DNA of 64,000 nucleotides from Synechococcales cyanobacterium CNB (GTDB lineage: Bacteria; Planctomycetota; Phycisphaerae; Phycisphaerales; UBA1924), in NCBI GenBank assembly GCA_030263455.1, contig SZOZ01000008.1:1-64000 (forward strand). Reading direction: 5' to 3'. A program made the translations under genes and the position numbers. How positions within the stretch are numbered: the first letter of the stretch is position 1; every line of letters starts with the position of its first letter. Below, one piece after another: positions 1-64,000 of the stretch. The notes under the pieces are model-generated. The model was not told the origin of the DNA. It ran no database searches and worked only from the letters and a program-made list of their open reading frames with translations.

Positions 1-181
1 GCAATGGTGAGGGGGGATCGGGGCGGAGTCGAGGTGGAGAAGGCGCGTGTGCGCGGATCGGCGCGCGCGGGTGGTGGGTGCGTGGTGGAGAGCGCACGGA
101 TGGAGCGGATGCGGTCGGACCGGAGGTCGCGTGTGCTTGGGCACCGACGTCGGCTCAGGGAAGCCGACGCCAGCGGCACGG

Positions 182-1501
182 TCAGTTTGTGAGTTGAAAG
201 GTGATGGCGGGGTTGGTGTCGTTGCGGACAGACCAGCGGATGGTCGAGCCGGGGGCGGGGCCGACGCGGATGGAGCCTTCGAGTGCGTCGGTGGTGGCGC
301 GATCGCCGAAGGTGGCGAGGAGCGTGGCGAGATCGGCGGCGACGCGCGCGGGTTCTGCATCGGGCGCGAGTGGGATGACCGCGCGGTTGCCGGCGAGGAT
401 CGCCCAGGGTGCGGTGGAGCCGAAGAGTCGTTGGAGGCGCGGCATGTGCTGTCGTTCCCAGCGGGCGCGGCGTGCGTCGAACTCGATCGTGCCCCAGCCG
501 TCGCGCGAGGCTTCCCAGGTGCGCACGGCCCATTCGTGGGCGCGAGACCATGCGGCGGGGACGGCGGATGCCCAGAGCGCGTCGTCGGGAGCGAGTTCGC
601 TGGCGTGGCCGGGCCATGATGCGCCGATGATCGGCTCGACGACGACGGCGCCTGGCGGCCTTGATCGTGCCTCGAAGGCGGCGGCAAGGAGCAGCGCGGG
701 GGGGGCGTCGCCGCGCGGCAGGGTCGCGGCGCGGAGCATCAGCGAGCGGGCGTTGGGGATGCCCCAGGCGTGCGCGAGTCGGCCGAGGCGTCCGGAGGCG
801 AAACTCTCGGGGAAGGCGCGGCGGAGGGCGTTGGCGTCGATGAATGCCGCGGCGACGGCGGTCGCGCCGGCCTGGTGCGAATCGAGCGCGGCTTCGTGCA
901 TGGACCATGCCGGTTCGGTGTCGGCGGCCGCGGCGTGATCCCACGCGGCGAGCGCGTCTCGGCCGACGGCGAGGAGGATCGCGCCGGGTTGTTCGGCGAT
1001 GGTGATGGTCTGCCATGCGGGAGCGCCGTTCACTGCGAAGAATGATGCATCGAGGGGCGAGCCTGGGAAGGACTGACTGACAACGGCACGGATCGCAGTC
1101 GAGGTTGCTCCCTCGACGCGGACGATGAGCGCGAAGCGAACCATGATCGCGGTTCCGTCCTTCGGTCCGGGATCGGCGGCGAAGTCGAGGAGGACGACTT
1201 CGATGCGGTTGCGGTTCGAGAGCGCGTGCCCGATGACGGCGGCGACGGCGTCGGCGGTTGGGGAGCGAGCGGGGAGCATCGCAGAGACGAGTGTTTCGAC
1301 GAATCCCGCGCTCGGCGGAGCAGGGCGGGGCGCGTCGGGGCCTGGCGGTTGGGCTTCAACCACAATCCACGCCAGCGCACCCTGCGGGGGGCCGGCGTCG
1401 GCGGCGCGAACGATGGCGCAGAACACGGCCAGAAGGCACAACGCCGACCGGAGCATCCGGCCGGCGTGTGTCGGTGTGTGCGTCGAGCGGCTCGCGTACA
1501 T
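182..1501 (-). CDS. Secreted protein of unknown function
   Basis: 439 residues. I do not recognise the family. A hydrophobic N-terminal stretch around residues 16-35 ending in an Ala-rich site looks like a Sec signal peptide, so the protein is probably exported. The rest is Ala/Pro-rich and soluble-looking, with no transmembrane segment or catalytic motif I can name. The start ATG shares one base with the stop of the upstream gene (TGATG), so the two are probably co-translated; an internal ATG at residue 16, right before the hydrophobic core, is an alternative start. The arrangement (signal peptide, stretches scoring sums or limits of values) resembles the DUF3352-like upstream neighbour, and both may act on the same envelope process. 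Function unknown. Confidence 0.7.
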   Translation of the reverse strand: MYASRSTHTPTHAGRMLRSALCLLAVFCAIVRAADAGPPQGALAWIVVEAQPPGPDAPRPAPPSAGFVETLVSAMLPARSPTADAVAAVIGHALSNRNRIEVVLLDFAADPGPKDGTAIMVRFALIVRVEGATSTAIRAVVSQSFPGSPLDASFFAVNGAPAWQTITIAEQPGAILLAVGRDALAAWDHAAAADTEPAWSMHEAALDSHQAGATAVAAAFIDANALRRAFPESFASGRLGRLAHAWGIPNARSLMLRAATLPRGDAPPALLLAAAFEARSRPPGAVVVEPIIGASWPGHASELAPDDALWASAVPAAWSRAHEWAVRTWEASRDGWGTIEFDARRARWERQHMPRLQRLFGSTAPWAILAGNRAVIPLAPDAEPARVAADLATLLATFGDRATTDALEGSIRVGPAPGSTIRWSVRNDTNPAITFQLTN

Positions 1502-3450
1502 CAGGGCTTCGCGTCCGTGGCTGGGATCGGGAGCGCGTCGCGCTCCGCGTCGTCAGGCCGGGAAGGGTAGCCGTCGGCGGCTCCGAGGAGCATGACGGTG
1601 CGGGCGGCGGGGTCGCCGAGCATGGCGCGTGCGGCGAGGGCGGTTGTTGGGCGTGCGAGCCAATCGGCGTCGATCGCGCCCAGCCCGCCCTGCTCGGCGG
1701 CGTTGGCGATCGCGGCGAAGGCGACGATGGGCATGAGGGGCGAGGCCGCGCCGAGCGCGCCGCCGGCGCGGATGAGGAGCGATCGATCGCCTGTGGTGTG
1801 GGTGATCTTGTCGTCGCCTTCCCACCAGGAGAGTTGGACGATGGGCTGCGCGTTGCGGTGGAGGTCGTTGTAGAGGGGGACGATCATGCCCGGGTCGCGG
1901 GTGTCTGCGTGGGGAGAGCGGACGGTGTTGCCGAGCGCCGCGCCTGCGAGCACCAGGAAGGGGTAGCCCGCGCGGAGTGTGCGGTCGGTGTTGATGAATG
2001 TCGCGGTGGTTACGGGGGAGCGAACGGCGGTGAAGCGCGAGGCGAAGGCGCGGTTCGCGGTGAGTCCGTCGTCGCCGCGTCCGTTCGCCTGTCGCACGGC
2101 GGCGAGGGCGGCCTGGGCGGACGGGGCGAGGATGAGCCACTTGTCGGTGATGGCGCAGGTGAGTTCGAGCGGCAGCGGGAGTCCGCGTGCGCGGAAGGTG
2201 AAGAACTCGTTTCCGTCGCATGTCCACGGCTCGATGCGGAGATACAGGGCGGCGCGTTCGTCGTGCTGCGCGATGGCCGCGTTGGCGAGACCGGCGATCT
2301 TCGCGCGTGTGGCCCGGAGGCGCTCGGCGTCGCGGACGCTGAGGACGACGACGCCGGAGAGGAGTGAACCTGCGCCTGTGGAGTCGGAGGTGTAGAGGGC
2401 GACGGAACCGCCGAGGGTGCGCAGGATGTCTTCGAGTGGGTCGATGCCGGTTGAGCGAACGATCTCGGCGAGAACCTGATCGACGGGGAGGCCGTTGGCG
2501 CGGAGTTGGGCGAGGAGTCGGTCGGGGAAGCCCATGTCCACGGTGGCGATGGAGGCGAAGTGGGCATCGGCGGGGATGATGCGCAGGTCGTCGGTGGTAA
2601 GCCCTGTGGTGGACATGCCGAGGGCTTCGCGATAGCGGGCCGCGCCGTGGATGACGGTGCGGGTGTGGGCTGCGTCCTTGGCGATGCCGTCCTGCAGCGT
2701 GATGCGCATGGCGTTCTCGCCGATGAGTCCTGCGGCCTGCATCTGCGAGGTTGCCTGCGCGAGTTGCGGCGCCTGCGGGCCTGGGATCGAGCGGGCGATC
2801 GTTGCGGCGGGGGTAAGTCCGGAGAGGTTCACGAGAGCCGAGACGGTTGGGGTGAAGCCGGGGGCGTCGAGCGACACGGGGAGTGCGTCGAGGCCGGCTG
2901 CTGGGTCGCTGACGGAGCCGATGTGGAGTTCGTAGCGGAGGGACTGTCCAACGCGGCGTGGTCCGTAGCGGACCTGGGCGACGGCGGTCCATGCTTCGCT
3001 CATGCCGTCGAAGGCGTCGCTCGGTTCGGGCGGGCCGAGGAGAGCGGGGCTTTGGCGGATGCCGTCTTCGAGGATGGCGTGGAGGCGTGCGGCGTCGGCG
3101 TCGTTCTCGCACTCGAAGGAGAGGACGAAGCCGTAGCCGAACATGCCGCCTGCGACGTTCATCGGGTCGTAGCAGAGGCTGAGCGTGGCGGGGCGCGCGA
3201 CGGCGGCCATCGCGGTGCGGATGAGGGCGGCGACTTCGGGGGGCATGTCCGGCGCTTCGCCGGGGAGTTCGGCGACGCGGGCGGGGAGCATGGCGAGGGC
3301 GGAACGGAGGGCGGCGTCCGGGCCGTCGGCGGAGAGGGCGGCTGCGCCGTGTGTGCGGACGACCAGCACGGGCACGGGCTGCGCGGGTGCGCCTGCCGCG
3401 AGAGCGAGGGCCGCCGTGACGAACGGCGCGAGGACACGAGTGGTGATCAT
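1501..3450 (-). CDS. Secreted DUF3352-like protein of unknown function
   Basis: 649 residues. The ATG at 3450 is chosen over longer forms because AAAGGGG lies just upstream and a clear signal peptide follows (hydrophobic residues about 6-22, ending in an AGAPAQ-type cleavage site). The body alternates beta-rich segments and helices in a pattern like the large secreted DUF3352-type proteins common in planctomycetes; this assignment is tentative. No catalytic residues or membrane anchor were seen. It is divergently arranged from the GT9 gene at 3568 with about 117 bases between them, and its stop overlaps the start of the next secreted protein by one base, making a two-gene unit. Function unknown. 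Confidence 0.75.
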   Translation of the reverse strand: MITTRVLAPFVTAALALAAGAPAQPVPVLVVRTHGAAALSADGPDAALRSALAMLPARVAELPGEAPDMPPEVAALIRTAMAAVARPATLSLCYDPMNVAGGMFGYGFVLSFECENDADAARLHAILEDGIRQSPALLGPPEPSDAFDGMSEAWTAVAQVRYGPRRVGQSLRYELHIGSVSDPAAGLDALPVSLDAPGFTPTVSALVNLSGLTPAATIARSIPGPQAPQLAQATSQMQAAGLIGENAMRITLQDGIAKDAAHTRTVIHGAARYREALGMSTTGLTTDDLRIIPADAHFASIATVDMGFPDRLLAQLRANGLPVDQVLAEIVRSTGIDPLEDILRTLGGSVALYTSDSTGAGSLLSGVVVLSVRDAERLRATRAKIAGLANAAIAQHDERAALYLRIEPWTCDGNEFFTFRARGLPLPLELTCAITDKWLILAPSAQAALAAVRQANGRGDDGLTANRAFASRFTAVRSPVTTATFINTDRTLRAGYPFLVLAGAALGNTVRSPHADTRDPGMIVPLYNDLHRNAQPIVQLSWWEGDDKITHTTGDRSLLIRAGGALGAASPLMPIVAFAAIANAAEQGGLGAIDADWLARPTTALAARAMLGDPAARTVMLLGAADGYPSRPDDAERDALPIPATDAKP

Positions 3451-3552
3451 GGTTGACCCCTTTCCTGGGGACGGACAGCACGCGAGCATGCCCGCCCGTG
3501 GCATTGTTGGGGCGTGGGAGGCGGAAGTTTCGGGGTCGTTGGGGGTGGCTCG

Positions 3553-3558
3553 TATCAT
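3553..3558 (+). promoter_or_regulatory. Possible -10 element (TATCAT) for leaderless GT9 gene
   Basis: TATCAT lies nine bases before the GTG at 3568 and no Shine-Dalgarno sequence is present between them. A TANNNT hexamer at this distance places transcription start at or next to the start codon, as in leaderless genes of Deinococcus and actinobacteria. No convincing -35 hexamer was seen. Inference only. Confidence 0.3.
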
Positions 3559-3567
3559 CCGGGCCGC

Positions 3568-4623
3568 GTGAACGCCCCGAGCCGCATCCTGCTCATCCGG
3601 CCCAGCGCGCTGGGCGATGTCTGCCGTACCGTGCCGGTGCTGGCGAGTCTGCGGCGTGCGTGGCCCGAGGCACGGATCGATTGGCTGGTGCAGGACACCT
3701 TTGTGGATGCGGTGCGGGCGCACCCCGCGCTGACAGGGGTGGTGCCGTTCGCGCGGCAGCGGATGGGCACGGAGCTGCGCACGGGGCATGCCGGAGGGCT
3801 GCGCGGGTTCGTGAGGGCGCTGCGCGAGGCGGAGTACGACCTGGCCATCGACGCGCAGGGACTGTTCCGGTCGGGGTTCTTCGCGTGGGCGAGCGGAGCG
3901 CGGCGGCGGATCGGGTACTCGGATGCGCGCGAGGGAGGTTGGTTCTTCTGCAGCGAGCGGTGCCGCGTGTCGGAGGAGGCGCACACGGTGGAGCGGATGC
4001 TCGCGCTGGCGCGGGCGGCGGGCGCGGAACCGGTGGAGGACATGCGTCTGTATGCGCCGGCGGAGGATGAGCGGGCGGTGGAAGAGGACGGGCGGTTCGC
4101 GGGGCAGTTCGTGGTGATCGCTCCGACGAGCCGGTGGGCGGGGAAGCGGTGGCCGGCGGAACGGTTCGCGCGGCTGGCGTGCGCGCTGCTGGCAGGCAAC
4201 CCCCACGGTGCGGGCCGAGTCGTGGTGGTCGGCTCCGCGTCGGAGCGGGATCAGTGCGGAGCGGTGCTGGAACTCACGTCGCGCGAGGAGCGTGTGGTTG
4301 ACCTGATCGGTGGGACGAGCGTGGGGCGGCTGATGGCGATCGTGCGGCGTTCTGCGCTGGTGGTTGCGAACGACTCGGCCGCGCTGCACATGGCGGTGGG
4401 GTTCGGGCGGCCGCTGGTGGGGCTGTACGGGCCGACGCGGGTGGCTCGGGTGGGGCCGTGGCGGCGCGAAGCGGACGTGATCCAGCACGTTGGCGCGGGA
4501 GAGCGGCTCGACCACAAGGACGAGGCGCTGGGGCGGGCGATGATGGAGCGGATCGGTGTCGAGGAGGTCGTCGCGGCGTGCGTGGATCGGCTCAGCCGTG
4601 GCGACGTTCAAAGTCGCGCATGA
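3568..4623 (+). CDS. Glycosyltransferase family 9 (heptosyltransferase-like)
   Basis: 351 residues from the GTG at 3568; the family core begins directly with ILLIRPSALGDV, the N-terminal sugar-acceptor motif of GT9 enzymes, so upstream in-frame ATG starts are unlikely. The C-terminal half carries the nucleotide-sugar binding signature VVANDSAALHMAVGFG followed by GLYGPT, as in WaaC/WaaF/RfaQ. GT9 enzymes transfer ADP-heptose or a related sugar to lipid A-core oligosaccharide on the cytoplasmic face. With lpxI later in the window it supports an LPS-type outer membrane. The exact acceptor cannot be read from sequence. Its 3' end overlaps that of serC by 32 bases in convergent orientation. Confidence 0.88.
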   Translation: MNAPSRILLIRPSALGDVCRTVPVLASLRRAWPEARIDWLVQDTFVDAVRAHPALTGVVPFARQRMGTELRTGHAGGLRGFVRALREAEYDLAIDAQGLFRSGFFAWASGARRRIGYSDAREGGWFFCSERCRVSEEAHTVERMLALARAAGAEPVEDMRLYAPAEDERAVEEDGRFAGQFVVIAPTSRWAGKRWPAERFARLACALLAGNPHGAGRVVVVGSASERDQCGAVLELTSREERVVDLIGGTSVGRLMAIVRRSALVVANDSAALHMAVGFGRPLVGLYGPTRVARVGPWRREADVIQHVGAGERLDHKDEALGRAMMERIGVEEVVAACVDRLSRGDVQSRA

Positions 4624-5692
4624 ACTGTGCGATGGCCTCGCAGCCCTCGAGTGGGAAGGCGTTGTAGACGCTGGCGCGCATGCCGCCGGTGGAGCGGTGG
4701 CCCTTGAGGTTGACCATGCCTTCCTTCTTGGCCTCGGACATGAAGAGGGAGTCCTGCTCTTCAGTGGGGCATCGGAAGGTGATGTTCATGAGTGAGCGGC
4801 TGTCGGGGCGGGCGTGTCCGCGGTAGAACTCGGAGGCGTCGAGGACGTCGTAGATGATCTTGGCTTTTGCGGCGTTGCGCTGGCCGATGGGTCCGAGTCC
4901 GCCCTGCTTGAGGATCCACTTGAAGACGAGGCCGACGACGTAGATGGGGAAGACCGGGGGCGTGTTTGGTCGGCTCTCGTTCTTTGCGAAGACGCGGTAC
5001 TGCATGAGGCTGGGGAGCGGGCGGGGGTTTCGGTCGAGGAGGTCCTTGCGGATGATGACGAGGGTGGTGCCTGCGGGGCCGACGTTCTTCTGCGCGCCGG
5101 CGTAGACGAGGCCGAACTTGGTGACGTCCCAGGGTCGGCTGAAGATGTCGCTGGAGGCGTCGCAGACGAGGGGCACGCCCTTGGGCGGCTGCGGGACGTC
5201 GTGGTACTCGGTGCCGACGATGGTGTTGTTGCTGGTGTAGTGGACGTAGGCGGCGTTTGGTGAGAAGTTGATCTCGTTCTGCCTGGGGACGTAGGTGTGT
5301 TTCGTGGGGCGGCCGTCGAAGGCGAGGTTGATTTTGCCGTAGAGGGCGGCTTCCTCCGCGCTCTTCTCCGCCCAGTATCCGGTGACGAGGTAGTCGGCGA
5401 CGCCGTCCTGTGGGAGGAGGTTCATGGGAACCATGAAGTTCTGGGTCGTTGCGCCGCCGGTGAGGAAGAGGACTTCGTAATCGTCGCCGATGCTGCCGAC
5501 CTTTCGGCAGTCTGCGATGGCCTCGGCGAGGACGCGATCGAAGAGCTTGTCGCGGTGGGAGTGCTCCATGATGCCCATGCCGGTGCCCGCGATGTTCCAG
5601 ACGTCCTGCTGGACCTGTCGGAGGACTTCCTCGGGGAGGACGCCGGGGCCCGCGCTGAAGTTGAAGACGCGATCGGTCGCTGTCGCTGGCAT
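4592..5692 (-). CDS. serC: Phosphoserine aminotransferase
   Basis: 366 residues. A PLP-dependent class V aminotransferase that converts 3-phosphohydroxypyruvate and glutamate to phosphoserine and 2-oxoglutarate, the second step of serine synthesis. The N-terminal NFSAGPG motif, the MEHSHR segment (about residue 42) and the PLP lysine in AGAQKNVGP (about K202) are all present, and the length matches the family. The ATG at 5692 is preferred over the GTG three codons upstream because GAGGTG sits six bases before it as the ribosome-binding site. It lies 41 bases downstream of serA on the same strand and is very probably co-transcribed. Its end overlaps the GT9 gene by 32 bases, tail to tail. Confidence 0.96.
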   Translation of the reverse strand: MPATATDRVFNFSAGPGVLPEEVLRQVQQDVWNIAGTGMGIMEHSHRDKLFDRVLAEAIADCRKVGSIGDDYEVLFLTGGATTQNFMVPMNLLPQDGVADYLVTGYWAEKSAEEAALYGKINLAFDGRPTKHTYVPRQNEINFSPNAAYVHYTSNNTIVGTEYHDVPQPPKGVPLVCDASSDIFSRPWDVTKFGLVYAGAQKNVGPAGTTLVIIRKDLLDRNPRPLPSLMQYRVFAKNESRPNTPPVFPIYVVGLVFKWILKQGGLGPIGQRNAAKAKIIYDVLDASEFYRGHARPDSRSLMNITFRCPTEEQDSLFMSEAKKEGMVNLKGHRSTGGMRASVYNAFPLEGCEAIAQFMRDFERRHG

Positions 5693-5733
5693 GGTGGTCA
5701 CCTCGAGTACCCCTTTTCAAAAAGTCCCGTGCC

Positions 5734-6717
5734 CTACCTGATCTCTCCGGCGTTGACGCAGTTCTCGAACCTGCCGGTCTGCCTGAACACCCTGACGATA
5801 CGCACGGTCTCGTCGGCGACGGCCTGCTGGGCCTGGTCGGTGGAGGCGCCGCAGTGGTGCGTGCCGTAGACGCCGGGGAGGGCGGCGACGGGCGGGTTGA
5901 AGTCGGCCTCTGGCGTGGCGGGCTGGGCGGCGTAGACGTCGAGGCCGACCTTGATGCCCCTGGCGCGGACGGCGTCGGCGAGTGCGGCTTCGTCCACGAC
6001 GGCGCCGCGCGAGGTGTTGACGAAGATCGTGCCCTGCTTCATGGCGTTGAAGAAGGCGGCGTCGCACAGGCCGCGGGTGTCGTTGGTGAGTGCGACGTGG
6101 ACGCTGACGGCGTCGCACGCGGCGAGCATGCGGAGGAGGTCGGGGCGTGTGTTGCCGCCCGACTCGACACCGAGTTCGGCGGCACGTTCGGCGGTCATGC
6201 CGCGGGACCAGGCGAGAACGCGCATGCCCATGGCCTGAGCGACGCGTACGACGTGGCCGCCGATGGCACCGACGCCGACGACGCCGAGGGTGCGTCCGCG
6301 CAGGCCCCTGGCCCTGCCGTATTCCTTTTTGTTCCAGTGTCCGGCGCGGAGTTCGTTGACCTGATCTGGGATGCGCCGGTCGCAGGCGATGAGGAGGCCG
6401 ACGGCGAGTTCGGCGACGGCGGCGGCGTTCATTCCGGGGCAGTTGCAGACGGCGATGCGCCTGGCGGAGGCGGCGGGGACGTCGATGTTGTCCACGCCCG
6501 CACCGGCGCGGACGATGAGGCGGAGGGCCGAGGCGGCTGCGAGGGCGGGTGCGGTGACTTTCGTCGATCGGACGATGAGGACTTCGGGGGCGAGGTCGGC
6601 GAGTGCCTGGGGGAGAGTTTCGGGGGCGAGAGAGGGGTCGGAGACGACCTCGACGCCGAGCGAGCGGAGAGCGGCGACGCCCTCGACCTCGAACTTGTCC
6701 GCGATCAGGATTTTCAT
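5734..6717 (-). CDS. serA: D-3-phosphoglycerate dehydrogenase, short form
   Basis: 327 residues. Oxidises 3-phosphoglycerate to 3-phosphohydroxypyruvate with NAD, the first step of serine synthesis. Visible are the Rossmann motif GVVGVGAIGG, the catalytic arginine in NTSRGAVVDE and the catalytic histidine in GTHHCGAST. The protein stops after the catalytic and nucleotide-binding domains: the C-terminal ACT regulatory domain of the long forms is absent, so serine feedback through ACT is not expected. The start at 6717 is fixed by GGAGG five bases upstream. It is followed at once by serC, so the pair supplies two of the three serine pathway enzymes; serB is not in the window. Confidence 0.93.
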   Translation of the reverse strand: MKILIADKFEVEGVAALRSLGVEVVSDPSLAPETLPQALADLAPEVLIVRSTKVTAPALAAASALRLIVRAGAGVDNIDVPAASARRIAVCNCPGMNAAAVAELAVGLLIACDRRIPDQVNELRAGHWNKKEYGRARGLRGRTLGVVGVGAIGGHVVRVAQAMGMRVLAWSRGMTAERAAELGVESGGNTRPDLLRMLAACDAVSVHVALTNDTRGLCDAAFFNAMKQGTIFVNTSRGAVVDEAALADAVRARGIKVGLDVYAAQPATPEADFNPPVAALPGVYGTHHCGASTDQAQQAVADETVRIVRVFRQTGRFENCVNAGEIR

Positions 6718-6930
6718 CGTGCCTCCCGCACACACGCCGCGAAACAGCGGATGATACGGCGGCAGGCAGGACGAGCGGTGGGTGTGGTCCTCAAGGCATC
6801 GACTTCAACCCTGATCGTGGTCCTGGGGTTTGGCAGCCCGCGGACTCGCCGCGCTCCCCCGGCGTCTGGCGTGCAGCCCTTCGGGCTGATGCAGCGCACG
6901 GTGATTCAGCGGGGAGTCCCTTGGTGAACA

Positions 6931-6960
6931 AAGAAACAGCCCGGCGGTGAGGCCGGGCTG
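6931..6960 (-). terminator. Rho-independent terminator of the pseudopilin gene
   Basis: A perfect 9-bp inverted repeat, CAGCCCGGC (6937-6945) and GCCGGGCTG (6952-6960), with a six-base loop. Read on the minus strand it is followed by TTTCTTTG. It lies 30 bases past the stop of the gene ending at 6991 and would separate it from serA. Confidence 0.75.
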
Positions 6961-6990
6961 CCGCGAACGATCAATTGTTGGGAGAGGTGA

Positions 6991-8079
6991 CTACTTCTTG
7001 GGCTGACCGGTGTTGATCGGCTCACCGTCGAAGTCGGTGCCCTGAAGGCCGCCGCGGGTGTAGTTGTAGACCTGGGCGAGGGGCTTCGTCATCTCGCCGT
7101 TCTTGTTCGGTGGTTCGTACACGCCCGGGGCATAGTTGACGATGTATTCGGGTGCCGTGGGGGCCAACGGGTTCCAGCCCAAATTGGAGTCCTGCGTCAT
7201 GCGGACGGAAACGGAGCTATCGAAGAAACTGATGACGGCCTTGGCCTCCGGCTCTGGGAAGTAGAGGGCCTTCTTGCCGAAGTGGCGCTGGTGGGTGTCG
7301 TAGAAGTCCACCTTCGAGCCCGGGTACTGGACATCCGCGATCTTCACGCCCCCGAGCATGCCGTTGTCGGAGTTGACGTAGTACGAGTTGTGCACAGGAT
7401 TGCCGGGCGCGTTTCTAGTTCGCTTGTTGTTGTACTGCTGGTTTGTACCGCGGATATTGATGCTATGAGTGCGGTCGAAGGTCGCGATGCCGGGGACGTA
7501 GGAGGAGGAGTAGGGCCAGCGCTTGTTGTAGGGGGAGCCGCCCATGCCCTTGACGCGGGGCTGGTGGGGAACCCAGAAGTCCTCGTCGAAGTAGTTGACG
7601 GGGTCGAGCTGCCAGTTGATGCGGAACTTGTCCTCGGGGCAGACGACCATGCGCTCTGGCAGACGCTGCGCGAGGTAGTCGTTCAGCACCAGGTGCGTGT
7701 ACAGGATGTGCGGGATCCAGCTCAGGATACGCGGGAAGTCATCGCGGCCCGTGCGGCGGCGGATGATGTCCACGGCCTGGCGCGCCGCGGCCTCGACGTC
7801 GAAGTTCCACGGACCCTGGAGGTCGCTCCACGTGTTGCGATCCCACTTGTCAACGGTCCAAGTGAACGAACGCACGCGGTCGTGGAAGTCCGCGGAGTAC
7901 GAGTGCGTCGCGGTCGCCATCTGGTTCATGTTCGACAGGCAGATGGCCAAGCGTGCAGCGCGCCTCGCTTCGCCCAGAGCGGGCAAGAGCAGGCCGATCA
8001 GGAGCGCGATGATCGCGATCACGACCAGGAGTTCGATCAGAGTGAACCCCTTCATGCGGGGCTGCGTCCGACTCTTCAT
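6991..8079 (-). CDS. Prepilin-type N-terminal methylation protein (pseudopilin-like)
   Basis: 362 residues. The N-terminus carries a type IV prepilin signal, [18 protein letters not shown] (about residues 10-27), with a basic leader, the G/F cleavage point recognised by prepilin peptidase and Glu at +5. The single hydrophobic helix would anchor or polymerise the protein; the large remainder would lie outside the inner membrane. Proteins of this layout occur in many copies in planctomycetes and are usually secreted pseudopilin-like proteins of unknown function. The start ATG at 8079 is set by GGAGGT just upstream. It stands alone, with a terminator at 6931-6960. Confidence 0.85.
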
Positions 8080-8244
8080 GGCAGACCTCCGTAAGCCGCG
8101 AGTGCGGCCGAAGAATGATCCCCCCACACGACAAACCTAATGGATCGTTGACCCTTTGTCCAGCCCCGGATCGGCCAATTCCCGGACATTTCGAGAAAAG
8201 ACCCCCTGCCCGTGGCATCCATGGAACGGATGCGGCCGATTGTG

Positions 8245-9408
8245 TTAGGGATATGTGCGTAGTTCAAGCCAGGCGATCCGAAGTCGCAGTGCGTCACGAA
8301 ATCGGGTCGCCTCGTCGGTAGGGAAGCCTTCGGCGAGAGCAAGACTCACGAGGTCACTTGCACTTTTAAGCTCTTCGAGCCGGCCCGAGCGGGCAAGGTC
8401 TCGAAGGCGTTGCCAGGATTCCGGGACGGCATTGGGTGATGCGACAGGGGCGACCAAAGCACGGCCATCGCCGCTGTCCGGCGCGTCCGAGGTCGGCCGT
8501 GACGAGATGCCCGGCTCCGGTGCGGGTTGGGATTCGATCCTTGCGGGGTCCGGCGCGGGCGTGATGGGAGCGGGACGAACAGGAACCGGCTCGGAGACGC
8601 CGAGGTCCGGTGGCGCGAGTTCGCGTGGCTGCGTCGGCACGCGGCCCAGCCAGCGATCGACGGGCCCGAGCGTGATGCCGAGCGACGGAGCGGCGAAGAC
8701 GAACGCGGCTGAGAGGAGCAAAGTGATGGCCGCCGCGAGATAGATCGCTCGTGAACGGCGGAGAACGCGGAGGTTTCGCTCGAGCGTCTGGACGCGGGCG
8801 AACACGATCTCGTCGGGATGGGGAAGTGGCGGCTGGATGTCCTGGGGCTGGGCAGCGGGGACTGCATCCAGTTGATGCGGGAGGTTGACACTCGGCTGCG
8901 GGTGGTGCGGTTCGGACATGGCCGCAACGTCTTCGGGAGCGGCGTGGCCTGGGAGGAGGCGGACGCTCCCGAGGCCGAGTTGCTGGCGATCGGGGGGCGG
9001 CTCGAAGGAGGCGCCGCAATGGCGGCATGCGCGGTCGCCCGGCTCGACTGGGCGTGCGCAGGCGTGGCAGATGCCGAGAAGATTGGCGACGGCGGGGCAG
9101 CGCTTGGCGAGCACCCAGAACTGGCGCGTGGTGGGGCCGCGGATAGGGGTCTCCGGGCCGATCTTTCCGCGACGGATGAGCGTGCGGAGGGTGTCGTAGG
9201 AACAGCCGGGCCGGAAGGGCTGGGCGTCGTCGCGGATGAACCACGGTCCCATCGCGTTCTGGGTGGCCTGGCGCGAGAGCGGGTCGAAGTAGCCTGAACA
9301 GGACTCGCAGCGGTGGGGATCGCGTGAACGGGAGCCGCAGTAGGGGCAGAGGACGACTCGCGGCTGCGGGCGCGGGGCGGCACGGGGTGTGGGGTCGTGT
9401 TCGGTCAT
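8245..9408 (-). CDS. Zinc-ribbon and GYF-like membrane protein of unknown function
   Basis: 387 residues from the ATG at 9408. The N-terminal part has a CPYCG...CESC zinc ribbon (about residues 20-40). Next comes a segment beginning GPWFIRDD that matches the pattern of GYF_2/DUF4339 domains (about 50-115). A second CHAC...CRHCG zinc ribbon follows at about 118-135. Residues about 230-255 form one transmembrane helix after a basic stretch, and the C-terminal tail is Pro-rich and probably periplasmic. Such proteins are thought to bind peptides or act as membrane scaffolds, but no role is known here. It is divergent from the PpiC lipoprotein gene with 106 bases between starts. Confidence 0.72.
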   Translation of the reverse strand: MTEHDPTPRAAPRPQPRVVLCPYCGSRSRDPHRCESCSGYFDPLSRQATQNAMGPWFIRDDAQPFRPGCSYDTLRTLIRRGKIGPETPIRGPTTRQFWVLAKRCPAVANLLGICHACARPVEPGDRACRHCGASFEPPPDRQQLGLGSVRLLPGHAAPEDVAAMSEPHHPQPSVNLPHQLDAVPAAQPQDIQPPLPHPDEIVFARVQTLERNLRVLRRSRAIYLAAAITLLLSAAFVFAAPSLGITLGPVDRWLGRVPTQPRELAPPDLGVSEPVPVRPAPITPAPDPARIESQPAPEPGISSRPTSDAPDSGDGRALVAPVASPNAVPESWQRLRDLARSGRLEELKSASDLVSLALAEGFPTDEATRFRDALRLRIAWLELRTYP

Positions 9409-9514
9409 CGGAGGGGCGTGGTGGTGGTTCGATGACGGCCGCGCCAGCATGACGATACACCGCGCGAGGGTGGATCGGTTGACCTTGCTGGGTGAGCGCC
9501 CCTCTGATCGGGTC

Positions 9515-10549
9515 ATGAATCACCCACGGAAGGCATGGCGGGGCCTGTTTCTTCGGACCTTCGCCGCTTGGGCGGGTTGCTTCGTGCTGGCGGCGTGTTC
9601 GAGCCAGAGCGAGACCCGGGAGGGGCCGAGCGCGCGCGACCTGCGCGGGCTTGAGGCTTCGGAGCGGCAGGTGTCGGCGGGACGGCAGCCGACGGCGGTG
9701 GAGCGGCCGCCGGTGATGGTGGAGGGTGAGCCTGTTTCGTGGGATGAGATGCGAGCGATTCTCTCGGAGGCGGCGGGAGCGGCGGCGGTCGAGGAGGTCG
9801 CGCTCACGCGGATCGTGGAAGCGGAGTTCGGGCGGCGCGGGCTTCAGCTGACCGAGGCGGACCTGCGACGTGAGCGGGAGCTGGTGGAGCGTTCGCTGGC
9901 GGCGGAAGGGGCGGGGAGCGAGGCGGCGTCGGAGCTGTTGTCGCGGATTCGGCGATCACGCGGGCTTGGACCGACGAGGTTCGAAGGGCTGCTGCGGCGC
10001 AACGCGATGCTTCGGCAGTTGGTGCAGGGGGAAGTGGAGATCACGGAGGAGCAGGTGCGAACGGCGCACGCGGTCCGGCACGGGCCTCGGTGCCGGGCGC
10101 GGATCATCGTGGTGGCGAGCGAGCGTGAGGCGGCGCAGGCGCGATCGCGGGTGGAGGGCGCGGCGGATCGGCGGGCGGCGTTCATCGAGGAGGCGGTGTC
10201 GCGGTCGAGCGACGCTTCGGGGCCGAGGGGGGGGCTGCTGGAACCGATCAGCCCGGCGGACCCTGCATACCCGGTGTCGGTGCGGCGAGCGCTGGATGCG
10301 CTGCGGCCCGGGGAACTCAGCCCGGTGGTCGCGTTGGAGAGCGGGTACGCGCTGTTGCTGCTCGAGGAGCGGACGGAGGGGGACGGCACGGCGATCGAGG
10401 CGGTGCGGGGGGAACTGGAGCGGCTGCTGCGGCTTCGCCAGGAGCGGGTGCTGATGGACCGAACGGCGTCGCAGATGGTCGAGACGGCGCGGATCACGGT
10501 GTTCGACCCGTCGCTGGAGTGGTCGTGGCGGACGCGGCGGCAGGATTGA
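9515..10549 (+). CDS. PpiC-type peptidyl-prolyl isomerase lipoprotein (SurA/PrsA-like)
   Basis: 344 residues. An N-terminal basic segment, a hydrophobic core and the lipobox LAAC (Cys about 28) predict a lipoprotein. A helical SurA_N-like region follows, then a parvulin-type domain (about residues 185-295), with the LRPGELSPVV and GYALLLLEE strands typical of rotamase domains. Family members fold exported or outer-membrane proteins. The ATG at 9515 is chosen because the signal peptide starts there; longer in-frame forms would bury it. A run of eight G lies in the parvulin region. The gene is monocistronic between a divergent and a convergent neighbour. Confidence 0.82.
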   Translation: MNHPRKAWRGLFLRTFAAWAGCFVLAACSSQSETREGPSARDLRGLEASERQVSAGRQPTAVERPPVMVEGEPVSWDEMRAILSEAAGAAAVEEVALTRIVEAEFGRRGLQLTEADLRRERELVERSLAAEGAGSEAASELLSRIRRSRGLGPTRFEGLLRRNAMLRQLVQGEVEITEEQVRTAHAVRHGPRCRARIIVVASEREAAQARSRVEGAADRRAAFIEEAVSRSSDASGPRGGLLEPISPADPAYPVSVRRALDALRPGELSPVVALESGYALLLLEERTEGDGTAIEAVRGELERLLRLRQERVLMDRTASQMVETARITVFDPSLEWSWRTRRQD

Positions 10550-10575
10550 CGACGCCGGGGCGAAGAGGAAGCGGA

Positions 10576-11436
10576 CTACTCGGGCAACGCTTCGCGGAGA
10601 AAAACGGCGACGGCGCGCTGGGCCGGGCGGGTCAGCATGAGGTCGTTGTGCGTGACGCCTTCGAGGAGGAAAACGGTCACTGGCACGCGGGCGGCGCGGG
10701 CGGAATCGGCGATGCGTTCGGCGTGGTAGGCTGGGACGATCTCGTCGGCGGTGCCGTGGATGACGAGGAGCGGGCGATTGCCGAGCGTGGCGGCGGAGAC
10801 TTCGGCGTCGAGGCCGTGGCGGATGAGGGCGCGGCCGAGCAGGCCCGTGTGGTCGGCGGCGATGCGCTGCCAGCGCGAGAAGGCGGCGGCGGAGACAACG
10901 GCACGGACCTCCGGTCGTTCGGCGGCGAGGGCGAGACCGACGACCGCGCCGAGGCTGTTGCCGTAGACGGTGATGCGGGTCGGATCGATGCCGGGTCGGG
11001 CGAGGAGCGCGTCGAGAGCGGCGTGCGCGTCGGAGACGAGCCGGCGGCGTCGCAGCGGGCCCGGGTCGGATCGGCCGTAGGAACGGTAGTCGAAGAGGAG
11101 GACGGCGAAGCCTTCGTCGGCGAGGAAGCGGCAGAAGTCGAGGTGTTGGGAGACATTGCCGGCGTTGCCGTGGACGTGGAGGACCGCGGGCGCGGGGGGA
11201 GCGTCGTCGGTGCGGCCGTTGGGCGGGATGAACCAGCCGTGGAGGGTGAGGCCGTCGGGCGTGGAGAAGGAGACGTCTTCGACGCCCGGTGGCGTGGTGA
11301 ATGGAGAGCGGTCGGGGTAGAAGAAGAGTCGCTCCATGCAGCCGGAGACTCCGACGGCGAAGGCGCTGGCAGCGAGTGCGAGGAGGAAGATGGCGTAACG
11401 GAGGGGTGCGCGGCGGCGGCCGTGCGGGGGCTTCAT
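10576..11436 (-). CDS. Alpha/beta hydrolase, putative lipoprotein (BEM46/ABHD13-like)
   Basis: 286 residues. The fold motifs are complete: oxyanion segment HVHGNAGN (about 87-94), nucleophile elbow GNSLG (Ser161), acid in HGTADEIVP (Asp231) and catalytic His in GVTHND (His263). An N-terminal hydrophobic helix ends in VGVSGC (Cys33), a plausible lipobox, so the enzyme probably faces the periplasm as a lipoprotein. The substrate cannot be predicted. The start codon overlaps the stop of rny by four bases (ATGA), so it should be translated with RNase Y. The function is likely an esterase or peptidase on envelope material. Confidence 0.85.
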   Translation of the reverse strand: MKPPHGRRRAPLRYAIFLLALAASAFAVGVSGCMERLFFYPDRSPFTTPPGVEDVSFSTPDGLTLHGWFIPPNGRTDDAPPAPAVLHVHGNAGNVSQHLDFCRFLADEGFAVLLFDYRSYGRSDPGPLRRRRLVSDAHAALDALLARPGIDPTRITVYGNSLGAVVGLALAAERPEVRAVVSAAAFSRWQRIAADHTGLLGRALIRHGLDAEVSAATLGNRPLLVIHGTADEIVPAYHAERIADSARAARVPVTVFLLEGVTHNDLMLTRPAQRAVAVFLREALPE

Positions 11437-13028
11437 CTGGCGTACTCGACGGCCCGGGTCTCTCGGAGGACGGTGACCTTGATCTCGCCGGGGAAGGTCA
11501 TCTCCTCGCTGACGCGCTTGGCGATTTCGTGGGCGATGAGGTAGGCCTCATCGTCGCTGATGCGTGCGGCGTCGATCATGACGCGGACTTCGCGGCCGGC
11601 CTGGATGGCGTAGGCCTCGGTGACGCCCTTGTAGGAGAGAGCGATGTCCTGAAGTTCGTTGAGGCGCTGGACATAGCGTTCGAGGCTTTCGCGGCGTGCG
11701 CCCGGCCTGGCGCTGGAGACGGCGTCGGCGGCCATGACGATGGGTGTGTAGAAGGTGGTGGCGGGGATGTCGGCGTGGTGTCCGCCGATGGCGTTGAGGA
11801 CGGCCTCGTCCTTCTCGCCGTGCTGCCTGGCGAAGTCCATGCCGATCTTGGGGTGACCGCCCTCCATTTCGTGGTCCATGGCCTTGCCGATGTCGTGGAG
11901 GAAGCCGCAGCGTCGGGCGAGTCGGCCGTCGAGTCCGAGTTGCTCGGCGATGATCTGGCAGAGGAAGGCGACCTCGACGGAGTGTCGGAGGACGTTCTGG
12001 CCGTAGCTGGTGCGGTAATGGAGTCGGCCCATGGCTTCGATGATCTTGGGGTGGAGGCCGCGGAGGTTGACTTCGAGGGCGGTTTCGCGACCGATCCTGA
12101 CGATGCGCTCCTCGACCTCTGACTTGACCTTCTCGACGACCTCCTCGATGCGAGTAGGGTGCATCCGGCCGTCGGCGATGAGGCGTTCGAGGGCTTCGAC
12201 GGCGACGGCCTGGCGGACCTTGTCGAAGCAGGAGACGACGATGACGCCGGGGGTGTCGTCCACGATGATGTCGACGCCGGTGGCGCGTTCGATGGCGCGG
12301 ATGTTGCGTCCTTCGCGGCCGATGATGCGGCCCTTCATGTCGTCGGAAGGGATGGCGACGGTGCGAACGGTAGAGTCGGAGGTGACCTCGTTGGCGTAGC
12401 GCTGGATGGCGTTCAGGAGGATCTGTGTGCTCCTGTTGCGTGCGTCCTCCTCTGCCTGCTCGACGACCTTGCGGACGACCTTGGCGACCTCGTGGCGTGA
12501 ATCCTGCTCGACGCGCTCGAGCACCTGGCGCCTGGCATCCTCGCGGCTGAGTCCGGAGACCTCGTGGAGGCGTTCGCGCTGCTCGTCGATGAGCCGCTCG
12601 ACTTCTTCCTCGCGTTCTTCGGCCTTTCGCTCGCGTTCGCGGGCGGCCTCGATCTGCCGGCTGAGTTGCTGCTCCTTGAGGGTGAGGGTTTCCTCCTTGC
12701 GGTCGAGGAGATCCTCTCGCTTGGCGAGTCGGCGTTCGGCCTCGCGGGTTTCCGCGCGAGCGGCCTCGGTCTCCGCGTCCAGTTTTTCCTTGCGTGCGAG
12801 GGCGTCACGCTCGGCTTCGAGGCGGATCTTCTCTGCGGCGGTTTTCGCTTCCAGTTCGGCCCGCTCGCGGAGCGCGGCGGCCTCCTGCCTGGCGCGTGCC
12901 AATGCCCCCGTGGCGAGAGCACGGCAGAGGAGGAACCCCCCGGCAGCACCGGCGACGAAGGCGACGATCGCCCAGAGCAGGACCCCGGGTGTAGAACTCT
13001 GCGCAATCGTCGTCGTGACGTCGTGCAT
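11433..13028 (-). CDS. rny: Ribonuclease Y
   Basis: 531 residues, the usual length. Order of domains: an N-terminal transmembrane helix (about 12-35), a long charged coiled coil (about 40-190), a KH RNA-binding domain with GRIIGREGRNIRAIE (about 230), and an HD phosphodiesterase domain with HDIGKAMDHE (about 350). RNase Y is a membrane-anchored endoribonuclease that starts mRNA decay, with metal bound by the HD residues. It is followed by the hydrolase gene through an ATGA overlap and preceded by an unusually long gene-free region. Start ATG at 13028. Confidence 0.96.
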   Translation of the reverse strand: MHDVTTTIAQSSTPGVLLWAIVAFVAGAAGGFLLCRALATGALARARQEAAALRERAELEAKTAAEKIRLEAERDALARKEKLDAETEAARAETREAERRLAKREDLLDRKEETLTLKEQQLSRQIEAARERERKAEEREEEVERLIDEQRERLHEVSGLSREDARRQVLERVEQDSRHEVAKVVRKVVEQAEEDARNRSTQILLNAIQRYANEVTSDSTVRTVAIPSDDMKGRIIGREGRNIRAIERATGVDIIVDDTPGVIVVSCFDKVRQAVAVEALERLIADGRMHPTRIEEVVEKVKSEVEERIVRIGRETALEVNLRGLHPKIIEAMGRLHYRTSYGQNVLRHSVEVAFLCQIIAEQLGLDGRLARRCGFLHDIGKAMDHEMEGGHPKIGMDFARQHGEKDEAVLNAIGGHHADIPATTFYTPIVMAADAVSSARPGARRESLERYVQRLNELQDIALSYKGVTEAYAIQAGREVRVMIDAARISDDEAYLIAHEIAKRVSEEMTFPGEIKVTVLRETRAVEYAR

Positions 13029-13570
13029 GGACCACCTTCCTGACGACCCTGCTCGGTCGCGGTTCCCCGACGGGTGCTGAGCGCACCGCGTGCGTGGATG
13101 CCGCCGGAACCCCGGCCGGGTTTCCCGGTGCGAACGGGATCGTCAAGAGGTATGGAACGCCCCCACTGCCTTCAGTCCGCGGCCTCCGCCACGAGCGTGG
13201 TACAACGCGTGCCGCACTCACACACACTGCCGTTCGCGTTGCACGTTCTGAGCAGCATTCCCCGGCGTCCTTCCGGCCCGGGCGACGGAGGACCGTCGCG
13301 CCAGAGCCGTTCTTGTCGATCGTCGCACCGCCCACCCCGTCGGTTGCGGGTCGGTCGGTTCTTTCATCCTCTCGGCGGCCGGCATCATCCCGGCCTCAAC
13401 CCGATCTTAGCAGGGAGATGGGGTTCTGGTTTCGGGTCGGCCGGTGAATCCGCCGGATTCGTTCGTGAACGACCCGTGGACCGCGGCGGCCGGTCGGCCG
13501 ATAGACTCGGTACCCGCGGGCGGCGTGGTAGCCCGTGGTACACGACCAGACCGCGAACGAGAGAACCCCC
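13029..13570. other. 542-base gene-free divergent interval (rny / lipoprotein)
   Basis: No reading frame here has plausible codon structure or a domain. The interval must hold the promoters of rny (minus) and of the lipoprotein gene at 13571 (plus). A TAGACT hexamer at 13502-13507 could be a -10 box for the latter but lacks a good -35. Two adjacent palindromes lie at 13446-13470. It may contain a long rny leader or an unrecognised small RNA; I could not match tmRNA, RNase P RNA, SRP RNA or a tRNA by eye. Confidence 0.5.
13446..13470. repeat. Two adjacent palindromes, possible operator
   Basis: GAATCCG-C-CGGATTC (13446-13460) is a perfect palindrome with seven-base arms. It is directly followed by GTTC-GT-GAAC (13461-13470). 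They sit 100 bases before the lipoprotein start in a divergent intergenic region, where a dimeric regulator could bind. Neither has a T-tract, so terminator function is unlikely. Confidence 0.4.
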
Positions 13571-14368
13571 ATGAGCCGATCCCCCCGTTTTGTCGCCCGC
13601 ACGCTGCTGCTCGGTGTTGCGGCCGTTGTCGCCGTTGCCTCGCTGGGCGGTTGCAAGGCCCCGAAGTCCAAGCGGATCGCGATTGCCGGACCGGCCGTTG
13701 TCGCCGGTGGGGCGGTCGGGTTGGACGTGCAGAACCAGAACGGGGGGGTGAAGGTGGTGGTAGACGGTTCGCGATCGGAGGCCGTGGTAGTCGCCCGGAC
13801 CCGGAGTGGCGGTCGAGTGGTGACCGAGGGCGAGAACGCGCGGGCATGGATCGCTGCGGAGTCGGTGGACCAGGAGGGCCGGAGCATCCTCCGCGTGCTC
13901 GCGACGCCGGCCGAGGGGATCGCGGAGGAGCCGGTGGACCTGGTGATCTTCGTGCCGCGGTGCGACGGGCTGACGGTGCGTAACGCGGGCGGTCCTGTGG
14001 AACTGGTCGGTGTGGCCGGGGCGGTGGACGTGGAGAGCGGCGGCGCGGGCAGGAGCGGGGGTTGGATCCGGCTGCGGTCTGATCACGCGATCTCCTCGCC
14101 GGTGCGGCTCATCACGGACGAGGGCACGATCGTCTGCGTGGTGACGCCGGACTCTGCTGGGCGGGTGAGCATGAACGCGCCGCACGGGTCGGCGAAGATT
14201 TTCGCGCCGCAGACGGTGCTGCTGGGGGCGCAGGTCTCGCAGACGGCGATCTCGGCGACGCTCAACGGCGGATCGAACGACATCGTGATGCACACCGCGA
14301 ACGGCGACGCGCAGCTGATCGTGCGCGAGAAGCCGGAGAGTTACCTGACGGCGCGCATGAAGCCGTAG
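13571..14368 (+). CDS. Putative lipoprotein of unknown function (DUF4097-like beta-rich)
   Basis: 265 residues from the ATG at 13571. The signal peptide ends in SLGGC (Cys about 28), a lipobox, so the mature protein should be lipid-anchored. The remainder is almost all short beta strands with repeated Gly turns and no charged clusters, as in the beta-helical DUF4097/adhesin-like proteins; this is a resemblance only. A weak GAGAG sequence precedes the start. It is transcribed alone, convergent with the YcgR-like gene 199 bases away, a gap in which I see no gene. Confidence 0.7.
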   Translation: MSRSPRFVARTLLLGVAAVVAVASLGGCKAPKSKRIAIAGPAVVAGGAVGLDVQNQNGGVKVVVDGSRSEAVVVARTRSGGRVVTEGENARAWIAAESVDQEGRSILRVLATPAEGIAEEPVDLVIFVPRCDGLTVRNAGGPVELVGVAGAVDVESGGAGRSGGWIRLRSDHAISSPVRLITDEGTIVCVVTPDSAGRVSMNAPHGSAKIFAPQTVLLGAQVSQTAISATLNGGSNDIVMHTANGDAQLIVREKPESYLTARMKP

Positions 14369-14553
14369 CCGTGGTTGTGTGCAGCTCCCTCTCCGGTTTC
14401 GTAGCCCTCGGCGTCGGCTGTCGCACGCCTTCGGCGTTCGTCGCGTCGTGCGGGTTCGGTGGACTCTACGAGTTGCGTGAGGTTCTCTCGGGTAGGGAGC
14501 AGGGGCAGGAGAGAAGTCGCCACGGAGCGGCGGGGTTCTCGATCGCGAGGGCC

Positions 14554-14570
14554 TGACACAAACCGTGTCA
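14554..14570. repeat. Palindrome over the stop codon of the YcgR-like gene
   Basis: TGACAC-AAACC-GTGTCA, a perfect six-base inverted repeat with a five-base spacer. The right arm contains the stop codon (14568-14570) of the minus-strand gene. No T-run follows on either strand, so a strong terminator is unlikely; it could be a protein-binding site or a weak transcript-end hairpin. Confidence 0.3.
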
Positions 14571-15545
14571 CGCGGCCGCTCTGCGTGCGCCCGGGAGGAG
14601 TGCGGCGACGCATCGGCCGACCTGATCGATGACGAAGTCGCGGTGCCCTGCGTTGAAGCCGAACTCGAAGGCGACTCCGGCGTGGACGCGTGCGGTGCTG
14701 TCGGTGTGGCAGTGTGCGATGCGTCCGGTCATGGCGATGGGGGCTGGGACGTGGGGGCGCAGATCGACCCGCATCCAGAGGTAGTGTGAGCGGTCGAGCG
14801 CCTGGGCGTCGTCTGGTTCGACGAGGAGTCCGAGGCCGCCGCCGGAGACGTTGAGGAGGCTGGCGGAGAACCCCGGTCCGACTTCGGGCAGGAGCGTGTC
14901 CTCGATCGTCATCCGGGCGTCTGATTGGTCGCCGGTGGAAGCGAGGCGGAGGACGTGGTCGCGGTTGGCGACCTCGGCTGGTGCGACGGTCATGGGGTCG
15001 AGGAGGGGCCAGCACTCGACACGGGGGAGTGAGAGTTCGGCGGTCGAGATTCGGAAGAAGGAGCGTCGTTGACAGCGTTCGACGCGGGTTGGGAGGGCGA
15101 GGCGGAGTCCTCCGCGCGGCTCGTCGCCGAGGGTTCGGGAGTGGAACATCCAGCGGTTCTGGCCGATGGAGAAAGCGCCGATGAGGGCAAGCCCGGCGTC
15201 GAGTCGGATGATTCTTCCCGCAGCGGCGGGGTGCTCGACGAGCAGGTGATCGTCGCGGATGTCGAGGAGCCGGACGCGCCAGACGAGGTCCGCGCCGCTT
15301 GCGCCGTTGAGGGGCGAGTTGTCGGTAGCGCGGGCGAGGGTGATTTCGAGTGCGCCACCGCGCTGGCGCACCTGCTCGATGCTGTCGCGCCAGCGTTCGG
15401 TACGAGACCTGTTGGGGGGCACGGGTGACCTCGCTGAAGCCCGAGAGCCGAAGAGGGCATCGACCTGCGCGGGGGTCTGCTTGAGCCTGATTCGAGAGAG
15501 GGGCGTTGCCGAGTCATCGGACGGGGGAGGCGGCGGGCGGGCCAT
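14568..15545 (-). CDS. YcgR-like PilZ-domain protein (putative flagellar brake)
   Basis: 325 residues. The layout fits YcgR: an N-terminal beta-barrel-like region (about 90-150), then a PilZ domain whose cyclic-di-GMP signature is visible as CQRRSFFR (RxxxR) and, about 75 residues later, NVSGGGLG (D/NxSxxG). YcgR proteins bind cyclic-di-GMP and slow the flagellar motor or alter surface behaviour. The conserved Asp of the second motif is Asn here, which still occurs in binding members. The ATG at 15545 lies inside the end of the transglutaminase gene (32-base overlap). It is the last gene of the scpB-DUF58-transglutaminase unit. A flagellar role is inferred from the large flagellar locus nearby. 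Confidence 0.75.
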   Translation of the reverse strand: MARPPPPPSDDSATPLSRIRLKQTPAQVDALFGSRASARSPVPPNRSRTERWRDSIEQVRQRGGALEITLARATDNSPLNGASGADLVWRVRLLDIRDDHLLVEHPAAAGRIIRLDAGLALIGAFSIGQNRWMFHSRTLGDEPRGGLRLALPTRVERCQRRSFFRISTAELSLPRVECWPLLDPMTVAPAEVANRDHVLRLASTGDQSDARMTIEDTLLPEVGPGFSASLLNVSGGGLGLLVEPDDAQALDRSHYLWMRVDLRPHVPAPIAMTGRIAHCHTDSTARVHAGVAFEFGFNAGHRDFVIDQVGRCVAALLPGARRAAA

Positions 15546-17781
15546 GATAACCACGCAAGGACGCTGCGCCGGCGGAGAGCCGATCCCGGAGGCGTGCGAG
15601 GGAGGCGTGTGCCTGCTCGAGTTCGCGTGGAGTCAGACTCCGCCCGCCGAACCGGGCGACATAGAAGGCGTTCGCGATGGCGTGAAGCCCCTCGGCAAGC
15701 GCGGGGTCCACACGGTCGAGTTCGCGGGCATGGAGTTCGGGGGGGCGGTGATCGGGCTTGGCCAGCCCGGCGGCGCGGAGGAGCGAGAGGGCCTCGGCAT
15801 AGAAGGCGGCCTGTTGGACCCGAGCGCGGACTTCGGGATCGGCGATGTGGGCGCGGCGTCGAGCGCGGTCTGCGCGGGCGGCGCGGAGGCGTCGGACGAG
15901 CGCGATGACGCCCAGCCCCGCGGCGAGGACGATCGAGGAGGCGACGAGCGCGTTCACGAGCACGCGCCCCCACCACTTCCAGTCGGGGGTCTCGAACTCA
16001 CCTGCGACGCCGTCGTAGAGCCGGATCGAGCCGTCCTCTTTCGATCGCACCCAGGAGAAGAGCGAAGAGCGGGAGGAACTGTCGAATCCGACGACGGAGG
16101 TGATCCAGGCGTATTCGAGGGCGTCGAGGGCGCGCGAGATCCGGGCGAGCAGGCCGGGTCTCGGGGCGTGAAAGCGTCGGAGATCGGCGGGAGCGGTGGG
16201 GTCGTGGACTCGCCAGAATCCCGGCCCCTCTTCGACTTCGACCCATGCATGTGCGTTGCTCTCTCGGACGACGTAGTGGCCGGTCGCGGGGCTGTATTCG
16301 ACGGCGACATAGCCGGTGATGACGCGGGCGTCGATGCCGACGCTCCTGCACATGGCGGCCATGGCGGAAGCGAAGTGCTCGCAGTGGCCGGCGCGTGAGA
16401 CAGTGAGGAAGTGCTCGATGGGGTCGATGCGGGGCGGTGAAGGGGGGGAGTCGAGGGTGTAGGTGTAGTTGTTCCGAAGGTCGTTGCGAATGGCGATTGC
16501 GGCCTCGCGCATGCGGTCGAGCGGGCAGTTGCCGTGTTCGTCGAGTTCGAGTCCGGCGTCGGCGAGGACTTCGACGGCGCGTTGCCTGATGCCCGGGATG
16601 GGGAAGGAGGGGCGTTCGAGTCGTCGCCAGAAGGATCCTCTCGGGGGGCGTGGCTGGCCGCACTCGACCTCGTAGCGGAACTTCCCGCCTTGGCCGTCGC
16701 GCATGACGACGCCTGTGACGGGGTTGTGTGATTCGCGGCCGCCGTCGAGGAAGGTGACGGTGAGAGGCCTCCAGACGGTGAAGAGGTGGCTTGGCCCCGG
16801 GGGTGTGTTGCGGAGGGTGATTGCGAGACGGATTTCGCGTTCCGCGCCGCCCGCGCCGAGTTCCTTGCGTGATCCCGCCGGGAGGACCCCGACCTGTTCG
16901 TCCCAGTGGACGGCTTGAGCGTTTGCGATCCACGCGCGTCCTGTGTAGGTGTCGAGGGCCGCGCCGCGGAGGTAGTAGATTTCGCCGTCGCCTCCGAGTC
17001 TGACGCCGCGTTGCCAGTCGTAGACGGTGAGGTCGAGGACGGGTGTCTGTGATTCGGAGATGAGTCCGCCGAGGCCGACGTCGACCTTGGTGGAGAATCC
17101 GGTGACGCGACCGACGCCAGCGTTTCCCCATCGGCCGAAACGGTCCATGCCGAGGCCGCGGGGCATGAGGACGAAGACGCCCGCGCTGAGGAGGAGTGCG
17201 CCCGCGACGACGAGCGCGTTGAGGCGTCGGAGGTCTCGCTGGACGCAGCGTCCGGAGGGTGCGCCGAACTCTGGAACGGGAGCGCCCGGTGGCGCGGCGC
17301 GTGATCGGGCGGTGCGTGCGTGTTCGAGTCCGGAGGCGATCTGATGTCGCATGACGGCGGCGCAGAGCGTCGGTAGCATCGCGACGAGGAGGAGGCCGGT
17401 GGCGAGGCTGTTGCTGGTGAGGGCGGCGGCAAAGGCGAGAAAGACGCTGAGGGAGAGGAGTTGTGCCTCGTCGCGCGGGCGGCGGCGGTCGAGCATCTTG
17501 ATGATGAGAACCCACATCAGGAAGCGTGCGAACTCGTCGACGCCGAGGGAGCGATCGAAGGCGACGCGGACGGCGTCGAGCATGGCGAGAAGGACGAGAG
17601 AGTTCACGACCCAGCGCGGGGGCATGCGTCCGCCGGAGCCGCCGGTGGCGAACGAGAGCACGATGACGGAGGCAGCAACGAGCGCGGCGCGTGCGGCGTC
17701 GCCCGAGGCGGCGCCCCAAGCGGCGACTCCGAGGAGAACGGTTGAGAGCACGAGCGATGGCCTTGGCAGGGCGCGCATCAT
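15514..17781 (-). CDS. Transglutaminase-like membrane protein (DUF3488-TGc)
   Basis: 755 residues. The N-terminal region (about 1-210) has five to six hydrophobic helices of the DUF3488 type. It is followed by an extracytoplasmic domain with the transglutaminase triad: Cys in AGHCEHFASAM, His in NAHAWVEV and Asp in VHDPTAP (about residues 480-560). A further transmembrane helix lies at about 640, and a C-terminal cytoplasmic DUF4129-like tail follows. The family commonly pairs with DUF58 and MoxR genes and is proposed to act on envelope proteins. The start at 17781 gives ATGATGA, overlapping the DUF58 stop by four bases. Confidence 0.88.
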   Translation of the reverse strand: MMRALPRPSLVLSTVLLGVAAWGAASGDAARAALVAASVIVLSFATGGSGGRMPPRWVVNSLVLLAMLDAVRVAFDRSLGVDEFARFLMWVLIIKMLDRRRPRDEAQLLSLSVFLAFAAALTSNSLATGLLLVAMLPTLCAAVMRHQIASGLEHARTARSRAAPPGAPVPEFGAPSGRCVQRDLRRLNALVVAGALLLSAGVFVLMPRGLGMDRFGRWGNAGVGRVTGFSTKVDVGLGGLISESQTPVLDLTVYDWQRGVRLGGDGEIYYLRGAALDTYTGRAWIANAQAVHWDEQVGVLPAGSRKELGAGGAEREIRLAITLRNTPPGPSHLFTVWRPLTVTFLDGGRESHNPVTGVVMRDGQGGKFRYEVECGQPRPPRGSFWRRLERPSFPIPGIRQRAVEVLADAGLELDEHGNCPLDRMREAAIAIRNDLRNNYTYTLDSPPSPPRIDPIEHFLTVSRAGHCEHFASAMAAMCRSVGIDARVITGYVAVEYSPATGHYVVRESNAHAWVEVEEGPGFWRVHDPTAPADLRRFHAPRPGLLARISRALDALEYAWITSVVGFDSSSRSSLFSWVRSKEDGSIRLYDGVAGEFETPDWKWWGRVLVNALVASSIVLAAGLGVIALVRRLRAARADRARRRAHIADPEVRARVQQAAFYAEALSLLRAAGLAKPDHRPPELHARELDRVDPALAEGLHAIANAFYVARFGGRSLTPRELEQAHASLARLRDRLSAGAASLRGYHGPPAASPVR

Positions 17782-18977
17782 TTCGGCGCTCCGGCCGCGA
17801 CGGGGGCAAGGTTTGTGGGCGCGCCCGGCGCGAGCCATGCGTCCGGGGCGTCGGCGGCAAGGCGGAGGGCGCGGCCGGGCGTTGGCCATCCTCGGTCGCC
17901 GTATTCGCTGACGACGACAAAGGCATCGAACCGGCCGGGTGGCGGGACGTTGGCGTGTTCGCCCGAGAGCGTGGGTGTGGGAGCGTCGAAGAGGGCGAGT
18001 TCGTTGAGGAGAGCGCGGAGCGCGGGCCTGCCCGAGCGAGGGGCGAGTCTGGCGCCGTCGGGGATGGTGAGACCGACGGCGTAGCCGTCTTCGAATGCGG
18101 CGGTGGCGACGGCGGCGGCGAGGCTGATCGCGTCCTCGCGGGTAGCTTCTGGTATATCGCCGGTCGAGGGCGTGGGTGGTACGTCGAGGACGATCCAGAG
18201 CCTTCGTGGGGCGGGCCGCGAGGTCTGGCGGACGACGAGTTGGCCTGTGCGCGCCGAGGCGCGCCAGGCGATGAGTCTGTGGCTGTCGCCGGTGGAGTAT
18301 TCGCGCAGGCCGTAGAACTCGCCTCCCGACCCTGCGGAGCGCAGTGCGGCCGCGCTGCCGTCGCCCTGCGGGCCGAGGGTTTGCAGGAGTCGTGCGCGAA
18401 GGGGAAGCGGTCTTGGATGGACGATCGCGGCCTGGCGCTGCTGGAAGGTAACGCTTTTTCGCGTGAGTCCGAAGGGGAACGTGCTTGAGACGGTGATGCG
18501 TGAGAAGGTGGCTTCACCGCGTCGCGTGGGCCAGACGACGGCCTCGGCGTGAACGGTCTGCCTTGGTCCGACGTGTGCGACGAAGGCGACGGGTTGTGGC
18601 GTGTGTTTCGGCCAGGAGGGCGCCTCACGGCCGCGTCGCGAGGCGGGCGACTCGGTGATGGTGAGCGCGCAGGCGGGGATGAATCGGTTTCGGTTGCGGA
18701 CGCGGTAGCGCACGACCATGCGGCCGCCGACCGCGCACTCGGGGATGGGTTCGCGTTCGACGTGGACGCCCATGAGCGCGGAGCCGGAGACGAAGCCGGA
18801 GAGGATGAGGCCTGCGACGGCGACGCCGAAGAGCCAGAAGAGGAGGTTGTTCTGGCTGTTGAGCGCGCCGACGGCGGTGAAGACGGCGACGGCGGCGTAG
18901 ACCAAGCCGGGAAGGTGAAGGTGGTATCGGCGGCGCACGGCCGGTGGTCGAGGGGCTTGAATGGGAGGCGCGCTCAC
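17778..18977 (-). CDS. DUF58 domain protein
   Basis: 399 residues from the GTG at 18977, which follows CTGAGGC and begins just after the scpB stop. Two transmembrane helices lie at about residues 20-70. The DUF58 core carries the family signature REYSTGDSHRLIAWRASAR (about 250), and the C-terminal part resembles a von Willebrand A fold (about 285-385, IVLDVPPT start). DUF58 proteins usually work with a MoxR AAA ATPase and a transglutaminase in metal-dependent chaperone or envelope systems. The transglutaminase follows with an ATGA overlap, but no MoxR gene is present; scpB occupies that place. Confidence 0.87.
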   Translation of the reverse strand: MSAPPIQAPRPPAVRRRYHLHLPGLVYAAVAVFTAVGALNSQNNLLFWLFGVAVAGLILSGFVSGSALMGVHVEREPIPECAVGGRMVVRYRVRNRNRFIPACALTITESPASRRGREAPSWPKHTPQPVAFVAHVGPRQTVHAEAVVWPTRRGEATFSRITVSSTFPFGLTRKSVTFQQRQAAIVHPRPLPLRARLLQTLGPQGDGSAAALRSAGSGGEFYGLREYSTGDSHRLIAWRASARTGQLVVRQTSRPAPRRLWIVLDVPPTPSTGDIPEATREDAISLAAAVATAAFEDGYAVGLTIPDGARLAPRSGRPALRALLNELALFDAPTPTLSGEHANVPPPGRFDAFVVVSEYGDRGWPTPGRALRLAADAPDAWLAPGAPTNLAPVAAGAPK

Positions 18978-18987
18978 GGCGGTTGCC

Positions 18988-19617
18988 TCAGGCTTCTCCG
19001 CCGGTGCCGTCGAAGTTGAGTTCGGCGACGGTTGGGAGGTCCTTGATCGAGGCGAGTCCGAAGGCGTCGAGGAACTGCTTGCTGGTGCCGTAGAGCATGG
19101 GGCGGCCCAACTCCTCTGCCCTTCCGGTGATGGCGATGAGCCGGCGTTCGAGGAGGGTTCGGAGGACTTCGCCGCAGGCGACGCCGCGGATGGCCTCGAC
19201 CTCGGCGCGTGTGACAGGCTGCCGGTAGGCGATGACGGCGAGGGTTTCGAGCGCTGCGCGGCTGAGGCGTGAGGACGCGCGCGCGCCGTGGTAGCGTGAG
19301 ACAACGCCGGCGTGCTGGGGGAGCGTCATGAGTCGATATCCGCCGGCGAGGGCTTCAACCCTGAAGGCACGGTCGCTGCGGGCGTACTCCGCGTTGAGAG
19401 CGTCGACACCGGCGCGGATGGTGTTCTCGGCGCGTGACGCCTGGCGCGGGTCCGCGCCTTCGGGGAGCAGCCCGAGGATTTCGGCGATTCGGCGCGCCGG
19501 CACGGGCCGATCCGCGCTGACGAGGACGGCTTCGAGCGGCGCGGTGAACGGCTGGTCCGGGAGTGGGGCGTCGTCGGTCGTGGGGTTTCCCGCGGCGTGT
19601 TCGAGGGCGTTGGGCAT
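18988..19617 (-). CDS. scpB: Segregation and condensation protein B
   Basis: 209 residues. ScpB is a winged-helix dimer that with ScpA (kleisin) and SMC forms the bacterial condensin. The family core, with LSRAALETLAVIAYRQPVTR and IRGV (about residues 120-145) and the GRPMLYGTS segment (about 170), is intact. scpA is not adjacent here. The start ATG at 19617 has no clear Shine-Dalgarno sequence; TACCAT ends six bases before it. It heads a minus-strand unit with the DUF58 and transglutaminase genes, an unusual association. Confidence 0.93.
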   Translation of the reverse strand: MPNALEHAAGNPTTDDAPLPDQPFTAPLEAVLVSADRPVPARRIAEILGLLPEGADPRQASRAENTIRAGVDALNAEYARSDRAFRVEALAGGYRLMTLPQHAGVVSRYHGARASSRLSRAALETLAVIAYRQPVTRAEVEAIRGVACGEVLRTLLERRLIAITGRAEELGRPMLYGTSKQFLDAFGLASIKDLPTVAELNFDGTGGEA

Positions 19618-19623
19618 CCCTCG

Positions 19624-19629
19624 ATGGTA
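19624..19629 (-). promoter_or_regulatory. Possible -10 element (TACCAT) of scpB
   Basis: TACCAT on the minus strand ends six bases before the scpB ATG, the spacing expected for a leaderless transcript. No strong -35 was seen. Inference. Confidence 0.3.
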
Positions 19630-19810
19630 CCACCCGTCGGGGGCGCGGTCCGAGAATCGGGCAATCGTGCGAACCGCGCGTCGGCGTGCTGGTGAGGGGG
19701 AGGGGAGGCTCAAGAACGGGCGTGGCGGGGTCGATGCTGCCCCCGACGAACCGGCGGGTGCAGGCCGCGCTGCATCGCGTCGCCCGTGAGGCGTCCGAGG
19801 ACACACGACG

Positions 19811-20221
19811 ATGACACCGCAGACCATCCTGCTGGCTGACGATGAGGCCCACATCACGCACGTGGTCGGTATGAAACTGAGAGCGGCGGGGTATGCGACC
19901 GTCGTTGCCCGGGACGGGGAGGAGGCGCTGACGCTTGCGTTGCAGCACCGGCCGAACCTGGTGATCACGGACCTCCAGATGCCGTACATGAGCGGGATCG
20001 AGCTGGCGACGCGGTTGCGTTCGGACGAGCGCACGAGCGAGACGCCCGTGCTGATGCTGACTGCGCGGGGGTACGTGCTGGACGAGGGCGAGCTGCGTGC
20101 GACGAACATCCGCGCGGTGCTGAGCAAGCCGTTCAGCGCGCGCGACATTCTTCGGCGCGTCGAGGAGGTTCTTGGTCCGGCGAGCGAGTCGGACCCGTCG
20201 CGTCTTCGGAAGGTGGCATGA
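19811..20221 (+). CDS. CheY-like single-domain response regulator
   Basis: 136 residues, a lone receiver domain. The acidic pair DD (about 10-11), the phospho-acceptor Asp54 in VITDLQMP, Thr in LTARG (about 84) and the conserved Lys106 in SKPF are all present, so it should be phosphorylated. There is no output domain beyond a short tail. Its stop overlaps the start of the HD-GYP gene by four bases (ATGA), making the phosphodiesterase its likely partner. No kinase is adjacent. Confidence 0.92.
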   Translation: MTPQTILLADDEAHITHVVGMKLRAAGYATVVARDGEEALTLALQHRPNLVITDLQMPYMSGIELATRLRSDERTSETPVLMLTARGYVLDEGELRATNIRAVLSKPFSARDILRRVEEVLGPASESDPSRLRKVA

Positions 20222-21855
20222 ACTACGCGCTTCCAGCCGAACCTAACGATGCTCCGCAGACAACGCTGCGTGAGCGGTGCCGCGCGTTGGGGCTGCCGGT
20301 GTGGCGGCTCGATACGTCGGGCGTGGTGATCGACGACACGAACCAGCCCGGGCTTGCGGGCGTGTGGCTGCGGAGCAGCGTGATGTGCCGGATGCTTGCC
20401 GATGCGGTTCGGCGGTGGAACGCGCAGGAGACGCCGGATCGGCTGGAACTGTTCTCCGGTTGCCACATCGTTCCTTGCTTGGAGACGATCCGTGGTCGGC
20501 GGCGCGGCTACACGGCGTTCATGTTTCTGACGCCGGAGGCGCTGCAGGCGCCGGAGTTCGATGCGGTGTGCGCCGCGTCGCAGGCGGACAGGGCGGCTGC
20601 ACGGAGCGCGGTCGGGCGGCTGGCGACCTTCACGGCGGCGGAGATCGACCGGACGGCGCCCGTGCTGGACTGGATGCTGAACGACCTGAACCGTCAGCAC
20701 GAGAGCGAGCGGACGATCGGTGGTTTCACGCGGCACCTGACGGATGCGTATGAGCACATCGAGTTGCTGTACGCGCTGGGGAACTCGATGCGAGACCTGC
20801 AGGAGCCGGAGCGGTTCATCCGGCTTGCGGTGGAGCAACTGCAGCAGACGACGGAGTTCGGCTGGGCGGCGGTTCGGACGCTTCGCGGTGCGCGCCTGCC
20901 GGACTCGATCGCGGATTCGGTGTTCATCGCGGGCGAGCCGGGGTGCGACGCCCGGGCGTTCCGCGAGATGATCGATGCTTTCGCGGGGACGCTGCCGCCT
21001 GACGCTGATGCGCACATCGCGAGTTCGATCGCCGGGCGTCCGCTGCCGTGCGGGGCGCAGGTGGTGGTGCAGCCGATCACGGGCGGATCGCGCCGCGCTG
21101 CGGTGCTGCTGACGGGCGACAAGGGTGGTGACGACCCGCAGGTGAGCAGCTACGACACGCAGTTGATCGCGACGGCGTCGGCGTTCCTGGGCACGTTCTT
21201 CGAGAACGTTTCGCTGTGGCACGAGCAGAACGCGCTGTTCCTCGGCTCGCTGCAGGCGATGACGGCGGCGATCGACGCGAAGGACCGGTACACCTGCGGC
21301 CATTCGGAGCGTGTGGCGCACCTGGCGACGGAGTTGTCGCGGCTGGTCGGGTTCGACCAGCACCGCGCGGAGCGGGTGCGCATCACCGGTCTGGTGCACG
21401 ACGTGGGCAAGATCGGTGTTCCCGAGGCGGTGCTGTGCAAGGAGGGCAGGCTGACGGACGCGGAGTTCGCGTTGATCCGCCAGCACCCTGTCATCGGGTA
21501 CGACATTCTGAAGGGCATCCCGCAGTTGGAGGACGTTCTGCCTGGTGTGCTTTCGCACCACGAGCGGTGGGACGGGCGGGGGTACCCGCACGGTCTGAAG
21601 GGGGAGTCGATCCCGCTGGTGGCGCGGATCATGGCGCTGGCGGACACGTTCGACGCGATGAGTTCGAACCGTTCGTACCGGCCGGCGATGCCGCGCGAGC
21701 GGGTGTTCGAGGAGATCCGTCGGTGCGCGGGGACGCAGTTCGACCCCGAGTTGGCGCCGCTCTTCCTGACGCTGGATTTTTCGGTGTTCGACCGGCTGGT
21801 CGCGCAGCACGAGGCGGCGTCCCGTTCGGTCGCGACGACGCGCGCGGCGGCGTGA
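20218..21855 (+). CDS. HD-GYP domain protein, putative cyclic-di-GMP phosphodiesterase
   Basis: 545 residues. The N-terminal 220 residues have no named domain; a GAF-like segment may cover about 180-330. The C-terminal HD-GYP domain (about 345-530) has the metal-binding motif HDVGK (about 394), HHERWDGRGYP with the GYP motif (about 450-457) and the following LADTFDAM. HD-GYP enzymes hydrolyse cyclic-di-GMP to pGpG or GMP. No membrane segment is seen, so it is cytoplasmic. It is coupled to the CheY-like receiver upstream, which probably controls it. Together with two PilZ proteins it points to a local cyclic-di-GMP circuit. Confidence 0.93.
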   Translation: MNYALPAEPNDAPQTTLRERCRALGLPVWRLDTSGVVIDDTNQPGLAGVWLRSSVMCRMLADAVRRWNAQETPDRLELFSGCHIVPCLETIRGRRRGYTAFMFLTPEALQAPEFDAVCAASQADRAAARSAVGRLATFTAAEIDRTAPVLDWMLNDLNRQHESERTIGGFTRHLTDAYEHIELLYALGNSMRDLQEPERFIRLAVEQLQQTTEFGWAAVRTLRGARLPDSIADSVFIAGEPGCDARAFREMIDAFAGTLPPDADAHIASSIAGRPLPCGAQVVVQPITGGSRRAAVLLTGDKGGDDPQVSSYDTQLIATASAFLGTFFENVSLWHEQNALFLGSLQAMTAAIDAKDRYTCGHSERVAHLATELSRLVGFDQHRAERVRITGLVHDVGKIGVPEAVLCKEGRLTDAEFALIRQHPVIGYDILKGIPQLEDVLPGVLSHHERWDGRGYPHGLKGESIPLVARIMALADTFDAMSSNRSYRPAMPRERVFEEIRRCAGTQFDPELAPLFLTLDFSVFDRLVAQHEAASRSVATTRAAA

Positions 21856-21895
21856 AGCGGGGCGGGCGTGCCGCGGACCGGGTTGGGTACCGTCG

Positions 21896-23149
21896 CTAGC
21901 GATCGGTGTTCCGTCCGAGCGCGTCGATCAGCGAACGTGCGAGGTCATCGGTGGACGCGGGGAGTTCCACGACGGAGACGATGGAGCGCTCGCGTCCGAG
22001 CAGGACGACGGCAGCCGGCGCGGAGGGCGCGATTCGATCCATGGTGAGTCGTTGCGCCGGGGACCAGACGACCTGCTCCGCGGGCTGGAGGCCGGCGCCC
22101 TGCCAGCGGTCGTGGAACGAGGCGAAGCGTTCGACGGAGGCGGCGCCCGCTTCGAGCAGCACGACGACGATGGTGTCCACGCGCGGCACGGCTGAGACGC
22201 CGCCGACACGAGGTGAGCGGATCGAACGCCGCGTCAACTCGCGTCGGAACTCGACGACGCCATCGACGCCGGTTCGCGCGGCGACGATCGCGGCCTCGCG
22301 GCCATCCGCCCACCATGCCGGGTCCGAGGGATCGCGGACGAACACGAGGGCGGTGTACGGCGCATCGAAAGCGGGTCGTACCTCCGCCGCGCCGGCATAC
22401 ATGGAGACAACGGGGATGCGATCCCCCACGCGGAGCGGCCGTTCGAGGGCGGAGAGTCCTGAGAGGGAGGCGATGAGCCTTCGACCTCGCGTGTCGATGC
22501 GCCATGTTGTCGGCGTGCCGGGTTTGAGAGGCTCGAAGGTGACGTCGAGTGTTGCGATGCCGTCGGCGGTGGGCAGGTCGGCGGAGAATGCCCGTACCCG
22601 ACCGCGAGCGAGTTCGATCGAGGCGCGGCCTGTTGGGGTTCGGCCGACGAGCCTGACGGTGCGTTCACCGTGCTTGCGTGCGATGACAGCGCCCTGCCAA
22701 TCGATCCGCGGGGTGTAGGCGGTCAGGGCGAGGGGGGAGGCGAGGTCGTCGAGCGCGAGGGCGATCTGTGGCAGGGGGAGTGCGGGCAGGCGTGCCGCGA
22801 CGGCGGCGGAGTCCACGCGATCGGGAGCGGACCACGCGACGGCGGTGGTCGGATCGCCGGGATGTGCGGCCGCGCCGACTCCGGACTCGAACCAGACAAC
22901 GAGCGACTGGGTCTGGAGGGAGACCATGCCCCCGTTGGCGGCACAAACGCGAGTGGTGATCGGCTCGGTGCGGGTCGCGCCGTCCGGGAGAGTGAGCGTG
23001 ACGGTTGCGCGATCGGCGATCGGCGCGGAGCGATGCACGAGCAGCGCGTGAGCGTAGGCGAGCGCGCCGATCGGTCCGGAGGAAGCGGCGGGGGAGAGCG
23101 CGGCGGCCAGATCGACGAACCAGCCGAGGATAAAGGCGAGGAGACTCAT
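21896..23149 (-). CDS. Exported protein of unknown function
   Basis: 417 residues. A short hydrophobic N-terminus (about 3-22) is a signal peptide or anchor. The middle is beta-rich; the C-terminal third (about 245-410), starting at VGDRIPVVSMYAG, has the strand-helix pattern of a thioredoxin-like fold but no CxxC pair, so redox activity is not expected. I do not recognise the family. The start overlaps the folK stop by four bases (ATGA), so it is translated with folK and is the last gene of the long minus-strand run. No functional link to folate is evident. Confidence 0.65.
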   Translation of the reverse strand: MSLLAFILGWFVDLAAALSPAASSGPIGALAYAHALLVHRSAPIADRATVTLTLPDGATRTEPITTRVCAANGGMVSLQTQSLVVWFESGVGAAAHPGDPTTAVAWSAPDRVDSAAVAARLPALPLPQIALALDDLASPLALTAYTPRIDWQGAVIARKHGERTVRLVGRTPTGRASIELARGRVRAFSADLPTADGIATLDVTFEPLKPGTPTTWRIDTRGRRLIASLSGLSALERPLRVGDRIPVVSMYAGAAEVRPAFDAPYTALVFVRDPSDPAWWADGREAAIVAARTGVDGVVEFRRELTRRSIRSPRVGGVSAVPRVDTIVVVLLEAGAASVERFASFHDRWQGAGLQPAEQVVWSPAQRLTMDRIAPSAPAAVVLLGRERSIVSVVELPASTDDLARSLIDALGRNTDR

Positions 23150-23664
23150 CGCGCCACCGTCCCGCGGAGGGCATCGCGCAGGTCGAGGATGCGCCGGCCG
23201 ATGCCCGGCACGACGGCGTTCGGAGCGATCTCGGCGAGGGGTTCGAGGACGAAGGGGCGTTCGTGGAGGCGCGGGTGCGGGAGTGTGAGCCGCGGCCCGG
23301 CCTCGACGCGCGAGCCGTAGAGGAGGAGGTCGAGGTCGACCACGCGCGGCCCCCAGCGGACGGAGGTGGCGCGATCACGGCCCATGGAGCGTTCGATGGA
23401 GAGGAGTGCGTCGAGGAGGTCGAGGGGGACAAGCGAAGTTTCGATGACGACGGCGGCGTTGAGGAAGGGGCCCTGCGGGACAGGCCCGACGGGATCGGTT
23501 TCGTGGATGGAGGAGCGGGCGATGAGGCGGGTGCCCGGGAGCGACGCCATCGCCCGGACGGCGCGCTCGAGGGCGTCGAGGCGGTCGCCGAGGTTCGACC
23601 CGATGGCGACGCAAGCGAGTTCGCGAGCGGTGGTGTCGTGTTGCCTCGCCCCGGGTGCCGTCAT
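23146..23664 (-). CDS. folK: 2-amino-4-hydroxy-6-hydroxymethyldihydropteridine pyrophosphokinase
   Basis: 172 residues. HPPK transfers pyrophosphate from ATP to the pterin in folate synthesis. The family motifs are clear: IGSNLGDR near residue 22, TDPVGPVPQGPFLN (about 60-70), the signature RWGPRVVDLDLLLYG (about 102-116) and LPHPRLHERPFVLEPL (about 125-140). Length is normal. The ATG at 23664 has no evident ribosome-binding site. It lies 45 bases after the sigma factor gene and overlaps the next gene by four bases. Confidence 0.94.
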   Translation of the reverse strand: MTAPGARQHDTTARELACVAIGSNLGDRLDALERAVRAMASLPGTRLIARSSIHETDPVGPVPQGPFLNAAVVIETSLVPLDLLDALLSIERSMGRDRATSVRWGPRVVDLDLLLYGSRVEAGPRLTLPHPRLHERPFVLEPLAEIAPNAVVPGIGRRILDLRDALRGTVAR

Positions 23665-23709
23665 GCTGAATCGAAGGCGCGGGGGTGCGGGAAGGCGAGG
23701 ATGCGCCCC

Positions 23710-24576
23710 CTACTCCTCCTCGGGTTCGAGTTCCCTCATGCGGTTCTGCATCTGGGCCTTGAGCCGGGCGAGGATGGAGGAGTGCATCTGGCTGACGCGG
23801 GACTCGGAGAGGTCGAGAGTTGCGCCGATCTCCTTCATGGTGAGTCCTTCGTAGTAGTAGAGCGTGACGATGAGTTGCTCCGCCCGCGAGAGGCCCTTGG
23901 TGACGATGTCCTTGAGGTCGCGTCGCTGGATCTCTCGGAAGGGGTTGACCTGCGTGTCGTCGCGGATGACGTCGATCTCGCGGACGTCGCGGGTGCCGTC
24001 GGTGGTGAATGCCTTTCGGTTGAGGCTGAAGGTGCCGACCGCGCTGCCATCGCGCTGGTACTTCTCGAACTCCTCGGCGTCGAGTCCGAGGAATGCGGCG
24101 ACGTCCTCGTCGGAGGCTGGGCGGCCGGTGCGCATTTCGAGCTGCTGTCGAGCCTGCTCGATCTTGCCGGTGCGATGGCGTACGAGTCGGGGCACCCAGT
24201 CCATGTTTCGGAGTTCGTCGAGGATGGCGCCGCGGATTCGCGGGGCGCAGTAGGTCTCGAACTTGACCTTTCGTTCGAGGTCGAAGGCGTCGATGGCGTC
24301 CATGAGGCCGAAGAGTCCGGCGGACATGAGGTCTTCGAGGTCGACTTCGTCGGGGAGTCGGGTGTAGATTCGCTCGGCGTTGTAGCGCACGAGGGGGAGA
24401 TACTTCTCCATGAGGTAGTTGCGGAGGGAATCGGAGCGTGTGGCCTGGTACTCGCGCCAGAGTTCCTCGCCCTTCATCGCGTCGTACGGTGACGGCGCGT
24501 TCGAGGCTTCGGCGTGGCGTGCGCTCCTGCGAGCGGCGATGCGACTTCCAGCGAGCGATGCGTGTGCAGCGGCCAT
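23710..24576 (-). CDS. fliA: FliA/WhiG-type RNA polymerase sigma factor (sigma-28)
   Basis: 288 residues. Region 2 is seen in KYLPLVRYNAERI and DLEDLMSAGLFGLMDAIDAF (about 65-95), followed by region 3 and a region 4 helix-turn-helix with LTMKEIGATLDLSESRVSQMH (about 240-260), the end typical of FliA. The protein directs transcription of late flagellar and motility genes. The ATG at 24576 is fixed by AAGGAGAGG upstream; a longer in-frame form is unlikely. It sits after flhF-flhG, as in Pseudomonas and Bacillus. No flgM anti-sigma gene is in the window. A sigma-70-like promoter lies about 86 bases upstream. Confidence 0.93.
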   Translation of the reverse strand: MAAAHASLAGSRIAARRSARHAEASNAPSPYDAMKGEELWREYQATRSDSLRNYLMEKYLPLVRYNAERIYTRLPDEVDLEDLMSAGLFGLMDAIDAFDLERKVKFETYCAPRIRGAILDELRNMDWVPRLVRHRTGKIEQARQQLEMRTGRPASDEDVAAFLGLDAEEFEKYQRDGSAVGTFSLNRKAFTTDGTRDVREIDVIRDDTQVNPFREIQRRDLKDIVTKGLSRAEQLIVTLYYYEGLTMKEIGATLDLSESRVSQMHSSILARLKAQMQNRMRELEPEEE

Positions 24577-24661
24577 CGGTCCTCTCCTTGACCCTCGGCT
24601 TGCCGGCCGGCGTTCGTGCCGAACGGCGTGTCGTGGTCGATCCATGACCCGACAGGCGGGG

Positions 24662-24688
24662 AGTATACAGACTTTGACGGGCTGTCAA
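24662..24688 (-). promoter_or_regulatory. Candidate promoter of fliA with overlapping palindrome
   Basis: On the minus strand TTGACA (24683-24688) and TATACT (24662-24667) match the housekeeping -35 and -10 boxes with a 15-base spacer, shorter than the usual 17. The -35 is part of the palindrome TTGAC-N5-GTCAA (24674-24688), so a repressor could cover it. It would drive fliA separately from the upstream flagellar genes. Confidence 0.5.
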
Positions 24689-24712
24689 GCCGCGTTCTCC
24701 GCGCTGTGGGAA

Positions 24713-24985
24713 TCATGCTCTCTCGGCCTCCGCGCGGGGCGACACACGCCCCGCGCCGTTCGCGTTGTCGTTCGTTCGTTGGTAGGTGTCGGCGTGCTCG
24801 GCGACGACGCGCGCCGCGACGGCCGCGAGCGCGGCGCCGACCAGGTACATGACGAGCATGGCGGCGATCGCGCGTCCGACGACGGAGGCCGCATCACCGC
24901 CGGCCGACGCTCCGGCGACGATCGCCACGGCGAAGCCCGCGAGCGAGCAACAAGGAGCGACGGCGCTGATCGGGCGTGCGTTCAT
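24713..24985 (-). CDS. Small membrane protein of unknown function in flagellar locus
   Basis: 90 residues. Two hydrophobic helices (about residues 10-30 and 38-60) separated by a Gly/Asp-containing turn, then a short charged tail with HADTYQRTND. I do not recognise the family. It lies between flhG and fliA, a position normally without a gene, and shares their strand. The start ATG has no strong ribosome-binding site, and 187 bases separate it from flhG. The hydrophobic pattern and lack of competing frames favour a real gene. Confidence 0.6.
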   Translation of the reverse strand: MNARPISAVAPCCSLAGFAVAIVAGASAGGDAASVVGRAIAAMLVMYLVGAALAAVAARVVAEHADTYQRTNDNANGAGRVSPRAEAERA

Positions 24986-25172
24986 GCAACGAGCAGGGCG
25001 AATACCGGACGCGACCTCGCGAGCGCGCAGCCACCCCGGTAGGTGCTTTATCGTCCGCGCGAAGGCAAGCGATCAGTTCGGACGGGCGCAAAGATTCGCG
25101 GATCGGCCGTCGCAATCGGCGTGCGCGGCGCGACCGGCACGACACGCACAACCCCCCCCTTGAGGATCGCCA

Positions 25173-26108
25173 CTACCCGTTGCGGTGAGAGGGAGGCGCG
25201 GCCCCAAGGGAGGCGATGATCGAAGTTGACAAACGCCGAACATCCCGGCTCGCGCGTGCGCGAGGCCATCGGATGGAATGGGGAAGTCGATTGCGGACGG
25301 AGGCAGAGACGCGCGAATCCTGCGCGATCCAGCCGAAGAATGGCACGTCGACCCCAAGGAATCTCCCCGCACACGACGACAAACGCGCATGAACCGCGCT
25401 CGCTTCCGGCTCGGAGCGTGCCTGATTCACGACCAGTCCGAGGCGAGGGAGCGTGGAGCCACGCTCGCGTGTGAGGAGGTGGAGGCACTTGATAAGCCCG
25501 TAGGCATCGGCGATCGAAGTCGGTTCTGGTGTGGCGACGACGATGGCGAGCGAGGCGGCGAGCATGAAGGTGGTGACGTCGCGGCCGATGCCCGCGCCGG
25601 TGTCGATGACGACGAGGTCGCTGACAGATTCGAGTTCGGCGAGTCCGGCGACGAGCGCGGTGCGGCGGCGTGCGTCGAGATCGGCGACGCGGGCGACGCC
25701 GACCGCGCCGGGAACGAGGAGGAACCCTCCCGGCGCGTCCACGGCGACGTCGCGCATGGAGAGGTGAGCGGGCGCATCGTGGGCGACGAGGAGGGCGTCG
25801 AGTCGGCGGTGCGGGCTGAGGCCGCAGAGGACGTCGGCGTTTGCCATGCCGAGGTCGGCGTCGAGGAGCGTGGCGCGGCGTCCGGATCTGGCGAGTGCGA
25901 TGCAGAGGTTGACGGCGAGATTGGTCTTGCCGACGCCTCCCTTTCCGGAGCCGATGGCGATGATGGGGATGCCGGGGCGGAGGGCTGGCGCGGCGTGCGC
26001 ACGGAGGGGGGCATCGCGTTCGCGGACGAGGGCCTCGACGATGTCACGGAGGCGGGAGGCCTGGTCGGCTGGGCGAGCGAGGGCGGGAGTGGCGAGCATG
26101 GTCGTCAC
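25173..26108 (-). CDS. flhG: Flagellar number regulator, MinD/ParA-type ATPase
   Basis: 311 residues. A deviant Walker A, GSGKGGVGKTN (about 53-62), followed by DADLGMANAD (about 82-91) and VVIDTGAGIG (about 168), marks the FlhG/YlxH/FleN group of the MinD family. FlhG works with FlhF to set flagellar number and place. The GTG at 26108 overlaps the flhF stop by four bases (GTGA); an ATG three codons later is an alternative. A run of eight C follows the gene at 25152-25159. The position between flhF and fliA is classical. Confidence 0.93.
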   Translation of the reverse strand: MTTMLATPALARPADQASRLRDIVEALVRERDAPLRAHAAPALRPGIPIIAIGSGKGGVGKTNLAVNLCIALARSGRRATLLDADLGMANADVLCGLSPHRRLDALLVAHDAPAHLSMRDVAVDAPGGFLLVPGAVGVARVADLDARRRTALVAGLAELESVSDLVVIDTGAGIGRDVTTFMLAASLAIVVATPEPTSIADAYGLIKCLHLLTRERGSTLPRLGLVVNQARSEPEASAVHARLSSCAGRFLGVDVPFFGWIAQDSRVSASVRNRLPHSIRWPRARASRDVRRLSTSIIASLGAAPPSHRNG

Positions 26109-27451
26109 GCGACGGCCCCCGCGAGAGCGGTTGCGCCGCGGCCTTCGAGGACGAGTCGGGCGAGTGTCGCGCCCTGGGCGGCTTCGACATCGTCGGGGAC
26201 TTCCTGGCCGGTGGTGAGGTAACTGAGGGGGAGGGCGAGACGAGCGACTGCGTTGAAGGCGGGGCCGAACAGCTCGGCCTCGTCCACTTTGGTGAGGATG
26301 ATGCGGTCGGGGCGGAGGGAGCCGAAGCGTTCGGCTGCGCGCATCATGACAGGCTCGGAGGCGGCGGCCGAGAGCACGAGGTGCGTCTCGTCCGGCGTGG
26401 CGGCGCGGACGAACTCGGCGAGTTCGCGCAAGCGACCTTCGTCGCGCGGGGAGCGGCCGGCGGTGTCGATGAAGACAACGTCGTGATCGCGGAGGGCTTC
26501 GCGGGCGGACTGCATTTCGCGGGGTGTGAGGGCGACGCGCATGGGCAGGCCGACGATCTCGGCGTAGGTGCGGAGTTGCTCAACGGCGGCGATGCGATAG
26601 GTATCGCTGGTGATGAGCGCGGCGCGGAGACCGTGGCGGAGTTTGGCGGCGGCGGCGAGTTTGGCGATCGTGGTGGTCTTGCCGACGCCTGTTGGGCCGA
26701 CGAGGGCGATGGCGCGGCAGCCAGCGGCGTTTGCTCGCCCTGGTATCGGGGGGGCGACGGGCACGACGGCGGCGATCTCGTCGGCGAGGGCGGCGCGGAC
26801 GCGGTCCTGGTCGTGGAGCGAGGCGGCGGGAAGGCGCTCGCGGACGGCCGCGATGAGCCGGTCGGCGAGTTCGGAGGCGACCTGCTCATCGGTGAGCCGG
26901 AGGTAAAGATCGGCAAGGGCGTCGGGCATTGCGGCGGTCGAGTGGGCGGAGGCGCCGCGGCCGGTGGCGTAGAGGACGTGGCCGAGGAGCCGTTTGATCG
27001 AGGCGAGTTCGTCTTCGATTGCGAGGCGGGCGGTCTCGTTGGCGGGCGCGATGGTGGTCTTGGTGGTGGGAAGGCGCGGCTCGGCGCGGGGCGTGGGCAT
27101 GGGTTCGATCGCGGCTCGTGCTTTCACGCCTGCGCCTGCCCAGTCGCGGACGGGGACGAACTCGTCCTTGACCGAGGCCGCACGGGCAACGGAGGGCGGT
27201 TCGGGCTTCGGCTCCGGGTTGGGTGCTGCGCGCACGGAAGGACGGGGCTGCTGCTGTTTGGGGCGAACCGGGCGCGGTTCCGCGTCGGCGGAAGCGGTGA
27301 TCTCGACGATCGGCCTGGTGCCGACGCCGAGGACTCCGCCGGCCTTGAAGGAGCGTGTGTGGAGGATGACGGCATCGGAGCCGAGGTCTCGCTTGACCTC
27401 GGCGAGGGCTGCCGCCATGGTACTGCCGCGATAGGTCTTGAGTGTCATCAT
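26105..27451 (-). CDS. flhF: Flagellar biosynthesis GTPase
   Basis: 448 residues. FlhF is an SRP-type GTPase that places the first flagellar parts at the membrane. N-terminal B domain (about 1-130, Pro-rich), then an N domain and a G domain with GPTGVGKTTT (about 252-261), DTAGRSPRDE (about 350) and TKVDE (about 400). The ATG at 27451 is chosen because AAGGATGG precedes it; two neighbouring ATGs are possible. FlhG follows with a GTGA overlap. Confidence 0.95.
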   Translation of the reverse strand: MMTLKTYRGSTMAAALAEVKRDLGSDAVILHTRSFKAGGVLGVGTRPIVEITASADAEPRPVRPKQQQPRPSVRAAPNPEPKPEPPSVARAASVKDEFVPVRDWAGAGVKARAAIEPMPTPRAEPRLPTTKTTIAPANETARLAIEDELASIKRLLGHVLYATGRGASAHSTAAMPDALADLYLRLTDEQVASELADRLIAAVRERLPAASLHDQDRVRAALADEIAAVVPVAPPIPGRANAAGCRAIALVGPTGVGKTTTIAKLAAAAKLRHGLRAALITSDTYRIAAVEQLRTYAEIVGLPMRVALTPREMQSAREALRDHDVVFIDTAGRSPRDEGRLRELAEFVRAATPDETHLVLSAAASEPVMMRAAERFGSLRPDRIILTKVDEAELFGPAFNAVARLALPLSYLTTGQEVPDDVEAAQGATLARLVLEGRGATALAGAVA

Positions 27452-27521
27452 CGCCATCCTTGGCTTGTCGAAGACTCGGGCAATCTACACGGTGTCGCTC
27501 GGTTTCGCCAGTGGCTCCTGT

Positions 27522-29684
27522 TCATGCCGCGGTGACGGCGGGTTCGTGCTGCTTTGGGGGAGTGACGAGGGAGAGAGATTCGACTTCGAAGGGCGAGGCG
27601 ACCTCGTTGTACCCCAGGACGACGACGGAGGGGAGGTGCGGTTCGACGATCTGCCGGACGACGGCGCGCACCTGCGGCGAGGCGACGACAACGGGGAGGC
27701 GACCTGCCGCGGTGACCTTTTCCAGGGCACGGACGATTTGTCCCGCGATGGCGCCTGCGACACGGGCGGGCATGGTGACGCTGGTGCCTGCCGGGCCGCG
27801 GTCGATGTAGGCGGCGACCTGGTCTTCGAGCGAGGGGTCGAGGGTGACGCAGACGATGGTGCGTTTGCCATCTGTGCCTGGGGCGGCGACCTGCTCGCAG
27901 ATGGTGCGGCGGAGGGCGTTGCGTACGTACTCGGTGAGGACATCGGGGTCCTGGGTCTTCGGCGCCCAGTCGCCGAGCGTTTCGAGGATGGTTTCGACAT
28001 CGCGGATGGGGACGCGTTCGCGGAGGAGGTTCTGGAGGACTTTCTGGAGGTCTGCGGTCTTGACGACGCCGGGGACGGTTTCTTCGACGAGTTTGGGGGT
28101 GCGTTGGCGCAGGCCTTCGAGGAGGTTGTTGACCTCTTCGCGTGTGAGGAGGTCGGCGGCGTTTGCGCGGACGACCTCGGTGAGGTGCGTCGCGACGACG
28201 CTTGTGGGATCGACGACGGTGTAGTTCATGGATTCGGCGCGTGCGCGCATGGCGGGGTCGATCCACCAGGCGTCGAGGCCGAAGGCGGGTTCCTTCGTCG
28301 GCTCGCCGTCGATGGGGGCGGAGGCGAGGCCCGAGTCCATGGCGAGGAGGCGTCCGGGCCGGACGTTGCCGCGTGCCGTCTCCGCGCCGCGGACCTTGAT
28401 GCGGTACTCGGTGGGTTCGAGTTGCATGTTGTCGCGGATGCGGACGGGCGGCATGACGAAGCCGGCTTCGGCGGCCATCTGTCGGCGGATGGCCTGGATG
28501 CGGTCGAGGAGGTCGCCGCCCTGCTGGGTGTCCACGAGCGAGACGAGGGCGTAGCCGACTTCGAGTTCGAGGACGTCGACCTTGAGGAGCGTCTCGATGG
28601 GTGGCGGCTCTGGCGGGGCCGAGGCGCGCTCGGACTGCTCTCTGGCCGTTTCGGCGCGCGAGGATCGCGTCATGGCCCATGCGAGGGCGCCGAGTCCGGC
28701 GGCGGTCGCCAGCAGCGGCAGCGTGGGAAGCGGGCTGAAGGCGAGGAGCGCGAGGAATGCGGCGGTGATGGCGAGTCCGCGCGGCTGACTGGTGAGTTGT
28801 CCCGTCAGTTCGTCGCCGAGTTGCTGCTTGGAGCCGGAGCGTGTGACGATGAGCGCGGCGGCGATGGAGACGACGAAGGAGGGTATCTGGCTGGTGAGTC
28901 CGTCGCCGATGGTGAGCTTGGTGAAGACCTCGGCGGACTGCCCCGCGGGCCAGCCGCGTTCGATGGTGCCGACCGCGAAGCCGCCGATGATGTTGACGGC
29001 GGTGATGATGATGCCTGCGATGGCGTCGCCGCGGACGAACTTGCTGGCGCCGTCCATGGCGCCGAAGAAGTCGGCCTCGCGGGAGATGTCTTCTCGGCGT
29101 CGGCGAGCCTCCGCCTCGTTGATGAGCCCGGCGTTGAGGTCGGAGTCGATCGCCATCTGCTTGCCCGGCATGGCGTCGAGCGTGAATCGTGCGGCGACCT
29201 CGCTGATGCGGGTCGCGCCCTTGGTGACGACGACGAACTGGACGATGATGAGGATGAGGAAGATGACGACGCCGACGAAGAGGGAGTCGCCCGCGACGAA
29301 CTCGCCGAACGCGCTGATGACCTGTCCGGCGACACCGATTGCTTCCTCGGGGCTTCCGGCGTCGGCGGTGAGTATGAGGCGCGTGGAGGCGATGTTCAGG
29401 ACGAGACGGAACATGGTGGTGGCGAGGAGGAGCGAAGGGAAGACGCTGAACTCGAGGGGTCGTCCCATCGAGATTGTGGTGAGGAGGACGATGACAGAGA
29501 GAGAGATGTTGAGCGAGATGAGGAGGTCCAGGGCGGGTGGCGGGAGCGGGACGAGGATGACCACCATCAGCATGACGAAGGCGATGGGGACGATGAGGCC
29601 GCGGTGCTTCGCGAGCGCGAGGAGCCACGCCGGCAGGCCGCTGCCGTTGGATGCGCCGTGTTGTGGCGGGTTGGTCGGGGCCAT
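27522..29684 (-). CDS. flhA: Flagellar export gate protein FlhA
   Basis: 720 residues, normal length. Eight transmembrane helices cover about residues 22-330; between them is the conserved FHIPEP-family loop including FTLDAMPGKQMAID (about 165-178) and REDISREADFFGAMDGASKF (about 198-217). The cytoplasmic C-terminal half (about 370-690) docks export substrates and chaperones. FlhA drives proton-coupled export of flagellar proteins together with FlhB and FliPQR. It lies 14 bases after flhB and is followed by flhF. Confidence 0.97.
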   Translation of the reverse strand: MAPTNPPQHGASNGSGLPAWLLALAKHRGLIVPIAFVMLMVVILVPLPPPALDLLISLNISLSVIVLLTTISMGRPLEFSVFPSLLLATTMFRLVLNIASTRLILTADAGSPEEAIGVAGQVISAFGEFVAGDSLFVGVVIFLILIIVQFVVVTKGATRISEVAARFTLDAMPGKQMAIDSDLNAGLINEAEARRRREDISREADFFGAMDGASKFVRGDAIAGIIITAVNIIGGFAVGTIERGWPAGQSAEVFTKLTIGDGLTSQIPSFVVSIAAALIVTRSGSKQQLGDELTGQLTSQPRGLAITAAFLALLAFSPLPTLPLLATAAGLGALAWAMTRSSRAETAREQSERASAPPEPPPIETLLKVDVLELEVGYALVSLVDTQQGGDLLDRIQAIRRQMAAEAGFVMPPVRIRDNMQLEPTEYRIKVRGAETARGNVRPGRLLAMDSGLASAPIDGEPTKEPAFGLDAWWIDPAMRARAESMNYTVVDPTSVVATHLTEVVRANAADLLTREEVNNLLEGLRQRTPKLVEETVPGVVKTADLQKVLQNLLRERVPIRDVETILETLGDWAPKTQDPDVLTEYVRNALRRTICEQVAAPGTDGKRTIVCVTLDPSLEDQVAAYIDRGPAGTSVTMPARVAGAIAGQIVRALEKVTAAGRLPVVVASPQVRAVVRQIVEPHLPSVVVLGYNEVASPFEVESLSLVTPPKQHEPAVTAA

Positions 29685-29698
29685 GGTTCAGCGTTCGA

Positions 29699-30826
29699 TC
29701 AGCGTCCTGCTCTCGCGGTGCGACGGCGGCCGCGGGGGGCGCCTCGTTTGGTCGCGTGGTGCGAGGCGCGGCCTTCGAGGCGGTAGACGTAGGCGAGGAT
29801 TTCGGCGACGGCCTCGTAGAGGTGGGGCGGGATTTCGCGACCGACCTCGACGCCGTAGTAGATGGCCCGCGCCAGGGGCGGGCGCTCGACGATGGGGACG
29901 CGATTGGCGGCGGCGACGTGGCGGATGCGGACGGCCATGTAGTCCGCGCCCTTGGCGATGAGCCGCGGCGCGCCCATGGACTCGGCGTCGTACTTGAGGG
30001 CGACGGCGAAGTGCGTGGGGTTGGTGACGACGACGTCGGCGTCGGGTACGGCGGCCTGGATGCGCTGCATGGCGATCTGGCGCATGAGGCGCATGCGGCG
30101 GCCCTTCATCTGCGGGTCGCCCTCCATGCTGCGGCGCTCGTCCTTGACTTCCTGCTTGGTCATGCGGAGGTCCTGCGAGTGCTGCCACTTCTGGTACATG
30201 AAGTCGATGACGCCGAGCACGAGGAGGAGGAAGACGAGCCAGAGCGCGAGTTCGGCGGCGGCGCGTGCGAGCAGGAGCATGCCCGGCACGGGTTCGAGGG
30301 CGGCCAGGCCGACGAGGCGCGGCATCCAGCGGACGATGACGATCCAGGAGATGGCGACGACGAGGACGAGCTTGCCGGAGTTAACGACGGTCTTCACGAG
30401 GTTGCGCTTGCTGAACATGCGCTTGAGGCCGGCGATGGGGTTCAGACGTTCGAGTTTCGGGCGGAGCGGCTCGGGGGAGAAGAGCAAGCCGACCTGCATG
30501 ACCTGTCCGACGGCGGCGACAACGAACATGAGGAGCAGGACGGGAACGATGACCAGGACGCCCTGCCAGGCTGCCCACTTTGCGCCGTCGGTCATGGACT
30601 CGAGGGTGAGGGCGTGACCGAGGGTCTCGCCTTCGAGGAGGCGGCGGACGAGGGTGGACATGCCGCGGAGCAGCAGGCCGCCGACGGCGATGAGAACGAT
30701 GATCGCGCCGAGGAGATCGACGGCGGCGGAGAGGTCGGTGCTCTTGGCGACGCGGCCTCGCCGCCTGGCGTCCATGAGGCGGTGCTGGGTTGGTTGCTCG
30801 GTCTTTTCGCCCAGGTCTTCGGCCAT
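29699..30826 (-). CDS. flhB: Flagellar export specificity switch FlhB
   Basis: 375 residues. Four transmembrane helices (about 38-58, 90-112, 150-168, 188-210) and a cytoplasmic domain with the autocleavage motif NPTH (Asn269-His272), which switches export from hook to filament substrates. The N-terminal EKTEQPTQHRL signature is typical. It follows fliR by 44 bases and precedes flhA. All residues needed for self-cleavage are present. Confidence 0.97.
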   Translation of the reverse strand: MAEDLGEKTEQPTQHRLMDARRRGRVAKSTDLSAAVDLLGAIIVLIAVGGLLLRGMSTLVRRLLEGETLGHALTLESMTDGAKWAAWQGVLVIVPVLLLMFVVAAVGQVMQVGLLFSPEPLRPKLERLNPIAGLKRMFSKRNLVKTVVNSGKLVLVVAISWIVIVRWMPRLVGLAALEPVPGMLLLARAAAELALWLVFLLLVLGVIDFMYQKWQHSQDLRMTKQEVKDERRSMEGDPQMKGRRMRLMRQIAMQRIQAAVPDADVVVTNPTHFAVALKYDAESMGAPRLIAKGADYMAVRIRHVAAANRVPIVERPPLARAIYYGVEVGREIPPHLYEAVAEILAYVYRLEGRASHHATKRGAPRGRRRTARAGR

Positions 30827-30870
30827 GCGGGTGATCCGTTGCGCTGCGTTTCAGGGGTGGCTGTTTGCGG

Positions 30871-31656
30871 CTACTGCTGTCCGAAAGCCCATCTCACGAC
30901 CGTGCCCAATCCATCGCTCAGTTCGTCGCGGATCACGGTGTCGAGAAGACGGAGTGCGAGGCTCAGCACGATGAGGCCGACGATGATCTTGATCGCGAAG
31001 CCGACACTGAGGACGTTGATCTGCGGCATGGTCTTCATGATGAAGCCCATGGCGAGCATGAGGAGCATGATGATGCCGGTAACGGGTGCGGCAACACGGA
31101 GGGCGAGTTCGAATCCGGACGCTGCGAGGGCGGTCGCCAGGTCGAGGGCACCGGGCTGGACGGCGGCCGCACCTGGTGGGAGCGAGTCGAAGGAGCCGAC
31201 AAGGGCGGTGAAGAGCAGTTCGATGCCGCCGATGGAGAGGAAGGCGGCGACGGCGAGGTAGAAGACGAGTTCGCCGAGGGCGTCGCTCTGGGTGTCCATT
31301 TCGGGGTTGTAGACAGAGGCGATGCCAAGCCCCATCTGGTATCCCATGACGTGGCCGCCGGTCTGGACGGCGACGAGAGGGATGGAGGCGAGGAGTCCGA
31401 TCGCCGCGCCGATCATGGCTTCGGCGGCGAGGACAGGGGCAACGCTGAAGAGCGAGAGAGGAACGGCGTGCGTGAGGCCGTCGGCGATCAGGCCGGGGTA
31501 GACGGCGAGCGAGGCCATGACGGCGAGCATCGCGCGCACCTTGACGGGGACGGCGGGTCCGCTGAGGAGCGGGGCGAACATGAAGAGACCGCCGAGTCGC
31601 GCGGTGACGAGCGCGAAGGGGACGAGGTGCGCCAGCAGGCCGTCGGTGAGGCTCAT
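30871..31656 (-). CDS. fliR: Flagellar export gate protein FliR
   Basis: 261 residues. Integral membrane protein with about five to six helices, including the N-terminal RLGGLFMFAPLLSG (about 20-33) and VPVKVRAMLA motifs of the family and the GYQMGLGIASVYNPE segment (about 106-120). FliR forms the export gate core with FliP and FliQ. It lies 20 bases after fliQ. Start ATG at 31656. Confidence 0.95.
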   Translation of the reverse strand: MSLTDGLLAHLVPFALVTARLGGLFMFAPLLSGPAVPVKVRAMLAVMASLAVYPGLIADGLTHAVPLSLFSVAPVLAAEAMIGAAIGLLASIPLVAVQTGGHVMGYQMGLGIASVYNPEMDTQSDALGELVFYLAVAAFLSIGGIELLFTALVGSFDSLPPGAAAVQPGALDLATALAASGFELALRVAAPVTGIIMLLMLAMGFIMKTMPQINVLSVGFAIKIIVGLIVLSLALRLLDTVIRDELSDGLGTVVRWAFGQQ

Positions 31657-31676
31657 GCGGCGTCGTCTCCATGGGT

Positions 31677-31934
31677 TCAGCGGAGCGAGAGGAGCACACT
31701 GGCGTACTCGACGAGGTTGACGGCGATCCAGGGGATGAGCAGGGCGGCGACAATGAGCATGACGGCGATCTTGGGGACGAAGGTGAGCGTCTGGTCCTGG
31801 ATGCTGGTGACGGACTGGAGGACACTGATGATGAGGCCGATGGCGACGCCAGCGAGGAGGATGGGCGCGGCGATCTTGAGGACGATGAGGAGCGTTTCGC
31901 GGACGAGCAGGACGGACGATTCGTCGTAGTTCAT
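31677..31934 (-). CDS. fliQ: Flagellar export gate protein FliQ
   Basis: 85 residues with two transmembrane helices and the family pattern LKIAAPILLAGVAIGL...LQSVTSIQDQTLTFVPK (about 20-55). FliQ packs around the FliP/FliR pore. The ATG at 31934 is set by GGAGGTCGC upstream and overlaps the fliP stop by four bases (ATGA). Confidence 0.96.
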   Translation of the reverse strand: MNYDESSVLLVRETLLIVLKIAAPILLAGVAIGLIISVLQSVTSIQDQTLTFVPKIAVMLIVAALLIPWIAVNLVEYASVLLSLR

Positions 31935-32887
31935 GCGACCTCCGCGGCGTACCCGAGGCACGCCAAAGCCCGGCACCCGTGGGAAGCGATCTCGGTCGCG
32001 GCGGGCCAGACGGCGGCGGCCGCGTGCTCGAAGCCGGAGACGGGCGCGAAACTGGCGAGCAGCCCGCCGACGACGAGCGTCCAGCCGTCGACGAGGACGA
32101 AGAGGAGGAGCTTGAAGGGCAGGCTGATGAGGACTGGCGGGAGCATCATCATGCTCATGGAGATGAGCAGACTTGCGATGACCATGTCGATGACGAGGAA
32201 GGGGAGGTAGACCTTGAAGCCCATGAGGAATGCGGTTTTGAGTTCGCTGAGCATGTAGCCGGAGACGAGGGAGGCGGTGTCAACGTCGGCGCGTGTGAGT
32301 TTGGAAGGGTCGGAGACGTCGACGCCGCGGTGTTCGAGGACGACGTAGAGGCTGGACCAGTTGCCGGTGGCGGCGATCTGCTCGAACATGAAGTCGCGGA
32401 AGGGCTGGCGGGCGCGTGCCCAGAGGTCTTCGTAGTCGGCGACCTCGCCGCGCTGGTAGGGGACGACGGCGTCGTCCCAGACGCGCTGGACGGTGGGGGC
32501 CATGACGGTCATGGTCATGAAGAGGGCGAGGGCGGTGATGACCTGCGGGGGGGGGACGTTCGCGGTGCCCAGGGCCTGCCGGAGCAACGCGAGCACCACG
32601 ATGATGCGCATGAAGCAGGTCGCCATGAGCATGATCGACGGCGCGAGAGCGAGAACGGTGAGGAGCAGGAGGACGCTCATCGCGCTGGAGATGCCTCGGA
32701 CGTGCTCGTCGGGGCCGGCGGGGAGCGCGCCGGCTGCGGAGTCGAGGAGGGCGATGGGGTTGAAGGCGGCGGAAGGGTCGGCCGGGGAGGAAGGAACCGG
32801 CGGTCCGAACTCGCTTTGAGCGAGCGCAGGCCCGCACGCCGCGAGAGAGAGCAGAGCGACGAGGGCAAGGCGGAGGACGGCGTTCAT
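31931..32887 (-). CDS. fliP: Flagellar export gate protein FliP
   Basis: 318 residues. A signal peptide (about 1-23), a non-conserved stretch, then the FliP core with TCFMRIIVVLALLRQALG (about 92-109) and four helices; the C-terminal motif MMMLPPVLISLPFKLLLFV (about 270) is typical. Five copies form the pore of the export gate. The start overlaps the fliO stop and the end overlaps fliQ, both by ATGA. A nine-base C tract (32547-32555) lies at the codons for PPPQ. Confidence 0.96.
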   Translation of the reverse strand: MNAVLRLALVALLSLAACGPALAQSEFGPPVPSSPADPSAAFNPIALLDSAAGALPAGPDEHVRGISSAMSVLLLLTVLALAPSIMLMATCFMRIIVVLALLRQALGTANVPPPQVITALALFMTMTVMAPTVQRVWDDAVVPYQRGEVADYEDLWARARQPFRDFMFEQIAATGNWSSLYVVLEHRGVDVSDPSKLTRADVDTASLVSGYMLSELKTAFLMGFKVYLPFLVIDMVIASLLISMSMMMLPPVLISLPFKLLLFVLVDGWTLVVGGLLASFAPVSGFEHAAAAVWPAATEIASHGCRALACLGYAAEVA

Positions 32888-33642
32888 TGCGCGTCCCCCA
32901 GGCCAGCGCTGCGGAGTTCGGCGACGCGGCGGCGCAGGGCGTCGATCGCGCCCTGATCGGCACGCTCGCGGGGCGTGGGCCAGGAGACTGCCGCGTCGTT
33001 CTCGACGTGGGTTGCGTCGAAGCGGCGGAGCATCGAGGTGAAGCGTGCGCTCATCGATTCGTCGGCGGCGTCGCGGGTCCTGACGAGGAGCGAGGCCACG
33101 TCCTCGGGGTCGTCGAAGGCGCAGAGCGTCCGGAAGCCCCCCCCGCTGCCGCGTCCGGAGTGCGACTGCGAGAGGAGCAGCACACGTCGGTCAACTTTCA
33201 GGAGCACGAGGCTCTGGCCGCGACCGACGGGGTATCGGCCCAGGACCTCGATGACGCCGGAAGGCGACGGCCCTCCCGGCCCGAGCGCGACGGCGAGCGT
33301 GGGGCCTGAGCGAGCGAAGCGGCGGAGGCCGACTCCTGCTGCGAGGATGACGCCCAGGACTCCGACGAGGGCGACGATGGTGCGCGTCCAACCGGTGTCT
33401 GCGCGCGGTTCGCCATCGCCGAGCGAGGTTGATTCGCGTGAATCGGCGGCGATTGCGCGCGTCGCGGGTCCGAGGGTGAGGCGTTCGGTGGCTTTGGGCG
33501 GATCCTGCTCCCGTGCGGTGTCGTTCTCGAGCGCTTCGAAGATCGTGGCGGCCGGGGCGGGCGGGCCGAAGTCCTGCGCATTGGCGAAGGCCGCGGTGCA
33601 GACCGCCAACGCAACCGTGCATGTCGCTCGAACGCGGGGCAT
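32884..33642 (-). CDS. fliO: Flagellar assembly protein FliO
   Basis: 252 residues. Signal peptide (about 1-22), a periplasmic linker, one transmembrane helix (about 85-105) and a cytoplasmic domain with VLGRYPVGRGQSLVLLKVDRRVLLL (read as two short motifs, about 130-155), the FliO hallmark. FliO helps FliP assemble. Position between fliN and fliP and an ATGA overlap with fliP support the call. The N-terminal periplasmic part is longer than in enteric FliO. Confidence 0.9.
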   Translation of the reverse strand: MPRVRATCTVALAVCTAAFANAQDFGPPAPAATIFEALENDTAREQDPPKATERLTLGPATRAIAADSRESTSLGDGEPRADTGWTRTIVALVGVLGVILAAGVGLRRFARSGPTLAVALGPGGPSPSGVIEVLGRYPVGRGQSLVLLKVDRRVLLLSQSHSGRGSGGGFRTLCAFDDPEDVASLLVRTRDAADESMSARFTSMLRRFDATHVENDAAVSWPTPRERADQGAIDALRRRVAELRSAGLGDAQ

Positions 33643-33690
33643 GTCGCCATCCTGGCTTGCACTCGGGCGGCTCCACCGCCCGGGGACCGG

Positions 33691-34098
33691 TCAGCCGGCC
33701 TTGGCCTGGCCGTCGGCAGAGGGGTCGATGATCTCGTTGATGCGAACGCAGAAGTTGTCGTTCAGCACGAGCACCTCGCCGCGTGCGACAGGGCGGTCGT
33801 TGACGTAGACGTCGACGGGGTCGCCGGCGAGCTTGTCGAGCTCGACGACCGCGCCTTCGCCGAGGCGGAGGACGTCCTCGACGAGCATGCGGGTGCGGCC
33901 GAGTTCGATCTTGACGTTGAGGTTGACGTCCGCGAGGAGGTCGATGCCGTTCTGGGGCGTGTCGGCGCGGACGGAGTCGAACGACGGGAGGCGCATGGCC
34001 TCGGGTGAGTCGCCGCCGTCGGGCATCGGCGCTGGATCCCCAGGCGGCGCGGTGGCCGATTGCTCGTCGGGAGCCTGGCTCGCTTGTTCGTCGGTCAT
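33691..34098 (-). CDS. fliN: Flagellar motor switch protein FliN
   Basis: 135 residues from the ATG at 34098, preceded by GGAG. The C-terminal SpoA domain (about 50-130) has VNLNVKIELGRTRM, GAVVELDKLAGDPVDVYVN and VLNDNFCVRINEI. FliN forms the lower C-ring of the motor switch. An in-frame ATG at 34218 would add 40 Arg/Pro-rich residues and is judged non-coding. fliM, which should precede it, is missing; 234 bases separate fliN from fliL. Confidence 0.93.
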   Translation of the reverse strand: MTDEQASQAPDEQSATAPPGDPAPMPDGGDSPEAMRLPSFDSVRADTPQNGIDLLADVNLNVKIELGRTRMLVEDVLRLGEGAVVELDKLAGDPVDVYVNDRPVARGEVLVLNDNFCVRINEIIDPSADGQAKAG

Positions 34099-34332
34099 GG
34101 GTCGCGGCTCCTGCCCCGCTCCTTGGCGCGAGGCGCCGGCATCCTGCCGGTTTGGGACGGCCACCAGCGGCCGCGCTCCAACGCGACCGGCCCGGCGACC
34201 GCCGGGCGGGTCGGTCATCGGTCAGAGGACGGCATGGCACGCCACTTTTGCCGATCGCGCAGCAATCCTCGCACGACAGCGGCATGGGGTGCGTGTCTGT
34301 ACGGCTTGTGATCGGGAGACCTGTTTGAGCGG

Positions 34333-34857
34333 TCAGTCTGCCGGGAAGCCCTTGCACTTGGGAATGAGGACGCGCTCGACGCGGGGTGTGCCGTCCTGCT
34401 GTGTGCCGAAGACCTCGTTGACGTAGGCGGTGAGTTGGCGTGTGAGGGTTTCCTGGCCCGGCTCGCGGAGTTGGTTGTGCTGGGCCTTGCGGAAGATAAG
34501 GGAGACGCCTGCGGCGATCTCGGCCTTGCGTGTGTCCATGATCTTCTGAACGGCGGGGCGGTTCTTCTCGCGGACCTTGAGGTAGATGGCGGCGTCCCAG
34601 ACCCAGGCGCGGTTGGTGGACATGTTCTGGAACTTCTCCTCGATGAGGAGGAGTTCGACGGCGGCCTCGCGACCGGCCTCTTCGAGGCCTTCGAGCTCCA
34701 TCGCGCTGGATCGTGCGGTGCCGCTGCCCGTGAAGGCGAGGAATCCGAAAACGGCGACGGCCTCGACCACCATGATCGCGGAGACGATCAGGATGAGTTT
34801 GAGCTGGGGCTTTTTCTTCTGCTCCGGGGCTTCCGCCGCGGCTTCCTGCTCGGCCAT
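34333..34857 (-). CDS. fliL: FliL-family flagellar basal body protein
   Basis: 174 residues. A charged N-terminus, one transmembrane helix (about 20-43) and a periplasmic domain with EEKFQNMSTNRAWVWDAAIYLKV (two short segments, about 70-95) and a conserved C-terminal tail. FliL sits at the stator and supports torque. Sequence similarity to classical FliL is modest, but size, topology and place after motB agree. The start ATG at 34857 follows GGAGCGCGCACG. Confidence 0.83.
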   Translation of the reverse strand: MAEQEAAAEAPEQKKKPQLKLILIVSAIMVVEAVAVFGFLAFTGSGTARSSAMELEGLEEAGREAAVELLLIEEKFQNMSTNRAWVWDAAIYLKVREKNRPAVQKIMDTRKAEIAAGVSLIFRKAQHNQLREPGQETLTRQLTAYVNEVFGTQQDGTPRVERVLIPKCKGFPAD

Positions 34858-34874
34858 CGTGCGCGCTCCATCGC

Positions 34875-35624
34875 CTACCGCGTCCGGCCTGTCCCGGCCG
34901 GGTCAGGGTGCAGTTCGTCGACCGCGACCTCCGTGCGGTACACCTCCACTCGGCGGTTCTCTGGTGATGCCTCCAGCGCGTGTCGGCTGAGCGCCATCGG
35001 TTCTGCCGTTCCGACCGCTACAGGCATCAGAATCAGTTCCTTCACTCCACATTCCTGGACCATGAAGTCCACGACGGCCTTGGCTCGTCGCCAGGAGAGT
35101 TCCATGGGATCGACGCCCGGTGCTCGGTCGTCGAGTCCCCAGGCGTGTCCGCGGACGGCGACCTTGTAGTTCTGGCCTCGGACCATGGGGGCGATTTTCT
35201 CGCGGATGAAGTCCTTGGCTTCGGGTGTGAGTTCCCACGATCCCGGCGCGAAGGAGAGCGGGCCGCCGACGACGAACTGCTGTCCTTCGTGGATGCGGGC
35301 GACCTTCTCCTGGCGTCCCTCGATGTTGGGGTCGGTGGGCTGTGCGTTGGACTCGACCGGCTCGTTGGTGTCTGGATGCGTGACGAGCGGCTTGAGGGTG
35401 GTGATGTCGAGAGAGTCGCTGATGGTGAAGGTTCGGCGCGCGCCGCTGGAGCCGAGGGCCTGCTTGATGGCGTCGATGACGCGCTGATATTCCTCGGGTT
35501 TCTTGAGTTCGCTGAAGGCGGCGAGGAGGATGAAGAAGCAGAGGAGGAGCGACATCATGTCGCCGTAGGTGAGCACCCATTCGGGGATGGGCGGGTTCGA
35601 GGGCGGCTTCCTGCGGCGTGCCAT
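34875..35624 (-). CDS. motB: Flagellar stator protein MotB (OmpA-like)
   Basis: 249 residues from the ATG at 35624 (GGAGCC upstream). An N-terminal helix includes the proton-path aspartate in TYGDMMSLLLCFFILL (Asp about 25). The C-terminal OmpA-like peptidoglycan-binding domain (about 125-240) has VAVRGHAWG, WRRAKAVVDFMV and NRRVEVYR. MotB anchors the stator to the cell wall and with MotA conducts ions. It follows motA by 13 bases. Confidence 0.95.
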   Translation of the reverse strand: MARRRKPPSNPPIPEWVLTYGDMMSLLLCFFILLAAFSELKKPEEYQRVIDAIKQALGSSGARRTFTISDSLDITTLKPLVTHPDTNEPVESNAQPTDPNIEGRQEKVARIHEGQQFVVGGPLSFAPGSWELTPEAKDFIREKIAPMVRGQNYKVAVRGHAWGLDDRAPGVDPMELSWRRAKAVVDFMVQECGVKELILMPVAVGTAEPMALSRHALEASPENRRVEVYRTEVAVDELHPDPAGTGRTR

Positions 35625-35637
35625 GGGAGGCTCCCGA

Positions 35638-36423
35638 TCAGGCGGCCTTCTGCTTGGCTTCCTCGAACGCACCACGGCGTCCGGGGGGCAGGTAGGTGAG
35701 GAGTTTGCTCTCGACGACGCGGGGGTTGTCGCCGGACTGGATGGACATGACGCCCGCAACGATGATGGTCTTGACGAGGACTTCCTCGGCATCTCGTGCG
35801 GCGAGTTTGTCGCCGAGCGGTCCTGTGACGATGTTTGCGATCATCGCGCCGTAGAGCGTGGTGATGAGTGCGACGGCCATGCCGGGTCCGATCTTGGAGG
35901 GGTCGTCCATGTTCTTGAGCATGAAGATGAGTCCCATGAGGGTGCCGATCATGCCGAAGGCGGGCGCGTAGCGTCCGATGGTGTCGAGCATCTGCTTGCC
36001 CTGGGCGTGCCGTTCCATGAGGGCTTCGAGCTCGGTGTCCATGATGGTGCGGATGAGTTCGGGGTCGGTGCCGTCGACGGCCATCTTGACGCCTCGGACG
36101 ATGAAGGGGTCCTTCATCTCTTCGATGAGGTTTTCGAGTGAGAGGATGCCTTCGCGTCGTGCGACCTCGGCGTACTTGACGAGGTCGGCGATGGTCTCGA
36201 CGGGATCCGCGGACTTTGAGAAGACGCTCTTGAGGATGACGGAGTGGAGTTTGAGGATTCGTGCGAGGGGGAAGGAGATGATGGCGGCGCCGAGGGTTCC
36301 GCCGAAGACGACCATGATGGAGGGCATGTTGATGAGCGAGGGGATGTCGCCGCCGCCGAGGACGATCCCGGCTGCGATCGCCGCCCCCGCCAGCGCCAGG
36401 CCGATGACAGTGCCGAGGTCCAC
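35638..36423 (-). CDS. motA: Flagellar stator protein MotA
   Basis: 261 residues. Four transmembrane helices (about 4-22, 32-50, 150-170, 180-200) and a cytoplasmic loop with ERHAQGKQMLDTIGRYAPAFG (two short segments, about 135-157), followed by GMIGTLMGLI. The GTG at 36423 is used, with GGGGAG about 10 bases upstream. MotA forms the torque-generating ring around MotB and contacts FliG. Order flbD-motA-motB-fliL is the ancestral one. Confidence 0.95.
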   Translation of the reverse strand: MDLGTVIGLALAGAAIAAGIVLGGGDIPSLINMPSIMVVFGGTLGAAIISFPLARILKLHSVILKSVFSKSADPVETIADLVKYAEVARREGILSLENLIEEMKDPFIVRGVKMAVDGTDPELIRTIMDTELEALMERHAQGKQMLDTIGRYAPAFGMIGTLMGLIFMLKNMDDPSKIGPGMAVALITTLYGAMIANIVTGPLGDKLAARDAEEVLVKTIIVAGVMSIQSGDNPRVVESKLLTYLPPGRRGAFEEAKQKAA

Positions 36424-36531
36424 GCGAGCGGTCTCCCCGCCGCGCGAGCGCGCGGCCTGCCCACACTCTCATCGGGAACCCGAACGCGCACCTTGAACCC
36501 GATTCGTGCCGGTTCGGGTCTGTGGTGTCGC

Positions 36532-36729
36532 TCAATCCGGGGGGAGGAGTCTTCGGAGGATGCGGCCGTACTCGACGACCCTGTCCACGACCTCGCGGAG
36601 GGTCTCCTTGACGACGACGTGCTCTCCGCTGACGAGGGTGATGAGGGTGTCCGGTGTCTCTTCGACCGTGCGGATCAGTTCGGCGTTGAGCACGAAGCGT
36701 TTGCCGTTGAGGCGCGTCAGCGAGATCAC
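36532..36729 (-). CDS. flbD: Flagellar protein FlbD
   Basis: 65 residues, the whole being the small FlbD/SwrD family: MISLTRLNG, FVLNAELIRTVEETPDT and LVSGEHVVVKE, with a short tail. SwrD in Bacillus raises motor power through the stators. Start is GTG at 36729 with GGGAGGGCC upstream. It lies between flgE and motA, its usual place. Confidence 0.92.
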   Translation of the reverse strand: MISLTRLNGKRFVLNAELIRTVEETPDTLITLVSGEHVVVKETLREVVDRVVEYGRILRRLLPPD

Positions 36730-36814
36730 GGCGGCCCTCCCTGGGAGTAATCGGACGATCGGGGGGGTCGCTCAAGGCGCGGCGGGGATGTGGGGTGGGG
36801 TGAGGGACTTCGGC

Positions 36815-38569
36815 TTATCGGCCCATGACGAGGAGTTGCTGGACGAGTTCATCGGCGGTGCGGATGACCCGTGAGGCCGCGGCGTATCCGGTGGAGGAAA
36901 GGATGAGTTTGATGAACTCCTGTCCGAGATCGACGTTGGAGAGTTCGAGCGCGCCGCCGACGATGGAGCCTGCGCCGAAGGTGGTGGGCGTGGTGAGGAC
37001 CGGCTCGCCGCTGTTGGCGCCCGGGCGGAAGAGGTTTGAGCCGACGTCGACGAGTCCCGCGGCGTTGCTGAAGGAGGCGAGGACGACACGGCCGAGCGGG
37101 CGGATGAGGCCGTTGCTGAAGGAGCCGTAGATGGTGCCCTCGCGATCGACGCTGAAGTCGGTGAGCGCGCCGGGCGCTCGGCCGTCGCGGTAGGTGGAGG
37201 CGATCTGGGACTGGTTGCCTGCGAGGGCGGTGACGGACTCCTCGCCCTGCGAGAAGTGGATGTCGAAGGTGAGTGGCGTCACCGCGCCGGTGTTGTTGCG
37301 GTCGAGTCGGACCTGCACGGGCGTGGGATTGACGATCGCGCCGAAGGAGTCGAAGGAGACGGTGCCCGTGGTGAGGCGGACGTCGCCGTCGGTGTCGGCG
37401 GGTGACTCGACGTAGTAGCGCCAGGTGGTTCCGATGTCAGTCTTGGCTTCGAGGACCATGGTGAGCGAGGCGTCGATCTCGGAGCCGAGGGAGTCGTAGA
37501 CGATGAAGCTGGTGCGCTGGCTCTCGCCGGTGGCTTCGGCGAGTTTCGAGGGTGTGAACGGGAGTGCGGCGAGCGTGCCGTCGGGGTTGAGGAGTCGGAG
37601 TCCGGAGGTGGGCATTTCGAGGTCGTTTGCTGCGCCGGTGTTGCCTGAGAGGACGATGACGCCGTTGGCGGGGTCGAGCATCGCGCCGGCGGGGAGGCCG
37701 TCGGGGTTTGTGAGTTCGGTGCGCAGTCCGAGTCCTGCGTTGAGGAAGTCGAGGAGGTTCTGGACGGTGGTAGCGGGTGTGATGGCGAGGTCGCGGACTG
37801 GGAGGGCGGCGCCGCCCTTTCGCGCGCCGTTGAGTTGCAGCCGCTGTCCGTCGGCGAAGAGGGGGGTGCCGGAGCCGGGCTGAGCGGGGTTTTCGATTTC
37901 GGTGAGGAGGCTGGTGAGTTCAAGGAGACTGCCCTGCGGGGGGGGGACGGTCGCGCCGGGGATGAGGGAGAACCCGCCGGAGCTGGAGGAGAGGAGTTCG
38001 ATGATGGCGCCGCCGGTGGGGAGTTGCCCCGCGGCGTTGAGGTTCCCGCCGAAGCGGACGTTGGAGGAGGCTTCGGCGATGCTGCGTGTTCCGATGGGGA
38101 TATTGAGGCGAGTGAGTCCGCCCTGCTGGACGTTGAAGCGGTCATCGACGCCGTAGCCGAGGAGGACGTCGCCGTCGATGGTGACGAGGTCGTTGTTCTC
38201 GTCCTGTCGGAAGGCGCCGGAGCGTGTGTAGAAGCGTTCGCCGCCGCGTTCGACGATGAAGAATCCCTCGCCCTCGACGGCCATGTCCCGTGCGTCTCCG
38301 GTGGCTGAGATGGAGCCTTGCTTGAAGTCCCGGAGGGTGCCGCCGACGGAGACGCCGAGTCCGATCTGCGTCGGGTTGACGCCGCCTGATTCCTCGGAGG
38401 GTGGCGCGCCGGTGCGGATGTTCTGCTTGATCATGTCGCTGAAGAGGAGGCGTGTTGCCTTGTAGCCGTTGGTGTTGACGTTGGCGATGTTGTTGCCGAC
38501 GACCTCGATCTGTCGCGCGTTGGCGTTGAGACCCGAGAGGCCGGTGAACAGGGCGATGGTCGAAGACAT
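36815..38569 (-). CDS. flgE: Flagellar hook protein FlgE
   Basis: 584 residues, longer than enteric FlgE (about 400) and similar to long hook proteins. N-terminal rod-type motif with VVGNNIANVNTNGYKA (about 23-38), then MAVEGEGFFIVERGG (about 95-108). C-terminal helix with SNVDLGQEFIKLILSSTGYAA (two short segments, about 545-566). The central region is variable and surface exposed. A nine-base G tract (37938-37946) lies at the codons for VPPPQG. It follows the flg_new gene by 18 bases. Confidence 0.94.
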   Translation of the reverse strand: MSSTIALFTGLSGLNANARQIEVVGNNIANVNTNGYKATRLLFSDMIKQNIRTGAPPSEESGGVNPTQIGLGVSVGGTLRDFKQGSISATGDARDMAVEGEGFFIVERGGERFYTRSGAFRQDENNDLVTIDGDVLLGYGVDDRFNVQQGGLTRLNIPIGTRSIAEASSNVRFGGNLNAAGQLPTGGAIIELLSSSSGGFSLIPGATVPPPQGSLLELTSLLTEIENPAQPGSGTPLFADGQRLQLNGARKGGAALPVRDLAITPATTVQNLLDFLNAGLGLRTELTNPDGLPAGAMLDPANGVIVLSGNTGAANDLEMPTSGLRLLNPDGTLAALPFTPSKLAEATGESQRTSFIVYDSLGSEIDASLTMVLEAKTDIGTTWRYYVESPADTDGDVRLTTGTVSFDSFGAIVNPTPVQVRLDRNNTGAVTPLTFDIHFSQGEESVTALAGNQSQIASTYRDGRAPGALTDFSVDREGTIYGSFSNGLIRPLGRVVLASFSNAAGLVDVGSNLFRPGANSGEPVLTTPTTFGAGSIVGGALELSNVDLGQEFIKLILSSTGYAAASRVIRTADELVQQLLVMGR

Positions 38570-38587
38570 TGCTGAACTCCGGGGCGA

Positions 38588-39055
38588 TCAGGCGTTGTTC
38601 CGGCTCTCTTCCAGCGCACGGGCGAGCGAGGGCGCGACGCCCGGGCGTGGCACGAAGGACTCGACTCTGGGAGCGCCGGCGGCGCCGACTCGCACGACCG
38701 CGTCGATGCCGGTGAGGACGCCCTCGGTCTCGAGGTCCACGGTTCCGGTGATGGTGCGGGCGAGGACGTCGAGTTCGAGCGCCATGCCGTCGATGAGGAC
38801 GAGCGCGCGGCTCGCCCCCTCGGCGTGTGCGCGGTCGGCGGCGATGGCGAGGCGCTCGAGTTGCGAGGGCGAGAGTTGGACGCCCGCGCCCCGGGCGACC
38901 GTGACCTCCAGGCCGGTGTGCACGTCTCCTGCTCGTGCCTTGGCAAGGATCGCGGCGAACTCGCCGCCGGCCTGAGCGGGCGCGGCGAGGGCATCGGCCG
39001 GGGACGGCGCCCTCGCACCGAGCGCGCGCAGCATCTCGGCCCCGGCGGCGTTCAC
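38588..39055 (-). CDS. Flagellar operon protein (flg_new / DUF3766-like)
   Basis: 155 residues from the GTG at 39055, which overlaps the flgD stop by four bases (GTGA). The C-terminal part carries the family pattern GVQLSPSQLERLAIAADRA, then ALVLIDGMALELDVLARTITG (two short segments, about 65-110). Members sit between flgD and flgE in many flagellar operons; their role in hook assembly is not established. The N-terminal 55 residues are Ala-rich linker. Confidence 0.82.
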   Translation of the reverse strand: MNAAGAEMLRALGARAPSPADALAAPAQAGGEFAAILAKARAGDVHTGLEVTVARGAGVQLSPSQLERLAIAADRAHAEGASRALVLIDGMALELDVLARTITGTVDLETEGVLTGIDAVVRVGAAGAPRVESFVPRPGVAPSLARALEESRNNA

Positions 39056-39483
39056 GCCGCGGCCTCCTCGTGGGATTCGGCGAGCACCTCGTCGAGCCGC
39101 TTGACGGGGACGCGCTCGCCGTTGTCGAGTTTGAGCACGACGCCGGAGTCCGTGCGTGAGGCGGATCGCACGATGCCCTGGACCCGGGAGCCGCTCTCGG
39201 AGAGTCCGCTGACGTGGCGGCCGATGAGCGAGGCGCCGCTGACGAACTCGTTCTGCGTCACGAGTTGTCCCATCCGATCGGAGAGGTCCATGTCGGACTG
39301 GATCGAGCGGATGGTGGAGAGTTGCTGGAGGAGCGCGGTGGTGTCGTTGGGTTGGAGGGGGTCCTGGTTGGCGAGTTCGGTGAAGATGACCTTGAAGAAC
39401 TGCTCGGGCGAGAGCGCGGTCAGCCCGGCCCCCCCTGTCGGGGACGTACGGATCGCGCCCGCCCCCGCGATGCTGGTGGACAT
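39052..39483 (-). CDS. flgD: Flagellar hook capping protein FlgD, short form
   Basis: 143 residues. The capping domain is clear: LSPEQFFKVIFTELANQDPLQPNDTTALLQQL (in three short segments, about 24-55). A short C-terminal beta segment follows, but the tandem Ig-like domains of enteric FlgD (231 residues) are absent, as in Bacillus FlgD. FlgD caps the growing hook. It follows fliK by 42 bases. Confidence 0.92.
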   Translation of the reverse strand: MSTSIAGAGAIRTSPTGGAGLTALSPEQFFKVIFTELANQDPLQPNDTTALLQQLSTIRSIQSDMDLSDRMGQLVTQNEFVSGASLIGRHVSGLSESGSRVQGIVRSASRTDSGVVLKLDNGERVPVKRLDEVLAESHEEAAA

Positions 39484-39525
39484 CGGCGAGGCTCCGCGTT
39501 GTTGCGCCCGGCGACGCGCGATCCG

Positions 39526-40854
39526 TCACGCGACCACGTCGAGCCTGATGGGAACGGCGGCTCCGTCCGCCGTGACGACGATCTCGGCGGAACCGTCGAT
39601 CCATGACGGCCCGTCCGACCCCGCGCCATCCCTGGCGTCACCGTTGGTTGCCGGCGCGGCTCCCGCGCCGACCTCCGCGCCCGCATCCCGCGGGTCGCTT
39701 CGACCGTGCCCCTCCGGGCCGGTCCCTGCCGCGCCGTCTCCGCCGGCGCGATCGCTCTCGCCTCCGTCGCCGCTGGAAGGCTCTGCCTTCCCGTCGGGCA
39801 GGTGCTGCGCGTTCGGCTGCACAACGAGCCGATCGACGTGCAAACCCCGCGCCTCCAGCGCGGCCCGAAGCGACGACAGACCACGTTCGAGCAACTCGCG
39901 TGCCGCGCGTGTCGTCGGCTCCAGGAGCGCCGTGACGGCGCCTGCGCGCACGCCCATCGTGACGCGGACCATGCCGAGGGACTCGGGATGCAGTCGGAGG
40001 ACGACCTGGCCGTCGCCGCGTCGGAGGGCGGCTGCGAGGCCGCGCGTGAGCTGCGCCCGGAAGGCCTCCGCAGATGCGTCCTGTGGCGTTGGATGAGCCT
40101 GAGCGGATCGTGGTGTCGTCGTCGCGGCGCGAGCGGCGGCGCGGTCGAGGCTTGTGTTGATCGCGATGAGGGATCGGAGCGAGCCGGTTTCGCCGCCGCT
40201 TGTGCCCGCACCCGGTGAGGCGCTCGAGGCTGCCGATGGTCCGGTGGTGTGCGGCGGAACGCGAGCAGGTGTTCCGTTCGCCGGGGCCTGGGGAGGAGCC
40301 GTCCCATGCACAGGCGCTCTCGCCTCGCCGTAGACCGGAGATTGTTGAGCAGTGCCTGTCTTGTCGCCGGCTGCCGGCTGCTGCGCCGACGCATGCTGAT
40401 CGGACTGAGCTCGCTCATTCCCGTTGTCCGTGTTCGATCTCGCGTCCGAGCCGTGTGCGGCACGTTCGTTCGGCGCCGAGATCGCGGCGCGATCCGTGGT
40501 GGCGTTGAGCAAGGAATCCCTGAAGCCGGGTCGATCGCCCGCCGAGCGGAGTTCGTTCCGGGCCGCCTCGACGATGGGCTTCGTGGCGTTCGGCTCGGCG
40601 ACGGGATCGGAACGAGGGCGAGCGGCCTGTCGGGCCGCGAGTTCCTTCGCCAGACCGCCGGGTTCGGGGAGCGCACCGTCGGCGGCCTGGAGCGCAAAGT
40701 CCGCGGCTGCTCGCACGGTCACCGGCAAACCCTGCGCGAGCGCGCTCAACAATGCATCGAACCCGGCGTCCGTCGCCGGATTCCTGTGCGATTCATCCGC
40801 AGTCGCATGCGCTGCGCGGCGGGGCGTTTCAGGGAGTTGTGCGGCGATGTTCAA
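39526..40854 (-). CDS. fliK: Flagellar hook-length control protein FliK
   Basis: 442 residues. A long low-complexity Ala/Pro/Gly/Ser ruler region (about 80-240) and a C-terminal Flg_hook domain with LRLHPESLGMVRVTMG (about 285-300) and a helix to about 345; a second disordered stretch follows. FliK measures hook length and triggers the FlhB switch. The start is TTG at 40854, overlapping the motE-like stop by four bases (TTGA), with GGAGG nine bases upstream: a rare start codon kept for coupling. Confidence 0.88.
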   Translation of the reverse strand: MNIAAQLPETPRRAAHATADESHRNPATDAGFDALLSALAQGLPVTVRAAADFALQAADGALPEPGGLAKELAARQAARPRSDPVAEPNATKPIVEAARNELRSAGDRPGFRDSLLNATTDRAAISAPNERAAHGSDARSNTDNGNERAQSDQHASAQQPAAGDKTGTAQQSPVYGEARAPVHGTAPPQAPANGTPARVPPHTTGPSAASSASPGAGTSGGETGSLRSLIAINTSLDRAAARAATTTPRSAQAHPTPQDASAEAFRAQLTRGLAAALRRGDGQVVLRLHPESLGMVRVTMGVRAGAVTALLEPTTRAARELLERGLSSLRAALEARGLHVDRLVVQPNAQHLPDGKAEPSSGDGGESDRAGGDGAAGTGPEGHGRSDPRDAGAEVGAGAAPATNGDARDGAGSDGPSWIDGSAEIVVTADGAAVPIRLDVVA

Positions 40855-41555
40855 GGCCCGGCGCCTCCGGACGCCTGCGCAACGATGCCGTGCGTCCGGA
40901 GCCGTTCGAGCAAATCGGCTGCCAGGGCGGGGTCGTCGGCGACGAACTCGGCCATGACCTTCGAGCGAGTGCGGGAGGGCATGGCGTCGAGGTAGGCGAC
41001 GGCCTGGCTTTTTCCGTCGCCCCAGCCGTTGATGGGGGTGGCGGCGCCGGCTTCGCCGCCGATCAGTTCCATGAGCGCCGCCTTGGCGTCGGCGGGCTTG
41101 AGGCCGGCGAGGACGGAGAGCGCCTTGCGGAACTGCTCGTCGCCTTCAAGGGCGACGATGCGGTCGCGCATGGACTCGAAGGCCTCGCGCTCGGCGTCGA
41201 GTTCCACGCGTCGCTGTTCGAGTGTCCGCATCTCGCGCGCGACCATGGCAGCGACGGTGCGGGCCTCGTTGCGCATGCGTTCGAGGCGCTGGCGCTGGGC
41301 CTCGTCGTCGTGGAGCCGAAGGGCGATCGCGTCGGCGGATGAGGCGGGGATCGGCGGCGAGGTTTCGGCGACGGCTTGGGCCCGTTCGGCTCGTCGGGCG
41401 TCGCGCTCTTCCGGGGGTTCGCGCAGGACCTGACGGACGCGCTCGACGGTTGCCGCGTCGGCGCGTCCTGTGCTCCAGAGCCATGCGGCGACGCCGAGGA
41501 GAGCGATGAGGTGGGCCACGGCCATGACCGAGAGGATTGTCCACGCCGTTCTCAT
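40851..41555 (-). CDS. MotE/YlxF-like flagellar protein
   Basis: 234 residues. One N-terminal transmembrane helix (about 5-28), a charged coiled coil (about 65-135) and a C-terminal MgtE_N/FliG-like segment with LKPADAKAALMEL and YLDAMPSRTRSKVM (about 148-200). This is the MotE/YlxF layout; MotE chaperones the periplasmic MotC in alpha-proteobacteria, and the role elsewhere is unknown. Position between fliJ and fliK matches Bacillus ylxF. The start overlaps fliJ by ATGA and the end overlaps fliK. Confidence 0.78.
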   Translation of the reverse strand: MRTAWTILSVMAVAHLIALLGVAAWLWSTGRADAATVERVRQVLREPPEERDARRAERAQAVAETSPPIPASSADAIALRLHDDEAQRQRLERMRNEARTVAAMVAREMRTLEQRRVELDAEREAFESMRDRIVALEGDEQFRKALSVLAGLKPADAKAALMELIGGEAGAATPINGWGDGKSQAVAYLDAMPSRTRSKVMAEFVADDPALAADLLERLRTHGIVAQASGGAGP

Positions 41556-42022
41556 GGTTCAGTCTCCACAGCGGAGTCGGGGGCCCGGGCTGTGCGTGTG
41601 CCGATCTCGTCCACGAGCAGGAACTCGGCTTTCGCTTCGCCGCGCCTCCACTCCTCGTAGCGACGCTCCCTCAGCAGTTCCATCGCTCTCCGGCGCTTGG
41701 CGGCCTCGATGAGGAGGGCGCGGTCCTTTTCGATGCGCTTCATCAATCCTGCGAGTTCGATGGCGGCCCGGGAGGCGCGGGCGGCCAACTCGCCGGCGGC
41801 TGCGGCCTGCAACCGCACGGGCCAGAGATCGACGCGCCCCCCTTCGGCGAGCGCGTCGCGCAGAACGCCGCGCTCGGTGCGCGAGGCGCGCCGGCACTCG
41901 CGGATGAGCGATTCGAGGCGCAGCCGCTCACGTTCGAGGACCGCCACGGCGCGCTGGCGCTCGCGTTCCTCGCGTTGGCGCAGGTGGAGCACGGGTTGCA
42001 GTTTGAAGACGAACTTTGCCAC
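41552..42022 (-). CDS. fliJ: Flagellar export chaperone FliJ
   Basis: 156 residues, almost all one charged helical coiled coil starting FVFKLQPVLHLRQREE, as in FliJ. FliJ binds the FliI hexamer and FlhA, and escorts chaperones. Sequence is poorly conserved in the family, so the call leans on the N-terminal motif and the place after fliI, three bases downstream. Confidence 0.88.
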   Translation of the reverse strand: MAKFVFKLQPVLHLRQREERERQRAVAVLERERLRLESLIRECRRASRTERGVLRDALAEGGRVDLWPVRLQAAAAGELAARASRAAIELAGLMKRIEKDRALLIEAAKRRRAMELLRERRYEEWRRGEAKAEFLLVDEIGTRTARAPDSAVETEP

Positions 42023-42025
42023 GGG

Positions 42026-43426
42026 TTACCTCGCCATCGCGGCGGCGGCGTGCGTCGCGGCCGGGTTTCGCCCCGGGGGGATGGCCCTTCGGAGGTCTTC
42101 ACCCGCCCGCACCATGAGGCCGACCAGTCGCTCCCTTGCCATTTCGAAGGGTTCGGACTCGGACGACGACTGGCAGAGCAGTTCGTCGATTTCCTTTCGT
42201 CGTGCGATGGCGACGTCCGCTTCCGGGTCGGAGCCCGCGGCGTACGCGCCGATCTGCACGAGTTCCTCGACTTCGCGGTATCGGGCGACGAGGCGGAGCG
42301 CCTGCCGGCGTGCGGCGACGAGCACGCCGTCGCAGACCTCGTCGGCGACGCGGCTGACGGAGTCGAGCACGTCGACGGCTGGGTAGTGTCCTCGCTGGGC
42401 GAGGCGTCGGGAGAGGATGACGTGGCCGTCGAGGATGCCGCGAGCGGCGTCGGAGACCGGCTCGGTCATGTCGTCGCCTTCGACGAGGACGGCGTAGAGG
42501 CCGGTGATGGATCCGCCGCGGGACCTGGAAGAAGACTCGACCGCGCCGGCGCGTTCGAGGAGGCGTGCGAGCGCGGCGAAGACGCTGGGCGTGTAGCCGC
42601 GCGTGGCGGGCGGCTCGCCGGCGGAGAGGCCGACCTGACGGCAGGCGTGGGCGAAGCGCGTCACCGAGTCCATCATGAGCATGACGTCGCGCCCGCGGTC
42701 GCGGAAGAACTCGGCGGCGGCACATGCGGCCTTTGCGGCGCGGACGCGCATGACGGGCGACTCGTCGCCGGTGGCGACAACGACGACGGCTCGGGCCAGG
42801 CCGTCCTGCCCGAGTGCGTTCTCGACGAAGTCGCGGACCTCGCGTCCTCGCTCGCCGATGAGGGCGATGACGCTGACGTCGGCGGAGGTGAAGCGAGCGA
42901 CCTGCCCGAGGAGGGTGCTCTTGCCGACGCCGGGACCGGCGAAGATGCCGATGCGCTGGCCTCGCCCGAGTGTGGCCATGAGGTCCACGACGCGGACGCC
43001 GGTGTAGATGGCTTCGCGGATCGGTCGTCGTCGCATGGGTGCGAGGGGGTCTGGGTCGAGTGGCTGGGGCGCGAGATCGGCGACCGGCCCCTTGCCGTCG
43101 ATGGGGCGACCGAGGCCGTCCACGATGCGGCCGAGCATGTGCCGGCTGACGGCGATGGTCTGGGCGACCTGCTCTCCGACGACGCGGTCGCCGGGCCGAA
43201 CGCCTGAGCATCCGGTGAGCAGCATGATGATGGATTGCTCGCGGGTGAAGCCGACGACCTCGCCGGGAAGGATGGTGCCGTCGGTATGGACGGAGACAAG
43301 AGAGCCGACGGGCATGGGGAGGTCATCGACGAGGAGGGTGAGGCCGCGCAGGGAGGCAACGCGGCCGGAGACCCTGAGTGCCGGCTCTCGCCGGACCTGA
43401 TCGATCTGGGCTTCGAGGAGGGTCAC
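42026..43426 (-). CDS. fliI: Flagellum-specific ATPase FliI
   Basis: 466 residues from the GTG at 43426, which overlaps the fliH stop by four bases (GTGA). F1-type ATPase with Walker A GPGVGKST (164-171), the catalytic GERGREVRDF (about 191-200) and Walker B VMLMMD (Asp253). The hexamer unfolds and feeds substrates to the export gate. A longer in-frame form would add 40 Arg-rich residues and is rejected. Confidence 0.96.
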   Translation of the reverse strand: MTLLEAQIDQVRREPALRVSGRVASLRGLTLLVDDLPMPVGSLVSVHTDGTILPGEVVGFTREQSIIMLLTGCSGVRPGDRVVGEQVAQTIAVSRHMLGRIVDGLGRPIDGKGPVADLAPQPLDPDPLAPMRRRPIREAIYTGVRVVDLMATLGRGQRIGIFAGPGVGKSTLLGQVARFTSADVSVIALIGERGREVRDFVENALGQDGLARAVVVVATGDESPVMRVRAAKAACAAAEFFRDRGRDVMLMMDSVTRFAHACRQVGLSAGEPPATRGYTPSVFAALARLLERAGAVESSSRSRGGSITGLYAVLVEGDDMTEPVSDAARGILDGHVILSRRLAQRGHYPAVDVLDSVSRVADEVCDGVLVAARRQALRLVARYREVEELVQIGAYAAGSDPEADVAIARRKEIDELLCQSSSESEPFEMARERLVGLMVRAGEDLRRAIPPGRNPAATHAAAAMAR

Positions 43427-44154
43427 GCGGCGCGCTCCCGGGCGGCCTGGGCGCCGGACTGTCCTGTCAGGGCGGCGGCGATGCGTTCGAGTTGGGTGTC
43501 GATCGAGGCGTCGATGACGCCGCCGCGGTCGGTTTCGAGGACGCACGAGCCGCGGCCGAGGGATGGATCGGGACGGAGTTCGGCGTGTGCTGCGCCGCCG
43601 AGGCGCTCCAGGAGCGCGGGCATGGCGTCGCGGAGGCCCGGGAGGTCGTCGGGGTGCGCGGCGACGCGGAGGCGAGTGGGTCGTGTGACGAGGGCGAGCG
43701 CCTCGCGGACCTGCTCGGCGGCGACGGCGGGGTCGGTGCGGGCGACACGCTTGGCGACGCGACGGCCGATCTCGATGGCGAGTTCGAGCACGTCGCTTTT
43801 GGCTTCGACGAGCATCGATTCTCGGCGTGATTCAAAGGCTTGGAGAGCGTCGGTCCAGGCGGTTTCGAGGGCTGCGAGCCGCTGCCTTGCTTCGTCGAAC
43901 GCTTCGCTCCTTCCCTGCTCGCGTCCCTGGGCGAGGCCGCGTGCAAGCCCCTCGGCGCGCCCTTCTTCGGCGGCGCGAGCGCGGATCTGCGCGGCGTCGG
44001 CGTCGATCTTCGCCCGTGCGTCGGCGATGATGCGTTCGGCCTCGTCGATCGCTGCGTCGCGGATGAGGCTCGCGCGGCGTGCGAGGTCACCGAGGTCCAT
44101 GGCGGCTGCCCGTGCCGCCATCTGCCCCGCATCGTTGCCGCGGATCAGTGCCAT
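43423..44154 (-). CDS. fliH: Flagellar assembly protein FliH
   Basis: 243 residues from the ATG at 44154. A helical, charged N-terminal half with repeated Ala/Arg/Gly/Glu including EGLARGLAQGREQGR (GxxxG-like, about 75-92), then a V-ATPase-E-like C-terminal domain (about 110-235). FliH inhibits and anchors FliI at the C ring. GGAG lies ten bases before the ATG. The 169 bases between fliG and fliH hold no gene I can see. Confidence 0.9.
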   Translation of the reverse strand: MALIRGNDAGQMAARAAAMDLGDLARRASLIRDAAIDEAERIIADARAKIDADAAQIRARAAEEGRAEGLARGLAQGREQGRSEAFDEARQRLAALETAWTDALQAFESRRESMLVEAKSDVLELAIEIGRRVAKRVARTDPAVAAEQVREALALVTRPTRLRVAAHPDDLPGLRDAMPALLERLGGAAHAELRPDPSLGRGSCVLETDRGGVIDASIDTQLERIAAALTGQSGAQAARERAA

Positions 44155-44323
44155 GGCGAGTGTTCTCCGTGTCGTGTCGGGGAGTGGTCGAGGTGCCGAG
44201 GGATCAAGGGATGAAGGGGTTTGCAGCGTGCGCGATCGTGCATTCGTGCGCACGGCGTCCTGTTTGGGTCTTCCGCGTCGCCGGACCCATATCCGCGGTC
44301 GATAGTTCCTTGTCCACCGTTCG

Positions 44324-45364
44324 TCACACGACCATCTCCGCCTCGCCGCCGCGGCCCTGGATGAGCACCTCGCCGGCCTCTTCGAGCCGTCGGACCACGT
44401 CGACGATGCGCTGCTGGGCGGCCTCGACGTCGCTGACGCGCACGGGCCCCATGAACTCCATGTCCTCCTTGATGAGGGCGGCGGCGCGTTGCGACATGTT
44501 GGTGAAGATTTTTTCCTGGAGTTCCGGGCTTGCGGTCTTGAGGGCGAGGGCGAGTTCGTCGTTGTCCACTTCCTTGAGGACGGCCTGGATGCCCTTGTCG
44601 TTGACGAGGAGGATGTCCTCGAAGACGAACATGAGGCGGCGAATCTGCTCGACGAGGTCGGGGTCCTCGGCTTCGAGGCCCTCCATGATGGACTTCTCGG
44701 TCGCGCGGTCGGCGAGGTTGAGCACCTCGGCGACGGTGTCGACGCCGCCGGCCTTCTCCATCGACTGCATGAGCATGTTGGCCAGTCGGCTTTCGAGGCC
44801 GCGCTCGACTTCCTTGATGACTTCCGGGTTGGTCTGCTCCATGTTGGCGATGCGTTTGACGACTTCGAGCTGCTTCTGGAGGGGGAGGCCGGCGAGGATT
44901 TCGGCGGCCTTGTGGTGCGGGAGGTGGCAGAGGATGAGCGCGATGGTCTGCGGGTGCTCGTCCTGGATGAAGGTGAGAAGGTTCTCGCTCTCGGCGCGCT
45001 GGAGGAAGGAGAAGGGAGTCTTCTGGACCTGCGTCTGTATCTGCTGCACCATCCGATCCGCGTCCTTGGGGTCGAGGGACTTGGAGAGGACGGCGCGTGC
45101 GTAATCGACGTTGCCTTCGCGGGCGTACTGGCTGGCGATCGTGAGGCCATAGAACTCCTCAACGACGCCGGCGATGAGTTCGGGCGGTGCGCGGCCGAGG
45201 CTGGCGAGTTCGCGCATGACCTCCTCGACGGCTTCGGGCGGCATCTTCGCGAGGACGACGCCGGCCTTCTCGGGGCCGACGGCGAGGAGGAGCACGGCCG
45301 CCTTGGTGAGGCCTTCGAGTTCGTGGGGCGAACTCGGGAGTTTGTCGTGCGGCTTGCGCGGCAT
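44324..45364 (-). CDS. fliG: Flagellar motor switch protein FliG
   Basis: 346 residues, normal length. The three-domain FliG is seen: N-terminal domain with LTKAAVLLLAVGPEKAG (about 18-34), middle domain with the FliM-binding EHPQT motif (about 125-130) and C-terminal torque domain with charged residues in VFEDILLVNDKGIQAVL (about 240-256). The EHPQT motif is intact although no fliM gene is in this locus. It follows fliF by six bases. Confidence 0.96.
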   Translation of the reverse strand: MPRKPHDKLPSSPHELEGLTKAAVLLLAVGPEKAGVVLAKMPPEAVEEVMRELASLGRAPPELIAGVVEEFYGLTIASQYAREGNVDYARAVLSKSLDPKDADRMVQQIQTQVQKTPFSFLQRAESENLLTFIQDEHPQTIALILCHLPHHKAAEILAGLPLQKQLEVVKRIANMEQTNPEVIKEVERGLESRLANMLMQSMEKAGGVDTVAEVLNLADRATEKSIMEGLEAEDPDLVEQIRRLMFVFEDILLVNDKGIQAVLKEVDNDELALALKTASPELQEKIFTNMSQRAAALIKEDMEFMGPVRVSDVEAAQQRIVDVVRRLEEAGEVLIQGRGGEAEMVV

Positions 45365-45370
45365 CGCTCG

Positions 45371-47050
45371 TCAGGTCTCCACGTGGATCCAGCGTTGGAG
45401 GAGGTTGGCGGCCGTCGCCGGGTCGTTGGCGAGCATCTCCTCGACCTTTTCGAGCACCTTCTTCGTTCGTACGGCGTCGTCGTTGAGTTCGATGCCGGTC
45501 ATGGCGGTGTCGCTCTCGTCGGCTTCGCCGATGATCTCGGTGTCGGTGACGAGCTTGGGGGGGATGCCGGCGAGTTCCTCGGCGTTGGGCATCGGGGCGG
45601 GCTTGCCTGAGCGTCGCACGAGCATGAGCATGAAACCGAGTGCCGCGACGGCGAGCGCGACGAGCAACCCCTTTTCGACGAGCGGCGCGACGCTCATGCC
45701 GCCTCCGCCTCCCGTCGCCAGCCCGCCGAGAAATCCGGCGGTCTGGGTTTCCGGGATGGCGAAGTCGATGGGGATCATGGTGACCACGACCTCGCCGGGG
45801 GTCACGCCGTCGGGCGAGGCAGCGGTGACGTGCGGCTCGACGCTGCGCACGATGGCGTCGCGTTCCTGGGCGAAGCGTGCGGTGATCTCCTCGTCTGTGG
45901 GTTCGTCGGCGGCGTCGGGCGCGCGGCCCCGCTTCACGAGAGCGGCGACGTAACTGCGGGGGATGTTGATCGATGCGGCGAGCCGGGTGGGCATGCCGCG
46001 CGGGTCGGAGAGGTTGGTGGTCTGGGTGCCGAAGCGAGTCTCGAACTCGGTCTCGTCGTCGGTCTGGGTGGAGGTCGAGGATGCGGCGCCGCTGCGGGAG
46101 ATGTCTGCACGGGTATTGGAGCGTACGCCCGGTTCCGCGCCGCGCGTCGCCCCGCCCTGTTCGATGGATGAACTCCGTTCTCGGACTGGCGCGGTCACTG
46201 TGCCCCGCTCGGATTCGAGGTACTTCACGGTCTGCGAGTTGACACGGGTGACGTCCACCTGGGCGGTGACCGCGATGGTCCTGCCCGGGACGTGCGCGAG
46301 GAGTTCGTCGATCTTGGTGCGCACCTGGTCCTCGACGCGGGCGGCGTGCTCGAGGTAGGTCGTGGGAAGGACGTCGTTCTTGTCGGTGGGGCGTCGCTGA
46401 CGGCCGACCGAGCCGTCGATGACGCGCACGCGCGTGACATCCAGCCCCGACCTCGCACCTGCGATCAGTTCGGCGATAGCGTCCACGGTTCCCTGGTCGA
46501 GGGGCTGGCCGGTGCGGGTGAAGACGGTGGCGGAGGCGGTGGGCTGGCGGACGCTGCGGCCGAAGCCGGTCGGTTCGGGGACGTCGAGGAGGACGGTCGC
46601 GTCGCGGACCGCACTGAAGCCTCGGATGACCCTGGCGAGTTCGTTCTGGAGGGCGATGAGGTAGAGCTGCTCGTTCTGCTGGCGTGAGAGGTGCAGGCCC
46701 TGCTTTTCGAGCATGTTGCGGAAGAGGATCGTGGTGTCGGCGGGGAGCGCCCCCTCCTGCGCGAGGGCGGCGAGCGCACCGGGGCGCTGGCCGGGCGGCA
46801 CCATGAGGCGGCCGTCGCGCATCTCGGCGGAGACGCCCGCGGCCTGGAGGACGCGGGCGGCCTGCTGCTGGTCGGCGGGTGAGGCTGAGCCGAGGAGTTC
46901 GACCATGCCGCCCGAACCCGCGTACTGGGCGACGAGGAAGAGCGACATGGCGGCGATGACGGCGAGGGAGCCGATGAGCAGCCGCTGACTGACGGTCAGC
47001 TTGCCGAGGTGCTCGCGCACGCGCTCGATGACTCTCCGCAACGGCTCCAT
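45371..47050 (-). CDS. fliF: Flagellar MS-ring protein FliF
   Basis: 559 residues from the ATG at 47050, preceded by GAGGAGG. Transmembrane helices at about 25-45 and 450-475 flank the periplasmic ring-building motifs, including LYLIALQNELARVIRGFSAV (about 135-154), a Ser/Thr-rich insertion (about 285-330) and a cytoplasmic FliG-binding tail. FliF founds the basal body. The gap of 205 bases to fliE shows no gene. Confidence 0.95.
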   Translation of the reverse strand: MEPLRRVIERVREHLGKLTVSQRLLIGSLAVIAAMSLFLVAQYAGSGGMVELLGSASPADQQQAARVLQAAGVSAEMRDGRLMVPPGQRPGALAALAQEGALPADTTILFRNMLEKQGLHLSRQQNEQLYLIALQNELARVIRGFSAVRDATVLLDVPEPTGFGRSVRQPTASATVFTRTGQPLDQGTVDAIAELIAGARSGLDVTRVRVIDGSVGRQRRPTDKNDVLPTTYLEHAARVEDQVRTKIDELLAHVPGRTIAVTAQVDVTRVNSQTVKYLESERGTVTAPVRERSSSIEQGGATRGAEPGVRSNTRADISRSGAASSTSTQTDDETEFETRFGTQTTNLSDPRGMPTRLAASINIPRSYVAALVKRGRAPDAADEPTDEEITARFAQERDAIVRSVEPHVTAASPDGVTPGEVVVTMIPIDFAIPETQTAGFLGGLATGGGGGMSVAPLVEKGLLVALAVAALGFMLMLVRRSGKPAPMPNAEELAGIPPKLVTDTEIIGEADESDTAMTGIELNDDAVRTKKVLEKVEEMLANDPATAANLLQRWIHVET

Positions 47051-47255
47051 CCGAGGGGCCTCCTCGCCGGGTCGAGATTCGCGCGATCCTCGCGCACCCA
47101 CGCGAACGCCGGACGGAGACAGGCGCCCGCAGGCCCCTAGGTTCGGCCCGAGCCGTGCCGTCGCGTGAAATTGCGCCGCGGAGCGCAGTCCGTGCGCCCC
47201 CGGCCGGATTCAGCCGAGCGCCGGAACCCGCGTCGCCCCTCAACGAGCGCGGTCG

Positions 47256-47570
47256 TCACGCCCGCATCTGCTTGATCTCCTCGTAGGCGGCCATGACCTT
47301 GTTGCGGACGGAGAGGAGCATCTTGAAGGCGGTCTCGGCCTTCTGCGTGGCCAGGATGACGCCCTCGAGATCGTCTCGACGGCCGGTCTGGAAGTCCTCG
47401 ACGGCCTTGGTGGCGTCCTGCTGGAGTTGGTCGACTTCCCGGAGGCTCTTGATGAGGGCATCCTTGAAGGACGGCGCGTTCGGGTCGTGCGGGCTGCCCG
47501 GCCCGGCAGGAGTGACGGGGCGAACCGGCTGCACGCCCGACGATCCGATCAGCCCCAGTGGGTCGGTCAT
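47256..47570 (-). CDS. fliE: Flagellar hook-basal body protein FliE
   Basis: 104 residues. The family C-terminal part is clear: FKDALIKSLREVDQLQQDA (about 35-53) and VRNKVMAAYEEIKQMRA at the end. FliE joins the MS ring to the rod. It follows flgC by 20 bases. Order flgB-flgC-fliE is universal. Confidence 0.94.
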   Translation of the reverse strand: MTDPLGLIGSSGVQPVRPVTPAGPGSPHDPNAPSFKDALIKSLREVDQLQQDATKAVEDFQTGRRDDLEGVILATQKAETAFKMLLSVRNKVMAAYEEIKQMRA

Positions 47571-47590
47571 GGCGACGGTTCCCTCCGTGT

Positions 47591-48007
47591 TCAGGCGAGC
47601 AGCCGCAACGCCTGTGCCATTGTGCTCTTGATTGCTTCTGCGGCGACGACGTTTGCCTCGTAGGCCCGGGCGGCTGCCATGGCGTTGACCTGCTCGGTCA
47701 CGCTGTCGATGTCCGGCACGTCAACATAGCCGTCGGCATCGGCGAAGGGGCTGTCGGGGTCGTGCTTTTTGCGCAGGGCGTTCTCGTCGATCTCGATGGA
47801 GGCGACGTGGACGCCGAGCCTTCGGCCCGCGGGTGTGGCGGCGTTCGGGTCGCCCGCCGCGAAATGGACGATGCGCTTGCGGAAGGGGTCGTATTCGCCC
47901 TTGGCATTGACGAGGGTGTCGCGGTTGGCGAGATTGGCGGCGATGACGTCCAGCCGGGTTCGCTGGGCGATCATGCCGCTGGTCGAGATGTCGAGACTGC
48001 CCCACAT
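47591..48007 (-). CDS. flgC: Flagellar basal body rod protein FlgC
   Basis: 138 residues. N-terminal DISTSGMIAQRTRLDVIAANLANRDT (two short segments, about 6-31) and C-terminal VNAMAAARAYEANVVAAEA (about 107-125) are the rod-protein signatures. FlgC is a proximal rod subunit exported through the gate. The central motif GYVDVPDID replaces the usual GYV..PNV. Confidence 0.95.
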   Translation of the reverse strand: MWGSLDISTSGMIAQRTRLDVIAANLANRDTLVNAKGEYDPFRKRIVHFAAGDPNAATPAGRRLGVHVASIEIDENALRKKHDPDSPFADADGYVDVPDIDSVTEQVNAMAAARAYEANVVAAEAIKSTMAQALRLLA

Positions 48008-48084
48008 GTGGCGTGCTTTCTGTGGTCGCTTCGGAAGCGTTCGGCCCGGGCGTGGCGTTGCCTGCCCCGGTCACGACTGTTCAA

Positions 48085-48522
48085 CTAGACCCGTTCCGCA
48101 ATTGCGGAGTGGATGACGTCCCTGTGTGCCCGGTAGAGGTCTGCCGCGACGCGGAAGGCGGCGGTGGTCTCGGCGAGGTTCTGCATGGTGCGTTCGAGGT
48201 CGCGGTTGTTGCGGTCGTGGGCGAGGACGCCGCCGCTGGGAGTGTGCGGGACGACCACGAGGCCGCGGCCCGGGGCGTGCTTGAGTTCTCTGGTTTCGCT
48301 CCAGGCGAGTTCCCCGTGCATCCCCCCGGTTCGCTGGCGTCGCCGGGCGATGGCACGGTCGAGAGCGGTACGGAAGGCATCGACAGAGGCGTCTTTCTGG
48401 ACGAAGTCCGGCGTGTCGAGGTTGGCGATGTTGTGCGCGATGATGCGCTGCCGCTGCGCGGCGAAGCGCATGGTCATCTCCAGGCTGGGCAAGGCTCCCG
48501 CGTTGGTGAGTTGTGCGATCAC
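48085..48522 (-). CDS. flgB: Flagellar basal body rod protein FlgB
   Basis: 145 residues. The rod motif RIIAHNIANLDTPDF (about 26-40) is clear. The GTG at 48522 keeps the family spacing of about 31 residues before this motif; an ATG at residue 18 has a better ribosome site but would leave too short an N-terminus. A sigma-54 promoter match ends 14 bases before the GTG, implying a nearly leaderless message. First gene of the structural flagellar run. Confidence 0.92.
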   Translation of the reverse strand: MIAQLTNAGALPSLEMTMRFAAQRQRIIAHNIANLDTPDFVQKDASVDAFRTALDRAIARRRQRTGGMHGELAWSETRELKHAPGRGLVVVPHTPSGGVLAHDRNNRDLERTMQNLAETTAAFRVAADLYRAHRDVIHSAIAERV

Positions 48523-48536
48523 GCTGTCGCGCCCCC

Positions 48537-48552
48537 AGCAATCGGCGGACCA
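48537..48552 (-). promoter_or_regulatory. Candidate sigma-54 promoter of the flgB operon
   Basis: On the minus strand TGGTCC-GCCGA-TTGCT matches the -24/-12 consensus TGGCAC-N5-TTGCW; GG and GC are spaced by the required ten bases. It lies between the sigma-54 activator gene's end... upstream of flgB, in the only intergenic gap there. Expected transcription start is near 48526, four bases before the GTG. The adjacent NtrC-type activator makes the site plausible. Confidence 0.6.
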
Positions 48553-48589
48553 CTACGCCGCCTCGGCACTGCGACTTCGACTGTGTCCC

Positions 48590-50062
48590 TCACAGGCTTG
48601 CCTCGACGAGTTGCATTTCCTTCCACTTCTTGAGTTTGAGGCCAAGGGTTCGGACGCCGATGCCGAGAGTGCGTGCGGTCTTCTGGCGGTGTCCGTTGAA
48701 TCGGCGGAGGGTGCCGACGATGACCTCTCGCTCGATCTCCTCGAGGGTTCGCTCTTCTGTGGTGACGGCGTGGTGGCCGTTGGCGTGGGCGGGCTTTGGC
48801 TCAAAGATGGGCACGCCGCGGGGGACGGATGCGGGGATGGCGCTTCCGAGCCACGGCTCGACGAGAGCGGCGCCGATGTTGCCTCCGATTTCCTCGCCCA
48901 TTCGTTCGCGAGCAGCGAGGAGGACAACGGCGCGTTCGCAGACGTTCATGAGTTCGCGCACGTTGCCGGGCCACTCGTAGTGGGCGAGGAGGGCGAGGGC
49001 GTCGTCGTCGAAGCGCATGGGCCTGCCGCACTCTCGGCGGCCGAAGGCTGCGGAGAAGTGCGAGGCGAGTTCGGGGACGTCTTCGAGGCGCTCGCGCAGG
49101 GGGGGGACGCGGATGGGGAGGACGTTCAGCCTGAAGAAGAGGTCCTGCCGGAAGGCGCCTTCGGCGACGGACTGGGGGAGGTCGCGGTTGCTGGTGGCGA
49201 CGAGGCGGACGTCGACGCCGATGGTGACGCTGGAGCCGACGCGCTCGAAGGCCCGTTCCTGGAGGACGCGGAGAAGTTTGGCCTGGACCTGGGGGCTGAC
49301 CTCGGAGACTTCGTCGAGGAGGAGTGTGCCGGCGTCGGCGAGTTCGAACCTGCCCTTGCGGAGTTTGTCCGCGCCTGTGAATGCGCCGCGTTCGTGGCCG
49401 AAGAGTTCGCTTTCGAGGAGTGACTCGCTGAGCGCGGCGCAGTTGACGGCGAGGAAGGGTCCGGCGGCGCGTCCGCTGAGTTCGTGGATGGCTCTGGCGA
49501 CGACTTCCTTGCCGGAACCGGACTCGCCGGTGATGAGGACGGTGCCCTGGGAGCCCGCGACAGCCTCGACCTGCTGGCGGACGCGGCGCATGGCGTGTGA
49601 GGAGCCGATGAGGCGTGCGAGGCCGCGCGGCGTGCCGACGGTGTCTGCCTGGCGGGCTGAGGCCGCCCCGACGCGGAGGACGGCGTTCTCGCGGACGACG
49701 CGGGCGTGCGCGACGGCGCGCTTGATGACGATGAGGAGTTCGTCGCCCTCGAAGGGCTTGGTGACGTAGTCGAACGCGCCGAGTTTCATGGCCTGTACGG
49801 CGGTCTCGACGGTGCCGAAGGCGGTCATCACGACAACGGGCAGGTCGTCGTCGATGCTCCTGATGCCTTCGAGGAGTTCGAGGCCTGAGAGGCCGGGCAT
49901 GCGGAGGTCGGTGAGGACGGCGTCCGGTCGGCGACGGGCGACGAGGTCGAGGGCTTCTTGGCCGCCTGCGGCGCAGACGACAGTGAAGCCGGCCCTCGTG
50001 AGCGTGGAAGCCACGCTGTCGCGCATCATTTCCTTGTCGTCAACCACGAGGATGGTGCTCAT
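48590..50062 (-). CDS. Sigma-54 dependent response regulator (FleR/FlgR-like)
   Basis: 490 residues from the ATG at 50062. Receiver domain with Asp52 in LTDLRMP (1-120), AAA+ domain (about 150-385) with Walker A GESGSGKE (179-186) and the sigma-54 contact loop GAFTGA (226-231), and a C-terminal Fis-type helix-turn-helix (about 445-485). It should activate sigma-54 promoters once phosphorylated by the adjacent kinase, whose stop it overlaps by four bases (ATGA). Located just before flgB, it is the likely master activator of the locus. Confidence 0.94.
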   Translation of the reverse strand: MSTILVVDDKEMMRDSVASTLTRAGFTVVCAAGGQEALDLVARRRPDAVLTDLRMPGLSGLELLEGIRSIDDDLPVVVMTAFGTVETAVQAMKLGAFDYVTKPFEGDELLIVIKRAVAHARVVRENAVLRVGAASARQADTVGTPRGLARLIGSSHAMRRVRQQVEAVAGSQGTVLITGESGSGKEVVARAIHELSGRAAGPFLAVNCAALSESLLESELFGHERGAFTGADKLRKGRFELADAGTLLLDEVSEVSPQVQAKLLRVLQERAFERVGSSVTIGVDVRLVATSNRDLPQSVAEGAFRQDLFFRLNVLPIRVPPLRERLEDVPELASHFSAAFGRRECGRPMRFDDDALALLAHYEWPGNVRELMNVCERAVVLLAARERMGEEIGGNIGAALVEPWLGSAIPASVPRGVPIFEPKPAHANGHHAVTTEERTLEEIEREVIVGTLRRFNGHRQKTARTLGIGVRTLGLKLKKWKEMQLVEASL

Positions 50063-51048
50063 TGTCGCTGCTCCTGATTGGCTTGATTCGCTGATCCCTC
50101 GCAAGCCGTACCCGGCACCACGAGTTCCACGGTGGCGCCGGGGGGAGGGTCGTTGTTTCGCACGGAGACGCGTCCGCCGTGCGCGTCGATGATTCGATGA
50201 ACGATCGCCAGCCCGAGGCCGGTGCCGGTGGGCCTGGTGGTGAAGAAGGGGTTGAACATGCGCTCGACGACGCCCGGACCGACTCCGGGGCCGGTGTCGC
50301 GGACGACGAGGGCGACGGCGTCGGCGCGTCCCTCGGGGCGCAGGCGGGCGGGTCGCACGCCGAGGGCGAGGACGCGCGGATCTGCGGCGGAATCCGCCAT
50401 GGCTTCGCAGGCGTTGCGGATGACGTTCACGAGGGCACGGTGCATGAGTTCGGGGTCGCAACGGACAGCGGGGGGCGCGCTCGCGAGGTCGTCGCGCCGG
50501 ATGCTCACGCCCGTGGCGTGGGGGATGCATTCTTCGAGCGCGCGGGCGAGGAGGTCGGTCGCGTCGGCGTCGGTGAAGCGGGGTCGGACCTCGCCGGCGA
50601 AGGCGAGGACGTCGTGGACGACGGCGTTCAGGCCGCGGACCGCGCGGGAGATGCGCCCCGCGACGCAGCGCTGCTCGGGGCGATCGGCGAGGTCCTCCTC
50701 GAGCGATCGGGCGTAGAGGCCGATCGCGCCGAGGGGATTGCGTATCTCGTGGGCGATGCCCGCGGCCATCTCGCCCAGCGCCGCGAGACGGCGGGACCGT
50801 TCGAGCGCGCCGTTGGCCTCGCTGAGTTCGCGGTTGAGCCTCGCCACCTCGTCGCGGAGTCGATCGTGCGACGACTGGAGTTTCGCGGTGACCTCGTTGA
50901 ACGCGGCGAGCAGTTCGGCGAGGTCTGCGGGCGCGAGTGATCCCGCTGCCTGGGGCGCGGCGGCGTGCGCCTGGGGCGGGGCGTTTCCGGGCACGGACTT
51001 CCGCCCCCCCCCCGCGGCTCCTGGCTCGGCCTGGATCGCCGTCGTCAC
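50059..51048 (-). CDS. Soluble histidine kinase (FleS/FlgS-like)
   Basis: 329 residues from the GTG at 51048, with GGAGGG upstream. No transmembrane segment; a coiled coil at about 45-90 leads to the H box LGEMAAGIAHEIRNPLGA (His100), then N box VIRNACEAM, G1 DTGPGVG and G2 GTGLGLAI. It should phosphorylate the following activator. Cytoplasmic location agrees with FleS/FlgS, which sense export-apparatus state. A ten-base G tract (51004-51013) lies in codons 12-16 near the start and could make the gene prone to frameshift. Confidence 0.92.
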   Translation of the reverse strand: MTTAIQAEPGAAGGGRKSVPGNAPPQAHAAAPQAAGSLAPADLAELLAAFNEVTAKLQSSHDRLRDEVARLNRELSEANGALERSRRLAALGEMAAGIAHEIRNPLGAIGLYARSLEEDLADRPEQRCVAGRISRAVRGLNAVVHDVLAFAGEVRPRFTDADATDLLARALEECIPHATGVSIRRDDLASAPPAVRCDPELMHRALVNVIRNACEAMADSAADPRVLALGVRPARLRPEGRADAVALVVRDTGPGVGPGVVERMFNPFFTTRPTGTGLGLAIVHRIIDAHGGRVSVRNNDPPPGATVELVVPGTACEGSANQANQEQRQ

Positions 51049-51050
51049 GC

Positions 51051-51539
51051 TCAACCCTCCACGTCCTGGAATCGTGGTGCGGCAGCGGGTTCCGGCGTTG
51101 CGTACGCCTCGGCCGCTCCGCGCGCTCGCCTGAGCGTGGTGACTTCGCCCGCGATCGCCGTTCGGCGTTCCTCCAGGACCTGCCGGTCGGCGTCGTCGCG
51201 CGCGGCGATTGCGGCGGCGAGTTCGGCGAGGGCGTTGAGCCGCTCGCGGACCTCGTCGCGTCGGTTCATGGGGAGGCGTTCGAGCATGGAGTCCCAACCG
51301 CGGCGGATGGGGCGGAGTTGCTCGCCGAGTCGTTCGAGTTGCTCGATGACTTCCTGTCGTTCGCCGAGGACGCCGAGCAGGCGGTCGGTGTCGCCGGCGC
51401 CGACGGCCTCGCGCTGGGAGCGGCTGAGGGAGTCGAGTCTGCGGAAGAGAGCGAGCTGCCGGTCGAGGGCTTCGACGACGCGCGAGGCGAGGCGTTCGCC
51501 GTCGAGGCCGCTGTCCCATTCTGTTTGGCGTGGGGTCAT
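51051..51539 (-). CDS. FlgN-like flagellar export chaperone
   Basis: 162 residues, nearly all helical and charged, with heptad-like Leu/Arg/Glu pattern (about 15-145). Size and helicity fit the FlgN/FliT-type chaperones that escort hook-associated proteins, and it lies inside a flagellar unit, but primary similarity is weak. It is followed two bases later by the kinase gene. An alternative is a generic coiled-coil protein. Confidence 0.62.
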   Translation of the reverse strand: MTPRQTEWDSGLDGERLASRVVEALDRQLALFRRLDSLSRSQREAVGAGDTDRLLGVLGERQEVIEQLERLGEQLRPIRRGWDSMLERLPMNRRDEVRERLNALAELAAAIAARDDADRQVLEERRTAIAGEVTTLRRARGAAEAYATPEPAAAPRFQDVEG

Positions 51540-51564
51540 CCGTGACCTTCTTCCTGCCGTGCTC

Positions 51565-54024
51565 CTACGGCCCGACGGAGGACCGGCGATCGGTCGCCAT
51601 GCGGTCCAGTTCCATGGTCGAGTTCAGCCAGCGTTCCCAGTCCTGTCGCGACATGGGGAGGTAGGGGTCGTCCCATGCCTCGTCGGGGAGGCTTTCGAAG
51701 AATCGGCGAGCTCGCTCGTTGCTGGTGCGCGCGAGTTCCACTTCTCCCTTTGCCATGTGGGCGTTGACGATCTGCACGAGCGCGACGAGCGAGGCGGGGT
51801 CGCGGGGGTAGCGGTCGCGCGCGGCGGTGTAGTGGCGGATCGCGCTCTCGAACTCGCCGAGTTCCATGGCGCAATCGCCGAGATAGAGGTAGGCGTTGCG
51901 GAGTTGGACCTCGTCCACGATCGTGCGGCGGCCCGGCTCGACGGCCTCCAGCCCCGCGCGGGCCTCCTCGAAAAGGGCGAGGGCGCGGAAGAGGTAGTCC
52001 TCGCGCAGGCGGGCGAGTTCGCGGGCGCGGACGCTGGGCATGGCCTCGCGGGCGGTTTCCTCGGCGATCTCGCCGGCGAGCAGGCGGTAGGAGTCCGCGA
52101 GGCGGTAACGGACGGCGTTCGTGGCGGGATCGTCGGGGAATCGGCGGGCGGCTTCTTCCAGGCGTTCGACGGCGTCCCGGTATCGTCGCGCGTTGTAGAG
52201 GTATGACCCGAGCTCGATGAGCGCGTCGCGGTAGGCCGCGGACTCGGAGTCGCCCAGTTCGCCGTGGACAACGGCGACGAGGAGTTCCTCGGCCTCTGCG
52301 TCGTTGTCCGGGTCGGCGTCGCCGAGGAGGGATTGCGCGAGGGGGACATAGGCGGCGTCCGCCCAGGGGCCGACGCCCTTGGCCTCCCTCTTGTCATTGA
52401 TGAGCGAGCGGAACTCATCGGCGGCGGCGGCGATCTCTCCCATCGCCTGGAAGCAGCGTGCGAGCCTGAAGCGGGCCTCTGCCTGTCGCGGGTCGTCGGG
52501 GAAGCCGGAGGCGTACTCGCGGAATCGGAGGATCGCCCGCTCACGGTCGCCGCCGCGGTCGAAGGAATCGGCGGCGAGCCAGAGGGAGCGTGCGTAGGCG
52601 TCGTTGTCTGCGAGGACGACGCGGTTCATGTGCTCGGCGTAGTAGCCGCCGGCCTTGAGGAGGTGCTGCTGGGCCTGGCGGCGTGTCGCCAAGTCCGCGC
52701 TGGCGCCGGCGGCGGCTTCGATCTCGTCTGCGGCTCGACGGTGCGCCTCGGCCAGGGCGAGCAGCACGTCCGCGGTGGCTTCGTCGATGGTGTAGAGCGA
52801 CTCGGCGAGGTGGGCGTAGCGCATCGCGCCGGCGGTGTCGCCGCCGAAGTAGCGCTCGCCGTAGCGGGCGAGGAGGCTCTGGGTTACGCGAGATCGGGCG
52901 GGATCGCCGTCGGGCGCGCGGCGCACGGCTTCGACGAGCCGCTCGTAGGTTTCGAGGGCGGCGGCGTCCTCGCCGAGCGTGCAGCGCGTCTCGGCGAGTC
53001 CGAGCAGAGCCGGCGCGAGAAGCGGCGTGAGTTCCCACTCTCCGGCGAGAGTGGCGTAGCGGTCTCTTGCGGAGGCGGTGTCGCCGCGCGCGGCCTCGGC
53101 CTCGGCGGTCAGCAGTTCCGCGCGACCACGGCGCAGGTCCAGCCCGCTGAGCATCGACGACGCCCGCTCGAACTGCTTGACGGCTTCGTCGAGCTCGCCC
53201 AGGCGGAAATGCCCCACGCCGAGGAGATAGTAGAGTTCGCCGAGTTCGGGCGAGTCGGCGACGCGGACCCGCAGGCGCACGATCGCCTGGACGAGCCGCG
53301 TGACGGCCTCCTCCAGGCTCCCCTGCGCGATGCGGACTTCCGCCTGCCGCGCGAGACACCACAACTGGTCCTCGATCGGGAGGTCCGGCTCGGCGAGCAG
53401 CCGCGACACGAGTTGTACCGCGCGATCGTGGTCCGGGGGGTCGCGTTCGAGCGATCGCTCGACAACGCGCCGGATCACCCGCCGGCGAAGATCGGACTGA
53501 TGCTCGGACAACGCTTCGGCGCGGCGGAGGGCCTCGTCCGGAGCGTCGAGGCTCAGATACGTCTCGGCAAGGGCGTAGACGTCGCCCGGTTCGAGGGCCG
53601 CGCCGTAGCGCTCGGCTTCGAGGTACGCCGCGGCGATGTTGCGGTTGTTCTGCTCGACGTCCGCGCCGAGGGCCTTCTGTGCCCCGTGGAGGGCGCGAGC
53701 CATGAGGAGGTGATAGCGCGCGTGGGCGGCGGCACTGACCTGCTCATCGCCGAGGTGGGGGTAGACCTCGCGGTTCAGGAGGGTAACAGCTTCGGCGTGC
53801 CGCTCGTGGGCGATCAGGGTCTCGGCATCGGTCAAGGGTCCGCCGAGTTGCGGGCCGGGTGCCCGGAGGACCGCGGTCACGATCCCGCCGGCGAGCAGGA
53901 GCAGGGCGACGACAAGGAGCCAGACCTGCCACGAGCCTCGGAGTGCGTCACGAAGCCGCTCGGTTCCTGAACGCTCGGGGGTAACTTGATCCTGCTCCAC
54001 CCGGTCCTCCGGCACGAGAGCCAC
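51565..54024 (-). CDS. Membrane-anchored TPR-repeat protein
   Basis: 819 residues from the GTG at 54024, chosen because AAGGAG lies seven bases upstream. A charged cytoplasmic N-terminus (about 1-30), one transmembrane helix with SWQVWLLVVALLLLAGGIV (about 33-51), and then about 15 helical hairpins of the TPR type to the end (motifs such as GELDEAVKQFERA and ARRYRDAVERLEEAARRFPDD). The repeat domain should lie in the periplasm. No enzyme motif. It heads the minus-strand unit leading to the FlgN-like and kinase genes, 25 bases before the former, so it may be a lineage-specific flagellar or envelope scaffold. Confidence 0.8.
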   Translation of the reverse strand: MALVPEDRVEQDQVTPERSGTERLRDALRGSWQVWLLVVALLLLAGGIVTAVLRAPGPQLGGPLTDAETLIAHERHAEAVTLLNREVYPHLGDEQVSAAAHARYHLLMARALHGAQKALGADVEQNNRNIAAAYLEAERYGAALEPGDVYALAETYLSLDAPDEALRRAEALSEHQSDLRRRVIRRVVERSLERDPPDHDRAVQLVSRLLAEPDLPIEDQLWCLARQAEVRIAQGSLEEAVTRLVQAIVRLRVRVADSPELGELYYLLGVGHFRLGELDEAVKQFERASSMLSGLDLRRGRAELLTAEAEAARGDTASARDRYATLAGEWELTPLLAPALLGLAETRCTLGEDAAALETYERLVEAVRRAPDGDPARSRVTQSLLARYGERYFGGDTAGAMRYAHLAESLYTIDEATADVLLALAEAHRRAADEIEAAAGASADLATRRQAQQHLLKAGGYYAEHMNRVVLADNDAYARSLWLAADSFDRGGDRERAILRFREYASGFPDDPRQAEARFRLARCFQAMGEIAAAADEFRSLINDKREAKGVGPWADAAYVPLAQSLLGDADPDNDAEAEELLVAVVHGELGDSESAAYRDALIELGSYLYNARRYRDAVERLEEAARRFPDDPATNAVRYRLADSYRLLAGEIAEETAREAMPSVRARELARLREDYLFRALALFEEARAGLEAVEPGRRTIVDEVQLRNAYLYLGDCAMELGEFESAIRHYTAARDRYPRDPASLVALVQIVNAHMAKGEVELARTSNERARRFFESLPDEAWDDPYLPMSRQDWERWLNSTMELDRMATDRRSSVGP

Positions 54025-54052
54025 AGGCCGACTCCTTCGGCCTGTCTTCCCT

Positions 54053-54137
54053 GAGACGGGGCCTGGAAGGCCCCGCCCCGCGGAGACTGGGCCTGGAAAG
54101 CCCGGCCCCACGGGGAGACCCCGCCCCGTGACGGGAT
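54053..54137. repeat. Tandem imperfect palindromic repeats of about 30 bases
   Basis: Three units starting GAGAC at 54053, 54083 and 54115. The first holds the hairpin GGGGCCT-GGA-AGGCCCC, the second GGGCCT-GGA-AAGCCC with one mismatch, and the third only a partial copy. They fill the 180-base gap upstream of the TPR gene. They could be remnants of a dispersed palindromic element or a transcript-end structure; no T-tract follows. Confidence 0.6.
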
Positions 54138-54204
54138 AGCCCGATCGCGCATGTATCGGGCCTTGGAACGCGCAAACTTGACCTGTTCTCAACCTACAAA
54201 GGGA

Positions 54205-55812
54205 TCACTTTGTGCTCTCGTCGTCAGTCTCCGCGGGCGGCTGCTGGATCGGTTCAACGACGACGGTACCCGCGAGCAGATCCCCCCTGTGTCGGGCGTT
54301 CGGGGTCATCAGGCCGACCAAGGCCCAGGGTGCGAGCACCCACTTGAAGGCGTTGCGGAGTGCGGCACGCCAGAGGGCCGGGCGGAGGAGCCGGTCGGGA
54401 TTGGCGCGGACGACGCGGATGCCGACGAGCCACTTGCCGAGGGTCAGGCCGCCGAGCCACTCGCCCGCAGCGCCGTGGACGATGGCGATGGCGAGGACGG
54501 CGAGCGGCTCGGCGGGGCTGCCGGTGATGCCGAGGAGGGTGAAGGGGCTGAGGAGTTCGGCGACGGGCGCGCCTGTGATGATGGAGGCCGCAGCCGCGGC
54601 GAGAAGCAGGTCGGCGAGCGATGCCGCGAGGCGCTTGGAGCGCGACGCGAGAGCGACGCCGGGCGGGAGCGTGACGACGCCCGGCTCGCCGGTGGGGCGC
54701 ATGAGGAGTGTGATGACGACGACCATGACGCCGAGGAGAACGACGGCGAGAAGGCGGAAGTCGCCCGAACTGACCGGGCGCGAGGGGCGCATCGGGCCGC
54801 GATAGAGGACCGCGCCGGTGGCGATGGAGACCTCGGCGATCTCGACCGTGGCGCGAGCACGTGCGCGATCGTCGCTTTCGATGACCGACTCGCGCCAGAG
54901 AAGCGCGATGCGTCCGGAGACATCGGAGGGCGAAACGGTCCAGGCCCCCCCCTCGCGGACGACCCTTGCAAGCTCGACGGGTCCGTCCTCCTCGACGCCG
55001 AAGGCTTCGGCGCGAGCGCCCGAGCAGACGACCATCGCCAGGTGCGGGCCGGAGCCGATGAACTCGACGCGCGAGCCGGGGGCGACCGCGGGAGGATCGT
55101 GGATCGTGCGGCGCTGCCACTCGGTTTCGGCGTCGGGGTTCGGTGCGAGGAGCCAGAGGGAGGCGGTGTCGTGCCGCAGGGCGACGATCCAGAGGCCTCG
55201 ATTGTTCCACGCCATGCCGAGACGCGAGCCTGCTCCGAGTGGTTGGAGGTCGTCGGGCGGGGCGATGCTCTCCCAGCCGGCGGGCGAGAGGCGCAGGAGC
55301 GTCACGCCGTCGGCTCCGACGATGAGCGCGACCGGTCCCCTGGGGGTGCCGACAACGGCGGCGAGCGACCCTTCGCCGGGCAGGGAGTGGTGCGGGTCGA
55401 GCCGACCGAGCGGCTCGTAGGCCCACAGCCCGCCGAGGCCCGAACGAACGGCGGAGACGGAGCGGACGAGGCGGACGCGCACGCCGGCGGCGGGGGGAAA
55501 GACCATGTAGGCCCGGTTGTCCCACGCCGCGATGCGCTCCGGTGCGGCGTGCAGCTCCGTCACCATGCGGTAGGAACCGTCGCCCCCCCCTGCGTCGTCG
55601 CGTGGGGGCAGGTGGACGAGCGCGGGACCGCCGGTCCCCGGGTGCGTGGCGACGGCCCAGCCGTGCTGGGCGAGGGCTGGAGCTGCGAGGAGCAGGAGCA
55701 GCGAGAGCGTGACGAAGTGACGGAGTGACGGGGTGAGGAAGTAAAAGAAGTCGACCGGCACTCGTTCGCGGCACGGTCCACGAACGGGGCCGCCGGCGTG
55801 CTGCCCGATCAC
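54205..55812 (-). CDS. RDD-family membrane protein with exported N-terminal domain
   Basis: 535 residues from the GTG at 55812, which overlaps the lipoprotein stop (GTGA) with GGAG seven bases upstream; a GTG at 55761 is an alternative. A long basic N-terminus and hydrophobic core ending ALA-Q form a signal peptide (about 35-50). A beta-rich, propeller-like periplasmic domain (about 55-330) follows. The C-terminal RDD domain (about 395-525) has RSKRLAASLADLLLA, LGKWLVGIRVV and RNAFKWVLAPWAL, with several helices. RDD proteins are membrane proteins of mostly unknown transport role. Imperfect 8-bp tandem repeats (55709-55748) encode part of the signal region. Confidence 0.8.
   Translation of the reverse strand: MIGQHAGGPVRGPCRERVPVDFFYFLTPSLRHFVTLSLLLLLAAPALAQHGWAVATHPGTGGPALVHLPPRDDAGGGDGSYRMVTELHAAPERIAAWDNRAYMVFPPAAGVRVRLVRSVSAVRSGLGGLWAYEPLGRLDPHHSLPGEGSLAAVVGTPRGPVALIVGADGVTLLRLSPAGWESIAPPDDLQPLGAGSRLGMAWNNRGLWIVALRHDTASLWLLAPNPDAETEWQRRTIHDPPAVAPGSRVEFIGSGPHLAMVVCSGARAEAFGVEEDGPVELARVVREGGAWTVSPSDVSGRIALLWRESVIESDDRARARATVEIAEVSIATGAVLYRGPMRPSRPVSSGDFRLLAVVLLGVMVVVITLLMRPTGEPGVVTLPPGVALASRSKRLAASLADLLLAAAAASIITGAPVAELLSPFTLLGITGSPAEPLAVLAIAIVHGAAGEWLGGLTLGKWLVGIRVVRANPDRLLRPALWRAALRNAFKWVLAPWALVGLMTPNARHRGDLLAGTVVVEPIQQPPAETDDESTK
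55709..55748. repeat. Imperfect 8-bp tandem repeats in signal-peptide codons
   Basis: On the plus strand GTGACGAA, GTGACGGA, GTGACGGG, GTGAGGAA, GTAAAAGA follow each other. The unit length of eight is not a multiple of three, so a copy change would shift the frame of the RDD gene between its start and its mature part. Confidence 0.7.
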
Positions 55813-56768
55813 TCTGCCACTCCGTCTGCTTCGCTCGGTTGCTCGTTGGTGTCGGGGCGTTCGTCGAGTGAGAAGACCTCGGCGACGCGGAAATCGCGGA
55901 GGAGGCGTTCGAGGTCGAATGCGCGGTCGCTGACCTCGCGGTTCTCCGGCTCGAAGAGGCGGAGTGTGATCGTTGTCTCGGCGTCGGGGACGTCGACGCG
56001 GATCATCATGGCCATGCGTGGTCCGACGCGGCCGTCGCCGCGCACGGGGACGTAGTCGTAGCGTGAGAGCGTCGAGACGGCGATCGGCTCGCCGTCTTCG
56101 CCGAGGAGTTCGACCATCGCGGCTTCGTAGGTGTCCGGGTCGAGCCACATGCGACGGGTGCCCCAGCGTGAGGGGAGGATGACCCCGAGCAGGCGACCAT
56201 CGTCTGACCATCGCGTCCAGCCCGGCGGGGCGGCGGGCCCCACGCCCGGGGCCTCGGGCATTGGGAGAGGCGTAATGGCGAAGAGTTCGACGAGTTCGCG
56301 CGGGTGCACGGGAACCCCGAACTCGAGCGAGGTCTCCGGTGTCGCCAGGTCGTGCAGTCCGACGAGCGCGTACCGGCGGCTTCGATCGGTGAGGTCGATC
56401 CACCAGTAGAAGCCCTCGTTTGAGCCGAGGTAGAAGTAGGTCTCGCCGAGTTTGTTCACGCTCAGGGCGAGGTCGTTCGGCCTGCGGATGAGGAGGTGTC
56501 CCTCGGCCTGCTCGACGGTCTCGCGCCCGCCCTTGCCGGTCGGTGAGCGCACGGACACCGTGATCCGCGACCAGACCCGATCAAGGCGATCGGCGGTCTG
56601 GTTGTAGCGCACGGCGACGTCTGCATAGCGAGGCGCCGGCCCGCGTTCGATGCGCTGGGTTTCGCTGTTGGTGGCACAGCCGCCGAGCAGGCAGAGGAGA
56701 CAGAGCAGCATGGCAGCGGCGCTCCACGACGCGCACTCCGCCACTCTGCCGCTGTGCCGCTGTGCCAC
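55809..56768 (-). CDS. Putative lipoprotein, LolA/LolB-like fold
   Basis: 319 residues from the GTG at 56768; an internal ATG at 56711 with GGAG ten bases upstream is an alternative but would remove all basic residues of the signal peptide. The hydrophobic core ends in LLGGC (Cys about 31), a lipobox. The mature part begins with a beta-rich region (about 45-150; VEQAEGHLLIRRPNDLALSV) like LolA/LolB-type lipid-binding barrels. This is a structural guess. Next to it is the RDD gene, with overlapping stop and start. The first 40 bases of the gene are 8-bp tandem repeats. Confidence 0.68.
   Translation of the reverse strand: MAQRHSGRVAECASWSAAAMLLCLLCLLGGCATNSETQRIERGPAPRYADVAVRYNQTADRLDRVWSRITVSVRSPTGKGGRETVEQAEGHLLIRRPNDLALSVNKLGETYFYLGSNEGFYWWIDLTDRSRRYALVGLHDLATPETSLEFGVPVHPRELVELFAITPLPMPEAPGVGPAAPPGWTRWSDDGRLLGVILPSRWGTRRMWLDPDTYEAAMVELLGEDGEPIAVSTLSRYDYVPVRGDGRVGPRMAMMIRVDVPDAETTITLRLFEPENREVSDRAFDLERLLRDFRVAEVFSLDERPDTNEQPSEADGVAE
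56729..56768 (-). repeat. Imperfect 8-bp tandem repeats at lipoprotein start
   Basis: On the minus strand GTGGCACA, GCGGCACA, GCGGCAGA, GTGGCGGA, GTGCGCGT follow from the start codon. A similar unit, CAGACGGA-GTGGCAGA-GTGATCGG, spans the end of this gene (55805-55828). Each gain or loss of a unit would change the reading frame from this start codon. Confidence 0.65.
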
Positions 56769-56782
56769 GTCGTGTTTCCGAT

Positions 56783-57343
56783 CTAGCGGTTCTCGCTGCC
56801 GGCCATGATGCGGTCGAGCAGGCGCATCCCGGCGGACATCGCCTCGCGGTCCATCCCCGGATCGGTGATCTCGGTCGGAGGGGCGGCGTACTCGCCGCTG
56901 GGCGTCGGGCGATCGTCCTTGCGGCGCACGAGAAGGACGGCTCGGCCGTCGCCGAGGCTCCTGCTTCCTTCGAGCCGCAGACGCCGACGGCGGATCAGGA
57001 TCAAGGCCAGCAGGTATCGGAACGCGGTCTGTGCCGGGTCTTGCTCACGCTCGGACTGGTCGAGAATGTCGAGCAACTCGTCGTCGTCGGCCAGCATTCG
57101 GCGTGGGGCATCCGAGATGCGCACGATCGAACGCCAGTGCGCGACGACCCGCCACGGCGCTGGTGGTCTTGCCCCGGCGGTCCAGGCGGACGCGCCGAAG
57201 TCGAAGCGCTGGACGGCCTCCGTCGTAACGTCCTCTGCAAGGACGCCGACGAATGGCTCGCCGGGCTGGAGGGTGCGTCCCGTGGCGGCACAAAGGCCGG
57301 TGGGGCGTCCCACCTCTGGGATCGAAATGGTCGGCAGGCTCAT
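56783..57343 (-). CDS. Conserved protein of unknown function
   Basis: 186 residues from the ATG at 57343, which overlaps the stop of the small upstream gene by four bases (ATGA). The N-terminus has a GLCAATGRTLQPGEPFVGVL pattern (about 16-35), suggesting a small metal or cofactor loop, and RRADDDELLDIL-type acidic helices follow. No signal peptide or membrane helix, so cytoplasmic. I do not recognise it by name. Co-translation with a small Cys protein and proximity to a lipoprotein gene (14-base gap) suggest one operon. Confidence 0.65.
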   Translation of the reverse strand: MSLPTISIPEVGRPTGLCAATGRTLQPGEPFVGVLAEDVTTEAVQRFDFGASAWTAGARPPAPWRVVAHWRSIVRISDAPRRMLADDDELLDILDQSEREQDPAQTAFRYLLALILIRRRRLRLEGSRSLGDGRAVLLVRRKDDRPTPSGEYAAPPTEITDPGMDREAMSAGMRLLDRIMAGSENR

Positions 57344-57591
57344 CGCCCCCGAGTGTAGCGGGGAGACCCGCAGTTCACGGTGAAGAAGCGCTCGGTGGTC
57401 CCCCCTGGGCCGACGCGAAACCGCACGCTTCGGCCGCACGCGGGGCACTGCGCGAGGTAGGTGGTCGCGTTGGGATTTCGGTAGACCCGCACATAAGCGC
57501 CTGCGCATTCAAAACGTACACCGAGCCAGGGCCTTCCGACGGCTCCGGTTTGTGCCGAGTTGGTCCTGACAGGCCCCATGTGCCGAAACAA
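57340..57591 (-). CDS. Small cysteine protein, likely zinc-binding
   Basis: 83 residues or fewer. The core FECAGAYVRVYRN...AQCPACGRSVRF...VNCG has four cysteines placed like a zinc ribbon (about residues 28, 49, 52, 74). The C-terminal part RVGPGGTTERFFTVNC is striking and probably conserved. The start is uncertain: ATG at 57591, ATG at 57579, or later. Its stop overlaps the following gene by four bases. Role unknown; a redox or zinc-binding helper of its partner is possible. Confidence 0.62.
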   Translation of the reverse strand: MFRHMGPVRTNSAQTGAVGRPWLGVRFECAGAYVRVYRNPNATTYLAQCPACGRSVRFRVGPGGTTERFFTVNCGSPRYTRGR

Positions 57592-57697
57592 CTATCGGCC
57601 GTTGCCTGGAGACGGGCTGAGCGGCGTGGAAGCCGCCCGAGACGCTACGCCCCTTCACCCGCTAGACTTGCGATCGGCCGGCCGGCCTTACGACACG

Positions 57698-58651
57698 ATG
57701 CCCCCCTCCCTGACCATCCTGCCTGATCCCCCCCCGCCGCCGACGCCCGTGGGCCTGATCGCGGGGGGTGGGCGGCTGCCGATCTTGGTGGCGCAGGGGC
57801 TGAGCGCGGCCGGGCACCCGGTCCATGGCCTGGGGCTGGCCCGTCAGTACGACGCCGCACTGCCGCCGCTGTGCGCGACCTTCCGCGAGGTCGGCCTGCT
57901 GCGCGTCGGGTCGTGGGGACGCACGCTCGCCAAGATCGGCGTGCATCACGCGATCATGGTCGGGCGTGTGGACAAGGCGCGGCTGATGCACGACCCGCTC
58001 CGCATCCTCCGGTACGTGCCCGACTGGCGCACGGCGGTCGCGTGGTTCCGGCACCTTCGGCACGACCGAAGGTCGAGCGCGGTGCTGACCGCGATCGCGG
58101 AGGAACTCGAACACTGGGGAGTCTCGCTGATGGATTCGACCGCTCCGATCCCGGATCAACTCTCAACGGCGGGCGTGATGACGCGGCGGAGACCGACGGC
58201 CGAGCAGGCGGCGGACATCGACTTCGTGTGGCCGCTGCTGATGCAGATGCTCAGGCTGGACGTTGGGCAGGCGATCGCGGTGCGTGAGCGTGACGTGATC
58301 GCGGTCGAGGCGGTTGAGGGTACGGACCGGATGATCGAGCGTGCGGGGCAACTGTGCCGAGCAAAGGGATGGACGCTGTGCAAGGGCGCGCGGGCGGGGC
58401 ACGACCGGCGCTCGGACGTGCCGACGGTCGGCGTGCGGACGATCGAACTGCTGCACGAGGCCGGGGGGCGGTGCCTTGCGGTCGCGGCGGGCGACGTCAT
58501 CATGCTCGACAAGGACCAGATGATCCGGCGCGCCGACGAACTGGGCATCGCGGTGGTGGGCGTTCCGACGGCTCACCGCGTTCCGACGATCGTTTCCGCC
58601 CCGAAATCGGGCATCTACGTCGCCCCGGCCGGCACCGCCGTCGGGGTGTGA
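57698..58651 (+). CDS. lpxI: UDP-2,3-diacylglucosamine diphosphatase LpxI (DUF1009)
   Basis: 317 residues from the ATG at 57698. LpxI makes lipid X and UMP in lipid A synthesis, replacing LpxH in many bacteria. The N-terminal domain has GLIAGGGRLPILVAQ (about 24-38), the central part GRVDKARL, and the C-terminal domain AVEAVEGTDRMIERAG and DVPTVGVRTIELLHEAGG (about 205-265), all LpxI marks. No Shine-Dalgarno is seen; TAGACT at 57663-57668 may be the -10 box. It supports an LPS outer membrane with the GT9 enzyme. Confidence 0.9.
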   Translation: MPPSLTILPDPPPPPTPVGLIAGGGRLPILVAQGLSAAGHPVHGLGLARQYDAALPPLCATFREVGLLRVGSWGRTLAKIGVHHAIMVGRVDKARLMHDPLRILRYVPDWRTAVAWFRHLRHDRRSSAVLTAIAEELEHWGVSLMDSTAPIPDQLSTAGVMTRRRPTAEQAADIDFVWPLLMQMLRLDVGQAIAVRERDVIAVEAVEGTDRMIERAGQLCRAKGWTLCKGARAGHDRRSDVPTVGVRTIELLHEAGGRCLAVAAGDVIMLDKDQMIRRADELGIAVVGVPTAHRVPTIVSAPKSGIYVAPAGTAVGV

Positions 58652-58652
58652 C

Positions 58653-60724
<2,072 letters not shown>

Positions 60725-60839
60725 GGCCGACTCCCGGGAGCGCACAACGCCGCGCGGGCGCACGCCCTCCCCCCTCCTATCGGCCCATCGACGGGCGGAC
60801 TTCACGAGACCCCGCCCCCGCGGCCCCAGGCCCGGGGCA

Positions 60840-61277
60840 TCAGGCCTCCGGCCTCTCCCGCACCACGAGTTGCACGCTGACCTTTGAGAGGTCGAGGCCC
60901 ATGCGGCGTGCGATCTCGCCGATGGTGGAGCATCGCATGAGTTTCTCGCCGAGTTCCTCGGGCACGTCGAGGACGCGGCCGTCGGGCAAGGCGAGGTGGA
61001 CGTGCTGGTGCACCTCGGCGTCGAATCGGCAGGGTCCGTTGCCGTTGGTCGACGGGATGCGGCGGCAGAGTCCTGCCTGCGTGAATGCTTCGAGGGTGTT
61101 GTAGACGGTGGCGAGGCTGAGGCTCTCGTCCTCGTTGCGGACGGAGTCGAAGAGTTCCTCGGCCGTGGGGTGGGAGCGTGAGGCGGCGAGGGCGTCGTAG
61201 AGCACCTCGCGCTGGCGTGTGCAGCGCAGGCCGTGCCGCCTGAAGACTTCTCGAACACACTCAGCCTGATCGTGCAC
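60840..61277 (-). CDS. Fur-family transcriptional regulator (PerR/Fur type)
   Basis: 145 residues from the GTG at 61277, following GGGAAGGCGG. Winged helix (about 10-85) with GLRCTRQREVLYDAL and SLATVYNTLEAF, then a dimer domain with HQHVHLALPDGRVLDVPEE (about 90-108), whose histidines supply metal sites. The CxxC zinc pairs of many Fur/PerR proteins are absent, so metal binding is by His/Asp/Glu. Which metal or peroxide it senses cannot be told. Confidence 0.88.
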   Translation of the reverse strand: MHDQAECVREVFRRHGLRCTRQREVLYDALAASRSHPTAEELFDSVRNEDESLSLATVYNTLEAFTQAGLCRRIPSTNGNGPCRFDAEVHQHVHLALPDGRVLDVPEELGEKLMRCSTIGEIARRMGLDLSKVSVQLVVRERPEA

Positions 61278-61367
61278 CGCGACCGCCTTCCCCGCCCGGA
61301 TGCCTGGATTCGTGTGGAATCATTGGCGCACCGGGCGAGCGGGGCCACGAAGTCGTCCCAACTCCGC

Positions 61368-61850
61368 CTATTCCCCCTCGTCTTCCTCGTCGGGGGGGGC
61401 CAGGCACATGCGATGGTGCGGGACGCCGACTTCCATGAACTGTTCGCCATCGATGCGCCAACCGAGGCGGCTGTAGAAGCCCATGGCGTCGTCGCGGGCG
61501 TGGCAGAAGACCTCGCGCAGGCCGAGTTCGCCGAAGGCGCGGCGTTCGAGTTCGACGACGAGGCGGCGGCCGATCCCCTCGCCCTGGCGCTGGAGGTCCA
61601 CGGCCATCTGCATCAGCTTGCCGACGCCGGGTTCGGGATAGTCGGGGATGAGCAGGGCGCAGCCGACCACGCGTGGTCCGGAGGGATGGTCGAAAACGGC
61701 GACGAAGTGCTCGGCCCGGTCGTCGATGGCGAAATCGCGCCGGAACGCCTCCATCGAATACCCGATGGGACGGAGCAGGACGGCGTCGCGCAGGGCGCAC
61801 TCCTGCTCGTAGAGGGGATCGACCGTCGTGATGCGCCTGACCCGGATCAT
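61368..61850 (-). CDS. GNAT family N-acetyltransferase (ElaA-like)
   Basis: 160 residues. The GNAT core has VGCALLIPDYPEPGVGKLMQMAVDLQRQGEGIGRRLV (in three segments, about 60-95) with the acetyl-CoA motif QGEGIGRRL, and LREVFCHARDDAMGFYSRLGW (about 112-130), like ElaA/YbbJ-type proteins. The ATG at 61850 follows AAGGGTGAGG. Substrate unknown. It is divergent from ispG with 144 bases between starts. Confidence 0.86.
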   Translation of the reverse strand: MIRVRRITTVDPLYEQECALRDAVLLRPIGYSMEAFRRDFAIDDRAEHFVAVFDHPSGPRVVGCALLIPDYPEPGVGKLMQMAVDLQRQGEGIGRRLVVELERRAFGELGLREVFCHARDDAMGFYSRLGWRIDGEQFMEVGVPHHRMCLAPPDEEDEGE

Positions 61851-61980
61851 GAGAGCGCGGCCTCACCCTTGCCCCGTTCTGCCGCTCCACGCCCGGCTGG
61901 TGCGCTGCTGTGACGCGCAGTCCCCGGGTCGAACGCCCCGGAAGCGGGGAGGCACGAGCGTAGCAACTCGGCATCGTCCC

Positions 61981-61986
61981 TACCAT
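61981..61986 (+). promoter_or_regulatory. Possible -10 element (TACCAT) of ispG
   Basis: TACCAT lies eight bases before the ispG ATG, and only Cs and Gs separate them, with no ribosome-binding site. Fits a leaderless start. Confidence 0.3.
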
Positions 61987-61994
61987 CCCCCGCC

Positions 61995-63287
61995 ATGACC
62001 CCGCGACGCCCAACCCGTCCTGTGTACGTCGGCGACAGCCGCACGGGCATCGTGCAGATCGGCGGCGGGCTTCCGGACTGGGCGGGTCGGGCGACCGCGC
62101 CCGCGCCGGTCTCCGTCCAGACCATGACGGCGGGGTACACGCACGACGTGGACGCCTGCGTGGCCGAGATCGACAGGCTGCACGCGGCCGGGGCGGACAT
62201 CGTGCGGGTCGCGGTGCCGGAGAAGAAGGACACGGCTGCGCTGCCGGAGATTCTCGCGCGGACCTCGGTGCCGATCGTGGCGGACGTGCATTTCCATTTT
62301 CAGCGGGCGTTGGAGGCGGTCGAGGCCGGCGTGCACAAGATCCGGCTGAACCCCGGGAACATCAACGAGCGTGCGCAGGTGGTGGAGGTGATCCGGGCGT
62401 GCAAGACCGCGGGCGTCCCGATCCGGGTGGGCGTGAACGAAGGCTCGATCGTTGAGCGTCGCGACAAACAGAAGCGACTGAAGGAACTCGGTGCGGTCTT
62501 CAGCGAGCAGAAGCACGGGTACCTGCTTGCCATCATGGTGACGAAGCTCGAGGAGTACCTCGACGTCTTCTACGAGGAGGACTTCCGCGACATCGTGATC
62601 AGCGCCAAGAGCATGGATGCGGCGTTGACCATCGACGCGTACACGGAGATTTCGCGCAGGTTCGACCATCCGCTGCACCTGGGCGTGACGCACGCGGGGC
62701 CGCGCGAGACCGGGTGCATCCGCTCGGTGGTCGCGCTGGGCACGCTGCTGGCGAACGGCGTGGGGGACACGATCCGCATCTCGTATGCCTCGGACCACGT
62801 GGGCGAGGTGGAGGATGGGCTGGAACTGCTCTACGCGCTGGGGCTCCGCGAGCGCAAGGGTGCGGAGCTGATCGCCTGCCCGACGTGCGGGCGCATCCAG
62901 GTGGACCTGTTCACGCTGGTTCAGGAGGTTCGGCGGACGCTGACGGCGCGCGTGGAACTGCCGATCAAGGTGGCGGTGATGGGATGCGTGGTGAACGGGC
63001 CTGGCGAGGCGGAGGGGGCGGACGTGGCGGTCTTCGCAGGGGACCGGCGGGGCATCATCTACGTGCAGGGCGAGCGGGTGGCGAACTTGCCGGAAGGGGA
63101 GATTCTGCCCCGGCTGCTCGATGAGTGCCTGCGGTTCCAGGAACGAGTGCGGCGGGGTGAGGCGCGACTGGGAGAAAAGAAGGTCAGCATCGTGCCGCCG
63201 GATCCGCTGGGGGAACTCGGAAGCGGGTGGGAGAAGATGGCGGCGGAGCGAGTGCGCTCGACACCCATTACGATCCGGACGACGTGA
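61995..63287 (+). CDS. ispG: 4-hydroxy-3-methylbut-2-enyl diphosphate synthase (IspG)
   Basis: 430 residues. IspG is the [4Fe-4S] enzyme of the MEP isoprenoid pathway that makes HMBPP from MEcPP. TIM-barrel part with PVSVQTMTAGYT (about 38-49), ADIVRVAVPEKKD and VADVHFHF, and iron-sulphur part with CPTCGR (about 295-300) and VMGCVVNGPGEA (about 328-339), giving the three cluster cysteines and the Glu. Standard bacterial length. It is transcribed alone, probably leaderless. Confidence 0.95.
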   Translation: MTPRRPTRPVYVGDSRTGIVQIGGGLPDWAGRATAPAPVSVQTMTAGYTHDVDACVAEIDRLHAAGADIVRVAVPEKKDTAALPEILARTSVPIVADVHFHFQRALEAVEAGVHKIRLNPGNINERAQVVEVIRACKTAGVPIRVGVNEGSIVERRDKQKRLKELGAVFSEQKHGYLLAIMVTKLEEYLDVFYEEDFRDIVISAKSMDAALTIDAYTEISRRFDHPLHLGVTHAGPRETGCIRSVVALGTLLANGVGDTIRISYASDHVGEVEDGLELLYALGLRERKGAELIACPTCGRIQVDLFTLVQEVRRTLTARVELPIKVAVMGCVVNGPGEAEGADVAVFAGDRRGIIYVQGERVANLPEGEILPRLLDECLRFQERVRRGEARLGEKKVSIVPPDPLGELGSGWEKMAAERVRSTPITIRTT

Positions 63288-63378
63288 GGGCGGAAGCACG
63301 AACTACAGCCGCTCGCCTAGAGTCGCGGTACGCTGCGGTCGCGGCTTGCTGAATGTGCACGAGTCGTCATGGTCGAGG

Positions 63379-64000
63379 TCAGCGTGCTCGCTGAGGCCTC
63401 GCCTGCGCGTCCAACATGCGTGAGACCATGGCTCGCATGGCGCCTGCCTGCTCGGGGTCGATGCCGGCCTCGTCGAGGCGGACGGTGATGGCGGGGAGCC
63501 AGAACTCGCCGGCGACCTCGAAGCCCAACTCCTCGACCATGCGGCGTTCGAGGTCGGGGAAGTGGCCCGCGCCGTAGAAAACGGCGACGCTCTCGACGCC
63601 GGACTGCTCATCCATCAGTCGTCGGAGGTCGTCGAGAACGACGGTGTTGCGATCGACGATGAGGACTTCGAGGAGCCTGCCGGCCTGGCCGAGCTGGGCT
63701 TCGAGGATTTCGTCGGCGCGGGCGACCATTTCGAGCATGGCGAGTTTGGCGGTGGCGCGCATGCCCTCGTTCATACCGACGAAGCGGAGGAGCACGCCGG
63801 CCATGCGCGACATGATGGACTCGCCGGAGAGGGCGCGGAACAACTGGTTCGCGGCGGCGGCGGTGCGCTGGTCTGCCGCGGGAGCGTCGCCGGCGTTGTC
63901 TTCGTTTGCTTCGGCGCCGGCCTGACCGCCGCCCGTGAGCACCGACCGCAACTGCTCGATGGACATGTCGCTGTTTCGCCAGTGTCGGCGGTCGTAGTCG
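63379..64000 (-). CDS. TraB/PrgY-like protein, C-terminal part
   Basis: Partial: the frame is open to the window end, and codons at 63967-64000 read DYDRRHWRNSD in good style before an internal ATG at 63966, so that ATG is unlikely to be the start. The last 70 residues contain a strand pattern with VFYGAGHFPDLERRMVEELGF (two segments), the TraB/GumN-like H-containing motif. Family members are erythromycin-esterase-like putative proteases of unknown role. The N-terminal half with the first metal motif is outside the window. Confidence 0.75.
   Translation of the reverse strand, partial: DYDRRHWRNSDMSIEQLRSVLTGGGQAGAEANEDNAGDAPAADQRTAAAANQLFRALSGESIMSRMAGVLLRFVGMNEGMRATAKLAMLEMVARADEILEAQLGQAGRLLEVLIVDRNTVVLDDLRRLMDEQSGVESVAVFYGAGHFPDLERRMVEELGFEVAGEFWLPAITVRLDEAGIDPEQAGAMRAMVSRMLDAQARPQRAR

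Follow-up and report, generated by a model that had tools for sequence, protein, structure and literature searches.

Probable relocation of fliM out of the flagellar superoperon in a large planctomycete lineage

The window analysed here comprises the first 64 kb of the 213-kb contig C8 of a planctomycete genome (G000) that amounts to 3.2 Mb in 17 contigs and is 98.7% complete. It carries a flagellar superoperon that had been proposed in a preliminary description of the sequence and that proved to be real according to Pfam support for most of its core genes: profile matches were obtained for FliF, FliG, FliI, FliP, FliQ, FliR, FlhB, FlhA, MotA, FlgE and FliO, as well as for an FlhF-like GTPase, an FlhG-like ATPase and the FliA-type sigma factor (Table 1). 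FliH, FliJ, motE, FliK, FlgD, flg_new, flbD and MotB are putative assignments of the preliminary description. The identity of fliL rests on its position and on homologues in relatives, the profile support being weak, with no match in Pfam and an NCBIfam match below the cut-off (E 2.4e-5). The further expectation that fliM is gone from its usual place held true, since fliL and fliN are adjacent on the minus strand and the 234 bp between them are devoid of FliM coding. Likewise, the FliG protein retains the EHPQT motif and FliN has the normal length of 135 residues, with matches to PF01052 and, above the cut-off, to TIGR02480.

Table 1. Features of the flagellar superoperon and of the loci connected with it. 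Positions refer to the window unless a contig is given.
Feature	Position	Strand	Remarks
fliA-type sigma factor gene, end of superoperon	23710..24645	-	sigma-70 regions 2, 3 and 4
fliN, 135 aa	33691..34098	-	PF01052 E 3.8e-25 (longer frame); TIGR02480 108.8 bits, above cut-off
fliL-fliN interval without fliM	34099..34332	-	234 bp, FliM-like coding absent
Putative internal control element in front of fliN, AAAAG-N23-CCGA	34218..34249	-	only occurrence within the window
fliL	34333..34857	-	weak NCBIfam FliL match; homologous frame precedes fliN at 25 of 29 loci of relatives
fliG, partner of FliM	44324..45364	-	three FliG domains; EHPQT present
Second site of the fliM-type element, TCAAG-N18-CGATA	54154..54181	-	start region of an 875-aa open frame (51565-54192); also in G001 of the same genus
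Orphan fliM, 337 aa	C8:81927-82940	+	PF02154 and SpoA; 47.6 kb from the gap, about 18 kb past the window end
Third SpoA gene, 112 aa, SpoA only	C2:70176-70514	-	behind putative acpP and fabF (names from sequence)

The preliminary description had proposed that this interval be examined for remnants of fliM in related genomes. A tblastn comparison of 60 FliM proteins with 26 fliL-fliN gaps gave 1050 rows, all of them weak and none convincing; the best one (E 0.001, 26% over 58 aa) was located in the gap of a relative, and the gap of G000 was absent from the best 12 rows. An upstream, in-frame extension of fliN to position 34218 was rejected as probably non-coding because single-base indels were present in the alignment with two genomes of the same genus. 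The 234-bp gap yielded no Rfam match at E values up to 1 and no RNA fold better than those of shuffled sequences (z -0.51), and a strict sigma-54-like pattern was detected neither in the gap nor upstream of fliM. The motif AAAG-N23-CCGA was present in eight of the 26 gaps, three of the eight belonging to one genus, compared with a maximum of three in 200 mononucleotide shuffles, and might tentatively be regarded as a control element in front of fliN that is weaker than the element upstream of fliM.

A search of the complete genome with the PF02154 and SpoA profiles, as the preliminary description had proposed, revealed one PF02154 gene (E 4.5e-66) with a SpoA domain in the same reading frame. 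The middle domain is full length (positions 1-192 of 192, 221.5 bits versus a cut-off of 27), the C-terminal PF01052 domain scores 56.2 bits (cut-off 23.8) and the protein passes the TIGR01397 equivalog model with 298.7 bits (cut-off 219.6). Of the two options originally offered, a switch supplied by a fliM gene elsewhere and a switch built without a canonical FliM, the former is thereby borne out, whereas the latter is refuted for G000 by the intact two-domain FliM that contig C8 encodes beyond the end of the window. This is the outcome for which the preliminary description had foreseen that a relocation would be left. The protein contains the N-terminal EIDALL motif, which is the CheY-binding motif of FliM. 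The GGxG motif of FliM binds FliG and reads GGTS in G000, such that its last glycine is absent; the two domains and the equivalog model nevertheless place the protein in FliM. The absence of this glycine was observed in 25 of the 28 readable orphan FliM proteins (30 in total), in contrast to none of the 12 readable proteins (of 19) encoded by fliM genes linked to fliN and none of six readable outgroup proteins (of seven).

The orphan gene is flanked by a divergent DsbD-like gene at a distance of 143 bp and, 295 bp downstream, by nusA-infB-DUF503-rbfA on the same strand, according to heuristic open reading frame calls by script. No terminator-like sites were found between fliM and nusA. The usual gene ahead of nusA is rimP, and fliM stands in this position in G000 (L005:5928-12593, contig C8, outside the window). 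A replacement of rimP by fliM was considered and rejected: RimP_N was missing from G000 and from 42 of 44 sampled planctomycete genomes, and no connection between the two genes is claimed because orphan and linked genomes lack it alike.

The arrangement on both sides of the move recurs in relatives. Among 29 fliN loci of relatives, 25 show fliL followed by fliN without fliM; for the remaining four, the sequence examined yielded no match to FliL. A dsbD gene lies beside fliM in 26 of 29, 17 of 20 and 70 of 80 loci, in sets that partly share genomes, the last set being the best 80 of 588 confirmed candidates, which lean to near relatives; the remaining ten of these 80 had no dsbD match. Most of the nearest named records are titled as Phycisphaerales, Phycisphaeraceae or Planctomycetota metagenome-assembled genomes (MAGs), and those of the 80 that bear the names Acidobacteriota, Vicinamibacteraceae or Leptolyngbya were taken for misnamed MAGs. 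In the same best 80 of 588, nusA follows fliM in 53 loci; of the other 27, ten have less than 2 kb of downstream sequence and 17 have at least 2 kb but no nusA match. The nusA neighbour is common, but the dsbD-nusA address is not universal. With a panel of 14 flagellar proteins, no match was detected near fliM in 20 loci of the order, and one of the best 80 of 588 loci (L203) had a flagellar neighbourhood, consisting of flgD and flgE.

The presence of fliM outside the superoperon extends beyond the order. Matches to PF02154 were obtained in 70 of 148 sampled genomes of the phylum, 66 of them above the cut-off. From the 59 FliM-positive genomes outside the order 40 regions were examined, 19 being left out that had mostly weak matches but included the well-scoring G111 and G176, and 20 further regions were taken from inside the order. 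In 20 of the 40 outside regions (L089-L108), several of which are cut by contig ends, fliM is accompanied by neither fliN nor fliL of the operon. Flagellar-type neighbours are present in two of them, L090 (FliY-like gene) and L092 (divergent fliG). A distance of more than 800 kb separates fliM from fliN in the single-contig genomes G171, G165, G095 and G197. In 18 outside regions (L109-L112 and L115-L128), fliN closely follows fliM, in an order that resembles fliL-fliM-fliN/fliY of the Rossellomorea, Pseudomonas and Escherichia coli records. An intermediate case is G118, in which fliM follows flhA inside the flagellar cluster, and G152, with fliM at a contig end, was counted neither as orphan nor as linked. 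These data indicate that the displacement of fliM is an old relocation common to much of the order and beyond. Among the titles listed from the open-licence literature, none dealt with a relocation of fliM in planctomycetes, which is not proof that the subject is unpublished.

The genome under study also contains a third SpoA gene in addition to fliM and fliN. Among 61 genomes, G000 included, three SpoA matches were counted in 51, two in four, one in one and none in five. In a phylum sample of 41 genomes, all 21 with an orphan fliM had at least three SpoA genes, and the other 20 comprised 18 with two, G118 with three and G100 with a marginal third (E 3e-4). Elsewhere, the third protein occurs in long forms of 285-349 aa, and a SpoA gene lies directly 3' of fliM in G149, G083, G127, G062 and G118. 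FliY proteins are characterised by a CheC/CheX-like domain together with a SpoA domain. When 13 proteins of this third type were compared with NCBIfam, those of L307, L090, L092, L093 and L100 matched the FliY model NF006272 over nearly its full length, although far below the cut-off, and the remaining ones, L310 aside, matched FliY models in a region that barely exceeds the SpoA part, if at all; a CheX match of 18.6 bits, below the cut-off, was seen in L307 only. The long forms thus appear only partly FliY-like, and the extra SpoA protein may be a part of the C-ring. As a separate observation, the SpoA protein of L310 (L310:4895-5920, contig C55 of G149) passes the cut-off for SctQ of type III secretion (112.3 versus 100.8 bits); FliM, FliN and a FliY-like protein are encoded in this genome as well.

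The orphan fliM is preceded by a rigid promoter-like element with two boxes, TTCAAG-N17-CCGATA. Its core TCAA-N19-CGAT is present in 51 of the 80 named loci (best 80 of 588), whereas each of the other spacings between 10 and 28 gives at most two loci, and it is absent from the other strand and from the control regions upstream of nusA (0 of 53), dsbD (0 of 68), rbfA (0 of 42) and infB (0 of 44), for which the starts were set by homology. The longer form TCAAG-N18-CGATA occurs in 40 of 81 loci, comprising G000 and the best 80 of 588. As one set of related loci served both to find this dyad and to count it, the occurrences are not independent of one another. In a further sample of the order, it was present in ten of 20 regions. 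Outside the order the exact dyad was absent from 19 orphan and 15 other regions, after one of 20 orphan and five of 20 other regions had been dropped since the FliM match started too far in; one genome of the same class scored well with a matrix. The element would be the promoter of the orphan fliM.

Genome-wide, the exact pattern and its reversed control gave 7 and 0 sites in G000, 6 and 1 in G001, 3 and 2 in G024, 9 and 2 in G025, and 6 and 3 in G016; with one mismatch allowed, the numbers were 13 and 3 in G000 and 9 and 7 in G016. Because the reversed controls yield a modest specificity, many sites outside fliM may be due to chance. Sites are nevertheless located ahead of homologous genes in different genera of the family, namely in three genera each for fliM, a parA-like gene and a fourth gene, and in two genera for a putative TolB-like gene. 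A lysine-rich, putatively histone-like frame follows the element in G000, G001, G024 and G025 (L326, L334, L340 and L341). The names fabF, acpP, TolB-like and histone-like are readings of the sequence only.

Promoters of sigma-28 (FliA) consist of TAAA, about 15 bases and GCCGATAA, and are present before flagellin genes. The CCGATA box of the fliM element resembles the -10 box of sigma-28. An identity of the two was considered but found no support, as the spacing of the fliM element is about 2 bases longer and the upstream regions of flagellin genes score low: the best score in 20 such regions was 3.4, compared with at least 17.9 for the sites used to build the matrix. G000 has three genes with flagellin domains in a row (G000:C2:339534-344936), and the fliM-type element is absent upstream of the two that were read. 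In Chlamydia, sigma-28 is reported to bind hctB and tsp (PMC12282069); by analogy, and as a lead only, the histone-like frames behind the element recall the sigma-28-dependent hctB gene of that organism.

The relocation of fliM, combined with an ordinary FliG/FliM/FliN switch, very probably explains the fliL-fliN gap, our confidence being tempered slightly by the limited generality of the nusA neighbour. In the ancestor of a large planctomycete lineage, fliM would have moved out of the flagellar superoperon and become a stand-alone gene, which in G000 resides at a distance of 48 kb from fliN, flanked by the divergent dsbD and by nusA-infB-DUF503-rbfA. The switch would remain of the ordinary type, with FliM supplied from another locus. 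By this account, FliM would be made from the orphan locus and assemble with FliG and FliN, and the move would have been inherited vertically.

A switch without a canonical FliM, in which FliN or another SpoA protein does the work of FliM, might be suspected from the absence of fliM from the superoperon and from the third SpoA gene in G000, and two of the 61 genomes indeed have FliN-type genes but no FliM match, namely G012 (94% complete) and G028 (91% complete), possibly owing to assembly gaps or to a true loss of FliM. Against this stand the intact FliM on the same contig and the detection of FliM in 54 of the 61 genomes, G000 included, the five genomes without any SpoA match being also without a FliM match; we therefore regard such a switch as extremely unlikely for G000. 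The probability of a misassembly or local deletion restricted to G000 is practically negligible: its assembly in 17 contigs invites the suspicion, but the explanation is refuted because both junctions recur in relatives at the frequencies given above (fliL-fliN in 25 of 29 loci, dsbD-fliM in 70 of the best 80 of 588), and the four single-contig genomes also separate fliM widely from fliN.

Loss of the original fliM and arrival of a foreign gene at the dsbD-nusA locus would account for the similarity of orphan FliM proteins to FliM of Bacillota (33-35%), which is about equal to their similarity to linked FliM of planctomycetes (about 32%). FliG, however, shows the same split, with orphan genomes apart from linked ones and nearer to Bacillota. 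In trees of both proteins, calculated by a quick method with several long branches and few outgroups, the orphan genomes cluster separately from the linked ones, and G118, whose fliM is in its flagellar cluster, is nested among the orphans; in the FliG tree, the orphan genomes G175 and G107 share an open fork with Bacillota. Since the two trees broadly agree, we favour a move of the resident fliM and consider its replacement by a foreign gene very unlikely.

A more far-reaching proposal places fliM outside the flagellar regulon, in a small conserved regulon that is defined by TTCAAG-N17-CCGATA and, in this family, also includes the parA-like, TolB-like and histone-like genes. The supply of FliM would then be timed by this regulon, the cell cycle rather than the flagellar hierarchy would gate C-ring assembly and swarmer formation, and the C-ring itself would be altered by the degenerate GGxG loop and the extra SpoA protein. 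We consider this proposal unlikely, the more so as the control in G016 was poor (9 and 7 sites).

The relocation of fliM to an orphan locus removes the false lead of a FliM-less motor in G000. It also shows that, throughout an order, the flagellar superoperon can do without one of the core switch genes, which has a conserved upstream element of its own, with FliN and FliG staying inside. Because the C-ring requires its subunits in a constant proportion, a separately controlled fliM would offer a test of whether the supply of FliM limits the number or the timing of motors. Together, the extra SpoA protein and the altered GGxG loop would represent another C-ring variant for comparison with that of Campylobacter.

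The switch of G000 shares with the canonical one, as represented by the Pseudomonas, E. coli and Rossellomorea records with fliL-fliM-fliN or fliL-fliM-fliY, the middle and SpoA domains of FliM, EIDALL, FliN and the EHPQT motif of FliG, and its fliL and fliN genes likewise remain in the same cluster. It differs in that fliM lies outside the cluster with an upstream element of its own, GGxG lacks the last glycine and a third SpoA gene is present. A lone annotated fliM is found on a plasmid of Caballeronia sp. SBC2 (L237:19983-20978), with no flagellar gene among the features listed within 20 kb. In Campylobacter jejuni, the C-ring contains FliM, FliY and FliN, with fliY following fliM and fliN located elsewhere (PMC6946799). 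Compared with that description, G000 also has two proteins of the FliN/FliY type besides FliM and switch genes that are not all together, and the third SpoA gene directly after fliM in five planctomycete genomes parallels fliY; in contrast, here fliN was kept in the operon and fliM left, and the third gene of G000 is a bare SpoA frame of 112 aa. For Rhodopirellula baltica, it is reported that most essential pathways lack an organisation in operons (PMC2754498). Gene scattering is thus known in the phylum, but, unlike in that species, the superoperon described here is mostly intact and one core gene is displaced.
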